Shown here in pieces: positions 1 to 64,000 of a DNA stretch of 64,000 nucleotides. The number at the start of each line of letters is the position of its first letter. Position 1 is the stretch's first letter. The translations under genes and the position numbers were made by a program. Source of the DNA: Aphrocallistes beatrix (Eukaryota > Porifera > Hexactinellida > Sceptrulophora > Aphrocallistidae); contig OY725504.1 in NCBI GenBank assembly GCA_963281255.1, forward strand, positions 682,001 through 746,000, read 5' to 3'. Below the pieces are notes generated by a model. It was not told where the DNA came from. It saw only the letters and a program-made list of their open reading frames with translations, and made no database searches.

Positions 1-110
1 AATTAGGCATCTTGACTCGTCCCGTCCCGGAAATTAGGTACCTGATGGTTCCGTCCCGTTCCGGAAATTAGGCATCTTAACCCGTCCCGTCCCGGAAATT
101 AGCCATGCCC
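1..110. repeat. Truncated copy of the GGGCATGCC foldback repeat
   Basis: The first 110 bases are tandem units of CCCGTCCCGGAAATTAGG joined by short spacers such as CATCTTGACTCGT. They end in a degenerate terminus, AGCCATGCCC. The same units make up the elements at 9871-10040, 19927-20116, 35604-35749 and 36092-36143. The left end lies outside the window, so no target duplication can be read here. Confidence 0.8.
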
Positions 111-146
111 TGATTATACGCATATTAGTGACTATGTTGTATTAGG

Positions 147-2088
147 ATGATTAGAGGATTGTTAAGAGCTCGACTATGCAAACACACTTCCCATCAGATG
201 TACTACAAACACTTCATTCACTCGGATAGACCATTAGAAACTACACACACGAGTCAGCCCGAAAGTTCCTATAAATCCTCTCTCCTTCTGACTCTAGTGC
301 TGGGAGCAGTGATTGGGTATCTCTACAATAAGCGAGATAAGTTTAGTAGTGTAGCTGTTGACACGAATGTACACACACAACAGAACTTCACACCAGTCGA
401 ACTAACCGCAGGCAAGAAGTTATCCAGACAGGAGAAATCTTTCTCTGAGAATGCAAGTTATATGTGCCAAGGTGTCCTCTACATGTCTCCAGCGGAATTC
501 TTGAAAGTTGTGACGAAAACTGGACACGATATATCTGAAGACAATACTTCTATCATTAAAGTTAAATTGAAGGAAGCTAATAAATGGCTGTCAGTGACTT
601 CGAAGAGATCTAGTAACCAGGATAGATTCCTTCGAGACGTCTGGAGCAAAGGGTTCCTGTCTTACCCAGACTACAGGTTATTAGTCTACGTACACCCAAT
701 ATCTTCCATTAAAAATAGTTATATTTCTAATCTATTTCTGAAATCAGTAACATTTAATGGAAATATTCTAATAATTAAATCAAAAGATTCCAAAAGTTCA
801 TATGAGGAAAGAAATCAATTCCAAGCGAGCGAAGTTTCGTGAAAATTTCGCTTGCGGAATTGGTTTTTCCTTCTGTGAACTTAGAATATTTGCATCAATT
901 AGTAGTGAGATGAGACTTTTTTTAATTTTAAGGTGTTAAAATTATAATTATATTAGAAAAGTTATTTTAATTATCTATATTTTGTATGAATCCACTTGAT
1001 ATATTTAACTTTTATAGATTTGCTAATTGACTCAGTTATTCATTGTAGATTCCTGCTTTCCGCACTGATCAAGCCTAAGAACCATTTCAAGGTCGCTTTC
1101 AACATATTCGACAGAGACAAGAGCGGAGATATAGAACTAAGCGAGTTCATTCAAGTTCAGAACTCCATTCTGGGTCGCGTCCCGGAAATATTAGATCCCA
1201 GAGGCTCCCAATTCAAATCCTCTCTTCTCTTGCAACTTTTCGGAAGGGACGGAAAGGGGAAATTATCCTTTGAGGAATTCTCTAAGTTTATAGACTCTCT
1301 TCAGAGAGAAGTGCTGCACTTTGAGTTCAATAAATATGCGAAGGGGAATGCAACTATTTCGAGTGAAGATTTCGCTCAATTAATTCTACAATACAACACT
1401 CTTCCTCTCAACCATATCCGGGTGAGAAATAGCATATTTCAGTAACATGTTAGGATAGGAAAAATATAGGAACTTTCGAATGAATTCAGAGTAATTACTG
1501 GATATATTCCGAACTGCAGATGAAAAATTAGGTCCATGATAAATTAATTCGGAAAAATAATATACAAGATAAAGTTATGAAAATGATTAGCATCTAGGCG
1601 TTTATGTTAAAATCACGTAGAATTTCCTGAAAAGTTGACACATTTGAAATTCATTAAAATTTAAATTCAGATGTTGAGTAGAAATTTTTATTTTGGTTTA
1701 GTCTCGATTGCATCAGAGGTTCGGAGAGAACATGAGGTCTCATCCGGAGTTTGATTTCTCTCAGTACGACCAATTCAACACTCTCCTACTCAACCTCGAA
1801 GACTTCTCTACCCTCCTGAACATATACACTGTCCCAGGGAAAGGTGTCAAGAAAAGAGAGTTTAATCAGGCAGTCCTGATATCCTGTGGCCTCAAATTCG
1901 ATCCAGACCTGCTGGAGGTTCTGTATGCCATATTCGACAAGGATAGAGACGGATTTCTGAGCTATGACGAATTCCTGGACACCATGGCCAGGCGCCAGAA
2001 GCGAGGATCCGCTGTGGGTGGGCGTGGGTGGGAGAGGTACAGGACCTGTGTCCGGAGCAAAGTTAGAGCTCAGAGTAGAGTTGTTTGA
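147..2088 (+). CDS. Mitochondrial calcium uptake protein, MICU2/MICU3-like
   Basis: Regulatory EF-hand subunit of the mitochondrial calcium uniporter, expected in the intermembrane space. I join three exons: 147-676, 1049-1421 and 1702-2088. All junctions are GT-AG, the frame stays open, and the product is 429 aa, close to human MICU2. The N-terminus is basic and followed by a hydrophobic stretch (about residues 50-68), consistent with mitochondrial import and a membrane anchor. The first canonical EF-hand loop is DRDKSGDIELSE (residues 198-209) and the second is DKDRDGFLSYDE (380-391); both keep their calcium ligands. Motifs such as FLSYPDY before EF1, LSFEEFSKF and LEDFSTLLNIY match the family. 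AATAAA lies at 2128-2133. I cannot decide between MICU2 and MICU3; MICU1 fits less well. Confidence 0.9.
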
Positions 2089-2557
2089 AATGTTTGAAAA
2101 TTAAGATATCTCCGATATTCTATTTTTAATAAAGGTCCGACACACTTCATTATGTAGAACGCTTAATAGACTATAGACACGGAAACGAATAAATACCGCC
2201 GCTTATTAATGTAGGGATTTTATCCCCCCCCCCCCCCCGTTAATTACATTTAGTGATTTGACAATTTTTATCTAACACCAGCTTCTTATGTATGTTTTCT
2301 ATTGGCTATTTTCCATCTGAATCCAATGGAATGTTCCATCCTAATTATAGTTAATCTGGTCCATAATACTATGTACTACATTGATTAATTTCTGTCCACC
2401 AACCAACTACCCTGATTATTCGGGGTCCTAGAGTATGTTGTGAAACCTTCAGTTTAGTTTTTTTATATTCTGGGTTCAAAATAATCTACCTTTATTCGAA
2501 CATAGCTAAACACCATTAAATGTATTATCCAAGACTTTAGAATCGAGTGTGTGATTA
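2089..2557. other. Intergenic region, MICU to TMEM237, with a poly-C run
   Basis: AT-rich spacer with no supported gene. It holds the MICU polyadenylation signal (2128-2133) and a run of 15 C at 2224-2238. The promoter of the downstream gene should lie here, but I see no clear TATA box. Confidence 0.6.
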
Positions 2558-4017
2558 ATGGCCACGAGTATAGATGAACATATTTCACCCATCACCCCAC
2601 CACCATTAGAGGAGAGTCTAACAACTAACCTAGCAACGGATCCCGACCTGAACTATGACTTTCCTCTCCCGGACATATCACCGTCTCCTTCGCCCCCACT
2701 CGTGAGTGCCGAGGCGATGAGGAGTGTGCTGAGAGCGAGATTGGATCCGATTCTCACTTCTCCAGATGAGATTAAACCGATTCGGAAGAAGAAAAGGAGA
2801 AAAGTTCTCAAACAGTCTCCTTCTGTGCGCATTGAGTCTGCTCTGGACACAACAATTAACCGCCCTCTACCTCCCCTAGACACAGACGAGATCAGTGAGG
2901 GGTGAGTAGTGCTATCGGAACTTATTTCACTGATCGGAACAAATTCACTTATCCGAACGATTTTTTCGAACATTGGAACGAGCTGTTCAGATTAGCGAGG
3001 GTGTACTGTACTCAAATTATGCATCAGTTGAGAAGCTTAATTATCCTTTCCAATAGACTCACCCATGATCTTCCCTCGAATTCCAAAGCTCCTTTCCATC
3101 ACCAGGCGTGTGTTCTCACACACCCTTACGAGCCAGTGCAGCTGATCTCACAGGAAGATATCTGCACGGAGTCCTCCTTGATCGGCAATCCCATCACCTC
3201 ACAGCCCCAGCAGGGACAGCTTCTGATGCGGTCTGAGAGAGCTTTCGTGGAGAGAAAAGACGGACGTTTCGTTCCGTTAAGCGATGATACTAAAGTGCGA
3301 AGCAGCACTGCTCTACACTCGTGGAGTATCATTGGAGGCGTTTCTCGTGTAACACTAGCCCATGTCTGCAACGCGGTTTTTAACACTTTAGGATTGGTGG
3401 CTTCTAGCTTACTGGCAGGAGTGTCAGCATGGCATGCAGTCTTAATATTCACTCTCGCTTCCTATGCGAACCTGGATCTTAACCTAGTGGCAAACCTGTC
3501 TAAGCTCTCCCTTCCCTCCCACTCACTCTTCTGCTTCCTCTCCTCCATCACGGTGGTCTACATAGCTGATAGGATTGATGTTGTCAGATTGGATAAGCAA
3601 TTCATCGCAGAGATATTGAAGCTGAGGCGGATAGGCACTCTCTTCAGTATATTCGCGCTTTTACTCACTTCAATTTCTCTCATCATAACTCTGTCCATTA
3701 TGTTCTTAGACCTACAAATTCACTATTTCTCTCTCCCAGAGACAAACGGTTGGAGATTTCTATGGACGGACTTGATTGCAAACTCTAGTGTTCCTCCTAC
3801 CAACTGCCCCACATCATTATACACACACAATTCCGAGTTCTTCTCTCCTATCTCCGGCCAGCCAATCAGTGAGAGAGTGACGGCTGTGAAGATCTTGGTT
3901 CTGATCAGAGCAGTGCTAAACTTGTGTGGATGGATAATGGTAATCTCGAGTCCGACTCAAAACAGATGGCATTCACACCTTAAGGAATTGCTGGCAGAGG
4001 AAAGCAACAGTGTTTGA
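2558..4017 (+). CDS. TMEM237: TMEM237, ciliary transition-zone membrane protein
   Basis: TMEM237 is a tetraspan protein of the ciliary transition zone; human mutations cause Joubert syndrome 14. Exon 1 is 2558-2901 and ends at the donor GGG|GTGAGT. The best phase-compatible acceptor is TTTCCAATAG|A, giving exon 2 at 3057-4017 and a 434-aa product (human 408). Another in-phase AG at 2989-2990 is possible. The N-terminal third is proline/serine-rich and disordered, with a basic patch (RKKKRRK). Family landmarks are AFVERKDGRFVPL before the membrane region, LGLVASSLLAGVSAWHAVL in TM1 and VVYIADRIDVV after TM2. Four hydrophobic helices are visible. The gene converges with WDR83 across a small element. 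The identity rests on recalled similarity to the human protein. Confidence 0.86.
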
Positions 4018-4068
4018 TGAGAATTCAAGTGTTTAGTGTGTATTCATTTCATGCAGTTGATATATATA

Positions 4069-4231
4069 CAGGTGACTCCGCTTAATCGGGACACTTTGGT
4101 CTCGGATATTTTGTCCCGATTAAGCGGAGTTCCCAATTAACCGATAAAATTTAGTATAACTTCTATGTATCATTCCGTTCCTGGAGACTTGTCCCGATTA
4201 TGCGGTTGTCCCGATTAAGCGGAGTTGACTG
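4069..4231. mobile_element. TA-flanked MITE, CAGTYGACTCCGCTTAAT family, copy 1
   Basis: A 163-bp element with terminal inverted repeats: CAGGTGACTCCGCTTAATCG on the left and GATTAAGCGGAGTTGACTG on the right. It is flanked by TA (4067-4068 and 4232-4233). Further copies lie at 26333-26527, 35886-36013, 37076-37232, 47254-47440 and 59845-59991, with a fragment near 62832. Terminal CAG and a TA duplication are typical of pogo/Tigger-type non-autonomous elements. It sits between the convergent 3' ends of TMEM237 and WDR83. Confidence 0.85.
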
Positions 4232-4265
4232 TATTGTATTTATTAACTAGCGAATTAATTTTATC

Positions 4266-6146
4266 TTAATTTACTTCCATTTCCGGCCAATTATCTCCCT
4301 TCCAGATCTTGGCATTCCCAATGCTCCCAGCGGAGAGCAGACAGGAATGTTCATCGAAATAATCCAGCGAGTAAACTACATTCTTTTCCGTCCCGTGACT
4401 TAATGACGTCACCACCTGTTGAGTCATTAGGTCCCAGAAGTAGATCTTCCCTTCCTCTGATCCGCTAACCACGTAAGCGTCCGTCGGACTCAGCGCAACG
4501 TCCACCTTGTAGTCCTTGTTCTTGTGTCCTGGAAGAGTTGCGAACTATAAATAGCTCGCGTGGTGTTCAAATCGAACAACAGTTTTAAGAATTATTCGTT
4601 GCAGGTAGACTCGGAATGAGGATTGGACCATTTTGGACAAATCGTATTATGGTTAATAGAAGGTAAAGCTAATTATGGCCAAGGCCTACCAACCCCATTG
4701 GAGCCTACGCATAAGGTTTGTACATGGGTGTTTACCTAGGATTTTCCAGTCCGGCGCTTGTTTTAAATGTGATAAAGGTTACATGGCACCCAAACAGGGG
4801 TTTATCTTGAAATTCCAGATGCACCAAAATAGAATCACCCTTCAAGCACCTTGGCTCCTCGGACGATGCCAGATTGGCACTTATAAGTGCCGACCTAAAT
4901 AAACCCCTGGTTTGGTAAACCAGCCTTAAGCGAGTACACCCGTGTACCTGTGTAGACACAGAGCGGGTCTCCATTGGTCTTGTCCAGGAGTCGGATGTTA
5001 CCGTCCAGCCCTGCCACGATGATGCAGTGTCTGTCGTGGGAGTGGCGGGCCGAGGGGGCGGGGTGCTTGATGTGGAAGAGGGAGAGTTCTCCCGCCCGGA
5101 TGTCGTAGCAGCGAACCACGCCGTCAATGCTGGAAGTCATAATCTCCTGCTCAGTCAGGTCTACGCTGGAAATGCTGTCTGTAGCCTCGTCTAGCACCTG
5201 TGTGGATAGCCAATGAACTCCCATTCTCTTAACCCAGTGGCGGGAAACCTTAATCCTTAAGTGGGGCAGAATTGGGTCTCGCGGGCCCCAGATCTGTCAG
5301 TTCTTGTTACGGTCACATCACCATGGCCGTAGCAAGAACTGACATTAGAACCTATATGGAAGCAATGCAACAACTAAAATTATACTAATAAAAGCAAAAA
5401 TAAGTAAAATAAATTGAATCATCATATAATAATTATAGAAAATATATTGATATTCAGCATCAATTTCACACCAAAATTAGGCGGGCCCATTTTGTATTAC
5501 AACCACTAACGCGGGCTCCATAATAGAGTGTTTTGGAAGAGTCGCGGGCCATCAAATTTAGTCTCGTGGCCCCAAATGGCCCGCGGGCCCCAGGTTTCCC
5601 ACCGCTGTCTTAATCGTATGTATACATGTATGCACGCAGGGCTGTTGACAGAAATTATGCCCCCCTGGTAAGATTGCTACCGCTAGTTATGTATCAAATA
5701 ATTGGACGATGACCGGATACCTGAATTGGTTCCACACTTCTGGCCTTACAGTCCCAAATCCTAGCGGTCTTGTCGTAGGAGGCAGACACAGCTACGGAAG
5801 AGTCGTTATTGAACGAAACGCAGTTAACCCTGTGCTCGTGACCTTTGAACTTCCGGATTACTTTGCCAGTGGAAACATCTGTTAGCAGCACTATCTTGTC
5901 CATGCCACAGCTGATCAGTGTAGCATTGTCATGGGAAGCAGCCGCTCCCAAAACTTCCTGTGTGTGTCCAGTGTATTTCTTGATAAGTTTCAGTTTGTGT
6001 GGGTTCCACAGAGCTACCAGTCTGTCCGCACCACATGTGAGGCAGTAATGTCCATCTTTATTGAAAGCCACGCATCGAACTGGGCCCTCATGACCCCCAG
6101 TCAGCTCCCCATGCAGACGAGTCGGGATTTTATCCTTGAAAAGCAT
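4266..6146 (-). CDS. WDR83: WDR83 / MORG1, WD40 scaffold
   Basis: WD40 beta-propeller known in mammals as a MAPK-organizer scaffold that also associates with spliceosomes. Read on the minus strand, the exons are 6146-5721, 5197-4948 and 4528-4266, all GT-AG with matching phases (0, then 1). They encode 312 aa against 315 in human. Propeller landmarks are GHYCLTCGADRLVALWNP, KFKGHEHRVNCVSFNND, ARIWDCKARSVEP, GVVRCYDIRAGEL, NIRLLDKTNGD, GHKNKDYKVDVALSP and KIYFWDL. These line up with human WDR83 along its length. AATAAA on the minus strand is at 4244-4239. Intron 1 carries a hAT-like MITE (5235-5607). The ATG is preceded by an acceptor-like TTAG, so a 5' non-coding exon is possible. A TTAA-flanked element begins 26 bp upstream of the ATG. 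Confidence 0.93.
5235..5607. mobile_element. hAT-like MITE in WDR83 intron 1
   Basis: A 373-bp element with inverted ends CAGTGGCGGGAAACCT and AGGTTTCCCACCGCTG. It is flanked by near-identical 8-bp duplications, TCTTAACC (5227-5234) and TCTTAATC (5608-5615). Terminal CAGTGGCGG with an 8-bp duplication is characteristic of hAT elements. GC-rich GGGCCC blocks near both ends contrast with an AT-rich centre. No ORF of note. Confidence 0.88.
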
Positions 6147-6783
6147 CTAACTTGGATCTGAATATAATTAACGTAGAATGCCCACTGGGGACACAGTGTC
6201 CCCGATATCGCGGATGTCTCCCAGCCATTTTATATGGCAGTGGAGGTATTAAAAAGTACATGACACATGTGCCTACGGTACACGACACATGTGTCTATGG
6301 CATAGGCGTAACATTACACTTAGCCCGGGGGTCAAAAAAATCAATCAAACAATAATTAATACTGGTTTCAGAGCACAAACATCGATCATTCTGTCACAGT
6401 CGTCATTGACTCACACATCGAAGATATTCTCATTAGGCTCATACGTAGGTATGCTATGTAGAAGGTTTAGTCTAGTACGAGTAGTCACTTATTGTTTGAA
6501 CTCAAACTTTATACGGTTTACTTATATGTCGGCGAAAAACTCCCATAGAAAATGTACAGATCGCCGACATATAAGGAAGTGGAAACCGCCGCCAAATAAG
6601 TTTTCCCAACTTTTAGTTCTCTTACTCTCAAACGTGTCCTTGTTAGTTTACTTTTGACTTACCAACTAGGGTGTATATAAAGTTTGATTTATCGGCTAAT
6701 CGTGAATGTCAACGGCTATAGATACACAACACTTAGTTGGGGAAGACGGTGATAGGAAGACAATTTGTAAAATGTCATGGAAA

Positions 6784-6922
6784 GTGTTGTGTTGTGTTGT
6801 GTTGTGTTGTGTCGTGTCGTGTCGTGTCGTGTCGTGTCGTGTCGTGTCGTGTCGTGTCGTGTCGTGTCGTGTCGTGTCGTGTCGTGTCGTGTCGTGTCGT
6901 GTCGTGTCGTGTCGTGTCGTGT
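6784..6922. repeat. Pentanucleotide array, (GTGTT) then (GTGTC)
   Basis: About five GTGTT units run directly into about 22 near-perfect GTGTC units, inside the TTAA-flanked element. The apparent ORFs across it are translations of the repeat, not genes. The clean switch from GTGTT to GTGTC suggests later amplification of a mutated unit. Confidence 0.95.
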
Positions 6923-6976
6923 CTCGTCATATATAGTCGTGTCATATATTTAAAATATTTTAAATATATGAAACAC

Positions 6977-7045
6977 TAGTGTTTTAGCGCATGCGCTAAA
7001 ATGAAAACAGCGCATGCGCTAAAGTAAAACAGCGCATGCGCTAAA
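6977..7045. repeat. Three palindromic GCGCATGCGC units
   Basis: TTTAGCGCATGCGCTAAA-like palindromes occur three times with AAAACA-type spacers. TATTTTAAATATATG flanks the cluster on both sides. Evenly spaced perfect palindromes of this kind could bind a dimeric protein, but no function can be assigned. Confidence 0.85.
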
Positions 7046-7058
7046 ATATTTTAAATAT

Positions 7059-7214
7059 ATGGATCGGGAAGCCGTCAGGGATATCTCGAAGAAGGCTACG
7101 ACTCTAGCACAGGCATTGAATTCCCTTTCTGAAGTGCTGGACCCCCTATTGATACGTTTAGTGCTCACAAACCATCATTCGAAGTGTTACTCGGGACTCA
7201 AAGCATGTGTATAG
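7059..7214 (+). CDS. Small ORF of 51 codons inside the TTAA-flanked element
   Basis: An ATG follows the palindrome cluster and opens a 51-codon frame (MDREAVRDISKKATTLAQAL...) ending TAG. Its composition is fairly protein-like (amphipathic, leucine-rich, no low complexity), unlike the surrounding repeats. I recognise no family. It may be a captured exon or remnant of a longer element-encoded protein, or chance. Confidence 0.25.
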   Translation: MDREAVRDISKKATTLAQALNSLSEVLDPLLIRLVLTNHHSKCYSGLKACV

Positions 7215-7306
7215 ACACATGTGTCATGTACCGTAGGCACATGTGTTGTGTACTTTTTAATATATGGGCAGTGAAGACATATACATGTTGGGCATTCTAT
7301 AGTTAA

Positions 7307-8869
7307 ATGGCATTATTTCCTAACCCGAGCGCATTAGAAGTAACCAAAGGTTTTATGTACTCCGATATCCTCCGAAATATTAAGGAGTGCTAGCCTGTTT
7401 TCATATCTAAGTAGTTCATTCAAGAGGTTGAGCTTATAAAACCATCAGAGATATTGAATTGTAAGACTTGTTTAAATAAAGGAAGAATTTCTGAAATTCG
7501 GGGTTCCATCCTGAGAAATGTAATTTTATTGGGGGTAATTATGAACTAGAACACAATCAATACAAATAAAATTAACATACAAGTAGTAAACAAATAATGG
7601 CGATGTGAGATCTCGTTTGGAGGTGAGCGGTTTGATACTCTGTTAAGACAAAAAATTCTCTCTTCCAATCGTTCTTTGACAGACGACAAAGGTGAACTTG
7701 TGGAGAGAGTGAAGGAGAGGAGGGAACTCTAACAGGAACATCAGGAATTGGTTCCTTGGACAATCAGTAAATCAACTGGAGGTAATCAGAAGTCTCAAAC
7801 TACGTTAAACTGATTCATCTGAGAGAAGCAGTGGAGTACAGTAAGAGAAAATAACCGCTTGTCATGAAAGAGGTTAAGAAGTAGGATGTTATAAGAGATT
7901 GGGTAACAACCTCCAATATCCCGAAGATATCAAAATATTCAATAATCAAATATTTGGCTGACTCAAAATGATGAAAACATCCATGCATTCGGCATAGAAC
8001 ATAAATTCCTTCATTCCATCTTCCTTCAGACTTTAGAGGGTAGAAATTTATAATACCTAACGGTCCCTTCTTCACAATAGATAAAGGGGGTAACTTTATT
8101 GTCAGAGAGGAGCACATGTCTCCAGGATTCAACTACAGGAGAAAATATGTAGATACACTTGCGGGAGAATCCTATTTCTTCCTGGAGGAGTTGCTATTAT
8201 AATACTGAATGTATTGCCGTCGTCATTTCTGACTCTTTAGAGTCGTAAAACTTCAATTTTACTAGTAATTATGAGGAATAAGGAAGGGAGGATTCTAATA
8301 TCGCTATTGGCATTTTAATTTAGGAAATACTAGTAATTTCCTTTCAGTCTCGTGGCTAATCCCTCAATTAATTGGGTATTTACCAACTTTACAAATTAAG
8401 TCGAAATAGATGTAAAATGAAATTATGGTTGACTGGGAGTATTGGTGCGAATCTTTAATAGCGATTTCGCATTAATTAAGATATACGGAGGGAGTCAGGA
8501 AACTTAGGTACTTTTAATTAAGAATAATTTCGTTCGTAAAAAGCAATATTACAATGTAATAATTTATTTCTCCAAATATATTGCATTTTATAAACCTATA
8601 ATTGTGAGATGAATATAGTATCGACAGGTTATCTACCCTCACAAAAAAATTTTCTTGGCTGTAATTTCCAGTCATTTGATGAAGATTCCAGAGTTCTTAT
8701 TTAGTTTCACTAGTATAAATAGAACTTTCTAGAAGAGAAGACTATATATTATATAATAGTGAGATTACGTCTATACTATCAAAAGTAACCACCAACCACT
8801 ATATAGTATCCACTAGAGAAATTCTATTGAATATATACGCACATACCCATTATAATACTGAGATTTACA
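7307..8869. other. Intergenic region with unassigned minus-strand ORFs
   Basis: AT-rich DNA upstream of the RNF gene. Two minus-strand frames (7763-7572 and 8132-7815) have local coding-like composition, and the second is preceded on the minus strand by a good acceptor (TTCTCCTGTAG). I recognise neither product and cannot chain them convincingly. The 3' part (about 8740-8870) is likely the RNF promoter; a TATATATTATATAA stretch lies near 8744. Confidence 0.35.
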
Positions 8870-9637
8870 ATGGCAAGTACTGCACTAACAAAATATACGT
8901 ATCACTGCTACGATTGCGAAGATCTCTTCGACTTGAATGTAGAAATATTGGAACCAACATGTACCAAGTGCGGAGGTGCATTTGTCGAGTTGAAATCGAC
9001 ACAGAGCACAGAAAATGATGATGATTTTTCACGGTTCATGGATATTTGGGAAGAGAACGTTTCAGTGCCAGAGGTCCCTCAGACTCCTCTACCACCCCCA
9101 CCCCCTCGAACGCACCACCATACCCATATCATAATCGGGAGGGAGCCTGGGTTTTTTTCATCAATGTTTCCTCCCCCAATCCCTCTTCCTTTCGGACCAA
9201 TGGGCCAACCCAATCCGACCAACTCTGACCCAACAAACCCACCATCTGAAACACAGTCCAATACACTACCGCCACTAATCGGGCCGCGCCCGGTCCGGCA
9301 AGTCATCGTGACCAATTCATTTCCAAATTTTTTGACGATGTTCCCCATGGAGGACATGCTCACGCAGTTCCTGAGTCAGCTAGGAGACAACGGGCCCCCA
9401 CCTGCCGCTAAAGACCTAATCGACTCTCTCATATCGGTTGACATCAGCGATCAAGATGTACAGAAAAGCTTGGAGTGCGTTGTCTGTAAAGAAGAATTCA
9501 AAAGAGCAGAGAAAGCATTGAAACTGCCATGTGAGCATGTCTACCATAAAGACTGTATAATTCCATGGTTGAACATCCACGACTCCTGTCCTACATGTAG
9601 GACCCCGATCAATACCGTTAGCTCTGCACAGAATTGA
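8870..9637 (+). CDS. RNF126/RNF115-type RING-H2 E3 ubiquitin ligase, intronless
   Basis: E3 ligase of the RNF126/RNF115 (BCA2) family, which in mammals ubiquitinates client proteins and links to BAG6-dependent quality control and receptor trafficking. The 255-aa ORF is uninterrupted. The N-terminus carries a zinc-ribbon: YHCYDCE (from residue 11), then CTKCGG near residue 32. The middle is proline/histidine-rich with PPPPPP and THHHTHIII, as in the family. The C-terminal RING-H2 is CVVCKEEF ... LPCEHVYHKDCIIPWL ... CPTC (about residues 203-243), with every zinc ligand present. The start at 8870 gives the expected MASTALTKYTYHCY N-terminus. Vertebrate orthologues have several introns; this copy has none. 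Confidence 0.92.
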   Translation: MASTALTKYTYHCYDCEDLFDLNVEILEPTCTKCGGAFVELKSTQSTENDDDFSRFMDIWEENVSVPEVPQTPLPPPPPRTHHHTHIIIGREPGFFSSMFPPPIPLPFGPMGQPNPTNSDPTNPPSETQSNTLPPLIGPRPVRQVIVTNSFPNFLTMFPMEDMLTQFLSQLGDNGPPPAAKDLIDSLISVDISDQDVQKSLECVVCKEEFKRAEKALKLPCEHVYHKDCIIPWLNIHDSCPTCRTPINTVSSAQN

Positions 9638-9861
9638 GAAAAACACAATTGGCCTTCACATCTTGCTTGGTACATAATAATCAGTGTTAATCACAACATT
9701 TGATCAGTTTACAATTCTCCTTCCATTATATTTAATGAATTTGTTAAAGTATTTATGGTTTACTCTGTTAGGTCTTATGGGGGGTACATACACGTTATAT
9801 TATTAACTTTTATGAAGTTTATTAAATTGAATTATATGAAAATATAATGTTCCATGCAGGC
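9638..9861. other. 3' flank of the RNF126-like gene
   Basis: AT-rich 3' flank with no canonical AATAAA; ATTAAA is present near 9821. The foldback element follows. Confidence 0.5.
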
Positions 9862-9870
9862 CTTCATTTG

Positions 9871-10040
9871 GGGGCATGCCTAATTTACGGGACGGGACGG
9901 CATCCCGTCCCGTAAATTAGGTACCTAGATTTTCCGGGATGGTCCCGTCCCGTAAATTAGGCATCTTAACCCGTCCCGTCCCCGTAAATTAGGCATCTAG
10001 ATTTTACGGGACTATCCCGTCCCGTAAATTAGGCATGCCC
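9871..10040. mobile_element. GGGCATGCC foldback element, copy 2
   Basis: Inverted ends GGGGCATGCC / GGCATGCCC enclose repeated CCCGTCCCGTAAATTAGG units in both orientations. A perfect 9-bp duplication, CTTCATTTG, flanks it (9862-9870 and 10041-10049). This copy has diverged at one base (TAAATT instead of GAAATT) in all of its units, so the units have been homogenised within the copy. About 9 bp of target duplication points to a Mutator-like or foldback mechanism. Confidence 0.88.
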
Positions 10041-10049
10041 CTTCATTTG

Positions 10050-10730
10050 CACAATATTGCGGGGCTTTTTGTTATATTAAATTCCATTTTGGTTTTGTTT
10101 ACGGTGAAAATATTTCTAGTAGGGTGCAGGTTGTCCTGTTCTGATACTCGATTGTGTACCATGATTGCCTTGTGGATATTCTCCAATTTTGCTGGATGCT
10201 CGATTGAGGTATAAATGCATGAATAATGTCTTCTATTGAGCTTCTTATCAGAGTTTATAACTGGCGAGTTTGTATGGATTTATAGCTTTTCATTGCCTGT
10301 TGTTCCTGGAATCATTAGTAGAACTGGCTTTATGACCAGACTTGACAAGCCAACTTGGTTTAGAGAGAGCATGAAACTGAGTAAGAGTTCCAGTGAACTC
10401 AATCAACTGTGGTCATCCGATTGCACTACCTACAAACTTAAAAATATAGTACTTCAACCTTTTTTCTGATTACGCATTTATAATCTAGAATCCGAGCAAC
10501 GTAGTTTATGACACTTCATGATTTCACCTCTTTGTGCGAGATTTCTAATTTGATTAGGTGGATCCACGCACGTTCGAACTTTAGCGAATCTTTAATAGTA
10601 AGGATTAACTCTACACAATCAGCGTTAGTCCTGGGAAGACTTGAGTGATGGGAAAACTTTCAAAACTGTTCTCTACATACACGATTGTTCATAGATAACT
10701 TTTCTCAGTAATTATTAGTCGAATATTTCA
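10050..10730. other. Intergenic region upstream of BAZ1A
   Basis: AT-rich spacer. A 77-codon plus-strand ORF at 10236-10469 has no recognisable domain and I do not call it a gene. The BAZ1A promoter and 5' UTR presumably lie in the last few hundred bases; no TATA box is obvious. Confidence 0.5.
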
Positions 10731-13700
10731 ATGCCAATCTTGCACAAGTCTCACATGAGGCAAGACGATCCGCTGGAGGATCTCTCAGAGAAAGATAAGG
10801 TGTTCTACTGCCGGACTACAGGTGCTATATTCCGCACATACGAGGACTACGTAGACAATCAGATGCTGTTGCTCTCTCAAGTCTGGACGTGCGAGTACAC
10901 AGGACAGCAGGGACTGACGTACTCGCAGGCTCGAGACAGTGAGGAGCAAGCCTACGAAGCCGTGAAGGACTTCCCTCAAGTGCTAATAGTCGCGATCCTA
11001 GCTGTCGTCAACTCCAGTCTGCGTCTGTCCATCAAGCAGATTGCGATCGAGATCTCGGAGCTGTTCCGTACGCGTTATTTGGTCGGGGAGACGGTTACCA
11101 TTAGGGATGGTGGGAGGTGCTACACCGGAGAGGTAGCACGGGTGCACCATCCCATGATCACTGACGGAGACATTGTGCAGCAGATACGTCAGCAGTACAG
11201 TCAGGTAGCAGAGATGGACAACGGAATCGAGGGAGGAGTGTCGCCTCTAAACGGGAGTAAACAGGACATGTCCACTGTACAGGGGAGCTCACAGTCAGAC
11301 CTGATCTCAGCACTGGACAATCCCGATATGTTCCCACCCCCTGACACCTACGCTTATGATGTGCAGGTGAGGGAAGAGATATTATACAACCACTCAGGGA
11401 AGATCACAGGCAAATCCATTCTAACTGACTCGCCGCTCCTAGCGAGTCTAAAGCCGGGCAGTGTATCGCGGCTAAAAGGAATTTACTCCCGAATAAAAGT
11501 GAAATATTTGCTTCGCTCCTCTCTCCAGCGAGGCATTCCAGGAGATGAGAACCTGTCAGATCTCCCGTTAATACTGAAAGACTCTCTCCGTAACAAATAC
11601 GACCTCCCTTCCTCTTACCCTCTCACCTGCTTCTACACTGAGGACCGGGCGTGGGCACTGCCCATAAACCGCAACTTGTCACAGGTGGACCACCAGTACC
11701 GCGTGAAGCTCCAGCAGGGGATGGAGATCGACAGGATGCGGAAGCAGGCGCAGAGGAGGAAGGATAGGGACGAGAAGCGGGAGCATTTGCGGCAGGAGAA
11801 GGAGGAGGTGAAGGAGGCTCTCGTCGAGCTGAGAGAAAAACGGAGGTTGGAGAAGGAGACAAAGAAAATGGAGGTCAGGGAAATGCGCGCTAGAGAAAAG
11901 GAGCTGTTGAAGAACTTGAAGCTACAGGAGCAGAGGGATCGGGATGCACTCGCGAATCCTGTCGAGGACACTTCTCTCTTGAAATCCACTCCCATCCACC
12001 CTCCTAAACCCTTTTACACCCAGCTGACCCCTCACACATTCGGGCGCGCGATGTCCATACTCGAATTCTTCCGGTCTCTAGGCAAGAACCTGGAGCAAGG
12101 AGCGACGCAATGGCATGCACTCACCTACTCACAGCTGGAGCAGGTCGTGGTCTCTCACGCACACGAAGGACTCTTCTTCAAACTTCTCAACTTTCTCATC
12201 CGGTCCTTGTTCTCTCTACAAGAACAGCAAGAGTACGAAGTCTACCCCTCCCTCTCCAACCTCTACGATTCCAAAGCCGCGAAACCCCCCGTGCCTAATG
12301 GAGAAATGGAAAACGAAGAGACGTCTGGAAACTCAGATAACCCGAGTTATAAATGCCTTATATGGTCATCAGTCTACCTTGGTTCTAAACTGAACGAGCT
12401 CCGCATTGACTCGTGCACCATCTCTGAGGTGTTGAGGCTCTACCTCTTGTCCAGTGGAGGGAGTCCTTACTCGTTCGATAGGAAGATGCATCGGATCATG
12501 CGTCGAGGTAACTATACAGACCGAGACAACCCTTGTGCCAACTTCGTACACGAATATCCACAGATCGTAGAGGTGTTGGAGAGTAGCTGTGTGTTTGATT
12601 TGAGTGAGGATGACAAGACAGTTATACTTGAAACGCTCTGCGCACAGTTGCAGACTTGTGTATTCATTCGTGGAGCCATCGAACTGTCCGCTCGCGAAGG
12701 AAAGAGGATGCGGAAGCTCCTACGTTCTCTCTGCTCGAGCAAGAAAAAGCGCAGCAAAGAGAAGAAGCAAGAAGATTTAGAGCTGCAAGCTGTTGAGGAG
12801 TGTGAAGAAGGAGAAAATATTTCGAGTCAGGAGAAAAGCAGGGAGAAGAATCGAGAGAAGACCTTCCAGGATCTAGTTATCTCAAACGCGAATTTAAGAT
12901 CCATCCTGTTAGGTAGAGACAGGTTCTATGCTCGCTACTGGACCTTCCAATCTTTGCCTGGCATATTTGTAGAACCGATGACCGAACTGGAGGAACCGGT
13001 GCCTGAAGAGGTCATAGACAGTCCGGAGTTCAAAATGCGAGCTGAATGCCCGACTCAGATTTTGGCAGACACGGATTCGAGGGTTCCAACGCAAATCCAT
13101 AGTCCAGAGCAATCGAACATTCCAGAACATTCGAAGATCCTAGAACAGGGAAATAATCCTGCTGGACAAGACAGTATGGATCAGTCGAACATTCTAGAAC
13201 ATCCTGATACGAACATTGTGAGTTATCGCAACATGGAAGATGACAAAGCAGCTGCTACAGAGCAGTTGGACAGTGAAGATCCGTTACAAGGGCTGACACC
13301 TGTTCCAAAAAGCACTGTATTCATTCAAGAAGCCGTCGTGGAGATATTATGTCCATCTGACCCTGTAACACATTCAGACGCGCAACAGAATGAAATGAGT
13401 TCTAGCCTTGACTCCACAGAAGTTCTGTCCTCGCAGAATATGGACACTCACCCTTCTCCTGACTCCTACAAGCACTGGGCTTGGTACGCGAGCAGAGCCG
13501 AGATAGAAAAGTTACTGGATTCCCTGAATAGAAAAGGTATGAGGGAAGCGCATCTCGCTGAGAGTATTGACAAGTACAAGAGTATCATTTTCAAGATGAT
13601 AGAGGATTCTGGTGAGAGCCTAACTTCTCCCGTTGACCCCGTTACGAATAAGAAGAGTTTGGGGAGAATCGTAGCCAACACAGAGCTAGCTTCAGAGTAC

Positions 13701-14960
13701 ATTGAGCTAGCTCTGAGAGAGCAGATCTTAGATCTTGAAGAGAAGGTGTACATGAGCGGGTTCGGCGCACTGCCCGAGGTTAACAGGGTCGGGTGGAGGG
13801 ACGAGTTCATGAAGGGGGGATGCCCCCTCACCTCTCCGAAGAAGAACGCCCCTGAAACTGAAGACGCTCCCGTCTGTAGTTCGTTTGCGCCGCTACCAGA
13901 TGAAACCTTCGGAGTAGTTCCGTCCGTCCGTCTGTCTGCACACACTGAAAAAGTGGCATATGGAGTGGTGCCCGAAATGTCCCAGTGTCTGCTGAGACTT
14001 CAAGACGGAATCGATGTCAAGTATCTGAAGCCCCCTCTCATCCCTCTCGTGCCGACTGGCAAGCGGAAACAGAACGAAACTCCGGACAGCTGTCTCCAGG
14101 CGTGGAGGTGCTCGCTGAGCAGGTGTTCAAGCCTGTCTCAGGTAGCCCTGCATCTCTCTGTTCTGGAATGTTCCATCGCTTGGAACAAGTCGCTGATGAA
14201 TGCTCGCTGCAAGATCTGTCGTCGTGGGAAGGATGAGGAGTATCTTTTGCTATGCGACAAGTGCGACCGTGGCTACCATACCTACTGCCTTGTTCCGCCG
14301 TTGAAGAGTATCCCCAAAACGGATTGGTTCTGTCCGGACTGCCAACCCACCGCCCCCGTCCGTCCTAAGTCAAGAAAGGCGAGAGGCGCTTACACCGAGA
14401 AAGAGAGCGCATCTGACAGTGAGAGCAGTGAGGACGATAGTTCCAACGAAAACGACTCAGACAGTAGCGACTCAGACGGTAGCGACTCCTCTAACGACAG
14501 TTCTGACAGTGACTCTAACAATAGCGACAAGCCACGTGTGAAAAAGAGAATGAAGACACATATTGTTAGTAAGAGGAAGCGTGGCCCGCCTTCAACCAAA
14601 AAACCGAAGAGCAAAAAGCCCAAGATTGAAATGGCAGCGACTTTCGTGTTATGCGAGGAGATATTGGATAAAGTTCAAAATCATCGATTGGCAGAGCCCT
14701 TCATAAATCCGGTGTCAGATTTCGACGTGCCGGATTATTCACATGTTATCGCGTACCCTATGTGTCTCGCTGTGATGAGTGAGAAACTCGCACAGGATTC
14801 GTACAAATCTGCGAACGAATTCAATCGAGACATGGAGCTCATTTTCTCAAACTGCGAAACTTACAATCAACCCAAATCTTCAATTTTTCGTGCGGCGAAT
14901 AATCTCCGTAACTATTACCGAAAACTGACAAATCAATACCCAGACGTGTTTGATAGCTAA
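10731..14960 (+). CDS. BAZ1A: BAZ1A / ACF1, ISWI chromatin-remodelling subunit, intronless
   Basis: Large subunit of the ACF/CHRAC nucleosome-sliding complexes, partner of ISWI (SMARCA5/SNF2H) in the nucleus. The 1409-aa frame is a single exon. In order: WAC domain at the N-terminus ([16 protein letters not shown]-like [17 protein letters not shown], about residues 1-125); a charged coiled coil (about 325-410); a DDT domain ([15 protein letters not shown] ... LLNFLIRSL, about 437-495); WHIM-type segments (about 550-580 and 710-740, including [16 protein letters not shown]); a PHD finger ([19 protein letters not shown] ... WFCPDC, about 1161-1204); an Asp/Ser-rich acidic linker and basic stretch; and a C-terminal bromodomain (about 1302-1400) keeping the acetyl-lysine-binding Asn in CETYNQPKS. 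Length and order match human BAZ1A. It ends 222 bp before the TRIM gene ATG. Confidence 0.96.
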
Positions 14961-15182
14961 GTTACCCCTGCAATGTATGTTGATTATTGAACTGAGCATT
15001 CAGTTGCTTGTCTAACTAATGAGTCTAGAACTTCAATAATTAATACGTATTAATGATGTTTGAATGCTGAATGTTAAACTCTAATTTGATTAGTTAACAC
15101 ATTGTATGTTATTTCTTAAATTATAAAGTTTGATATTCTCATTTACTTTTTATAAAACGATAGTCTCAGTCTCGTGGATCAA

Positions 15183-18100
15183 ATGTCAGAATTCAATTCG
15201 GTTGGGAACTCACTCAACTTTGCTAAACGCTTCAAAGCATTCGAGTGTGGGGTGTGTCACCAGCCCTACCAAGTGGAGGGAGACCTCCAACCTCGAATTC
15301 TGGACTGCGGACACACATTCTGTACCCGCTGCATGGGAGAGGTGTCACAAATCGGTAACATCCAGTGTCCAGCTTGTATGCGTAAGACGCAGGTGGAGTA
15401 CGGCACCCAGTCGCTCAGAATCAACTACGCGATCCTGGAGATCCTGGAGAAGCAGGACAACTACACGCCCAAGCCCCGCGTCCCGCTGTGCGAGGCGTGC
15501 AGGATGGGAGAGGCACAGGTCTACTGCGAGCAGTGCGGCCCTGAAGGCTTCAGACTCTGTCTCAGGTGCTCCAATGTAGAGCACGACAGGCCTTCTCCCA
15601 TCGCAAGTAAGCTCAGAATGTAGTGCTTGATTCTACACATGGAATGTCTTAAGATTGGTTGTTTAGCTTTACTTCACACTTGAAACGATATGAAGTTTGA
15701 GGTCATTAATGAGTGTTTAAAACAGTGACTCATCCTAGAATCTAATTGGTATATCATACATGCCAACTGTCCCGCTTTTTCACTCTTATTGAGCTAATTT
15801 TGACGAGTGTCCCGTTATACACGAAATCTCCCCATTATGTCCCGACTTTTGGATTCCGCGTATAATACTTTCCTATTGCGTCCCGCCATGTCCCACGAAA
15901 TTCAACGCCGAGTCCCGCTTTTATCATGATTCAAGTTGGCTTGTATATAATATAAACATAGCATCACAATGTTTTGCACTGTTTATGAGTTATCAAACAT
16001 CTGTGTGATTAAACGCGTGTATCCTATCAGAGCTCCACACCCCTACCCCACTCGGCGTCACGGCGGAGTACGAGGCGTACCCCTCCTGCACCGCCCACAA
16101 CAGCCCGCTAGAGTTCTACTGCCAGCTGGAGAAGTCCATGAAGTGCATCGTGTGCAAGCAGGAGGCGGGCCTCTCGGAGGCAGACGCGGTAGCTATCCCC
16201 GAGGCTGTGTCCGCACACAAGGAGCGACTCAGGTCACAGCTGAGACACCTGCAGACATACCAATTCACCATACGCGCTGCTATGGAGCAGGTTAGAGTTG
16301 TAACTATCCAGATATGCTATTACATCTGATGGATGACTGTCAGTACGGGATCCACTCGTACCACTACCAAAATGAAATGTACGATTTCTATAGTATTTGG
16401 ATGAGATATCTGTAAGAACACAGTGAAAAGCAAGATTTTATGTTCACTTGGTACGAGTTGGCCTGTGTTACGAGTTGACTGGCATTCGTCAGTACATATC
16501 GGGTGAGGAATCAGGCCATTGACTTAGTGCTGTGTAGGTGAAGTGTGTGCTGAATGAGCTGAGGCCGTCTTCAGACCGGACCATGGACTGCATCCGAGTG
16601 GAGTGTCGGGGTCTGGAGGCGGCGCTGCAGAAGAGACAGGCCTCCCTCCTCAGCATGGTGGAGAAGGAGGAGAAGAACCGGACCTCCAGGCTGCAGTACC
16701 AGCAGGAACACCTGGCTGTGGCTGCTACGCGCATTTCCAAGTTGGTACTAAGCACTCTACTCAGTGTATTTCGCTGTTGTAAGCTAGTGGTCATCGAACT
16801 TTTCCAAGCGTACCCCCAGACTGTTTTTGAACATTTTGCCTACCCCCAACATTTAACTCATGCTATTATCATTAATAAGTTGAGATATTAATGTTGAGAA
16901 TATAAAATTTTGAGAGCCGGCGTACCCCAGTTTGAATACCACTGTTGTAAGCTATACCACTGTTGTGTTCTCTCAGTCCGATCACAGCAGTAGTAGAATA
17001 GGAGCATAATACATAGCTTTGATAATGCACATGTATCGTAGACATGTCTGTCGATAGAGCTACAATGTTGTTCTAGGATAAAACCAGTCAGAAATATGAA
17101 AATTGTTGAAATTAATATGGTCGAAATCGTTTTATTTGTCATAAAATCTTTGGAATACAGACAATTCGTGACAGGACAATTCGTGACAAGACAATTCGTG
17201 ACAAGACAATTCGTGACGGACAATTCGTGACAAGACATTTCGTGACAAGACAATTCGTGACAAAATTTCTAGACATCAGGGGCCTTATTCTCAGATCGAC
17301 TTAACTTAAGCTTAACTTAAACTAAGTAATTACTTAATTACTTAATTTTAGGGCATTAGTCGATCCTCAAAAAAAGGATCTAGATCCAGATCCCGATCCT
17401 AACTTATAAAAGGATCTTCGATCCGATCACGATCCCCAAAAAGATCCTTTCAATAATAGTCAGAGAACTATCATTTTTAGTTCCTGGAAGGAGATGCCTT
17501 AAGGCATGGACGGCGTGCAATGTCCGTTCGTCTGCGGCAGCCTGGGGTGTACTTAGTGCTTAAGTTAGTATTCAAACCATAAAACACATTTTTTAAAAAT
17601 ATTTAATCAACACAAATTTTAACACTATCACCTCCAACTTGGGGAGGATTAAAAAGAAAAAGGATCGAATTCAGTAAAAGTTTCGATCCGATCCCGATCC
17701 CGATCCTACTTTTCAAAAGGATCGTCGATCCGATCTCGATCCTCAAAAAAAGGATCGCGATCCGGATCTTTCGATCATGGATCGAAAGATCCTAATGCCC
17801 TAGATTTAAGTATAAGTATAGCTAAGAAAACTTAATGAAAATAAGTTAAATCCATACCAGGGCTGGGGTTGGTTAACCGATTTTAGGGCTCAGTTATTTT
17901 GGTTTCTTCCAGGGCGGTTAACCGGTTAACCGATGGCAATATAAATTTTTTATCTTTAACCTGGTATCAAATTTTTTATAGTTTTCAGTGGTCTCGAAAT
18001 ATATTATATGATTATAAAATAGGAATTATTCTGTATATCAAATATTTAGAAGTAATTTTCATGAATCTCCGTAGAAAAACAATGAAATTAGTGTAAATAT

Positions 18101-21100
18101 TTATAAAATAAAGTCGATCGGTTAACCGATCGAGGATTTCCTTAACCGTTAACCGAGATTGACGGCGGTTAGGCGGTTAACCGAATCCAGCCTTGTCCAT
18201 ACTTTTTTGCTCGAAACTAAGTAAATACTTAGTTTAAGTTAAGTCGATCTGAGAATAAGGCCCCTGATTTATAGAAATTTTGTCACGAATTGTGTTGTCA
18301 CGAAATGTCTTGTCACGAATTGTCCTGTCACGAATTGTCTGTATTCCCAAATCTTTGTAGTATAAATTTTTTTATTCATGTAATTTCATTATAAAATATT
18401 CGGATATTTTAAGGTAAAGCAACAGTGTAGAATTCCATCAAGAGGTTGCTATGCCAATGAGTGTTTCATAACTCTAATTTCTAGGTGTATTGATTTTGCG
18501 AATGTCCTTCTACAGAAAGACACGGTAGACTTCCTACGCAGTAGCGACTCAGTCATCTGTAAGCTGGATGAGACTCTGAGGGATGAAGACAAAGGCCTCC
18601 ACAAGCCTCTCGCCAACAAAGGGCTGCCCGTCTACCTGGACACCACCTTCATCAACCTGGTGGAGAACTTCGGGGCCGTGGGGGGCGGTCCGATCCCCAA
18701 GAATATAGAGACTGTACATATTAAAGGTAATTCGTTTTCTCGATTATTACAAATGACACTGTACACGCACTAGAGTATGAGTATAGAGATACTGGCGAAA
18801 TCAATAGAGAGAATTCCTGATATCATCACCAATGCTATTTTTAGCTCTGATTCACTATGTTCAGAGTGTAGTATAGGGGGAGCGGCGTTTCCCCACTAAT
18901 TTTCAAAGAGATAGCGCGTTTAACATTTTCCTTGACGGATTGTGGTACACTATCTTTTTAATGATTGTGAATTCTCTCTATTTTCTTGAGTTGCCTTATT
19001 CTTTCACAATAATAAGTAAGAGCGGCGATCTCAAAACCTTTTCAACATTTATAGATATGTTCATGTCCTAACAACATTTTGGCGTAAAATACTACTTTAT
19101 AGGCGCTCCCCCACTTTAATTTTGAGCACTACACCACTGACTCTACGTAGTAGTAGGAGTAGTAGTATAGGCGCCAAGTGTGGGTACCTGGAGGGGGCCG
19201 CCGCCCCCCCAGGTCTAGACCCTGGGGGTGGGCGCCCTCCCCCAGGTTTGGAGCCTGTGGGGGGGGCGTGGTGCTGGGCAGTGGAGCAGTGGAGGAAGCT
19301 GTGGTATGGCAGGACTCCACACAAACTTATAGGTTACAACTAAACCCCAAAATTATGTTAATTGAGTCTAAATATATATCCCAATTACATTTTTCTTCCA
19401 CTATAGTCCGAGATTTTATTTTCCCTAGGTAACAACAATAGCTATATATCGATATTTGAGCATCTAAGATTTTTAAAAATTTCGCTCGCTCTTGGCCACC
19501 CCAGGTTTTATTATATTTTCCAAAACTTGGTGCCTATGAGTAGTAGTATACATGAAATACAGTAGAACCTCGTTTATACGAAACATGTAAATCACTCCTA
19601 ATACGGATTCTGGATAATACTAACCGTGTCTATACTGTCTACGGTTAGGATCACTCTACATCCAGTGGGACCCTCCCGAGATGAAGGTGCTGCAGTATGA
19701 GATAGAGAAGGAGCTGGTCATGAACGATAAGCACATGCTGAAGGAGGAAGATCCACAGGTGACGCTGTGTGAGGGAACTCTGGTCAGTGTTCGGATCATT
19801 GGACTAGCTCCTGGATGCACTTATCGGTACGTAGATACCTTTCCAGATAGAAATCTAAAAAATATAATTAGCTGTTGACTATACTATGCGTACAGTTGCC
19901 TGCCGTTAATTAGCGGATCAGTCTAAGGGCATGCCTAATTTCCGGAACGGGACGGAATCCCGTCCCGGAAATTAGGTATCTTAACCCGTCCCATCCCGGA
20001 AATTAGGCATCTTAACCCGTCCCGGAAATTAGGCATCTTGACTCGTCCCGTCCCGGAAATTAGGTACCTAGATTTTCTGGGATGGTTCCGTCCCGTCCCG
20101 GAAATTAGGCATGTCCTCAGTCTAATCATTGGTACATTTAGAATGATAAACAAAAAAGAGAAAACAGAGTTCATTGTTATCCATAAAACCGTAACTATTC
20201 CTTTAACGTTGTTTTGACACGTTTGGCGATACAGTCAGGGTCGCTTATTATGAACCCGCATAATATGAACATTCGTTTATTATGAACTAACCTCCTGGTC
20301 CCAATTTCATTTTTAGATAGGATTTGTATTGAATCAAGTTCCCTTAATATGAAGTACGTGTGTCTCTATTATGAACAGATTTTTTTGTCCCCTGGTGGTT
20401 CACAATAAGCGACCCTGACTGTATGTATTTAGTATGAGTCCAAATTTGTAATTTTAAAGAATAACTAAGATTAATTCTTTCCTCCAAATCATCCATTTCC
20501 TAACGAAGTAGACATGTACTGCAATGTATCAAATATATACGTCACGTCACGACGATATACGTAAATTCAGAATAATGTCGGTCAATAGCCTGACTGTACA
20601 ACTTCTATACAGTTCGTGAACTGTGAATTCTGCAGGCGTTCTCCTTAAATTTAGCATTGAGGTCACAAGTGATATTATTGATGTTATCATTACGTGACTG
20701 TAGTGATGGGGATTCAGATTATCCAACTTTAATCATTTTCGTTCTCTAATTATTATTTTGTTGGGAACACTAATTCCACAGTTTCACATTGGTTGTCTAG
20801 AAAGAGCGAATAAGTAAAACTTATATTTTCTTGTTGTCTCACATTGTACGTACTATGAAGATATACAAATATACCGAGACGATATCAAGGAGTGATGATA
20901 GCTGCTACTACTGATTACCAATTTGTGGCTCGTTTCTCATACATACCTATGCGCTATCTTGCTACCAGGTAGCTGTCTCATGATAACTAATGATGAAGAA
21001 TATATAAACTATTGCATCGACGAAATGCTTCTCATTAATGCACACACACCAGCACACCTCGCAATATGCTCCATCTTGTCTGTACTAACGAGTGTCTTCA

Positions 21101-23776
21101 CGCAGGTTCCGTATTCGCTCTCAAAACGCGGCTGGCTGGGGCATGTGGTCGCATACGTTCTCGGCGAGCTACTCCAGCTTCCCGATGGAGTTCACCTACT
21201 GCGGGGAGATCGTGGAGAGTGTCATCCCCAACAGCGGATACTATCGGGTCGAGAGCTACGGCGCACAAGCTGCGGACGGGGAGATGAGACTGGGTGGTGC
21301 TGGTGCGATTATTTGTGCCACCTTCCTTCTCAATGCCAGTGAGTTCTCCTTCTGCTATTTTTAACTAACCTTAATAGCTTGAGAATGTGTGATTTTATTT
21401 TGTTTGATACTACATGAGAATACATCCACTTTTTGCTGGTCTCATTCTTGATAGAAGTGTGACCTTTCCCTAGTGGAGAAATAGACCCATGATTCTGACT
21501 CTCCTCGTCCATGAGGCTCGAGTATTCACGAATGGGAAAATTAAGTTATCATAATAGTACTGCATTATCTATCATTCATGTTTAGTGAACTCCTTTTTCT
21601 AATCCTCAATGAGCTATCCTCTGCAGTAGACTTAGAACCTCTAAAAATCTGGATTCCTTTATAATCGTACTGTTTAACTATTAAGTATATATTTAGAACG
21701 CGATATTAGCACATTTGAATTCAAACTACGTATACTTCTGCATCGTCTCAAAATAGTGATATTTTAAGTAACATGATTATGTTCTCATAATATCCAATAT
21801 TTCAATACTGTTACTAAATAGGTTGTTATAAATATCTCCATTGATCTCTCAAATTCCTAGATGACTATCTGGACATTCTTTGTGGAGGAATGTCCCAGAA
21901 GAGGGGCTGCTGCTCTGGGGGTGCAGGGGGGACTTTCATTTCGATTAACGGAAGAAGAAACCCTCTCATCGTCGCGGGGGGAGGGGGCGGTACACGGGGA
22001 TACGAGGAAGATGATCCGGACGGACAACCCGGAGACCTGCAGGTAAAATAGCTCCGAATAAACTTGATTCGTATAAACATGACTGAAGGTCTTGTTGCAA
22101 GGTAACTCCACAGCTTACAGGTTGTTAGATTAAAGTGCTGTAGGAAGAAGGAGGAGGGAGTATCGGGAAAGAGTGCGCGATGGGAGGAGCAGCAGGTGGG
22201 TGCGGGAAGGACGCGATATTTAGAAACTCTTCATTCGGGTATGGAGGTGCTGGTTATAACACCAACTCTACTACCAGCTTCTCATTCGTGTCGGGTCAGT
22301 TTTTTGTAAATATCACAAATTTAGCGACGACATTCTTGAATTATACAAATTATTATTATTTAATTAATTAAACCGAATATAATTATTGAAACTGGCAGGG
22401 TTCTATCTAAGATGTTAAATTTCAGGAGGAAGGTTCCCCCCAACAGATAGAACCACCTGACTGTGGTTTGATTTTCCTTGCATTTGAACTCCAATTAATG
22501 TTGATTCTGTAACGATGTGTAACGATGTGTAACGAAGTTTAATTTTAGTACAATACAAGAATTGTATTACTCATCGAGTTGTGAAATAGATTGTAGCATC
22601 ATCTACTTTCTAGTCGTGTTGTTACGTAGTGTTAAAGCATCATTGTATTTACATTATCACGAGTTGTGCTGATGCCTCGAAAGTTCGATTTTCTATTAAT
22701 TTATTGTGTCATTGCTCCTCTTAGCCAATCGAAAGTTTTAATGATTATATAAGAGAGAGATTTTCAAATTCTTTGATTTCTGTATTACAAATTTCCACTT
22801 AACTTGTCCAATAATATATGGATTTATAATATGTATGCATTTTGAAGTTTAAGAAACGATGGAATAGCTCATTGGAGAGATCAAATTATAGCTTTATTTT
22901 GCGGCTTATTACAGTAGCGTATCTCTCTTGTACAGGCGGCGAGTCTGGGGAGTGCGGCGGGTTCGGGGGAGGGGGTGCGATCGGATCGTTCGGGGGCGGG
23001 GGTGGAGGAGGCTACTCAGGAGGGGGCGGAGGAAGGGGAGCAGGGGGAGGCGGCTCCTTCGTGAAACAGGACGGAATGGACGTCATCAAGAAGATAGGAC
23101 ACAAGGGACACGGAATGCTGAGATTATCGCGAGTCGAGATGCCAATAGAAGCAGACTTGGTAAGCTATACTTCTCCAATGTAGAATTACAGCATTTATTA
23201 ATTAGAGTAACTAGGGCGATTTATATGCATCACAACTATGATTTTGGAATTCGGAACTTCTACACGCTACGATGTCAGCTTCATTCCACACTTTGCACTT
23301 TGGAGAATCTTAAAACCTCAATTATTCGAATGAAATTATTTTAGCTCACTGAGGTCCGATGATCATTCAAGCAAATATGCTATCCAATTAAACTATATGT
23401 CACAGTAATGATTATAATAAGAACAAAATTGTAACCGTGAACGAATCCATGAGGGAGGGCGAAGTGTAAACCAAAATGTTAAATCAGCATTGTTTATTTG
23501 TTATATTGACGTCAATTCGTTTGAGTATATAGTATATTAGCTCCATATTGTTCCCTCAGCTTATAGTATACTTGTGATATAATATTTTAAATGTGGACTT
23601 TATAGTTTCTCCATTGTTAGGTGAATATACAAACTACTGAAGTTCAATCGATTGAAAATTCAGATATCTTCTCTACCCCTCCCATTCACACGGATCCCAG
23701 TGACCTCCCTACAGCCATCACTTCCCTCTCCCTCATAGAACAGACTTCTCCTTCCTCTGATAACCTCATCAGCTAA
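15183..23776 (+). CDS. TRIM-type E3 with FN3 and ALK/LTK-type glycine-rich domain
   Basis: Ten exons: 15183-15606, 16031-16290, 16538-16740, 18485-18726, 19649-19826, 21106-21338, 21861-22042, 22144-22294, 22936-23159 and 23621-23776. All are GT-AG, phases match at every junction, and they give 750 aa. Domains: RING (CGVCHQPY ... CGHTFCTRCM ... CPAC, residues 22-65); B-box 1 (CEACRMGEAQVYCEQC, 103-136); B-box 2 (about 161-200); coiled coil to about 300; FN3 (LYIQWDPPE ... YRFRIRSQNAAGW, about 378-455); then a glycine-rich domain (about 465-690) from FTYCGEIVESVIPNSGYY through GGAGGTFISINGRRNPLIV and AGGGGGTRGY to polyglycine helices near GECGGFGGGGAIG. That pattern matches the ALK/LTK extracellular glycine-rich domain. 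An acidic serine/proline tail follows. There is no signal peptide or membrane helix, so the product is probably a cytosolic ubiquitin ligase. AATAAA lies at 23944-23949. The function of the glycine-rich module here is unknown. Confidence 0.88.
15757..15945. mobile_element. MITE, TACATGCCAACTGTCCCG family, copy 1 (TRIM intron 1)
   Basis: Inverted ends TACATGCCAACTGTCCCG and CAAGTTGGCTTGTA enclose repeated TGTCCCG blocks. A second copy in opposite orientation is at 60465-60632 in RASA1. The TA-like termini suggest a Tc1/mariner-type target, but this is not certain. Confidence 0.7.
16350..16495. repeat. Interspersed repeat with GGTACGAGTTGAC ends, copy 1
   Basis: The block between TGACTGTCAGTACGGG and GAGTTGACTGGCATTCG in TRIM intron 2 recurs in reverse orientation at about 62518-62645. 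Shared internal text includes ACTCGTACCACTACCAAAATG and GATATCTGTAAGA. Inverted GTCAACTCGTACC-type ends suggest another MITE family. Confidence 0.75.
17349..17802. mobile_element. GATC-rich inverted-repeat element nested in the MITE
   Basis: Ends TAGGGCATTAG and CTAATGCCCTA. The interior holds many GGATC/GATCC words in both orientations (GATCCCGATCC, AAAAGGATC, TCGATCCGATC), so it is unusually dense in GATC sites and self-complementary segments. A central unique part (about 17460-17640) has no ORF. No other copy is seen in this window. Confidence 0.7.
17858..18195. mobile_element. hAT-like MITE, CARGGCTGGRTTGGTTAACCG ends, copy 1
   Basis: Ends CAGGGCTGGGGTTGG and AACCGAATCCAGCCTTG, flanked by TCCATAC on both sides (7 bp, or 8 with one mismatch). 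A second copy in opposite orientation is at 59386-59749. Both carry several GGTTAACCG palindromes near their ends. The duplication length and CA...TG ends fit hAT. Confidence 0.85.
19166..19537. mobile_element. hAT-like element, TATAGGCGCCAAG ends, GC-rich core (TRIM intron 4)
   Basis: Ends TATAGGCGCCAAG and CTTGGTGCCTAT are flanked by GAGTAGTAG on both sides (19157-19165 and 19538-19546). The flank is itself a TAG-rich microsatellite, so the exact duplication length is uncertain. The core (about 19190-19270) is strongly GC-rich with runs of G and C and gives spurious glycine/proline ORFs. A relative with GGCGCC ends is at 37802-37948. Confidence 0.72.
19558..19640. repeat. Fragment of a pogo/Tigger-like element
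   Basis: ACAGTAGAACCTCGTTTATACG is a typical Tigger/pogo terminus. It is followed by about 60 bp of related sequence without a clear opposite end. The fragment lies just before the acceptor of the FN3 exon at 19649. Confidence 0.6.
19927..20116. mobile_element. GGGCATGCC foldback element, copy 3 (TRIM intron 5)
   Basis: Ends GGGCATGCC / GGCATGTCC enclose several CCCGTCCCGGAAATTAGG units separated by CATCTTAACC or CATCTTGACTCGT spacers. A perfect 9-bp duplication, TCAGTCTAA, flanks it (19918-19926 and 20117-20125). Confidence 0.9.
20232..20421. mobile_element. TA-flanked MITE, CAGTCAGGGTCGCTTATTATG family, copy 1
   Basis: A 190-bp element with inverted ends CAGTCAGGGTCGCTTATTATG and CAATAAGCGACCCTGACTG, flanked by TA. 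Copy 2 is at 60649-60822. Internal words GAACATTCGTTTATTATGAAC and TTTTTGTCCCCTGGTGG are shared. Confidence 0.85.
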
Positions 23777-24580
23777 TCGCAACCTAGCAACACTCAAATA
23801 TCTCGATTGTATTAATACAAATGTTAGAATCGGTAAGTAATATTTTGTCACATTATTATTATTATTATTATTATTATTGCATTGACCTGTTGTTATCAAT
23901 TGGTTGTGGAATTCAGTTGTGTGCTGTGTATTTCGGTGTTATTAATAAATTTGAAATATTTGCATTTCTCTGCAATCGGAATTGCAATACAAATAAGTTC
24001 ATGGTTCGTTGTTGTAGAAGATATTGCATTTTCTGTTCTGAAATTTTCACACTAGTGGTCTCGCCATATTTTTCGAATTTCCCAAACTTATTAATTATCC
24101 TCTCACATCGCTATACTGCACATTTTCATATATCATTGAAACGCATTCCTTAGAAGTTTGTACAAATGTCCTATATAGCACATACTAGATCATGTATCAT
24201 ACTTCCGTACTATCAAATCAACTAGTGGCATTCTTGGGTGTGTAACCAAATCCAAGAGTTTGAACTGTTGTTTTTCTTGTCTTTTTTAGTCTAAGTAAAG
24301 ATATTGATAATCTACTTAATTGAGAGAATATGCTTGTAATTAATTAAAATCAACATTTTCGATCGAGTCCGGAAATATCTTGAAAATCCTTTGAGATATA
24401 CCGTATATATATATATTCACCAAATAATCGCTCCAAAATATGGCCGTGGTGCTAAATTTTGTTACCCCAAGTGATGTTCAATGATACTAGAATCTATAAA
24501 GCAGGATTGAAATGTCGGTAGGTTTGCTATATGTATATTCACTTCAACACTAGCAATTTAAACCTGCATCAAATTACAAA
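23777..24580. other. Intergenic region, TRIM 3' end to TRAF start
   Basis: No gene supported. It contains an (ATT)n microsatellite at about 23855-23878, the AATAAA at 23944-23949 that probably ends the TRIM gene, and a short AT repeat at about 24405-24416. The region upstream of 24581 should hold the TRAF promoter. Confidence 0.5.
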
Positions 24581-27500
24581 ATGGCTACTAAATTGAGACT
24601 GGAAGAGCTCCCCTCTTCTCCTTCTTCTTCCTCCCCTTCCTCACCCTCTCCCGCATCCACCCCACTTCTCCCCACACCTCCCACCTCTCCACCGAGACTA
24701 CCAGCCCCCCCGCCCCCTAAGGAGGACAACCGGGACTCTCTCCTCTACGTGAAGCACCCCCAATTCCTCTACATCGGGGGCTACCGACCCGATCTGCTGC
24801 TGGAGGCACTGTCGGAGGATTTCATTTGCGGTCTCTGTCGCGGAGTGGCGAGAGACAGCGTCCAGACCATCCACTGCGGGGCTGTGTTCTGCAAGGGCTG
24901 CATGGACTACGCCTTCTCTAAGGTCAAGCCACGCAGGAAACGGAGTAGCAACCCCGGACTCGGACTGATGGGGGGCAAGCCCCCTAGCCCTGACACCAAC
25001 TCCGTAGCCAAGATAGAGTGTCCCAGAGAGGGGTGCACCTTCAGGTCAGTTGGACTCTACTCGCTTAATGCGGCATCGAAATAGGTCTGAATACGTGTGA
25101 CTATAGACTAGCGGTGGAGGGACAGTATCCAGACACCAGGCATCAGAACCAGGTGTCAAAACTCCAAGTGGCGTGCCCCATGCAGTCACTGAGGTGTTGC
25201 ACCTGGACAGGTTCCATCCAGGAGCTGGTCACCTCCCATCTGGACCAGTGTGAGCTGGTACGGGAGCCCTGTCCTAACGGGTGCGGACTGAATGAACTCA
25301 GAGGACAGCTAGAGTTCCACCTCGCTGAGAGATGTGGGAAGAGACAGGTGTGTTTACATATGTGTGATATAGGCTTTATTCTGATATTATCATATTTTCA
25401 TTCGTTTGTATGCACGATTTTATTTCCAAATTTAGTTATTTGTCTTGTTCAAAGGTGCAAAAAAAGTAGTTGTGTCGTCTCAATCCATTAATTAATCCTC
25501 AACTTTCAAAGCTCAATTTTCTCTCTCAATGTACACCTTGATCCAAAACTATAGTACATCACAGCACTCGTGAGTTGCAATAACGTGGGGCATAATCATA
25601 AGGTCATGAGACCTCGGTAGTAATGAGGAGATTGAATTATAATGATTGGTCATGACGCTCATGTGTTACGTAACACTACAATGTTGTGATATGCAATATT
25701 CTCACAGTTAACATAAATATAACTATTTATTCCAAACGACACGAGGATGAACAAATATTGCTCTAGGACTCCGAGAATGCTGGTTAATAATATGTGTATG
25801 ATGTGGTAGAATGAGAAGATTCATGTGTGAAAGTTTTATTTGTTGATGATATAACATTCCTAAGACTAAGTTAGCCTTTCTCCCAATGAAGAGCATACCC
25901 ATGGTTAATAATGAAATGTGTAATTCTTAAACACGAGTCAAGCTTCAAACTTCATATTACCTAATTATGGTTTGTTACAGGTACCCTGCGAGTACTGTAA
26001 ACTGCACATAGAGAGTCGACTGTTGAATGAACACCACGCATCTAATGACTGCCCTGACTACCCAGTGCCCTGTCCCAACAAGTGCATGAATGGAGACAGG
26101 AGACAGTACCTCCCTCGCAGCCAGGTGGTCGTTCATATCTCTAGCGTGTGTCCCTTGGAGATGGTGCACTGTCCGTACGTGGCTCACGGGTGCGCAGACC
26201 AATCGGCACGACAGGATCTACACACCCACCTAAACAACTCCGTCTCTATTCATCTTGACCTGGTGAGTTCAATTAAATGAACAAACCGTATATTCTGCTG
26301 TGTAAGTCTCTGAGACAAATTTAAAATCAATACAGTCGACTCCGCTTAACAGGATCACTGTTTAATCGGGTCAACCGCTTAATCGGGCCACTTTTGGCAG
26401 AACCGGAATAGCTCTCACATATAGAAGCTAATACAAACTATTTTCGGTTAATAGGGTCCTCCGCTTAATCGGGTCAAAATGTCCTCTGACCGATCACCGA
26501 TGTGACCCTATTAAGCGGAGTCGACTGTATTTTCAGAACATGATCAATGTGTGAAAAATACTCTTAATCGCTACAGTAAATAAAAGCAAGAAAATATTTC
26601 GTCACAAAATCAGTGTGTTTTTTGTGTTTACGAAAGCCCTTGATTGAGAGAATAATTCATCCGTGTTATCACTGCACTAGACTAGTACAAGGTTCCGAAC
26701 ACTTGCAATCCATAGTTTGTATTCTCAGACACGACGATCAGGTCCCCTCCTCTGGTGATCAGGATGCCCATAGGGTGCACCAGCTCCCCCATATGATGCC
26801 CATATTCCCCCACTCGATACAGCAAGCTCTTGCCATTAGGACTGAACACTTTGATAATGTGATCCCCGAAGTCCGAAACAACGATGTTTCTATGTGGGTC
26901 TATCAAGAAGTAGCTTGGGAATTGCACTTGCATTTTAGATCTGAACTCACCACGTGTAATCACGGACTCGATTATGTCTCCTCCAAGCGTTAAAACGTGA
27001 ACGCAGAACTTCCCAACGTTACTCAGAATGTACAGTTGATCGTTATATACGTTGATTCCGATTGGGCTTCTAACCCCTCTTAATTTTATGACTTCCGTCC
27101 TTTCTAATTGCTTGGAGAAAATGCATATCCTGTTGTTGTTGTTATCTGGGATGTAAATTCGCCCATCATCACCTGCGAAAGGCTGCCTCAATAGATTATA
27201 ACATTTTTCTGGATCGAAGTTGTTCTTGCCTGATCTTTTCTTGACTTTTAAATTAGTCAGGTCGTATTTGAATAAACTCGTGCCTAGCCAGCCCCAGTCC
27301 GTGACGTAGAGGAAGCCCTCCAGCACCAACAGACTGGAAGGCGTGTCCAACTCTTCTTCCCCGAATTCATGTATCCATGCACCATCACCGTTGAAGATCT
27401 GTATACGCGAGTTCTTCTCATCCACTACGAATATTTCGCGCGTATCCTCTCGGTAAGCCACACCCCTTGGACCATCAAGTTCCCCTTTCTGGTCCCCATT

Positions 27501-29342
27501 AGCCCCCACCGCCACAGTCGGAGTATCCATTGTACGGTAGTTTGGCTTGATGATTGGTCCCAGGTCTATCGAGGTCTGTGAGGGAGATTTCTGTATCTTG
27601 GATGCCATTATACTTATACTGTAACTGTATACATGTATGGCTCACTTTTATACCACTCACTCTGCAAAATGGGATGTATCTGAGTGCATATTCAGTCTAT
27701 TCAGTATCAACTGTCTCTGGGGGAGGTAGCGGTTAGAAGCATCAGTTAATTCTAAAGGACAGTTCAACTTTTCCAGTGATTCGACTCTTCCTATTAGGAA
27801 ATCATTACTTTACAGCAAATCAAATCTACCCCAACGACTACGTGTTATTCTAGTCTGAAATTATTTAATAAAATTATTATTACTGTGCAGATATTAGATT
27901 GGTTTAAAATTACTCAAATGCTGTCTTTACAAACTGACTAATATCTAGATGCGTAAATATTCCGAGACAGGCCTGGACAGATGTTTGAGAGAGACGGACG
28001 AGCACGCAGCCGGAATAGAATGGGTGCGGAATGAATTTACGGACTCCAGCACAAGATTGAATAACAGTTTCAGAGAGTTGAGTGTTCGCATCGACACGAA
28101 GTGTGATACGATTGAGAAGCGCCTGGAGGAGGTTAGCGAGGTGGTGTTTCAGAGAATGGAAGCTGGGAAAGGAACGGTGCAAGAGTTGAAAGTGGGAGAG
28201 GGAAAAACTGAGGTAATAATTCAAGTTATGACGTACTATGTAGTATACATTTTAGTTGATTACCTTAGTTTGATTTGGGCTCCACTCTATTTATAGTAAA
28301 GACCCATATTTTTATTACTTCCCCACCCAAAATGAGTTAACCCCGGAAACAAGTTAGCAAAATCTTTAGTTCATTGTTGGGTATAATAGAGCAAGCAGGA
28401 ATAATTCTTAAAACATGATACGACTTCAATGGTTCTACCTAATTATTGATAACTCTCTCTCTCTCTCAGGAACATGAAACACTCCAAGAAGAGTTTCAGA
28501 AAGTGAGCGAAGAGAACAAACGATTAAAAGCAGCGCTCAGCAATTGCATCAAGCGAGTCTCCCTCCTGGAAGAACTGAACGTATGGGGGAGCTACACTTG
28601 GGTCATAAAGTCCGTCAGTGAGAAACTGAAAGTGAGGCAGTTCTTCTACTCGGAGCCCTTCTACACCAGCCCCTCCGGGTACAGGGTGTGTGTGTCCCTA
28701 GCCCTGAACGGATTCGGACCAGGAGAAGGGACACATCTGGGACTGGGAATGTTCATGATGAAAGGTAGGAATTACTAGGACCGTTTTATAATTATCCAAA
28801 ATGGCAGACCTCGTGATAAAACATGTAATGTACTCACTAAATTTTTTCTTTTAACGGAACTAAGTCCTATAATGATTGAGGAATGTACATTTTTTGTAAC
28901 TCGAATCAGGATTAAATCGCAATCACAGCGGGAACTTAAACAAAATTAGAACAAAAAACTTTGTATTTCGCACAGTTATAAACCATAGTAGATAGCAACT
29001 AATATTTTAATGTCTCTAACTCCAAATATCGTTTATCTCTGGATTCCCATCATTCTAGGTAGAAACGATCCCTATCTGACCTGGCCGTTCGCTGGCACTC
29101 GGAAGTACACCCTGATCAACCACGCGCAGGGCGGGAAGCACTACACCTGGCAGAACTCTGACAACAGCGACAAAGCATTGCAGCGCCCGACGGAAGACCG
29201 AAGTGAAACCGGGCACGGCTGTCCCCAGTTCATCCCGCACAAGGAACTGCTCCCTCAGACGGATAAGGTTCAGTACATCAAAGACGATATTCTCATCTTG
29301 CGAATAATCGTGAAGCCTAATGACTGTCCAAACTGTACCTAA
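24581..29342 (+). CDS. TNF receptor-associated factor (TRAF), RING/zinc-finger/MATH
   Basis: Adaptor and likely E3 ligase of TNF-receptor/IL-1-Toll-type signalling. Six exons: 24581-25044, 25107-25347, 25981-26262, 27949-28212, 28470-28764 and 29059-29342. All are GT-AG and in phase, giving 609 aa. An N-terminal Ser/Pro-rich tail (residues 10-46) precedes a RING (CGLCRGVARDSVQTIHCGAVFCKGC, from residue 83), split by an unusual basic/glycine-rich insertion before its last Cys pair. TRAF-type zinc fingers follow in exons 2-3 (CPMQSLRCCTW, CPNGCG, VPCEYC, CPNKC, CPYVAHGC). A coiled coil spans about residues 330-450. The TRAF-C/MATH domain (about 456-603) has SYTWVIKSV, GYRVCVSLALNG and DPYLTWPF. 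AATAAA is at 29496-29501. An antisense NHL gene lies in intron 3. I do not assign a specific TRAF paralogue. Confidence 0.94.
26333..26527. mobile_element. TA-flanked MITE, CAGTYGACTCCGC family, copy 2
   Basis: Inverted ends CAGTCGACTCCGCTTAA and TTAAGCGGAGTCGACTG, flanked by TA (26331-26332 and 26528-26529). Internally it repeats CCGCTTAATCGGG. It lies in TRAF intron 3, just 3' of the nested NHL gene. Confidence 0.88.
26682..27608 (-). CDS. Intronless NHL-repeat protein nested antisense in TRAF intron 3
   Basis: A 308-aa single-exon ORF on the strand opposite to TRAF. It consists almost wholly of NHL-type beta-propeller blades: ELDGPRGVAYREDTREIFV ... NSRIQIFNGDG, QPFAGDDGRIYIPDNNNNR, FLIDPHRNIVVSDFGDHIIKVF and LVHPMGILITRGGDLIVV. 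Unlike the two downstream relatives it has no long coiled coil. NHL propellers bind protein or RNA partners and in animals usually sit at the C-terminus of TRIM proteins; here there is no RING or B-box. The frame is intact with no disabling change, so it is probably functional. Confidence 0.85.
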   Translation of the reverse strand: MASKIQKSPSQTSIDLGPIIKPNYRTMDTPTVAVGANGDQKGELDGPRGVAYREDTREIFVVDEKNSRIQIFNGDGAWIHEFGEEELDTPSSLLVLEGFLYVTDWGWLGTSLFKYDLTNLKVKKRSGKNNFDPEKCYNLLRQPFAGDDGRIYIPDNNNNRICIFSKQLERTEVIKLRGVRSPIGINVYNDQLYILSNVGKFCVHVLTLGGDIIESVITRGEFRSKMQVQFPSYFLIDPHRNIVVSDFGDHIIKVFSPNGKSLLYRVGEYGHHMGELVHPMGILITRGGDLIVVSENTNYGLQVFGTLY

Positions 29343-29817
29343 CCCCACCCCGTGAAGTTTTGCCTGTAAATATTAATGCTCCTGCTTAGATTGCAACTCT
29401 TTTCACTTTTCAACAAACTCCCATTCACACACTTTGCTTGCTCAAATCATTTGAAGACAGTCTCTCTATATAATTGGTTACGATACTTCTAAATTAATAA
29501 ATCGAGTTTTGTAGTGATACTTTGCATGAATGTTTTTACTAAATTAAGTCAATTTATTTATTTACAACTCTCTCTTATCTATCGCAGTAGACTTCAATTG
29601 GGGGACGGAGAATAACTCGGTGTTTGTTTGTACTTGCGTATAGCAATTTCCCCATTGTCTAAGGGGAAGGGGAGCTAAACCAAACTAAAATATTCCTTAT
29701 TAAAGTTCAATTAGATTATAAAATCGTATCAACATATAGTCGAAATCACTGCATTGTATAAACAATATTGTCATTGCGATATAATTGCATCGGTAATGAT
29801 GTAATACAGTTCAAAAC
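29343..29817. other. Spacer between convergent TRAF and NHL gene 2
   Basis: AT-rich, with the TRAF AATAAA at 29496-29501. No other feature seen. Confidence 0.6.
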
Positions 29818-31047
29818 TTAGTATAAAATGGATTGTAAGCTAATATCCTGAAGGTAGAATATGCATAAACGGCTATTATTGGCATCACAGATAACTATCC
29901 GATTATCTTGTAGCGAGACAACCTCCATGGGTATCCTAAACTGCCAGTTCGTTTTCTTAGATTTTCCAAGCCGAATAGAAACGTTCCTATTTTCCGTGTA
30001 AAGTTGGATAGAATTCTGTCCAGGTGAGCTCACCACTATCTCGTTGCTAGGGGTGAGTGCAAATATGCTACCGGTGGGTATTAGGCCACTGTGAACCGAT
30101 CCAAAAGCCCTCAGCGGTGTCGCATCCTGTGAGTAGACATTGAAGCAGGGATTTCCTTTGTGAAGTACGACGAGCTCGTCTTGTTGGTTAAACCTCATTG
30201 TCAGAGGGTTAATCAATCTGAGAGGAGCATAGAGATTGGTCGTCACATCCTCCCCTATGAATGCGATATGTTTCTCATCTTTGAAAATTTGAATTCTGTT
30301 ATTCCTACTGTCGCACACGTACAGTTTAGAATCGTGCCAACACAAGCCTGAAGGACCAATCAATCCATCTTTATAGAATCCAAATTGACCAAATTTACGC
30401 AGATATCTCCATTGCTTGTCATAGACCAGAATAACATTTTGAAGTTTGTGGCTGAGATAAATACAGGTCTCGTTAATGGAAATCCCCGAGACAAAATTAG
30501 AGCCAGAATTTTCCAGTTTCCTTCTTCTAACCACATCAAACTTTGTATTCAGCGTAATACCATAATAACCTGAGCAGACCACGTAGTACTTGCCATCCCC
30601 TGAATCAGCTGTGAGTAGAAGAGGTTTCTCTGGTAAGGTTATAGTGCGGTTAAAATTATTTTCTGGCTGAACATTCTCTATCAGGACACATCCTAGTTTA
30701 TCTACGGTGTTCAGTAAGAACTCTTTTTCCATGGAAAACCGTATCTCTAATTCTTCAATAGACGCCTCGCGAACGAAGAGTTCTTCTAATTTCCCTTCGA
30801 TATCTTTGCCTACTTTATCCAGCATGTATTTCACCTCGTTATCTAGAGGTATGCTCTCTCCAGGTAGGTGCTTCTTGCACTGCTCCTTCTGTTTGTCTAA
30901 TCTCTGCTTTATCTGGAAATACGAACTCTTGATAGATTGAATCTCTTGCAGGATTACCTCTTTTCTCAGCATTATTGCTCTGACCAGTTTTTCAAAACTC
31001 TCTTCCACATTTTGTTCCATCTCTTCACACCGTTTTAGGAAACCCAT
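29818..31047 (-). CDS. Coiled-coil/NHL-repeat protein, intronless (gene 2 of 3)
   Basis: A 409-aa single-exon ORF. Residues 1-115 form a coiled coil (EEMEQNVEESFEKLVRAI ... FFQIKQRLDKQKEQCKK-like), resembling the helical region of TRIM proteins but without RING or B-box. The C-terminal two thirds is an NHL propeller, with FYKDGLIGPSGLCWHDSKLY, VCDSRNNRIQIF, NEIVVSSPGQNSIQLY and RIVICDANNSRLCIF. I read it as a TRIM-NHL derivative that lost its ubiquitin-ligase module, or a lineage-specific family that never had one. It is convergent with TRAF. Partners and function are unknown. Confidence 0.86.
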   Translation of the reverse strand: MGFLKRCEEMEQNVEESFEKLVRAIMLRKEVILQEIQSIKSSYFQIKQRLDKQKEQCKKHLPGESIPLDNEVKYMLDKVGKDIEGKLEELFVREASIEELEIRFSMEKEFLLNTVDKLGCVLIENVQPENNFNRTITLPEKPLLLTADSGDGKYYVVCSGYYGITLNTKFDVVRRRKLENSGSNFVSGISINETCIYLSHKLQNVILVYDKQWRYLRKFGQFGFYKDGLIGPSGLCWHDSKLYVCDSRNNRIQIFKDEKHIAFIGEDVTTNLYAPLRLINPLTMRFNQQDELVVLHKGNPCFNVYSQDATPLRAFGSVHSGLIPTGSIFALTPSNEIVVSSPGQNSIQLYTENRNVSIRLGKSKKTNWQFRIPMEVVSLQDNRIVICDANNSRLCIFYLQDISLQSILY

Positions 31048-32487
31048 TTTGACTAGTTTTGTAGTTGAATAATTAGTAGAGATAATGTTTATGTTAAATT
31101 AATATATAGTACTTGTGTTCAGTGGTGTAGGGAACTTTGGCCCGATTGCAGACTTAATAGTGTGCACTCAACACAATTTTCTCACGGGTGGTCGAGGACT
31201 TGCAATGGAGAAGCATACCTATATGGATTCTGAGTAAAATGGCAATGTTCCTACAATAATTACTTATCTAGACTATCGTCCATGCTACCCAAAGCAAAAT
31301 TTATGCCTATGTGTGCATAAACAGAGCATACCTATACGTATATTCTGGATCTAATCAGCCGTCAACACACAATATTACATATACTATTTGAATGAGATTT
31401 GAATTTCTTATTATATATAATGCTAACTAGCATCAAATCATATTCATTTGGAAAATTCTCCAATCACTCGGAGGTGTAATGAACAAAATAATGCACAGAT
31501 ATAGGCTATGAGAGATTTTAAAACGTATGTCGTAGTGGTGATTGATTTAAGATACATATTGATATATTCAAGCCATGGCCTGCGATGTATAGCTGAGAGT
31601 AGTAATCTTGCGTAGCACTCCCAGCTAACACTTCGTGTTCGCAGAGTCCCTACGGGCTGGACTCCTGGGAATATCAGCTAGTTCAGAGGCTCCCTAAAGG
31701 CGCCTAATATTAATTACTTTCACTTATCCATTTTTAAATTTGTTTTCTTCATAAATCTGTAAAAAAATAAGAGGTGTGAAACTTTCGATTAAATATTCGA
31801 ACTCATCATTTGATATCTACGTACCAATTTTCATATCCCTACGACTTGGAAGTTAATAAATCAATTCGAACAAACAAACAAAACCCTAGCATTTTATGTA
31901 TAAGATGTACCTAGTCATTACGAATAACAGGGATATTGTCTCAATTAACTGAACTTCTGTACATAAAGATGTCCCAAGGGTTGCAATAACAAGAGTTGAC
32001 TTATGTCAAAGCGAAAAAGGACAATTACTGTTATACACACTACATAGAAAGTAGAATGTTCTTAAGCAAGCCAAGATGATGCGTGTTGGTGTGTACGACT
32101 ATGATTATTTGATTCACCGTTGGGAGTAGTATGAAGTATTTGTATTGAGACAACAGCATCCAATGGTGTTACCAAGACCAAAGACTGGCTATGCCTCCAC
32201 CACCCTCCAAGAAATTGAGAAACATTTTTATAAGATAATCATTCTTTAAACTACTTGATTCCCTGAAAATCTCTAATTATACTAAAACACGTATAAAATA
32301 TATACATGAATGTACATGAAGACACGGAATAGAACGCTCTTAACTTTTAAGACAAACTTATTTACAAACTTCTCCAGTCTACTGATAAGTTGGTAGAAAA
32401 TTCAACGAGCAAGGGGAGTCGAAATATATCAAATAACTATAAGGAAACTCAAAATATTGCAAGGGGCAAATAAAGCTTTGCTACTGT
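31048..32487. other. Intergenic region between NHL genes 2 and 3
   Basis: About 1.4 kb of AT-rich DNA with no ORF or element that I can support. The segment around 31570-31700 is locally less AT-rich but has no open frame or recognised RNA. The minus-strand promoter of gene 2 should be near 31050-31150. Confidence 0.5.
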
Positions 32488-33735
32488 CTAAAATATCTGA
32501 AGGCAATCTTTGTCACTAGAACAGACCACTATGACTCTTCCTTGATTGTCTACGACAACTCCCACAGGCTTGTTAGAAGTGTTTATCTTGTGAACCAATT
32601 CAAATTCAAGATTGAAGATCTTAATGCATTTAGAACGACTGTCTGAAATAAGAATATTATTAGAATCATCGATGAAGAAATACCAAGGACTAACAACTAC
32701 CATTCCTTCTCCTCTAGTAAGGACACTCTTCTGTAAAACGAGATTGTAGTCATGCAAGTGTAGACAAGGATTAGACTGATCCAGAATAAAAATGTATTCT
32801 CTGGACAGGTTTACATCACGAGGGGATTTGAGATTATCAGCGCCAAACTGAGACTTGAATTTATGTTTTTTTGAAAGTATCTGAATACGATTGTTTCCTG
32901 AATCACAAATATAAATGTCTCCATTCAATTCATTACAAGCTAGACCATGTGGGGAATTGAACTCAAGTTTAGATCTTCCATTTTTCCCAATTGAAGAAAC
33001 AAATTTCCCATTCAATTGATAAATAAGGATAGAATGGATTGGTCGTGAGTATAGAACATGTGAAATAAAGATTCTATATCCACTAATAACCAACCCACGA
33101 GGATAGTTCATCTTGCCTTCACCATCACTATCTCCAAACTTGAATGAGAACTTTCCAGAACTATCAAATGCTTTTACACATCCATTAACTGCATCTGCAA
33201 CATAGATCATGCCTGTTATATTATCAAATGCTATATCATGTGGATTGTACAACTGTTCCATTCCATTTCCTCTCTCACAAACACTCACCACAGGATGTAC
33301 CTTACTTTTATAGTCAACACTACTCTTCACCTTTTCTACCAACTTTCCCAACTTCAGTTCAGAAAACATTATGCTGTTGTCACACACAAAACCCACCATT
33401 TTAGGTTCTACTGGAAATGTGATTGTTGCGAGTTCTTTATTGATTTCAGATAAAATGTTTTCATGAAAAGTTTTATTTGCAGTTTTCAAATTGAGGTGAA
33501 AATCTCGTGTTTGTTCAAGATCTCGTTTCTTCTCTTTCTGTTTTTGAAACTCATCTCGATAAGAGTGATAGGATGCTAGAATTGTGTCCAACTCTTTCAA
33601 CAGTTCGCATTCTCTAGCTTTCACACAATCAATCAATTCCACAAACTTGTGTTTGATTTGTTCTCTCACTCTCCTCAATTCTAACACGAAATTATCCTCT
33701 CCATGATCTGGAGGAGTAGGATGAGCGGTAGCCAT
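32488..33735 (-). CDS. Coiled-coil/NHL-repeat protein, intronless (gene 3 of 3)
   Basis: A 415-aa single-exon ORF with the same layout as the 29818-31047 gene. A coiled coil occupies about residues 15-135 (LRRVREQIKHKFVELIDCV, YRDEFQKQKEKKRDLEQ) and an NHL propeller follows (YNPHDIAFDNITGMIYVAD, NYPRGLVISGYRIFI, NSPHGLACNELNGDIYICD, GNNRIQILSKK, SPRDVNLSREYIFILD). No RING or B-box. The two genes run head to tail on the minus strand, which suggests tandem duplication, although their sequences have diverged strongly. Confidence 0.86.
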   Translation of the reverse strand: MATAHPTPPDHGEDNFVLELRRVREQIKHKFVELIDCVKARECELLKELDTILASYHSYRDEFQKQKEKKRDLEQTRDFHLNLKTANKTFHENILSEINKELATITFPVEPKMVGFVCDNSIMFSELKLGKLVEKVKSSVDYKSKVHPVVSVCERGNGMEQLYNPHDIAFDNITGMIYVADAVNGCVKAFDSSGKFSFKFGDSDGEGKMNYPRGLVISGYRIFISHVLYSRPIHSILIYQLNGKFVSSIGKNGRSKLEFNSPHGLACNELNGDIYICDSGNNRIQILSKKHKFKSQFGADNLKSPRDVNLSREYIFILDQSNPCLHLHDYNLVLQKSVLTRGEGMVVVSPWYFFIDDSNNILISDSRSKCIKIFNLEFELVHKINTSNKPVGVVVDNQGRVIVVCSSDKDCLQIF

Positions 33736-34024
33736 TAACGTTCAGATCAGTTTTACAAGCCTTCAAATTGGAATACTCGAGTTAGAATTACGGATATTTT
33801 ATAGACAATTTCTGAAGTATAGAATGCTGGTAATATAATCTTATGCTGTAATATTCTTATAGACCGCCTTTGAAATATTGTACTCTATGAGCAAATTATT
33901 TTAGCTCACATGGGCAGTGGGCACCCATATCTAACTTTCTGTACCTCACACCAAAATGAAATTATTGTTGTTATTGCATCAATAATTCTAACCGTTAATC
34001 CTTATTTTTAGTTCTCATGTCAGG
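33736..34024. other. Divergent promoter region, NHL gene 3 and MGCC gene
   Basis: A 289-bp AT-rich spacer between divergently transcribed genes. CTCATGTCAG|G just before the plus-strand ATG resembles a splice acceptor, so the MGCC gene may have an upstream 5' UTR exon. Confidence 0.45.
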
Positions 34025-34933
34025 ATGGGTTGTTGTCCCTCTAGCTCCATAGACACCCCTCTTCCCCTCCCCTCCACACCCTCACAGCCCAACACACCCC
34101 ACACTCAATCCCCCTTCCCATACACCAGCCAGCTACCGTCCGATAATCCACCCCCGTACAGCCCGCAGCCCCCCGTAGGACACAAATCGCTGTCTCTCTC
34201 AGCTGCCACTTCTCACCCGGAAACTCAGATCCCGGTTCGAGGCTGGGGGGAACAGTGCCACTCCCCCTCGATAACAGCCTGGGGGCCGCATGAGAACATC
34301 AATGCTCACAGTGCCCTCCCGAGTATCGGATATAGGGATCAGCAGCAGCTGCAGAATCAGGTGCAGTTGCTCCAGCACTTTATCAACATAATACAGCAGG
34401 AGTCCACCACACACACCGCTCCTGTAGAGGAGAGGAGCTCCATGGAGGATGTGGAATCCTATGTCACACTTCAGGATCGGCCAAGTGAACAGGTGAACCG
34501 TCTACCTGCCTTGACAGGAGCGACGAGACGAATGCCGCATGGCATGAACCGTGCTAACCCCCTGGAGACACTCATGCCAATCCCGAATATCTCATTCCCG
34601 CACTCTTCTTCCTTCCCGCCAGCTCTAGCACTTTGTGCCAGCACCGATCTCAACCCTACCCCCGTCCCTGCCTCCTCCAACCCTCTGTCCAGACTGCCAC
34701 CCTTGCAGCTGGAGAGTCCGGACAGGACAGAGATCCCTGACAACCAGAGTCCCCGCTCACAGCGGTCTGGAATGCGCAGGAGGAAGAAGAAACGGAGGAG
34801 GAGACGTGCCACTGTCGCACCCACTGACACCTCTCTCCACAGTCCCCTCCCAACCCTGCAAAGACCCTTCACTGCCCCAAACCTCACAGCCACAGTCGCT
34901 GGCCCTCTCGGATCTAACAACGCATTCACTTGA
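34025..34933 (+). CDS. Disordered MGCC-start protein, function unknown
   Basis: A 302-aa ORF with coding-like GC content, unlike its AT-rich flanks. The product begins MGCCPSS, a classical context for N-terminal myristoylation at Gly2 with palmitoylation at Cys3/Cys4, so membrane attachment is likely. The rest is low-complexity Pro/Ser/Thr-rich, with a PPPY motif (residue 43 area, a potential WW-domain ligand). A short helical, glutamine-rich segment (QQLQNQVQLLQHFINIIQQ, about 105-123) follows. Near the C-terminus is a strongly basic block (RRRKKKRRRRR, about 250-260). I do not recognise a family. Reading frames on both strands are open here because of composition, but the plus frame has the plausible start. 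Confidence 0.6.
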   Translation: MGCCPSSSIDTPLPLPSTPSQPNTPHTQSPFPYTSQLPSDNPPPYSPQPPVGHKSLSLSAATSHPETQIPVRGWGEQCHSPSITAWGPHENINAHSALPSIGYRDQQQLQNQVQLLQHFINIIQQESTTHTAPVEERSSMEDVESYVTLQDRPSEQVNRLPALTGATRRMPHGMNRANPLETLMPIPNISFPHSSSFPPALALCASTDLNPTPVPASSNPLSRLPPLQLESPDRTEIPDNQSPRSQRSGMRRRKKKRRRRRATVAPTDTSLHSPLPTLQRPFTAPNLTATVAGPLGSNNAFT

Positions 34934-35603
34934 ACCTGCAGATCATTTTGAACTTATTTTCTAAAAATTCTTAATTTATTTAATCTTTGTAATTATAATA
35001 GTTTGGTAAAACATTTCATATTAATTTTAAACGAGCGCGCTTCGCTCTTGCACTGTGCGGCCTGCAGACACTATGTGTCCGCTTCAGTCCTTTTGGCAAA
35101 GTCTCCTCTATCAAATAATTTCAAGAGTTTGAAAATTAACAGTTTCGAACAAAATATACGTAATTTGTTTCCAAATTTGATCTCAAGAATCTATTACTCA
35201 TCATATAAACCGTTGAAAGTCAGTCTCCAGCATAAATTCGCAATTTGTTTACATTATGTAGGTCTTGGAGATAAAAACAAACAATATTGACCATATACGT
35301 AGCTTGAAAATACGACATTAAGAATAGTTGCCCCAAACCAGAGGTCAACCACTGAAGGCTAATCTCTTCAGAATATTTTCAAAAATTCGCCAGAAGTTGT
35401 GAAAATATGCAATTTAATCATGTTTATTCTAATTGTCGAGTTGCAGGAGATAGCTCCGCAGAAATTCTTTCACGACATTTGGAGATACAGGTGGTTAAAA
35501 TCTTATGCCACTTTTAAGTGCCACCTCGGTCTGAAAGCCTGAAGTAACGATTTTCTTCATTTTCGTTACTTAAAGTTACCCTCAAAAAACATGTTCATTC
35601 AAG
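34934..35603. other. Intergenic region upstream of DPCD, distal part
   Basis: AT-rich. A 95-codon ORF at 35003-35290 has no recognised domain and is probably chance. No element identified until the foldback copy at 35604. Confidence 0.5.
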
Positions 35604-35749
35604 GGGCATTCCTAATTTCCAGGACGGAACGGGACCGTCCCGGGAATTAGGTATCATCACCCGTCCCGGAGATTAGGCATCTTGACTCGTCCCTTCCCGG
35701 AAATTAGGTACCTGATGGTTCCGTCCCGTCCCGGAAATTAGGCATGCCC
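35604..35749. mobile_element. GGGCATGCC foldback element, copy 4
   Basis: Ends GGGCATTCC / GGCATGCCC with CCCGTCCCGGAAATTAGG-type units inside. Flanks share CATTCAAG (8 of 9 bases of the expected duplication). One terminal base has changed relative to the family (CATTCC instead of CATGCC). Confidence 0.85.
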
Positions 35750-35885
35750 CATTCAAGAAGCATAACAAACTTGTTTTAATGAATGTACTATTATGAATAT
35801 CCAGGGAACAATGTTGGCTACAATTGGACAATTTTGGCCCCTCCTAGGTATCCGTGTTGCCATGACTCAGAAAGTTTTCAAGGTA

Positions 35886-36013
35886 CAGCCGCTTAATCGT
35901 GCCACTTTTGGCAGGACCGGAAAGTACGAAATATTTTCGGTTAATAGGGTTCTCTGCTTAATCGGGACAAAATGTCATCTGACCGATGTGACCCTATTAA
36001 GCGGAGTCGACTG
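35886..36013. mobile_element. TA-flanked MITE, CAGTYGACTCCGC family, copy 3
   Basis: A shortened copy. The left end reads CAGCCGCTTAATCG and lacks the TCGACT of the family; the right end is intact (AAGCGGAGTCGACTG). TA flanks both sides. Confidence 0.8.
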
Positions 36014-36091
36014 TACTTCTTTCTTCGACGGAATTCTGTGATTTAATACAATTGTTATAATTGTATTGAGCGGAGCTACTCTATCTTATTG

Positions 36092-36143
36092 GGGCATGCC
36101 TAATTTCCGGGACGGGATCCCGTCCCGGAAATTAGGCATGCCC
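36092..36143. mobile_element. Perfect 52-bp palindrome, minimal GGGCATGCC foldback element
   Basis: The 26-base arm 36092-36117 (starting GGGCATGCC, ending GGGACGGGA) is followed directly by its exact reverse complement at 36118-36143, with no loop. A perfect 9-bp duplication, ATCTTATTG, flanks it (36083-36091 and 36144-36152). The element is therefore nothing but two terminal repeats. Its right end lies 32 bp before the DPCD start codon. Confidence 0.95.
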
Positions 36144-36175
36144 ATCTTATTGAGTTCATGAGTTAGTTCATAGGG

Positions 36176-36799
36176 ATGGCGTCACTCAAGCCAATAGCAT
36201 CAGGAGATAAGTGGCTAGAAGAGTTGAAAGAGGCCAAGAAAACGTGTCTCGTTTCAGAAGGAAGGAAGAAGGTGCACTATCTCTTCACTTCCGGAGTAGA
36301 GATGGCAGAAGATTACGATGTGAAGACATGCGCGCTCCTAATACGTAAATTCAAGCGTAAGGACATGCTAGGGGGACTGGGGAGGTGGGAGTTTGAAGTG
36401 GGGATGGCTCCTAGCGTTGGAGATGTAGGAGACATGATGATGGAAAGCCACAACAACCCGATCTTCTCTCGAGTGGACTCTCCTACTCACTTCCAATGGA
36501 GAGTTCGTAACCTCCCTTATCCCAAGTCTAACTACCTCCTCTCCTGTGAGGAAGCATCTCGCGAAATTGTGATAAAGACCGAAAACAAGAAGTATTACAA
36601 AAAGTTTAACATTCCAGACATGGATAGGTGTGACATTCCGTTTACTTCCGATTCACTGTCATTCGATCACGCGAACAACACGCTGATTGTGTCGTATAAG
36701 AAACCTCAAGGAATTCTCACACTCGAGAAGAAAGTCCTCCAGGAGATCTCCCAGCTCAAAGCGGGCGAGGACGGGCAAGCTGACTGTGCACAGAGTTAG
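36176..36799 (+). CDS. DPCD: DPCD, cilium-associated protein, intronless
   Basis: Orthologue of DPCD (deleted in primary ciliary dyskinesia), a conserved protein needed for motile cilia; human DPCD has been reported to interact with the RUVBL1/2 ATPases. The 207-aa ORF is a single exon, and human DPCD is 203 aa. Matching blocks in order are WLEELKEAKKTCL, GRKKVHYLFTSGVEMAEDYD, LLIRKFKRKDMLGGLGRWE, NNPIFSRVDS, FQWRVRNLPYPK, KTENKKYYKKFNIPDMDR and LSFDHANNTLIVSYKKP. AATAAA is at 36870-36875. The 5' flank carries the 52-bp palindromic insertion. Confidence 0.96.
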   Translation: MASLKPIASGDKWLEELKEAKKTCLVSEGRKKVHYLFTSGVEMAEDYDVKTCALLIRKFKRKDMLGGLGRWEFEVGMAPSVGDVGDMMMESHNNPIFSRVDSPTHFQWRVRNLPYPKSNYLLSCEEASREIVIKTENKKYYKKFNIPDMDRCDIPFTSDSLSFDHANNTLIVSYKKPQGILTLEKKVLQEISQLKAGEDGQADCAQS

Positions 36800-37496
36800 C
36801 TGTCTTGTAAAGTACGAGTCTCACTGTATTCATGTGTGATGCTATGTCAGTCTTGTTGAGAAATCTGCGAATAAATGTATACTCTTTTATATGCTGAAGC
36901 AGTGGCTGTTTTGGTTCCACGACTAATTTGTGGGGAGGCCTGTCACGCGTTAACTGGTGGAGTTGAGCCACTTATGTTATGCCAGACCTGTTATAGCGTG
37001 GCAGGCCAAATGGGAGTCAACAAATCAGAATTCTAATCAGAACATACACGAATTGCTCATATAACAGGATACGTACACGTGACTCCGCTTAATCGGGACA
37101 CTTTGGTCCGGATATTTTATCCCGATAATAATAATAATAATAATAAACCGATGAAATTTAATATTAGCTCCTCTCCAAGTATGGGAATCATTCCGTTCCT
37201 GGAGAATTGTCCCGATTAAGCGGAGTTGACTGTATTTATACATTTAATTTCGAAGTATAATACTTCAATAAGAATTCAGGAAAAGTGCCTGGGGATTTTT
37301 AATGCTAAATGTCCAAGATTTGGTCTAAACACCTGTCACTCCACTCAAGCAAGTGAATCGAAACTTTTATTAAGCACTACGAGATTTAAGAATATCACCT
37401 CTACTTTCTCCGTGAATGAGATTGATCTGAGTAATCTATGCGAATATACATACCATTATAACATGCAATAATATTTCCATCATTGTTACTAGCGGG
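36800..37496. other. Intergenic region, DPCD to RASA1 exon 1
   Basis: Contains the DPCD polyadenylation signal (36870-36875) and the MITE at 37076-37232. No gene seen. The RASA1 promoter and 5' UTR presumably lie between 37232 and 37496. Confidence 0.5.
37076..37232. mobile_element. TA-flanked MITE, CAGTYGACTCCGC family, copy 4
   Basis: Ends CACGTGACTCCGCTTAATCG and CGATTAAGCGGAGTTGACTG, flanked by TA. An (ATA)n microsatellite at about 37123-37146 has grown inside this copy. It is closest in sequence to copy 1 at 4069-4231. Confidence 0.85.
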
Positions 37497-40400
37497 ATGG
37501 CAAATCTCCTGAACATGCGGAAGTTAACAGAGAGCCGTGAGTCTCGGAGCTCCGCCATCTCTCTCCGTTCCATCGGCCTCACGACCTCTTCCAGTCTCCG
37601 GAGCCTGGAGGGGGACCTGCTGGAGATGGTGGACCCTTTCTACTGGGAACTGAACAAGATGGACGCAGACTTTGAAGGGTTTGAGTTGTCCGATGATGTG
37701 GAGGATGACTTCTCCGAGGAACTCGCTCTCACTTCTCCTCCGCAAGAATGGTGCGTTTATTTTATAATCTATTCACTGGATTGGTTTGAGGGAGCTAGTA
37801 ACCATAGGCGCCGAACCTGGGGGTGCTGGGGGGGCTCGATCCCCCCCTGGATTCGAAGATGGCCCATAGACGCAATACAAAATTTACGGTCGAGCCCCCC
37901 TGGAACCCCGAAATTATCCTTAGATTTCGAAAAGTTCGGCGCCCCTGTTAGTTACGGTCCTTACTCTTGTCAGAATTGTTGGGTGGTCGTTCTTACAGGT
38001 TCCACTGTGTTAAAAGTAAAATGTAATAAGATTTTCGGGAATAAAAGTTCTGTTTATCGTTGGGGACATGGCTTTAGTGCCACACACTTCTAACTAACCA
38101 ATGCTTCCAAACTTTTGTAATATTATACATCATAAATGTGTCGCAATATATTTATCGTCTGTGGAACCTACCTTTTACAACTTAGAATTACAGATGCGTT
38201 TCAATCGCTTTTCAAACTCGCCTTTGAGTCTTCGTATTGCATTATGGCTTATTTTTCTTAATTAAGATTATTCATATTTTATATTTATATTTTTATACAG
38301 TAGTTTTTTACTATTGCTGAATTTTGTTCTTTTTATTTATAATTTATTAGCATTTTCATATATTCTCTCTAACTGTAAGAAGGTCTGGAGTAGCCAGGCT
38401 TAAATCTTCTTTTAAACCCATTTACTTAGACAAAATCAAAATTAGTATAATTACGAGGGTCACTCGACAAGTTTTGAGCCTGGAGTAGTTGCTTCCATTT
38501 GATTGTGTTGAAAATTCCTAGGATTATTCATCTACCTATTATTATCTTTGGCTTTGAGTTTGATTTCAATCGGACAAGTTTCTAAAATATTATGCCACAT
38601 ATAATGGAGTGTCCTTGTGGACTCCGACACATTTGCAAGCCATTTCCTATGGAATTTTATTTATTCTCTTTATGGAAAAATGATAGTTGGGAACAAAATT
38701 TTGATAATTCAATATTATCAATGATGCGATATATTCACAATCCGGGGGGGGGGGGATTGTATGATTATCATATTTAAATTTCGTTTGCAAAACATAAATA
38801 AATGTTCAAAGATATCCCAATTCAACACTTGTAGTTGTGTTTTCATAGAGCTAATACAAAATGTCTTAGACAATTTCTTCATCACAATATTTTAGAAACT
38901 TGTCCGATTGAAATCAAACTCAAAGTCAAAGATAATAATAGGTAGGTGAATAATCCTAGAAATTTTCAACAAAATCAAACGGAAGCAACTACTCCAGGCT
39001 CAAAACATATTGAGTGACCCTCGTAGTACATCGATATACTACGTTGTATTACGTATAAGTATAAAGCTAAATGTCTAAACGAGATTTCGTTGCTATGCAG
39101 ATAAACAATTGAAGTTTCAAACTTACATTTGGAGGACAAAATCAGGACAAAATCATTAGTGTATGATTAGAGCTAGAATCCTGAGCGGATCATTAATATC
39201 CTATGAATATTATGAATCTTATGAATAATAAAATCACTCACCACATACTACATTCTTAATATACCATACATAGAACTCACATTTGGGTACCTAGAGGATC
39301 CCCATAGGATTTATTAGGGAAAGAGGTAAAAAGATTTCCTCATTCCCTTTGCAACCCTGATCTTATGCTATTAAATTTTTTAAAAAAATCGCTTTAGTCT
39401 CCTGAGGATCAGGAATAACGTCTAATTGAACTAAACTTAGGCCATCTTGATATAGCGGTGAGATAAATCTGGTACTCAAACCTTAAGTTTTGATTTCGCA
39501 ACGCTAGTACGCTAGATGTGACATGAAATGCATGCATTGTGTTAGAACTGTGAAGTTATTGTGTCAGAGTAATTGAATAATCCAACTTTAATTTTGAGAA
39601 ATGACCATGAAACATGTTCGGACAGATTATCATTACATGCATCCATAGTTACAATTCTAAAGAAATATGAATTGTATCTCAAACTGTGACGTCACTGACG
39701 TGATATGATAAGCTTTTCTAGAAATTATAATGAACCAAAATATACATACCGTATATCTCCGATATTTCCGGGACGATTATTCATTTTAGTCCCATTACCT
39801 GATGAAAAATAATATTTCAGATATAAGAACTCTTCAATCAATAGAGCCGTATGAATGATTAGATATATGATGAGAGGGAAAATATACTGTAGAACATTAT
39901 TCTAAGGGACAGCAGAAACAAATTAGCACCCTCTTTTGGGGGAGGGGTTGTGGGGGGGGGGGTGATCATTCGAGGGTCGGTTACTATTCGAGTAGACACC
40001 TGCATGATTATTTTCAGATGGATTGGAAATATCTAAGCGAACCATTTCAGAACTTTATCTAAGATACAAAAAGGATTTTGCTAACTCATTTCTGGTTTGG
40101 GTGGGGAAGCCATAAAATTTAGGGTTTTTACTATAAATAGAATGGATCTATGCCAAACTAGGTAAGAATTCAATTATTAATTATCCATAACATTACAGAT
40201 AAAAGAGTAAAGAATAATGCGATTATTTTTAAGAACCAATTAATATATTTACATTTACGAAATAGTAAATTTCCCCAATAATAATTGCCGTATATGAATA
40301 CGGATAAATTGGTCATATTTTCAACTTCATTAATTCGTGTTGTTAAAATGAGGTGTAAGTGGTTGCTATAGGGCAGGGACCAATGTTGCCATATCATGAA

Positions 40401-43400
40401 CAAAGTTCATAGATTTGATCATTTTCATGAACTTTTGAGTTGTGGCATGAACATGGCATGAACTTTTTACTTTTGACATAAATATGGCAAGAACTTTTTA
40501 CTTTTGGCATGAACATGGTAAAATACTTCTTTGATTTGACATGAACCATTGAATGAACTTAAATATGGCATGAACATTTGAGCTTTGGCAAGAACTTGGC
40601 AAGAACATTTAATGCTGTATGGCAAGAACTTTTTACTTTTGGCATGAACATGGCAAAATACTTCTTTGATTTGACATGAACCATGGAATGAACTTGGCAA
40701 GAACATTTAATGCTGTATGGCAAGAACTTGGCATGAACATTTGAAGGTATGTGGCATGAACATACTAAGCAGTCCATCTGGCAACATTGGCAGGGACCAG
40801 CAACCTTTTGAATATAGTTTGCCAGTTTACCTATAATATCAACATAATATGACCTCGTGTACTATGGCACGCCTGCCTAGAATCTACATAAATGTCGGTC
40901 TATCCACCCACATTTATTTTCAACTCCACGATGTAGATTTCAAATTTCACACTTAGAAAATTATAATATTATTATTTTCCTTTTTATTAAGATAATTTAC
41001 ATATCGCATTCCTTCAGCCACTTAATAGAACTGCACTGTCGGCCTGTCGGCCTGTCGACCTGTCGACCGATATTTTTCAAAATTAATGGTTTATAATTTT
41101 ATACCGATAAACAATCCGACTAATTTTACTTTAATTCACTGGTGCATTTCAGTCATTGTATTCTGGATACGATATCGAGGCTTTGGTGCTTGATGCAAGA
41201 AAATGAATTTGATTTTCTCATAACAAAATACGTATCTGAATTTCACCTATGCATTCAATTATCTAGGTTGTACATGTTGTTTCTAAGAATTTAGTTTCAG
41301 TTAAAATCGTGACTAGTTTCAGTTAAAATCATGACTAGTTTCAGTTAAAATCATGACTTGCTTTATTCAATTGAACATATCGTAAATTTAAATAGAGAAA
41401 AACAGAATTTATACATCTGAGTTTGAATGTCAACTCAAGTTTGTGAATCTCATCAAAAGTTTAATTGGCATTGCAACGTGAATGTCACAAGAGTTAGTAG
41501 CATGTTTTCACAATAGTTATCTGACATCTTTAACCCGCGGCTGGCTAGGAATGTTGAAAGTGAAAATGAAAGTACATTGAAAGTGAACTGAAAGTGAAAA
41601 TGAAAGTGGGGTTTTCTCTATTTATACTTTTGAGACCTAGCCAGGCGAGGGTTAATTAAAGGCCAACTATTTATTGATTCATTAGTATTCAGGTTGATGA
41701 TATCTATGGTGCGATCAATTCACGCGTTTCTGATACCACAAATTTATATGCAATAACAATGTCAACAAATAACAGAAAAAAACTGTCATTCCTCCCCAAT
41801 ATTATTCCGCAAAATTCAAAAAACTTGATACCCCTTTAGGTCATGCCCATGTGTTCATTTGCCAGTACATAATGATATTAAATTTCTAGTAAATCTATTA
41901 TTACTTCTGTTTCTGTCATCAAATCCACATGATTTGATATGACGCGGGAAAACCCCACCGCAATATTTCACCATTATTATGCAATAGTAACTAATTAATA
42001 TTAATTCATTCCTCTATTATGTTAGAGTTGCTTGGCTAAATTTAATTTTGCTTCCCTAACTGTTGATAATTAATTATTAAATTCACCGATGTTGTTCACA
42101 TATTATTGCCACTAAATAGTATGGGTTAATTTAGATGTTAGAACAGTCATACTTTCTGTACAGAAAACTAGCGCCATTACTTGGATTTGATTCCTGCTTT
42201 TTCGGGAATATATCATCCATTTAACAAATTGAGTTGTTGTTGTTTTCTGTAAACAATGAACATTACCCTCCAATTGAAGCAAATTATCTCACTGGAGTTA
42301 TTTATACCAGATTGTGAAACAGGGTGATGATTTACAGCTCGCTAAATATATGCTCCTAAAACAGGTTTTTTTTTAAGGTTGAGACCTTGGTGTAACTCAG
42401 CTTATTAATTAATCACGGTGTAACCACCGAAAAAATATTAACCAAATATTGTCCACGCTGTAGCGGCCGACCCAAATCGTGGTGTAACTCCCTGTCCTAA
42501 AAGCAAAATTTCATATGCATAAACCGATAGATAACATAGATATACATAGAACCTCTATAATCCGACACCTGGATAATCCGGAATACCTCATCTGGCATTG
42601 TTTTATATCCTAATGAGCTTCTACCATTCAATTTGTACTGCATAATCCGGCAATTTGGTAATCCTACACTTTCGTTTCCCAACGAGTGTTGGATTATGCA
42701 GGTTCTACTGTATGAGAATATTACAAATTATCCCGCTCCTAAAACGATCGGAGTATGAAGGAGCGTCTTATAATTCCATGTTTGGAAACGGTATGGTGGA
42801 AATAGTTCGAACCAAAACCGGAAATAGTTCGACTTTCCAAAAAAGGAAATACATGTAGTTCGAATAAAAAACACCATTAATCCTAATGATAAAAAGTCGA
42901 ACTATTTCCTAAATCCGCAATTCGAACTATTTCCTTTTTCGAAAAGTCGAACCATTTCCGCATTACCTTTGGAAACTACTGAGCTTAAGTCTGTGACTGT
43001 CTCCGGATTTATTTTGATTGAAATTTTACAATCCTTTTGATCCATCATTGTGATGCATATAACTTCAATTTCCCATATTTATCGAGTTTGCTACACTCTC
43101 GAATTGGCTTCTAATTCCTCTCCAATCTTGATCTACCTGGAATATCCTATCGGTTATCAACGCCACTATCCTACGCGATCACAATAACATGTAGAAGCCT
43201 TGTCCTAACGATGACTCTGTCTACACTCGTTTATCTGGACATGTATACTGATTCTAGATAGGGAGCTGGGTTGACAACGGATTCTGCACTTTACTATGCA
43301 TCCTGCTACAATGAACTTTCTTTTATTATTCATTTGTAAGACATCTACGGACATTATCTCCCAACTTCTTGATCAGCTGATGGTTTGTCCGAGTCATTCC

Positions 43401-46400
43401 TATCTCAATTAAGCTTGTGTATTAGCTATCTTGAATTATTGTCCAATAACATTACTAATCAATGACATTATTTCTATTTGTAAACAACTTTATCTGAGAT
43501 TAAGAGTGATTACTCAGTGGTTTTTACATAAATTAGTTTGTAGCACACTTCACATTTCTATTTTACTTTACTTTACTTTACATTACTTAAAGCTTTTAGA
43601 TTTTTGACAGACTGATAGTGCAGCTCCATTAAGTAACAACTCGTAGGGCATGAAATGTGAATCTTCTAATACATCTGAAAATTTTCATTTTATAGTTTTC
43701 TAAATATGAAATCTACATTATGAAATACCATATAGTAATCATTGATATCTCGTTTGATTAATTTATTTGCATAATATACATCCTTAATTGTGTGAAATAT
43801 ATACCCAATATTTGTCGTTGAAATTTCCTTAGTACTGTACATAACTATGTACAGTGGAACCTCCATAATCCGACATTCAATGGGAGACGAAAAAAATGTC
43901 GGATTAGCAAATTGTCGGATTATCGAATAACCTCCATAATCCGACATTTGTGGAAAATCAACAAAATGTCGGATTATGGAGGTAAAATAACCTCCACAAT
44001 CCGACAATATTTGACAGACGAATAATTTGTCTGATCAAAGAGGTAAAATAACCTCCATAATCCGACATCATTTGAAAGAAGAATAATTTGTCGGATTATA
44101 CAGGTCGAATTTGCATTACTGGAAAATCATTAAATTGTCGGATTATAGAGGTTGTTTTCTATAGAAAAACGATCCGTGAACAGAAATAATGTCGGTTTAG
44201 AGAAATGTCGGATTACAGAGGTGTCGTTGGCTAAAAAGTTTTATACTTGTGATGATGCAAAATATCCCAGATTTACGTCATTACGCAATCTACGTTATAC
44301 ATTTGTTAAGTAGGGAAATGAATTTATTTTTAGTTTATTGGATCATTCTTTGACTAAATCTTTGGTTCTTCTACTTGTACTTAATAGTGTTGTATGTTTT
44401 AAAACATCATCAAATATCTTATAATTATGGCCTGTAAACACATTCTTAGAAGTTTAAACATAGCATCTCGTGGAGATCTTTTTGCCTTGGAAGGGTTCCT
44501 ATTCAAGTTCGCTGTTAATGGTTTTATGCTGTGTTGATGAAGTGTATAATAGTCATTATCATCCTTGAATAAGAGAACTATAGCTCGCATGAACGCGTAT
44601 TTGATTTTTCATGTACGTTCATATGCGTTTCATATACGTATCCTTGTGGACACATGATTATTCCAAAATCAAAGGAGTTTACCGTTTTGCATCATACTTT
44701 CGCAATAATCACATGTATCTACAGTTACACATTGTGACTCCTATATCTTGTTAAAATATCACAGCTTTTTTATTAACAGCAGAGTCACGTTACATTTACA
44801 TTCAACAACATTCAGTTTGAAAAATATGCAGCATCTCTCATGCTCTAATTGTTTACATTTGTGGGAAATCAGTCATATGATTTTCTAATTACCATTCTTT
44901 TCTTGAATACATATCAACTAATGTTTATCTTTGGAATTGATTGGAGCGTAAAAGTGCTCTGTTTATGAGTAATTTGAAATATTTTTAGAACTTCTCATGA
45001 TGACTTTTTGTCACATCACATTTAGTAAACTGACGTCAACTAATTAGTAAATAGTTGTAGATTATTCAACTTCTGATCACACCTAATCATAGATGAAATA
45101 AAACTGTTGAACTTCTAATTTAGGAAAATATTTGTTTTCTCAGCGAAAATGAACTAACATTTTTTAATTTAATTATAGAGGGTAATTCCACGTTGTTTAT
45201 TTGTAGATTGGTGAATTCCATCCTCGATTAATCAATATGTGGAATAACTCTCTATCCGAACAAAAGTATTTGAACATAGTGGAATTTCCCATTCATTCAG
45301 TACGAAAATGTGCCTAGTTCTGAAGGGATTTTTTTTAACCTCAAGAGATATTCTTTATTCGAATTACCCATTTTAAATGAATTCACCCAGGGGATTTCTA
45401 GGAGCGCGAAAGTTTCGAATCGAATCGGTAAATGATATGATACTCTGGGAGAACTGAATCCTAGAGGACAATGTCATTTACCGATTTAAGCGTATGAGAA
45501 TGTAAGGGATTTGAGATTAGGAGCGTATCTCTGCGACTGTATATACTTTGAATTCATTTCAATTACTCACTTATAAGGTTTAAAGTAAACTTTTTGCCAC
45601 ATGTCTAGTCTAGTCTAGTGTCTTAACCACTAATGATGGTAATGAATGGCACAGCCCTCCAGATATGCGCTCCTAGTCTCAAATCAATAAATTTTCATAC
45701 GCCTAAATCGATAAATAACATTATAATATATGGGTAAATTGGGTAATATTCTAAATTTTCACGCTCTTAATTAAATACTTTCGGACTTAAAATCATACGC
45801 CTAAAGGAGCGTCTCGCGCTCCTAGATAATTGGATGACCTGGTTGTTCTGGTTTATAATTTCACGCATAGAATAGAGTAATAGGGTTAGATCTTCTAAAA
45901 AAATTTGAATGTGTAGAATTAAATGAATTCAAATATCGAGTACTTATCTCTAACAGTTTGTAAATATTTCCCTTTAGAAATAGGCACATTTTAGTATTAA
46001 TTTCATAGGTAACAACATAGTTCAAATACTTTTGTTCGGGGGAATATACAACTCGTTTAGTAAATGATGCTCTTATTCACAAACATTGGTACAGTTTGAA
46101 CTGTATTGCATAAAGTTACCTAAATAATTTTGTCACTTTATGTCTTAAAAATCATTATAATCTATCCCCTACCCCAATCTATTTTCAGATGAGAGTTTTT
46201 GTTTACTCACATGAACTTTTTGAATTTAATTCTTCACCAACTTGATCTAGAATATCCCATATTCCCTGAATACTAATCGCTGGTTTGAATAATCATCGGG
46301 TTTCACACAACGAAAATTTTTAAACGGGGGAGTTATGATTATTCAAGAAAAATGCTGTACGTTTACATTAGCCCAAGCTTGAAATTGAAACTTGAATTTT

Positions 46401-49400
46401 CAGAATGGTTAGATGGTAGGTAACTCAGGAAGTTCTAAAAATGTAAAAGTGAATGGACGGAATCTTATTCCGATGATTACCTAACATTTCAAATTGGAGA
46501 CCTAAATTTAGGTACTTGAGTAGATCATTTCTCCGATTTGTTCTCTCAATCACCTGTTTTAGCATTTCGTAATGATATGCTTGCAAACGGAGTGAAACTG
46601 AAACTTTTCGCAAATCACAATAATGGTCTTGTGATATTGGCTTAGACTGCTGTGTAATAGGTATAGTAACGTAGAAGAATCAAGATTTCGTTCGCATAAA
46701 TATCTTCATACACCTTGACTTTTAGTAATTTGATTATTTTTTAACATTTTCTTGATCTTCTAATTTTTCAATTGGAGAAGATTCTATTTTGGTAAGTAGA
46801 TTTCATATTATTTTAGTAATAAGTATTTTGGATTGAGATGTTTTCTAGCAAATACTAAATATTTTCGCAAACAAGATCGTAAACGAATGATTTCCCAAAT
46901 AATTGAGAACATAATAACTTTTTTTTGTTCCTAAATGAGAGTCCTTTCAGCTAATTATCCATCAAAGTTATTAATACCGTCAAAGCATCGATTACTGTTA
47001 TTTTAATATGGAGTATCAAGTTATCGTCCTCCGACAATAACAATAATTGAATCCTATCTGGAAAAGGATGTTAGAGCTTGGCATCATGTTGAGCAAGTCA
47101 TTTAGAGATATTATTTCTTCTATTCCATTTCATTAATTTATTAGAGCATTATTACCCATCAATTAATTGCTCAGTCATGCAATTATAGATTACGTACGTA
47201 TAGTATATCCATATTATCCCTCGTAATAAATTCACTGTTATATAATTCAGGTACAGTCGACTCCGCTTAATAGGGTCACTGTTTAATCGAGTCAACCGCT
47301 TAATCGGGACACTTTTTGCAGGACCGGAATAGCTCTCGCACATATAAGCTAATACAAATATTTTCGGTTAATAGGGTTCTCCGCTTAACCGGGCCAAAAT
47401 GTCCTCTGACCAATGTGACCCTAATAAGCGGAGTCGACTGTATTTCAAACAACTATCCTGTGTGAGTTTTCGTTTGCAATATCTGAATCTTTCTTAGCTT
47501 CATTAAGTTCTGATAATTAATGAGATTTAACTATTTCTTTATCTACGCACATTAACTGAAAGAATTTGATCTTTAAAATAATGCGTAATGACTCCCCCAG
47601 AAATAACATATCGTCATATCATTATCAGAATAATCTCCATTCTTATTTTTTGGCTGCTAGATATTTTACAATTCGATTCCATTGATTGGATGCCGGTTCC
47701 TTCACAACTTCAGTTGAAGCGCTCAGTTATTTTAAAGTTCAGTTCACGTTCTGTGTCTTAACAATCGTTGTTCGCGGTTGAAAGTAATCTTGTGTACATT
47801 CTCTTTATCAATTTTCTCTAGTCTTGGTGAATGGTTTTCGTTTAATACGTCTCTAATACTTATTAGATTTCTAAGGCCTTCTTTTGTTACTTTTCTCTGT
47901 TCCATAAAACTGACTTGACAGCTTTCACAACTGATTTTGTTAATTGCATTTTTTATCATCAGTCAATTTTCGTTTTTTTAATTTCGCCCAAAAACATAGT
48001 TGGGGCAACAAGCGTTTATATAATTTTACTTTTGTTGAATCAAAGGTATTTTTTGAATTATCGCTTGGATATGATATCCCAGGTTTGGTCATCGCGCAAA
48101 ATCAACGAAATGTTCTTATTGATTTCGTAAAATCAGAAAAAAATATTTGTTTTATAGCATCGATATATTTTTGAAAGAAAACTATGACTTGCTATTAGTA
48201 CGAACGAAGGACAAGTTTGGACTAATGTACGCATATAATGATGAACACTTTTTCGACCACTGGGCTGAGTACGAAAATACCCACGAATAACTCCGGGCAG
48301 TACAACTTTTGATGAGACGAACATATTTTGAAAGTAACTTGGTGTCTGGAATCGACGTTCCCCGACAATACTTATTTTTTATTTTCCAAAATCAACATTT
48401 ATCAACATACACAATCACGTAGGATGCCATATACATGTACATACTGCAATACTGTCATAATTAACCTATGTTGTGCTACGATATATCCACACCAGATGAT
48501 ATTGATTGTTCGAACTATATAAAATTTTGCTATGCAAATATCTATTGAAATGCACATATATGTCATTTGTAACTTGATCTATTTTTTTTTTGTTCACAAG
48601 CCAAACAAATTATATATGCATATCAACTCTCAACAATGCATGTAGAACACGAATCCTCTTCAAAACTGATGCTCTAACATCAAATAACTTTAGGTCATCC
48701 CATCATTCTTATATAATTTGAGCTTGATACTTTTGCTCATAAATTTTGATTTCGTAAAACGTTCGATTTCGTGTTTTTCACATTTATAAATGCATTGAAT
48801 TTCCTTGAATGTGAATCTTCATAATTTCCATCGTGATATCTACTTAATTACATAAAACTTCCAATAATATACCTATCTACATTATTAAACCTAAGTTATA
48901 GGTATAGATGTACAACTGGTCTATTGTAATCATGAAAATTATTAGTACTTTTCGATCACCCCACTCAAACTTATTTAAATTTATCAACACAAAACGAACC
49001 GACTCACGTGCAACTATGCATTGAAATACTGAATTCTGAAAGTGCTAGCACTTTGACCCATTGTATCCCTAACTGGTTTCACATCAGTGACTTGCATGGT
49101 AAAATTGCAAGCTACAAACATAAATCATTACATACACCTTCTCCACATAAGATATATGCCTTCTACAAGATCTATAGTTATCATTATGCTTTTCTTCAAT
49201 CCATGTTTGCACTGGCTTGTATAAATACCACTGCTGGGTGAACTAACTACTTCGAATTCAGCTGTTTTTAATAAGATTTAAATAACATTAAATTTAACCG
49301 CTTCAAATGGAATATTAATATTTTCTAATTCTACTACAGATCTCGCTTATGAATACCGAATCATCTCGATTTTTATCGCCCAATCAATATCCTATATGCA

Positions 49401-52400
49401 AATTTACAAATGGTGGACTCGTTCTCAAGTAAAGACAAGAAAGGGCCTGGATCTCTTTCGCAACGGCTTTTATCAATTTTTCGTGGGAATTCACTCCCTA
49501 ATCACCGCCGAAAAGAAAGTCCCCCTCTTTCTCTACAGAAAGAAGAACAGGAGCTTATCCTGCGCATCCACAGCGGAGACAGCTTGTCCTTGCAGGATTT
49601 GGCTCCTCTCAGTCAGGAACAGACAAACGAGAGGCGTCGCGACTTCTTGACACACCTGAGCCCGCTAGTCCGCACCTACCCCATACACAGACCGAGTATT
49701 GAAACACTCCTGGACACGATTACCGATATGCTAGCGCCTCACCAGCCCACTGACATCAGGCGAGCTGTGATCGCGTTCCTGTGCGAGCTGACAGTCGGAC
49801 AGTACTCCTGCCTCCCTCTACGCTCTCGTGTCCTCAACATCCTCATCAAGCACCCCCTACAGCCTGACGAAGGGAGCCTCAAAGTCGAACTGTTCAAAGC
49901 TGCGACTCGGAACACGCGTGATATTTCGCAGATTTCTCACGAGGCAGTTGCTTTTGTTCTCCTCGCGATAGAAGAACTGGATTTCGTGTCTGCCCAGCGA
50001 TTCATCACAACTTTAATCACATTCGTGACGACTGAAACCAATGACATTCCACGCAGCTCCCTTTCTGAGATTATTTGCAGGGCAGCTGAGAAGTGTTTCA
50101 GCTGCATTGGAGGGAAGGAACTCAACTTCTTACCGTTTTTTCGCGCGGTCATTTCACACCGGAAGTTCCCTCAAACAGCTTTGCCTAGTTTGGTACAGGC
50201 TCTGTGCTTCAATGTCACCATCGGTCATTTCTCACACGAATCATGGATCCTCACACGCGAGCTAATCCACTCACAGACTCTGACACCTGTCATTGATTGT
50301 CTCTGCAGCCAAGTTGACCAGTGCTACTCCTCACACGAGCTGGCGGACGGACAGGTGACACGGGGTGCGATCCTGCTGCTTTCCTACTCGCTATGGGGAC
50401 CACAGGCCCAGCCTGGACTGCAGGAGCACTTCCCAGCTGTTCTCCCGTACGTCTTGAGGGCCGTTAGTTGCAATCCACACCCGTTTGTTTGGTACGAGAT
50501 CTGCCTATCGCTTACCCATCTCGTTCGAACTTACGGACAGATTATCAGAGACGAAGCACACTGGGAACAAATCCTTGCGATTTGTTACAATTTAAAAGTG
50601 CTTATATTTCCCAATTCGAAGAACTCCCAAGAGATCGTGCTTACCTTCCACCAGCTACTGAACAGCTTGGAGTACTACTGTTTCAATGAGGAGATCCCTT
50701 ACTTCAAGAAACGGCCCTCTATCGTTCTGCAGCTATTTGAAGAGATGGCTCCTTACCATAATGAGACTAACGTCATCGCTTTCATTAACTACAAAGCTAA
50801 AGGACTCCACTACAACGAGACACAATGGATTGAAAAGCTGTACAATTTCGCGTTTCAATTCCTCATTCAAGAGACACGAGTCAATGTGCGCTTACGAGCC
50901 CTCAAGATAATTCGCGAGCAGTTTTTCTCCGCCTATAATAGCTGTGAGGAGCTACTCTTCCGTAACGTAATTATCTACATCTTCTCGACGCTTCAGGATG
51001 ATCCACCTCAGGTCAAACTCAGTCTGATCCAGTTCCTAACAGAACTCTGCTCTCTCAAGACTTCTTATTTCGATGCGCTGTTTTCGTTTCTCTGTCAGCC
51101 TCTGAGGAAAGAAAACCTCAAAAACGCGGAATTCACCGCCCAATCTGATGTCTTGTTAGCCACTGTCGAGGGAATATGCCAGACATTTCGTAGAAAGTTA
51201 GATCAATTCACTTCCAAACACGTGCTACTCGTCTACAACAAACTGATCGAGTCTCTTGAGAACATCTACCATTGTAAGTCTTTCAAACAGCCGCTAGCCA
51301 TCTCTCTACGCGGAAACCTGTTCGTCACACTCTTATCGCTTCGAGCTGATCCTAAGGGGTACGTGGGGTACAAGAGAGAGGATGGTACTGTCAGATACTC
51401 ACAGTGCCTGCACTGTGGAAGTTCGGAACCGATTGGGAGGTCATCTCCGATCGATCCTACGTCTCTTCCTCCCAAAACTACCCTCCTACAGTCCGAACTG
51501 CTGTTTGAACGCGTAATAATGCTCGCCTTTACCAAGGAGAACGACTATGGAGTTCTCCAGTGCATATTCCGACACCTCAGCGAGATGTTATACAACAAGA
51601 TATGGGTGCTATCAGGAAGTATAAACCTCGACGCTTTCTGTAGCCAACTTATCAGACTTACAAATGTTGACAACAAAATTCTCACAGCTTATGAATACCG
51701 GGACTTCTCTGGATCCGCTTACCTAGCCCTAATTCCAACCATCTCCTACATGGAACTCCTAACACCTCGCACACAAAAGGACTTGATTGTCGCTCTTGTC
51801 ACCGGAGTAATGGATATCAAATCCTCTGCGAATGAAGAGTGTTTGGATGCACTCACCATTTGCTCCTTAGAATCCCCAGCCACAATGGCTCGCTACATCC
51901 CTGGGATTATAGACGATCTGAAGCGTCTGTCTAATGTTCAGTCAATGGCTGTTCCCATCTTAAAGTTCCTATCAGTCATCATACACGTTCCTCAGTTGTA
52001 TGCAGATTTCGCACACCAGCAATACATGCTAGTGCTAGCTCTAACCAAGTCCTTCACCAACTGTCAGGTCTTCACCAGATACGTCGTGTCGCTCGCTTAT
52101 CAAATGATAGGCGCGTGGTTTATCCGTGCAAGGGTTCAGTTCAGGAAGAAACTAGCCGCCTACCTGGTCAAGTCCTTAGCTAAGAACTTAGAAGAGTGCA
52201 GGACAGGTCCGGAGCACTCAAGCGTCTCTCTCCCCACTCGCACCCCAGACTCCCGCCGTTCCTTCTCCACGAGTGAGAGTCGGCCTAGCGTGGACTACAG
52301 CTCTGACCTGAAACAGGCCTGCATGGACATGTTGATCCGCTACTGCTACTCCAACACCTCCACGCACATCGACCGATCCCCACTGACTGACTTCTTGCTG

Positions 52401-55400
52401 TCAGGAGGTCAGCAGAAGACGTGGCTCGTGGGGAATCTCTTGGTGACCGTGACTACGAGTGTGAATTCGGAACCGGAAGTAGCCGATGGGACCTGTAGCA
52501 AGTGTCTGGCCCTGCAATCCCTCAACACCTTAACAGCGCCGCTATTCAACCAGGAGAGCAGTGAGCACCTCTCCCCCACAGCGAGATCTGGACTGCCTCC
52601 TGCGACCACGAACTGTCCCGAACGGAGCGACTGCTCCACCTGGTGCAAGGGCTGGGCCGAGGTTAAAGTGAGGCGCCCCACGGGCGACTGTAGCTGGTTG
52701 ATGCGGATTCAGAACAGACTCAATATCTACCGAACTCCGACCGCTGGGGTCCCTGTGTGTCTGGCCGCGTTCCTTCAAGACGTGAACCTCCCACTCAACA
52801 CCACGCGGAGGTCCTCCTCTTCCGATTCTCGAGAGGGGACCCCCACCCTCCCATTCAAACCCATCCCCGAGGAGAAACGCTCACACCCTCCCCGTTCCCC
52901 TCGTTCGCCGGATCTAGGTGCGAGCGCACTTCCCTTCTCACTCACAGACTCTGCCTCTTCTCTTCCGTCCGATTCGGACCGGACAGAGCATAGTGCCCTG
53001 TTAGGAGACAGTTCTCACAGCACCCTTCCTACCTCCCCCTTGTCCCCTCCGCTCCCGCTAGCACCCCTGCTCTCCTATGATCAGTACACACCCACTCATT
53101 CTCAACACTTGAATGGATTATCACATTCGCCAGATCTGTCTGAATTCATCCGAATCGCTGAGAATAACAATTCTCCTCTCCTGCCTAGCACCCCTTCCCC
53201 CCTCTCGCATCCTCTCACCAAACACAGATCCATCGATTCGGATAGGTCCTCTTCCCAATCCAGTTCCCCCTCCATTATATCTTCTGCCCTGCACCAACGT
53301 TCCTATTCCCCTGCCACTCCTAACGAGACCAAACGTTTCCGCTTCACACCTAATGAATTTGAGCCTCACAACACCTCATTCGATGCTCCCCCCTTACGAA
53401 CCTCTGACACAGACCCCTCTTTCATATTCTTACAGCTCTATCAAGGGGGGCAATTCGGGAACTCGAATGCACCCATTCTGCTGGACAGTCCTCAGGTAGA
53501 AGAGAAGCTGCGAAAGCAGATTAACAACTCCATCAGTGTATTGGATCATATGCTTCCATTCCATAACCACATGTTCGGAGTTGTGTATATGGATCATGGG
53601 CAGAGCACACAGCGGGAGTTACTGAGCAATACCAGCGGTTCACAGAGGTACAACCAATTCCTGTGCGGTCTGGGAGAGTTCATTGACCTTTCATTCTCGG
53701 ATCGGTTCCAGCTATGGGTGGGGGGACTCACGAAGGATGATTGCCAATACACATTCCATTGGCAGGATGACATCACCCAGGTTGTGTTCCACGTGGCCAC
53801 ATTCCTCTCGAACCTCCCTGACGATCCAGGCTACACGAATAAGAAGCGACACATTGGAAACGACAACGTCATCATCATCTACAAAGAATCTTCTAAACCC
53901 TATCGACAGGGACTGATAACCAGTGAGAAAACCCTCGTTGAGATCGTAATCGAACCACTCCCGTGCTTGCTTAACAAAGTAACTGTCTTGTATAAGGAAG
54001 AGATAGAGGGCGTTCAGGCTCTCAAGTGTTGCTATGCATCTGACAGCGTTCTTGCTGTTTACGTGCGGCAGCTGGCAATCCTTTCAGACATCTCGATCAA
54101 GTTGTCTCGTGGTGAACCCTCGAATTGGGTAGCTCGCTTGCAACTGATTAAGAAGATGAAGGAACGTTATACGGCTAGCCATACGCTGCCTGATCCCTCG
54201 GTTGACTTCACCATCTATACATAGTCTAGTTTTGCCTGTACATGGATTCTCTCATAGAATCTTAATTAGGAATATTTAATTTCAAATTTAGGCTTTTCCA
54301 ATTATTCTTATTAATATAATCTTCCTTACTAGGAACTGTATGTATATGTGACACCTCTACACAACGATACTTTGCTCCACTCAAGGACTAATAGATTCCA
54401 TCACTTTTTGTTTGATTGTTTTTATTGGCTGTCTTTTTCGAATGGTTGAAATGTCTAGTGCTATTAAATATATTGTAATATTAATAATTAGCTGTTTGTA
54501 ACAAAATATCTGACTTGGGGAACGTAAGGAGAACGTTTGGTATTTGTTTCACACCTTTTCTCTGTATACCTGTCTGTATTTAATAATATCCCACGCTTGC
54601 CACAGGAATATGTTGCGTCATTTCCGGTTTAAGCCATTTTCAATGGGGAAGCTAAATTTGTGGTTACTACTATAAATAGAAAAATCCCAAATGCTTCCAA
54701 GGGTTTTAAAGATGGATTTATTGCGCCAATTTTGCCTGGAAAATCTTTTTGTGCTTTTAGGATGCATCCTCAACCAGAATGCATTCATTTTGTGGCAAAT
54801 CAACATTATATTAATATAATGCGAATCTAGTTTGAACTAAAGTTTACACGGACTATCATATTGGTTAGCTAGAATAACATCAGAGGTAAAATTTACACGT
54901 GTGCAAGTATCTAACTAGGTTTGATCAAGACAAATGCTTATTTTGATAACTTATTGGATTATTAAATGAAATCAATTGGTGTAATGATAATAATGAAATA
55001 ATATTTTTATTGTATTGAGTACATCAGTTTAACCGACTGAAGTTTTTAAAAAACTTTTTGTAGACAATTTTACACCTCTGAAAATGGACAAGATATTATT
55101 TTCTTTTAAGGCTGTTAGATTATTATTCTATATTCCAACCTAAAATTGGAAGAACAATGAAATCTCTGAATAGGAAATACTTGTTGATCACTCGAAACTT
55201 CTAGAAAACCTTAAATCAAGTTACTTAATTGTAACACATATACTGAATTGTCTAGCTATGTCTCTGTACCGATTTGCATAACAAAGAAATCACCCTTGAA
55301 ATGGAATATAACCTAAATTCGACTTTTAAATAGTTCCCATTAATAACCGGAGAAGTGAAATGATCGTGCAAATAATCAGGGACCATCTTTTAGCCCGAAT

Positions 55401-58123
55401 TCCATAAAATTAATCCTTAAAACTTGTAAAAATATTCTACTTAAATACTTGACACCTTCACTCAATTGTTTCACTCGTGTGTTACAAATATTCCAAATTC
55501 CTCCTAAAGGATGATAATGGTAGTATGGTAAACATAGAGGAAATCTACCGTAACTAATTTTGATGTAGTAGAACTAGATACAGGATTCTACCATCTGAAG
55601 TAGCTACATGTTCTCGAGTACGCAGTTTCCCATGATGTAACCAGCATTATTTCAGGACAGTTTAAAATTCCAAAATCTCTTATCTTTCTAAGCATACACA
55701 ATTGACTCGTTAGTACGTGCACAAGGAGCGATCAAAAAGTGTACATACTTTACACGGAGTTCGTATTAACTTGAGTTATTTGTATGTACTATCGTATACA
55801 AGGGATTTTAAAAGTTTATCTTTTTCCGTAGTTACATCTTAACCGGTATTCGAATTAGTGAAAGTGTACTGTCTTTCTACCGTAAGATTTGACCGGTTTA
55901 TTAGGCAAAAGTATATAAATTCATTTTAGCTATCGTATGATATTAAAATTTAGCTTTGTGACTTCTAAAATATTTCTGAAATTTTTAAAACTATATAGCT
56001 ATAGATATATGTTTTCTCGCCCTTTTATGAAATAAAGCCATTCTATATTCTCGAGTTCCATTCTCATTAAACCCTGAAGGAATCTTTTAGATTTACACAG
56101 GATTACACGTAGTGGATGCTGATCTCTTCGTTCATTGCTTTATATTGTTTCTCTATGGGAAAATATAGCTTTGGATAAGCCATCCTTTTCCCCAATCATT
56201 GATTAAAACAATAGATGATCGTCACATGATTTCATTCATTCATTCATTATTTCATCACTTTATTCATTATGTGAGCATTGATGGACCTTGATATTTGGAA
56301 TTCATCTTTGCAATTATGCAGCGTTTTTAACCATTTTTTAATCATCACAATACAAGATACATGGCTCTCATAGGATTCTTCTCACAGTTTTTCTGTATGT
56401 TAAGCACGTAATTTCACGCGCTCTAGCTTTAGCCAAGCACTGTATTGAATATGTGAGAAACAACTTGTATATTATTCAAACTGAACCATGGATATTTATT
56501 GGATTGTGAAAAGTGAAATGAATTGATATTTAACTGTGTAATAGGAAAAGGAGCGTGTTTTGGCTTGATGCAAATTTTTTTGTGATAAACAGACAAAATT
56601 TTCTAACTCAAATAACTTTATTTTAACTGTAGAATGCCCATCATTTATTGGCTTCGCACTTTTATGGCTTCAAGCCATATAAAATGGCTGGGAGACACCC
56701 GCGATTTCGGGGACACTGTGTCCCCAGTGGGCATTCAACGGTTAAAGTTGTAGTTAAATTCTAGCCTTTTACAATATCATTTGAAAGCTGTACACTTTAT
56801 GATTATAGCGAATGTCAGTCCCTCAATCAATTCTGAACAAGAAATTTTAATATAATATAAGACGCATGTTTCAGGATTGCATTTAACAATTGGTTCATTT
56901 CTAGTTGGTTCCATGGGAAACTGGACAGAACAGAAGCTGAACTTCGCCTCTCTGAGATTCAGACCCCAGGCGCCTACCTGGTTCGACAGAGTGTGAAGTC
57001 TGCAGACACCTACTGCATCTCCTTCATCTCGTCTCAGGGCATCATCCACTTCCGGATAATAGTGTACACGGGCTCCTACTTCATCGGAGGAAGAAGGTTC
57101 AGTAGTCTCTCTGACATAGTCGGATACTACATCAGCTATTCAACTGTAGTAGCCTCCGAAACACTCAAAATTCCGGTTCCCCCCAAAGTAAGGATTTTAT
57201 CAGATATGAACAGTGTATGTGTACATATACGTAAGAAATACGGAATTTACCACTGTACATAGTCTCCCTACACACAGTTAGCAACCCTATACACATCTGC
57301 AAACATACTGTAACTAAGCCACTCTAATACTGCTGTACAACATTGCATTATTTTCCTCTCATAAGAATGAGATTCTGTTCCTGTCCCAGTCCTATCTACT
57401 GATGGAATTCCGAATAAAATGTACCTAGACATAGTTCCAATTGACCCTTTCTCAAGATTGGAGGTATTCCTGTATCCATATATAGTCTGAAGAGTTGTCG
57501 GAGAGATATTCAGTCACATCTAACGGGCGTTATTTTGTAATTGATTTGCTATCCTTGGATTTTCATGTGAGAAGACAGCGGGGGCGGTCCCAGGAAATTA
57601 GCAAACCCGGGCCAAGGCGGGACCAAAGATGCCAATTCGAGGAAATGAGATCGAACCAGGGACAAATTCCCTGGGACCCCTCCTGGGAAACATCCTCGCT
57701 TGCTATGTATTCGTTACACTTGGTGAATCTTTTACATCGGTCAGCATGCACTACTAGTTCCCTCTTTTTCCTTATTTTCAATCGTTGCACTAAGCCCATT
57801 CATTTGTGTGTAGAATGAGATTACTACAGATTACTTCTCAGAGAATAGAATCTCTTTGGGTCCTGAGAAAGCTGAATAGATAAGATGCATTACCTTCTTT
57901 AAAACAAAAAAATATATTTCCTAGCTTGACATGTGCTGTATCTAGTATCAGATCAAAACTTTTTAGAATTCCTCTTTTCTTTATTTACCCGTGCTTAATC
58001 ATATTCAACTAAGTTTATCTTTATTTGTCCCATTTAATGGTTGATATCATGACGATATCGTCATTCATGTAGCATGTTGGTAAGGTTGAAACTCAACGAG
58101 AGAAAGTTGTCGAGATTTCGTTT

Positions 58124-58162
<39 letters not shown>

Positions 58163-61100
58163 GAGTTTTGATCTTACTAACATGCCACATGAATGACGAC
58201 ATCATCATGATGAATTCTCCTCTTTGCCTGGCTTCAACAAATTCTTGGAGAGGAATTGGCGCCAACTGGTGCCTAAAGACATCGAAAGGGACAGCCAACT
58301 GGCAATGAACTCTTCATTGATTATTGTCTGTATCTCTTTTCTTCGCGTTTATGCCATTCCTTACTGTGGCACGGAATGGAAATAACGTAACGGAAATTAT
58401 TTACTTTGTGAATACCACATGGAAAATATATGCTTTATAGAAAAAACTTCTACTCCCTGGGTTTCAGACCATCATACTCAATGAATAGAAATAAATCTTC
58501 CATCTCTCTCGTATGCTGTTTGAATACTATGGATATTGCGTGTGAAATCGGGGACGCGACATTAGTTCTACTCCTTATGTAGACGTTAGTTCTAATTTCA
58601 ATTTGTAGACGTTAGTTCTACTCCCAAAATTGTCCTGCATTTCAATGAGATATACTTGTATGTAAGAAGAAAGCGAAGAGCAGCATTTTGAGTTAAGAAT
58701 ATTGACCAAAGACTGTGAAAGAGGCATTTATGAATGGAGAGGTGGTTGAGTGGCATTTTAAGGGAGTGACAATGAATAACAGGGATAAATGCTACCTTTT
58801 GTTGAGAATCAATTGAAATAGTATGTTTTGTGCAGCATTTTGGATGAGGTATGTGAAGGAGAAGCAAATTTTATTGTAGAACTAATGCCAATTTTGGGAG
58901 TAGAACTAACGTTTACATTCAAAATAGAACTAACGTCTACATACGGAATAGAACTAATGCATGCGCCTCTGTGAAATATATCTCATTGATACCACTCTCC
59001 TCTAATGCGGACCCGATTTGAGCAGAGCTTTATCAAGAACAGCGTTCACCTCCTGATTGTGTGTCTTATGTACACATACTTATATTGCCATTTCTCCTCA
59101 TCTCCCTTGGTAGAAGAGGAGGAAGCATTTTCTAGCGATAATAGATTCCATATCATTGGACTCTGAGCTATAAATGTACTATTCCTGATTGCTTTCAAAT
59201 AAAATAATTTAAATACATCTTTCTACAGGGAGCAGTCACCACTCAAGTTCGAATAATGGCAGTTGACAACTACACCCAATCTCAGGAGACGGAAGAGCTT
59301 AGGTAATTCAGTAGAATAATTCTGCAACAGTTCAAACTGCGAATCTAAGATATAGTATACTATGTATTGTATACTTTATTCTGAACAAGGCTGGATTCGG
59401 TTAACCGGCTAACCGCCGTCAATCACGGTTAATGGTTAAGAAAATCTTGGATCGGTTAGCCGATCTGCTTTATTTTCTAAATATTTAGACTAATTTCATT
59501 GTTTTCCGATGAAGATTCATGAATATTAGTTCTAAAATTTTTATATTACAATATTATTACAATTTTTCTATCCAAATAGTATAGTATATCGAAACCACTG
59601 AAGATTATAAATTTTTCAATATCAGGTTAAATATTAGTCGACAAATCCATATTTATACTAATTAATATTGACATCGGTTAACCGGTTAACCGCCCTGGAG
59701 GAAACCAAAATAACCGACCCCGAATATCGGTTAACCAACCCCAGCCCTGTTCTGAATTAGTATGTAGTAGTGTGTCATTGATGACTGAAATCTCTGACAT
59801 AACAATACTTATCTTGAATGTATATTGTTAAAGTTTCCTATATGCAGTTGACTCCGCTTAATTGGGACAAATCTCTAAGAACGGACAAGTTCACATACAC
59901 AGAAGATAATACAAAATTACATCGGTTAATTGGGAACTTAATCGATACAAAAGGCCGTGACTCGATGTGTCCCATTAAGTGGAGTCGACTTTACTTGTAC
60001 TGTCAGTTCTAAGCACACAACCAATACACTCATTCTAATTTCTTGAGTCTTGACAAATGCATTACAATCTAGCTTTCGTCGCGGGGATATTTTCATCGTG
60101 TTATCTGAAATCAACGAGGCTCTGCACTGGGCTAAATCTAACAGAACCGGTGAGACTGGAATGGTTCCAAGAGACCTGTTCATGGACGTGGTCAGTCTGT
60201 GAGTCACGAATATTAATATTTGAATGAATGCTAAAGCTACTATGATTTGTTGTTCAGAAGATTCCAATGTTGTTTTAACGCTGATTTTGTTAGACGAAAC
60301 TGGTGGATGTATGTGCTGGGAAGCCATGGTTCCATGACAATATCTCCAGAGACCAGTCTCAAGCTCTTGTAGCACAAGGTGAAATCATGGTTCAAAACTG
60401 TACTGCCCTGTATATATGTGATCTGTTTTCTTCAGAGTTGTTTTAAGACAGTTGCATAGATAATATACATGCCAACCTGAGCCATAATAAAATCGGGACA
60501 CAGCGTTGAATTTCGCGGGACATGGCGGGACGCAAAAGAAAAGTACTATACACATAGAATACAAAAAAAGCGGGACACTCGTGAAAATTAGCTCAATAGA
60601 AGGTGAAAAAAACGGGACAGTTGGCAAGTATGAGAGAATTTAAAATTACAGTCGTTATTATGAACTCGCTTAACATGAACATTCGTTTATAATGAACGAA
60701 CCTTCTGGTCCCAATTTCATTATTTACATAAGATTTGTATTGAATCAAGTCTGCTTAATATGAAGTCGTTCTATTGTGAAAAAAATTTTTTGTCCCCTGG
60801 TGGTATTAAGCGACCCTGACTGTAACTGTACAGCATCATATTCACTTTCTTTGCTCCTAAATATCGTTCTAATCAACCAATTAACATTGTCATGAAATCC
60901 TAACAATACGCATGAACCCTACGGTGAGGTCTGTGCTTATTCAAGTGGTAATTACACCTTATCCTTGTCAAAAACTGTCATCATATGTATGTAGTCATTT
61001 GGACCTTTACAGTTTCTACAACAGCACACATTACACATGCACTGACAGCTGATTGCGTGCACCCCTACATGTATGAACATTTCTAGGAATTGCTTTCTTT

Positions 61101-64000
61101 TGAAATGTTTGTTTTGCTTTGGCTTTCAAAACCTGATTTTACTTATTTCTGAATTTAAATAGAGAATTTGTTCATTTTTCGAGACAATATTACAATTAGC
61201 CTTCAACATTCGACTTAGTACAATACCACTTTGAACCATCTTGAGTGATATATCAACGCGAAAAAGTTGAACTACCATTCCAATGCCTACGTATTATAGT
61301 TTGATTTATTAACTTTAAAATTTTATGAAACTCTTAATGGGTATATATACCGTATTTCCCTGAATAAGCGCCGGGGGCTTGAATAAGCACCGGTTTGAAT
61401 AAGCGCCGGGTCTAAAGGGTGAGCGAAATAAATAAGCGCCGGGGCTTGAATAAGCGCCGGGGCTCGAATAAGCGTCGGACGCCGGGGCATTTTAGTTCTC
61501 TGAAAATCATATCAAACTAGTATTCTCAGTAGTGGCATAGATACAAGTGCTTTTTGAAACATTACATTATCCTTTTTTAATAGAACTAACATTCTCAGTT
61601 GTGGCAAAAATAAAAGTGCCAGTCAATGTAGTAAACAAAAAAAAGAGCGCCGGGTCAAAATAGCGAATGAAAAAAATAAGCGCCGGGGCTTGAATAAGCG
61701 CCGGTTTGAATAAGCGCCGGGTCTAAAGGGTGCACGAAATAAATAAGCGCCCGGGCGCTTATTCGAAGCAATACGGTATTTGATAATATTTATGCAATTA
61801 GTTTTATTCCCATAGATACAAGAGTTGGCACTTTTCTTGTCAGACCAAGTGAGACCCCAGGTGTTTACGTCCTGATTGTCAGGTAAGTGCAGGGTAGAAT
61901 CAATCAGTTCAACCTTCTTTACTAAACTGATTCAATATTTCCGTACAGAGGTTTATCTGGACCCCTCAAGTTCAAAATATTCAAAGAAGATTATTATTTC
62001 CTTGGAAAGCGTCCTTACGTCAGGTATGAATCGAACTTTAAATTCCATACAGCCATTAACGTATCTAGCTAAATGCTAGTCTGTTCCAATAATCCAAATT
62101 GTATATTGATTTTTATTATAATTGTTTAGCATTGACGAAATTATCAAGCATTACAAGAAGGAGCCAATTCACGAACAAATCTGTTTAGGATTCCCCGTTC
62201 CAAAGGCAAGTATCGAACTTAATTACTTTCTTCACTTATTATGCTGATTTATTGAAAATATATTACTCTGTTCAGACCAGCGCTCCTCTTCCAATCGATC
62301 TCCCAGTCCTCGGTCCAGAAGAGATTGAGAAGAAACACAAGTCCTTCAAGGAAAAAGCTCATCACGCCAGAATGAAGGAGAAGGAGAGTATTCTCAAATC
62401 AGGCACTATCTTCCGTAAAGGTACGTACATTCTGTTAATTAAAATCTAATACAGATCACACAAATATTTCAGGCGCTTTTTCCCAATAAACCAAGTATTA
62501 GCTTTACACACTTGTATACGAATGCCAGTCAACTCGTACCTAGCCAACAGAAAATCCTGCTGTACGCTGTCTTACAGATATCTCATCTAAATACTATAGA
62601 AATCGTACTTTCATTTTGGTAGTGGTACGAGTTGACTTGTTCCCCTTATGTATACTAGGTTTAATATATTGACTTAATTATTGATTTATATTGACAATTT
62701 TCAGAGAAAGTGTCATTCCGAACAAAATGGAAGTCCTACCACATCCAGCTACATAAGGACTACAGACTCGTGTTTAAAGAGAGTGAGAAGGTATTTATTT
62801 CAGTAGTGTGAATGTGCACTCTGGTCTATCACAGTCGACTCCGGTTATCACTTGATATTTTTGCCCCGATTCAAGAGGAGTCCCAATTAACCATTGAAAT
62901 TTAGTATCAACGGTCTATTACTATCAATTACTATCAAGTTACTACGTATATGTAAATATTATTCTGGTCAGATTTAATTTTTACTCATTTATCATGATTG
63001 TTAAATTTATTATTGTGTTATATAGCATACCAAAGCCAAGAACCTTATCGATCTGACCAACTGTTCAATCAATCAAGTGCACACCTCATTATTTATAAAG
63101 TGAGTGTCTCGAAAAGTTGCTTACCCGTAAACTACTTCGTTTCTATGAATCTAACTTGATGTCTTTAGAGATCACGTCTTCCTCATTATCGACTATTCTC
63201 TCGCGCAAAAGAGAACCGTTAATTACTTGGCTTGTCAAACCAAAGAAGATTATGACGTAAGCGTTACTAATGACAAATAAGTTAATTATATTTGTACATA
63301 CCCCGACGGTCAATGTTGCAACTTTAAATTATGTTTACCTTTCTTGATTTAAATATTTATTTTCAATATTTTGTATTTATTGTTTGTTTTATTAGATCTG
63401 GCTTGACGCCTTGAAAAGGTGTACTTCCGGAGAGAGGAATCAAGAAAAGAAAGACTACAAAACCATTCGCAATCTCACCATCGGGATTCAATCCTGTAGC
63501 TTCGGCTCAGCCAACCAAGGTCTTTGCTACTGTGTCTTGTCAATGAATAACTGCGAGTTCGCTCGTACCAATATTGCGCAGTACACTGACAAGTACTACT
63601 GGAATAAGGAGTTCACATTCTGGTGAGTATAGACCCTTATGCAGTGTTTCCCTCAGGATTAATGGAAAGCGAGTTAATTTTTGCATTTTTTTGCGGTTTA
63701 TTCGGGGAAGTTGCATTATTTAACAACAAAATCACGTTATTCGACAAGCTAACCGTGCTAAATAGCCCGCTTAACGCGCTCGACGGGAAACACTGCCCTT
63801 ATGTTTATAGTACTGGATCATTTTTGATGTCTTATTTCCCATTATTATATATCCCAATGATTATGTAGAATTATCGTTCATAGTATGGTGGTAGTTCACG
63901 TATATACATTTCCAATCTATTCTCTAAGTATTTTATCATAATTATTCACTTGCTCTCCATCCAGGAACCTTTCTTACGATCTTGAGGAAATCAAAATTAA
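37497..64000 (+). CDS. RASA1: RASA1 / p120RasGAP, 5' part, runs off the right edge
   Basis: Ras GTPase-activating protein recruited to phosphotyrosine receptors. Exons: 37497-37750, 56905-57187, 59229-59302, 60073-60190, 60294-60378, 61816-61882, 61949-62023, 62130-62205, 62276-62420, 62705-62790, 63026-63099, 63169-63256, 63396-63622 and 63965-64000 (partial); phases match throughout. Exon 1 encodes a short N-terminus ending LALTSPPQE, which aligns with the human sequence just before its first SH2. Then come SH2-1 (WFHGKLDRTEAELRL, AYLVRQS, FIGGRRFSSLSDIVGYY), SH3 (ETEELSFRRGDIFIV), SH2-2 (KPWFHDNISRDQ, FLVRPSETPG), PH (exons 9-13) and the start of C2 (exons 13-14). Both SH2 phosphate-binding Arg residues are present. 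The intron after exon 8 has a GC donor (AAG|GCAAGT). The RasGAP domain must lie beyond the window. Intron 1 (37751-56904) holds TSC2. Confidence 0.93.
37802..37948. mobile_element. hAT-like element, CATAGGCGCCGAA ends (RASA1 intron 1)
   Basis: Ends CATAGGCGCCGAACC and TTCGGCGCCCCTG, flanked by CTAGTAAC and TTAGTTAC (6 of 8 bases match). The GC-rich core has GGGGGGCTCGATCCCCCCC and its near complement CGAGCCCCCC. Related at the ends to 19166-19537. Confidence 0.65.
37949..38453. other. RASA1 intron 1, AT-rich segment
   Basis: No gene or element that I can support; runs of T and simple AT-rich sequence only. Confidence 0.5.
38454..39023. mobile_element. Tc1/mariner-like foldback element with about 150-bp inverted arms
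   Basis: The left arm starts CGAGGGTCACTCGACAAG and the right arm ends TATTGAGTGACCCTCG. They stay complementary for about 150 bp (GCCTGGAGTAGTTGCTTCC, AATAATAGGTAGATGAATAATCC on the opposite strand, and so on). TA flanks both sides. ACGAGGGTCACTC is the kind of terminus carried by mariner-type elements. The loop has a 61-codon ORF and a run of 12 G (38744-38755); no transposase. Confidence 0.8.
39024..40380. other. RASA1 intron 1, unannotated AT-rich DNA
   Basis: No supported gene. A G-rich tract (GGGGGAGGGGTTGTGGGGGGGGGG) lies at about 39940-39963. No inverted-repeat element was found in the remainder. Confidence 0.5.
40381..40789. mobile_element. hAT-like element made of GGCATGAACATGGCAAGAACTT tandem units
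   Basis: Ends CAATGTTGCC and GGCAACATTG, with an exact 8-bp duplication GCAGGGAC on both sides (40373-40380 and 40790-40797). Nearly the whole interior is a degenerate tandem array of GGCATGAACATGG, GGCAAGAACTT and TTTTTACTTTTGGCATG units. Minus-strand ORFs across it (HVHAKSKKFLPY repeats) are translations of this array, not a gene. Confidence 0.87.
40798..42544. other. RASA1 intron 1, AT-rich DNA with short repeats
   Basis: Short tandem TCGGCCTG/TCGACCTG units at about 41037-41068. Three copies of a 23-bp unit TTTCAGTTAAAATCATGACTAG at about 41287-41357. An imperfect inverted pair CCCGCGGCTGGCTAGG / CCTAGCCAGGCGAGGG at about 41534-41652 encloses GAAAGTGAAAATGAAAG repeats and is probably another small element. 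No gene. Confidence 0.6.
42545..42710. mobile_element. pogo/Tigger-like MITE, CATAGAACCTCTATAATCCG ends
   Basis: A 166-bp element with ends CATAGAACCTCTATAATCC and GGATTATGCAGGTTCTACTG, flanked by TA. CAGTAGAACCTC with a TA duplication is the Tigger/pogo signature. Confidence 0.82.
42790..42975. repeat. Inverted-repeat block of GGAAATAGTTCGAAC words
   Basis: Left half: AATAGTTCGAACCAAAACCGGAAATAGTTCGAC. Right half: its near complement, with TCGAACTATTTCC three times. A divergent centre carries AAATACATGTAGTTCG. It could fold as a cruciform; target duplications were not resolved. Confidence 0.75.
42976..43851. other. RASA1 intron 1, AT-rich segment
   Basis: No gene supported. A short TTTAC tandem (about 43560-43582) is the only repeat noticed. 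Confidence 0.5.
43852..44226. repeat. Tandemly reiterated pogo-like termini, CCTCCATAATCCGACA array
   Basis: Starts TACAGTGGAACCTCCATAATCCGACA, a pogo-type end. It then repeats alternating AACCTCCATAATCCGACA and TGTCGGATTAT(G)GAGGT segments about five times, ending GTCGGATTACAGAGGTG. Each unit is itself an inverted repeat, so it reads as a chain of small hairpins. Confidence 0.85.
44227..47253. other. RASA1 intron 1, AT-rich DNA with GCTCCTA repeats
   Basis: No gene supported. Two inverted-repeat blocks share AGGAGCG / CGCTCCTA ends, ATACGCCTAAATCG-type words and their complements: about 45393-45530 and 45664-45835. They look like relatives of one element family. The rest is AT-rich with only short chance ORFs. 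Confidence 0.5.
47254..47440. mobile_element. TA-flanked MITE, CAGTYGACTCCGC family, copy 5
   Basis: Ends CAGTCGACTCCGCTTAATAGG and TAAGCGGAGTCGACTG, flanked by TA. Internal text is nearly that of copy 2 at 26333-26527 (CCGCTTAATCGGG, TTTTCGGTTAATAGGG). Confidence 0.88.
47443..49409. other. RASA1 intron 1 upstream of TSC2; unassigned overlapping ORFs
   Basis: Around 47744-48330 there are overlapping short ORFs on both strands (minus 47959-47744, plus 47944-48174, minus 48324-48133) with moderately protein-like composition but no recognised family. They may be a decayed gene. The last few hundred bases before 49410 should hold the TSC2 promoter; no TATA box is clear. Confidence 0.35.
49410..54224 (+). 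CDS. TSC2: TSC2 / tuberin, Rheb GAP, intronless and nested in RASA1 intron 1
   Basis: GTPase-activating subunit of the tuberous sclerosis complex, which turns off Rheb and so restrains mTORC1 at the lysosome. A 1604-aa ORF without introns (human about 1800 aa). The N-terminal and central parts are HEAT-like helices of the tuberin region (RAVIAFLCELTVGQYSCLPL, NVRLRALKIIREQF). A Ser/Pro-rich linker (about residues 930-960 and 1130-1320) is of the kind that carries regulatory phosphosites in other species. The C-terminal Rap/RhebGAP domain (about 1330-1565) starts DPSFIFLQLYQGGQFG and includes GSQRYNQFLCGLGEFIDL, FHWQDDITQVVFHVATF and KKRHIGNDNVIIIY, which retains the GND asparagine-thumb motif needed for catalysis. 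A closing segment, WVARLQLIKKMKERY, matches human WIARLRHIKRLRQR. It lies wholly within RASA1 intron 1 on the same strand. Confidence 0.96.
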   Translation: MVDSFSSKDKKGPGSLSQRLLSIFRGNSLPNHRRKESPPLSLQKEEQELILRIHSGDSLSLQDLAPLSQEQTNERRRDFLTHLSPLVRTYPIHRPSIETLLDTITDMLAPHQPTDIRRAVIAFLCELTVGQYSCLPLRSRVLNILIKHPLQPDEGSLKVELFKAATRNTRDISQISHEAVAFVLLAIEELDFVSAQRFITTLITFVTTETNDIPRSSLSEIICRAAEKCFSCIGGKELNFLPFFRAVISHRKFPQTALPSLVQALCFNVTIGHFSHESWILTRELIHSQTLTPVIDCLCSQVDQCYSSHELADGQVTRGAILLLSYSLWGPQAQPGLQEHFPAVLPYVLRAVSCNPHPFVWYEICLSLTHLVRTYGQIIRDEAHWEQILAICYNLKVLIFPNSKNSQEIVLTFHQLLNSLEYYCFNEEIPYFKKRPSIVLQLFEEMAPYHNETNVIAFINYKAKGLHYNETQWIEKLYNFAFQFLIQETRVNVRLRALKIIREQFFSAYNSCEELLFRNVIIYIFSTLQDDPPQVKLSLIQFLTELCSLKTSYFDALFSFLCQPLRKENLKNAEFTAQSDVLLATVEGICQTFRRKLDQFTSKHVLLVYNKLIESLENIYHCKSFKQPLAISLRGNLFVTLLSLRADPKGYVGYKREDGTVRYSQCLHCGSSEPIGRSSPIDPTSLPPKTTLLQSELLFERVIMLAFTKENDYGVLQCIFRHLSEMLYNKIWVLSGSINLDAFCSQLIRLTNVDNKILTAYEYRDFSGSAYLALIPTISYMELLTPRTQKDLIVALVTGVMDIKSSANEECLDALTICSLESPATMARYIPGIIDDLKRLSNVQSMAVPILKFLSVIIHVPQLYADFAHQQYMLVLALTKSFTNCQVFTRYVVSLAYQMIGAWFIRARVQFRKKLAAYLVKSLAKNLEECRTGPEHSSVSLPTRTPDSRRSFSTSESRPSVDYSSDLKQACMDMLIRYCYSNTSTHIDRSPLTDFLLSGGQQKTWLVGNLLVTVTTSVNSEPEVADGTCSKCLALQSLNTLTAPLFNQESSEHLSPTARSGLPPATTNCPERSDCSTWCKGWAEVKVRRPTGDCSWLMRIQNRLNIYRTPTAGVPVCLAAFLQDVNLPLNTTRRSSSSDSREGTPTLPFKPIPEEKRSHPPRSPRSPDLGASALPFSLTDSASSLPSDSDRTEHSALLGDSSHSTLPTSPLSPPLPLAPLLSYDQYTPTHSQHLNGLSHSPDLSEFIRIAENNNSPLLPSTPSPLSHPLTKHRSIDSDRSSSQSSSPSIISSALHQRSYSPATPNETKRFRFTPNEFEPHNTSFDAPPLRTSDTDPSFIFLQLYQGGQFGNSNAPILLDSPQVEEKLRKQINNSISVLDHMLPFHNHMFGVVYMDHGQSTQRELLSNTSGSQRYNQFLCGLGEFIDLSFSDRFQLWVGGLTKDDCQYTFHWQDDITQVVFHVATFLSNLPDDPGYTNKKRHIGNDNVIIIYKESSKPYRQGLITSEKTLVEIVIEPLPCLLNKVTVLYKEEIEGVQALKCCYASDSVLAVYVRQLAILSDISIKLSRGEPSNWVARLQLIKKMKERYTASHTLPDPSVDFTIYT
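54225..56626. other. RASA1 intron 1 downstream of TSC2
   Basis: AT-rich DNA. ATTAAA near 54464 may serve as the TSC2 polyadenylation signal. No gene or clear element was identified in the rest. Confidence 0.5.
56627..56741. mobile_element. TTAA-flanked MITE, short relative of the 6172-7302 element
   Basis: A 115-bp element with ends CTGTAGAATGCCCA and TGGGCATTCAACGG and TTAA on both sides (56623-56626 and 56742-56745). The inner sequence (GCCATATAAAATGGCTGGG, GGGGACACTGTGTCCCCAG) matches the left terminus of 6172-7302 in reverse. It lies about 160 bp before the exon 2 acceptor of RASA1. Confidence 0.85.
57188..58045. other. RASA1 intron 2, first part
   Basis: Intron sequence with no gene. 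ORFs at 57495-57818 on both strands are within a less AT-rich patch but have no recognised domain. Confidence 0.5.
58046..58212. repeat. Hairpin MITE with CT microsatellite loop
   Basis: Arms of about 50 bp: left ATCATGACGATATCGTCATTC ... GGTTGAAACTCAA, right the near complement TTGAGTTTTGATCTTAC ... GAATGACGACATCATCATGA. The loop is a (CT)n run at about 58125-58160. This looks like a fold-back element whose loop became a microsatellite. Confidence 0.8.
58558..58959. mobile_element. Foldback element with GTAGACGTTAGTTCTA arms
   Basis: The left arm (about 58558-58632) has three ATTAGTTCTA / GTTAGTTCTA units spaced by TGTAGAC. The right arm (about 58877-58959) is its complement (TAGAACTAACGT, CTACATACGGAATAGAACTAAT). 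The loop has a degenerate direct repeat with GCAGCATTTTG at about 58680 and 58831. No coding gene is supported. Confidence 0.8.
59386..59749. mobile_element. hAT-like MITE, CARGGCTGG family, copy 2 (RASA1 intron 3)
   Basis: A 364-bp copy inverted relative to 17858-18195, with ends CAAGGCTGGATTCGGTTAACC and GGTTAACCAACCCCAGCCCTG. TTCTGAA flanks both sides. It has multiple GGTTAACCG motifs. Confidence 0.87.
59845..59991. mobile_element. TA-flanked MITE, CAGTYGACTCCGC family, copy 6
   Basis: Left end CAGTTGACTCCGCTTAATTGG and right end CCATTAAGTGGAGTCGACT. The terminal bases and TA flanks have decayed. An additional fragment of the family begins near 62832 (CAGTCGACTCCGGTTATC) without an opposite end. 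Confidence 0.75.
60465..60632. mobile_element. MITE, TACATGCCAAC family, copy 2
   Basis: Ends TACATGCCAACCTGAG and CGGGACAGTTGGCAAGTATG. Internal GGGACA blocks and TTGAATTTCGCGGGACATGG match the complement of 15757-15945. Confidence 0.75.
60649..60822. mobile_element. TA-flanked MITE, CAGTCAGGGTCGCTTATTATG family, copy 2
   Basis: The right end is intact (TTAAGCGACCCTGACTG). The left end is shortened (CAGTCGTTATTATGAAC). Internal text is co-linear with 20232-20421. Confidence 0.82.
60823..61349. other. RASA1 intron 5 remainder
   Basis: AT-rich intronic DNA; no gene or element recognised. Confidence 0.5.
61350..61777. mobile_element. Element built of AATAAGCGCCGGGGCTTG repeats, TA-flanked
   Basis: Ends CGTATTTCCCTGAATAAGCGCC and GGGCGCTTATTCGAAGCAATACG, with TA at the borders. 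Near each end, AATAAGCGCCGG is repeated in tandem, including the conserved run GCCGGGTCTAAAGGGTG twice. It lies 38 bp upstream of the RASA1 exon 6 acceptor. Confidence 0.82.
62206..62275 (+). other. GC-AG intron of RASA1
   Basis: The 70-bp intron after exon 8 begins GCAAGT after AAG and ends TTCAG. AAG|GCAAGT is the normal consensus of the minor GC donor class. Joining at this point keeps the frame (VPK|TSAPLP). No GT donor in phase is available nearby. Confidence 0.82.
62518..62645. repeat. Interspersed repeat with GGTACGAGTTGAC ends, copy 2
   Basis: CGAATGCCAGTCAACTCGTACC ... GGTAGTGGTACGAGTTGACTTG is the reverse of the block at 16350-16495. Confidence 0.75.
63623..63964. other. RASA1 intron 13
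   Basis: Intronic DNA between C2-coding exons. An 81-codon ORF (63623-63868) reads through the donor and has no recognised domain, so I treat it as intron. Confidence 0.6.

Follow-up and report, generated by a model that had tools for sequence, protein, structure and literature searches.

The analyzed window is a stretch of 64,000 nucleotides (C18:682001-746000) from the Aphrocallistes beatrix assembly, whose 100.5 Mb in 28 contigs also served as the genome searched below. Of 19 homeobox matches in this genome, eight were inspected and seven contained a readable homeodomain; by eye, these are Msx-like, Bar-like, NK-like, POU and LIM types with no Hox type among them, which would suit a sponge or some other early-branching animal. 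It harbors a gene of ten exons whose product displays, in this order, a RING, two degenerate B-boxes, a coiled coil and an FN3 domain (together referred to here as the RBCC-FN3 part), followed by a glycine-rich domain (GRD) of ~ 231 residues. GT/AG borders and consistent phases hold throughout, so the ten phase-consistent exons of the preliminary description are borne out, with one border refined using the paralogue described below. The end of exon 3 and the start of exon 4 were set to 16740/18485 (16744/18516 in the first model) because the paralogue has the matching stretch within one exon (CIDFANVLLQK in the gene, CNDMANILLQK in the paralogue); with this shift, the Pfam score for TRIM_CC, 19.1 bits before, rose to 24.9. 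The features are presented in Table 1.

Table 1 Features of the window and of related loci in the same genome (window positions unless a contig or locus is named)
Feature	Position	Strand	Content
ACF1/BAZ1A-like gene	10719-14960	+	one open frame, 1413 aa; WAC, WSD, PHD and bromodomain by Pfam
TRIM-type gene	15183-23776	+	ten exons, 750 residues; ATG 15183, stop 23776
Exon 1	15183..15606	+	start codon; RING (residues 21-65, about 15243-15377); B-box-1-like motif begins about 15486
Exon 2	16031..16290	+	remainder of B-box 1; degenerate B-box 2 (about 16081-16161); coiled coil begins
Exon 3	16538..16740	+	coiled coil (TRIM_CC under cut-off)
Intron 3 element	17149-18350		long inverted-repeat ends
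Exon 4	18485..18726	+	last part of coiled coil, then helical linker where a COS box would sit; acceptor chosen from the paralogue
Exon 5	19649..19826	+	bulk of FN3
Intron 5, first element	19916-20127		short inverted repeats, 42 nt at 88%
Intron 5, second element	20229-20424		short inverted repeats, 28 nt at 96%
Exon 6	21106..21338	+	last part of FN3 (ending about 21160) and beginning of GRD (from 21185), one open exon
Exon 7	21861..22042	+	GRD core: NPLIVAGGGGG and conserved acidic loop TRGY[E/D]EDDPDGQ
Exon 8	22144..22294	+	GRD, continuing
Exon 9	22936..23159	+	polyglycine stretches of GRD; GRD ends about 23141
Exon 10	23621..23776	+	weakly conserved tail and stop
TRAF-like gene	24574-26280	+	RING-like start, two TRAF-type zinc-finger stretches
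Paralogue	C15:3177808-3174150	-	exon series, 732 residues
Third RBCC-FN3 gene	L026:1454-3808 (C11:4321500-4331000)		exons read by eye
URGCP/VLIG-type GTPase frame	L026:4154-8998		one exon, 1614 residues, 325 bits; same strand as the third RBCC-FN3 gene
RING-B-box protein	L027:2398-3957	-	intronless, 519 aa, Pro/Ser-rich tail
Lone RING pattern	L203:8789 (C12)		SPRY match about 4 kb before it, same strand

The gene lies between an ACF1/BAZ1A-like gene upstream and a TRAF-like gene directly downstream, so that TRIM-type and TRAF-type genes stand side by side. The RING-like start of the TRAF-like gene scores 18.6 bits (under the Pfam cut-off of 27), and its TRAF-type zinc-finger stretches score 22.5 bits (under the cut-off of 27) and 45.5 bits (over it). 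Intron 3 holds an element made of 15-nt units around GACAATTCGTGACAA. Its inverted-repeat ends, ~ 1 kb apart, show 90% complementarity over 110 nt and 96% over 69 nt, and the element resembles a nested non-autonomous DNA transposon. Of the two elements in intron 5, the first contains internal GTCCCGGAAATTAGG repeats.

When the GRD and the RBCC-FN3 part were each searched against the genome, they revealed, besides the gene itself, an exon series on another contig (C15) whose joined exons encode a full-length protein with the same domain order. The two proteins are identical at 44% of 713 aligned residues. Part by part, the identity and dN values are 42% and 0.68 for the RING, 33% and 0.79 for the B-boxes, 38% and 0.62 for the coiled coil and linker, 46% and 0.57 for FN3, 60% and 0.35 for the GRD, and 14% and 1.50 for the tail. 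Since dS is at least 1.55 in every part and saturated in two, dN/dS ratios are not given. The GRD is thus the part that is best kept, with 46% identity even when columns of paired glycines are removed; its polyglycine stretches are conserved, and the acidic loop is identical in both genes except for one acidic swap. None of the nine intron positions is identical in place and phase, one being a column off, so that shared introns add no support to the architecture. The lack of a common intron and the high dS suggest that the duplication is old. To our mind, the recurrence of the domain order on another contig nevertheless settles that the predicted RBCC-FN3-GRD architecture is real, and the earlier proposal that RING, B-boxes, coiled coil and FN3 are joined to a GRD in one gene is thereby upheld.

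In the RBCC-FN3 part, zf-RING_5 scores 32.1 bits in the window gene and 33.0 in the paralogue (Pfam cut-off 27.9), and both have the C3HC4 pattern with all zinc ligands present. FN3 is recognized as well, at 34.8 and 30.5 bits, respectively (cut-off 25). For TRIM_CC, the window gene reaches 24.9 bits (E 2.1e-5) and the paralogue 11.7, against a cut-off of 30; in a search of solved structures, TRIM3 matches the window gene collinearly over residues 145-305. The B-box score of the window gene is 14.6 bits (cut-off 24.1), and the paralogue is unlisted for zf-B_box. In an alignment of the window gene, the paralogue and a third RBCC-FN3 gene on C11, all eight Cys/His positions of the B-box-1 pattern are invariant, and the B-box of the C11 gene (C11:4323517) exceeds the Pfam cut-off with 26.6 bits. 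An intronless gene elsewhere in the genome (L027) also encodes a RING-B-box protein.

These data raise the question of whether the C-terminal part is a genuine ALK/LTK-type GRD (PF12810), as the preliminary description had proposed. Pfam ALK_LTK_GRD does match the final 750-residue model, at 25.1 bits (cut-off 24.5), the match covering residues 477-718 of the protein and positions 5-218 of the 243 in the profile; taken by itself, the GRD of the gene reaches 16.8 bits (E 0.0072). For the paralogue, the full protein gives 7.7 bits (E 4.2) and no stretch of it passes; its isolated GRD is unmatched, as are all six reversed or shuffled controls. A sequence search of the PDB with the GRD returned ALK chains as the first six of eight entries (best E 0.057), with two blocks that follow one another as they do in ALK (query 14-64 on ALK 53-105, 4.5 bits; query 68-217 on ALK 142-288, 13.1 bits), and ALK was absent from the PDB results of a two-sequence profile made from the GRDs of the gene and the paralogue. 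As this direct evidence is thin, a profile of bacterial and viral PF12810 relatives was built. It comprises 30 sequences, 27 from genome_contigs (bacterial) and three from viral_contigs: L090 and 29 non-redundant sequences, the latter drawn from 41 that were retained among 80 domain hits. Hits over 200 or fewer profile positions and near-identical sequences were left out, and the profile is narrow, its 27 bacterial members being related to one another. Pfam confirms PF12810 in three members (L110, 86.3 bits; L090, 29.0 bits; L100, 63.6 bits). The last of these was chosen by eye from a pattern scan of viral_contigs in which at least 125 frames had a LIVAGGGGG-like motif and a filter retained 12. 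Many of the other such frames resemble Gly_rich_2 by eye, and Pfam scored two of them for that family at 35.8 bits (above the cut-off of 24.3) and 22.9 bits (below it).

Against this profile, the first 62 residues of the GRD, which are glycine-poor by eye count (9 glycines in the gene, 11 in the paralogue), score 22.7 bits in the gene and 20.2 bits in the paralogue (E 8.9e-5 and 5.2e-4, respectively, taking a nominal 24,736 sequences), almost unchanged with or without bias correction. None of 1000 shuffles per gene reached these values (best 8.2 and 7.9), and the reversed sequences scored 0.7 and 1.5. A profile-profile comparison of the GRD pair by hhalign gave a probability of 96.5 and a score of 68.0 over columns 2-97 only, compared with at most 1.4 in 100 column shuffles and at most 41.3 in 100 local column shuffles, both profiles being shallow (Neff 1.3 and 2.2). 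The whole GRD is not significant under HMMER bias correction, at -0.6 bits (E 38) in the gene and -12.6 bits (E 800) in the paralogue; the best shuffles stand at -12.0 and -16.8, the reversed sequences at -18.8 and -22.0, and the full-length proteins at -4.7 and -15.0 bits. Uncorrected, the whole GRDs score 64.3 and 57.5 bits; their best shuffles reach 44.8 and 45.2, their reversed sequences 48.4 and 46.7. In either correction mode, none of 400 shuffles per gene reached the real score. That the C-terminal part is homologous to PF12810, beyond mere polyglycine, is thus well supported at the sequence level.

In the genome itself, a DNA motif for [FLIMV][IMV]VAGGGG, searched through the 100.5 Mb with common words skipped, occurred only in the gene and its paralogue (reversed control, 0), and the GRDs of the two genes found only themselves and each other there, the best candidates alone being scored. 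The PF12810 profile, run exon by exon against the genome, detected nothing, and no control was detected in that search either. Outside the genome, PF12810 proteins of bacteria (e.g., Lachnospiraceae, L158-L200) and of viral contigs (e.g., L110) have a similar GRD entry strand, which in L110 reads YTG..V...IP..G.Y..E.WGA, and the LIVAGGGGG core; they differ from the window gene in that no relative carrying an RBCC part turned up in the viral, bacterial and archaeal collections searched. With the GRD of the gene, two stretches of viral_contigs matched the search pattern and none was confirmed, while query A1 gave 90 pattern matches in viral_contigs and 133 in genome_contigs, again with none confirmed. 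The GRD of the paralogue had no tblastn match in phages and plasmids.

Another important question is to which kind of TRIM protein the RBCC-FN3 part belongs. MID1 (TRIM18), MID2 (TRIM1), TRIM9, TRIM36, TRIM42, TRIM46 and TRIM67 are the proteins that we take to form class I; they share with the window gene the RING, two B-boxes, coiled coil and FN3 in the same order, TRIM42 being without SPRY. The window gene differs from them in having a GRD instead of SPRY, in B-boxes that score under the Pfam cut-off and in a COS box undetected by Pfam. Its assignment to class I in the preliminary description rests on FN3 and the domain order and is tentative, given the lack of a Pfam COS match and of SPRY and a RING that is closest, among solved structures, to TRIM23. 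COS (PF18568) was unlisted at E up to 10 in the window gene and the paralogue, and a COS search of the genome found none, with no control detected either. By eye, the exon 4 helix is, we presume, COS-like. Among solved structures, the RING is closest to that of TRIM23 (E 3.1e-12), and the N-terminal half also matches TRIM3 (E 4.6e-10) and TRIM32; no MID or TRIM9 chain is among the 35 structures listed for this half. Profile A2 (coiled coil, linker and FN3), searched against the PDB, retrieved FN3 proteins and TRIM3 but no MID or TRIM9 chain in the best 60 of 130 matches, and so is of no help on COS. TRIM23, given as R-B1-B2-CC-ARF in Table 1 of PMC2533329, where TRIM architectures are set out, differs from the window gene in its C-terminal ARF GTPase and in having neither FN3 nor GRD.

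It had also been suggested that the GRD has taken the place of a SPRY domain; the sequences do not show such a replacement. Pfam finds no SPRY in the protein of the window gene or in the paralogue. The genome contains at least 12 SPRY matches at at least nine places and at least 24 B-box matches, a search that missed the B-boxes of both the window gene and the paralogue. RING and B-box patterns were found together within 9.5 kb of SPRY at none of nine places, the patterns being weak (3/4 controls recovered for RING, 1/4 for B-box); hence, within this limited search, no RBCC-SPRY gene was found. At one locus (L203), a lone RING pattern follows a SPRY match, an order that we assume to be that of RNF123/KPC1. 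The C11 gene is an RBCC-FN3 gene without SPRY that ends right after FN3, and its presence makes gain of the GRD by an RBCC-FN3 protein an account that fits the sequences equally well and is at least as likely as replacement of SPRY. By eye, the C11 gene has a long insertion ahead of the last FN3 strands. A URGCP/VLIG-type GTPase frame lies 3' of it, and a fusion of the two was considered and dropped: the FN3 frame stops at L026:3806-3808 and the GTPase has its own ATG at 4154, so they look like two genes.

The gene could still owe its appearance to the erroneous joining of two neighbors, one of the RBCC-FN3 kind and the other bearing the GRD. The C11 gene shows that an RBCC-FN3 protein may stop right after FN3, and the paralogue has an intron six residues into the GRD, both of which would suit a mis-join. 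Nevertheless, the end of FN3 and the start of the GRD share one open exon in the window gene, a single exon of the paralogue joins the last FN3 residues to the first six of the GRD, and the whole domain order is repeated on another contig, which makes this explanation very unlikely indeed. A somewhat less remote, though improbable, reading is that the C-terminus is an unrelated low-complexity tail of the collagen, silk or RNA-binding kind, GRD-like by composition. The Pfam score barely above its cut-off, the failure of Pfam to recognize the paralogue and the negative bias-corrected scores of the whole domain against the bacterial profile would be expected of such a tail; the match of the glycine-poor entry region in both genes, reached by no shuffle, would not, nor would the profile-profile probability with its lower reversed and shuffled controls, nor the two blocks ordered as in ALK, even if the first of these is worth only 4.5 bits.

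In both the window gene and the paralogue, hydropathy reveals neither a membrane span nor a signal-like N-terminus (highest 19-residue mean 1.36 in both; first 40 residues 0.25 and -0.13), and there is no Pfam match to a tyrosine kinase or EGF-like domain. The GRD thus sits within a probably intracellular protein, in agreement with the earlier view of a domain normally outside the cell carried by a cytosolic E3. This sets it apart from the ALK/LTK receptor kinases, which it resembles in the PF12810 match and in ALK being the top PDB match; in their extracellular part, the glycine-rich region lies beside a TNF-like domain (PMC10605310).

Taken together, these observations make it fairly probable that the gene produces a soluble TRIM-type RING E3 ligase with an ALK/LTK-type GRD after FN3, at the target-reading place, where it would act as the specificity module. 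TRIM proteins work as coiled-coil dimers whose RING operates with an E2. By analogy, a dimeric intracellular E3 with the GRD as target-binding module is the most likely form: two chains would associate by their coiled coils, the RINGs would recruit an E2 and, following TRIM logic, the FN3-GRD arm would hold the target. The role of the GRD as specificity module is suggested by its being the most conserved part, and the acidic loop TRGYxEDDPDGQ would be the best candidate contact site. The GRD might instead serve structure or assembly, with polyglycine stretches that hold dimers together or drive condensation while targets are bound by FN3, the B-box or a partner. We regard this as unlikely: the conservation of long polyglycine stretches and the position of the glycine-rich region of ALK/LTK next to a TNF-like domain (PMC10605310) speak for it, whereas the conserved non-glycine positions include the acidic loop, which would suit a contact or metal site better than a scaffold.

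In the open-licence literature, judged by titles and the beginnings of abstracts, we found no TRIM protein with a GRD; PF12810 is mentioned in one paper, whose title and abstract beginning do not concern TRIMs. Two of the TRIM surveys, PMC2533329 and PMC3503706, are presumably Sardiello et al. 2008 and Marin 2012, respectively. In the available portions of these and of PMC3137616 (zebrafish and pufferfish), the word glycine occurs 0 times, and the available portion of PMC8195603, on immunity domains, mentions neither glycine-rich nor ALK. The RBCC-FN3-GRD protein would thus be, on its sequence, a known kind of TRIM with a C-terminal variant not found in the literature searched. A bolder reading, which we consider doubtful, is that it represents a separate TRIM class of intracellular E3s, perhaps limited to a single early-branching lineage of animals, that recognize their targets through a receptor-type GRD. 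The target might be a protein ligand, as for ALK, or glycine-rich bacterial or phage proteins carrying the same domain, which would make the protein an intracellular sensor of microbes.

TRIM ligases gain functions through change of their C-terminal domain. If the reading of the gene as a GRD-bearing E3 is true, a domain of the ALK/LTK ligand-binding type would here be working inside the cell, apart from a kinase, and the two natural, diverged copies could be used to test what the GRD binds.
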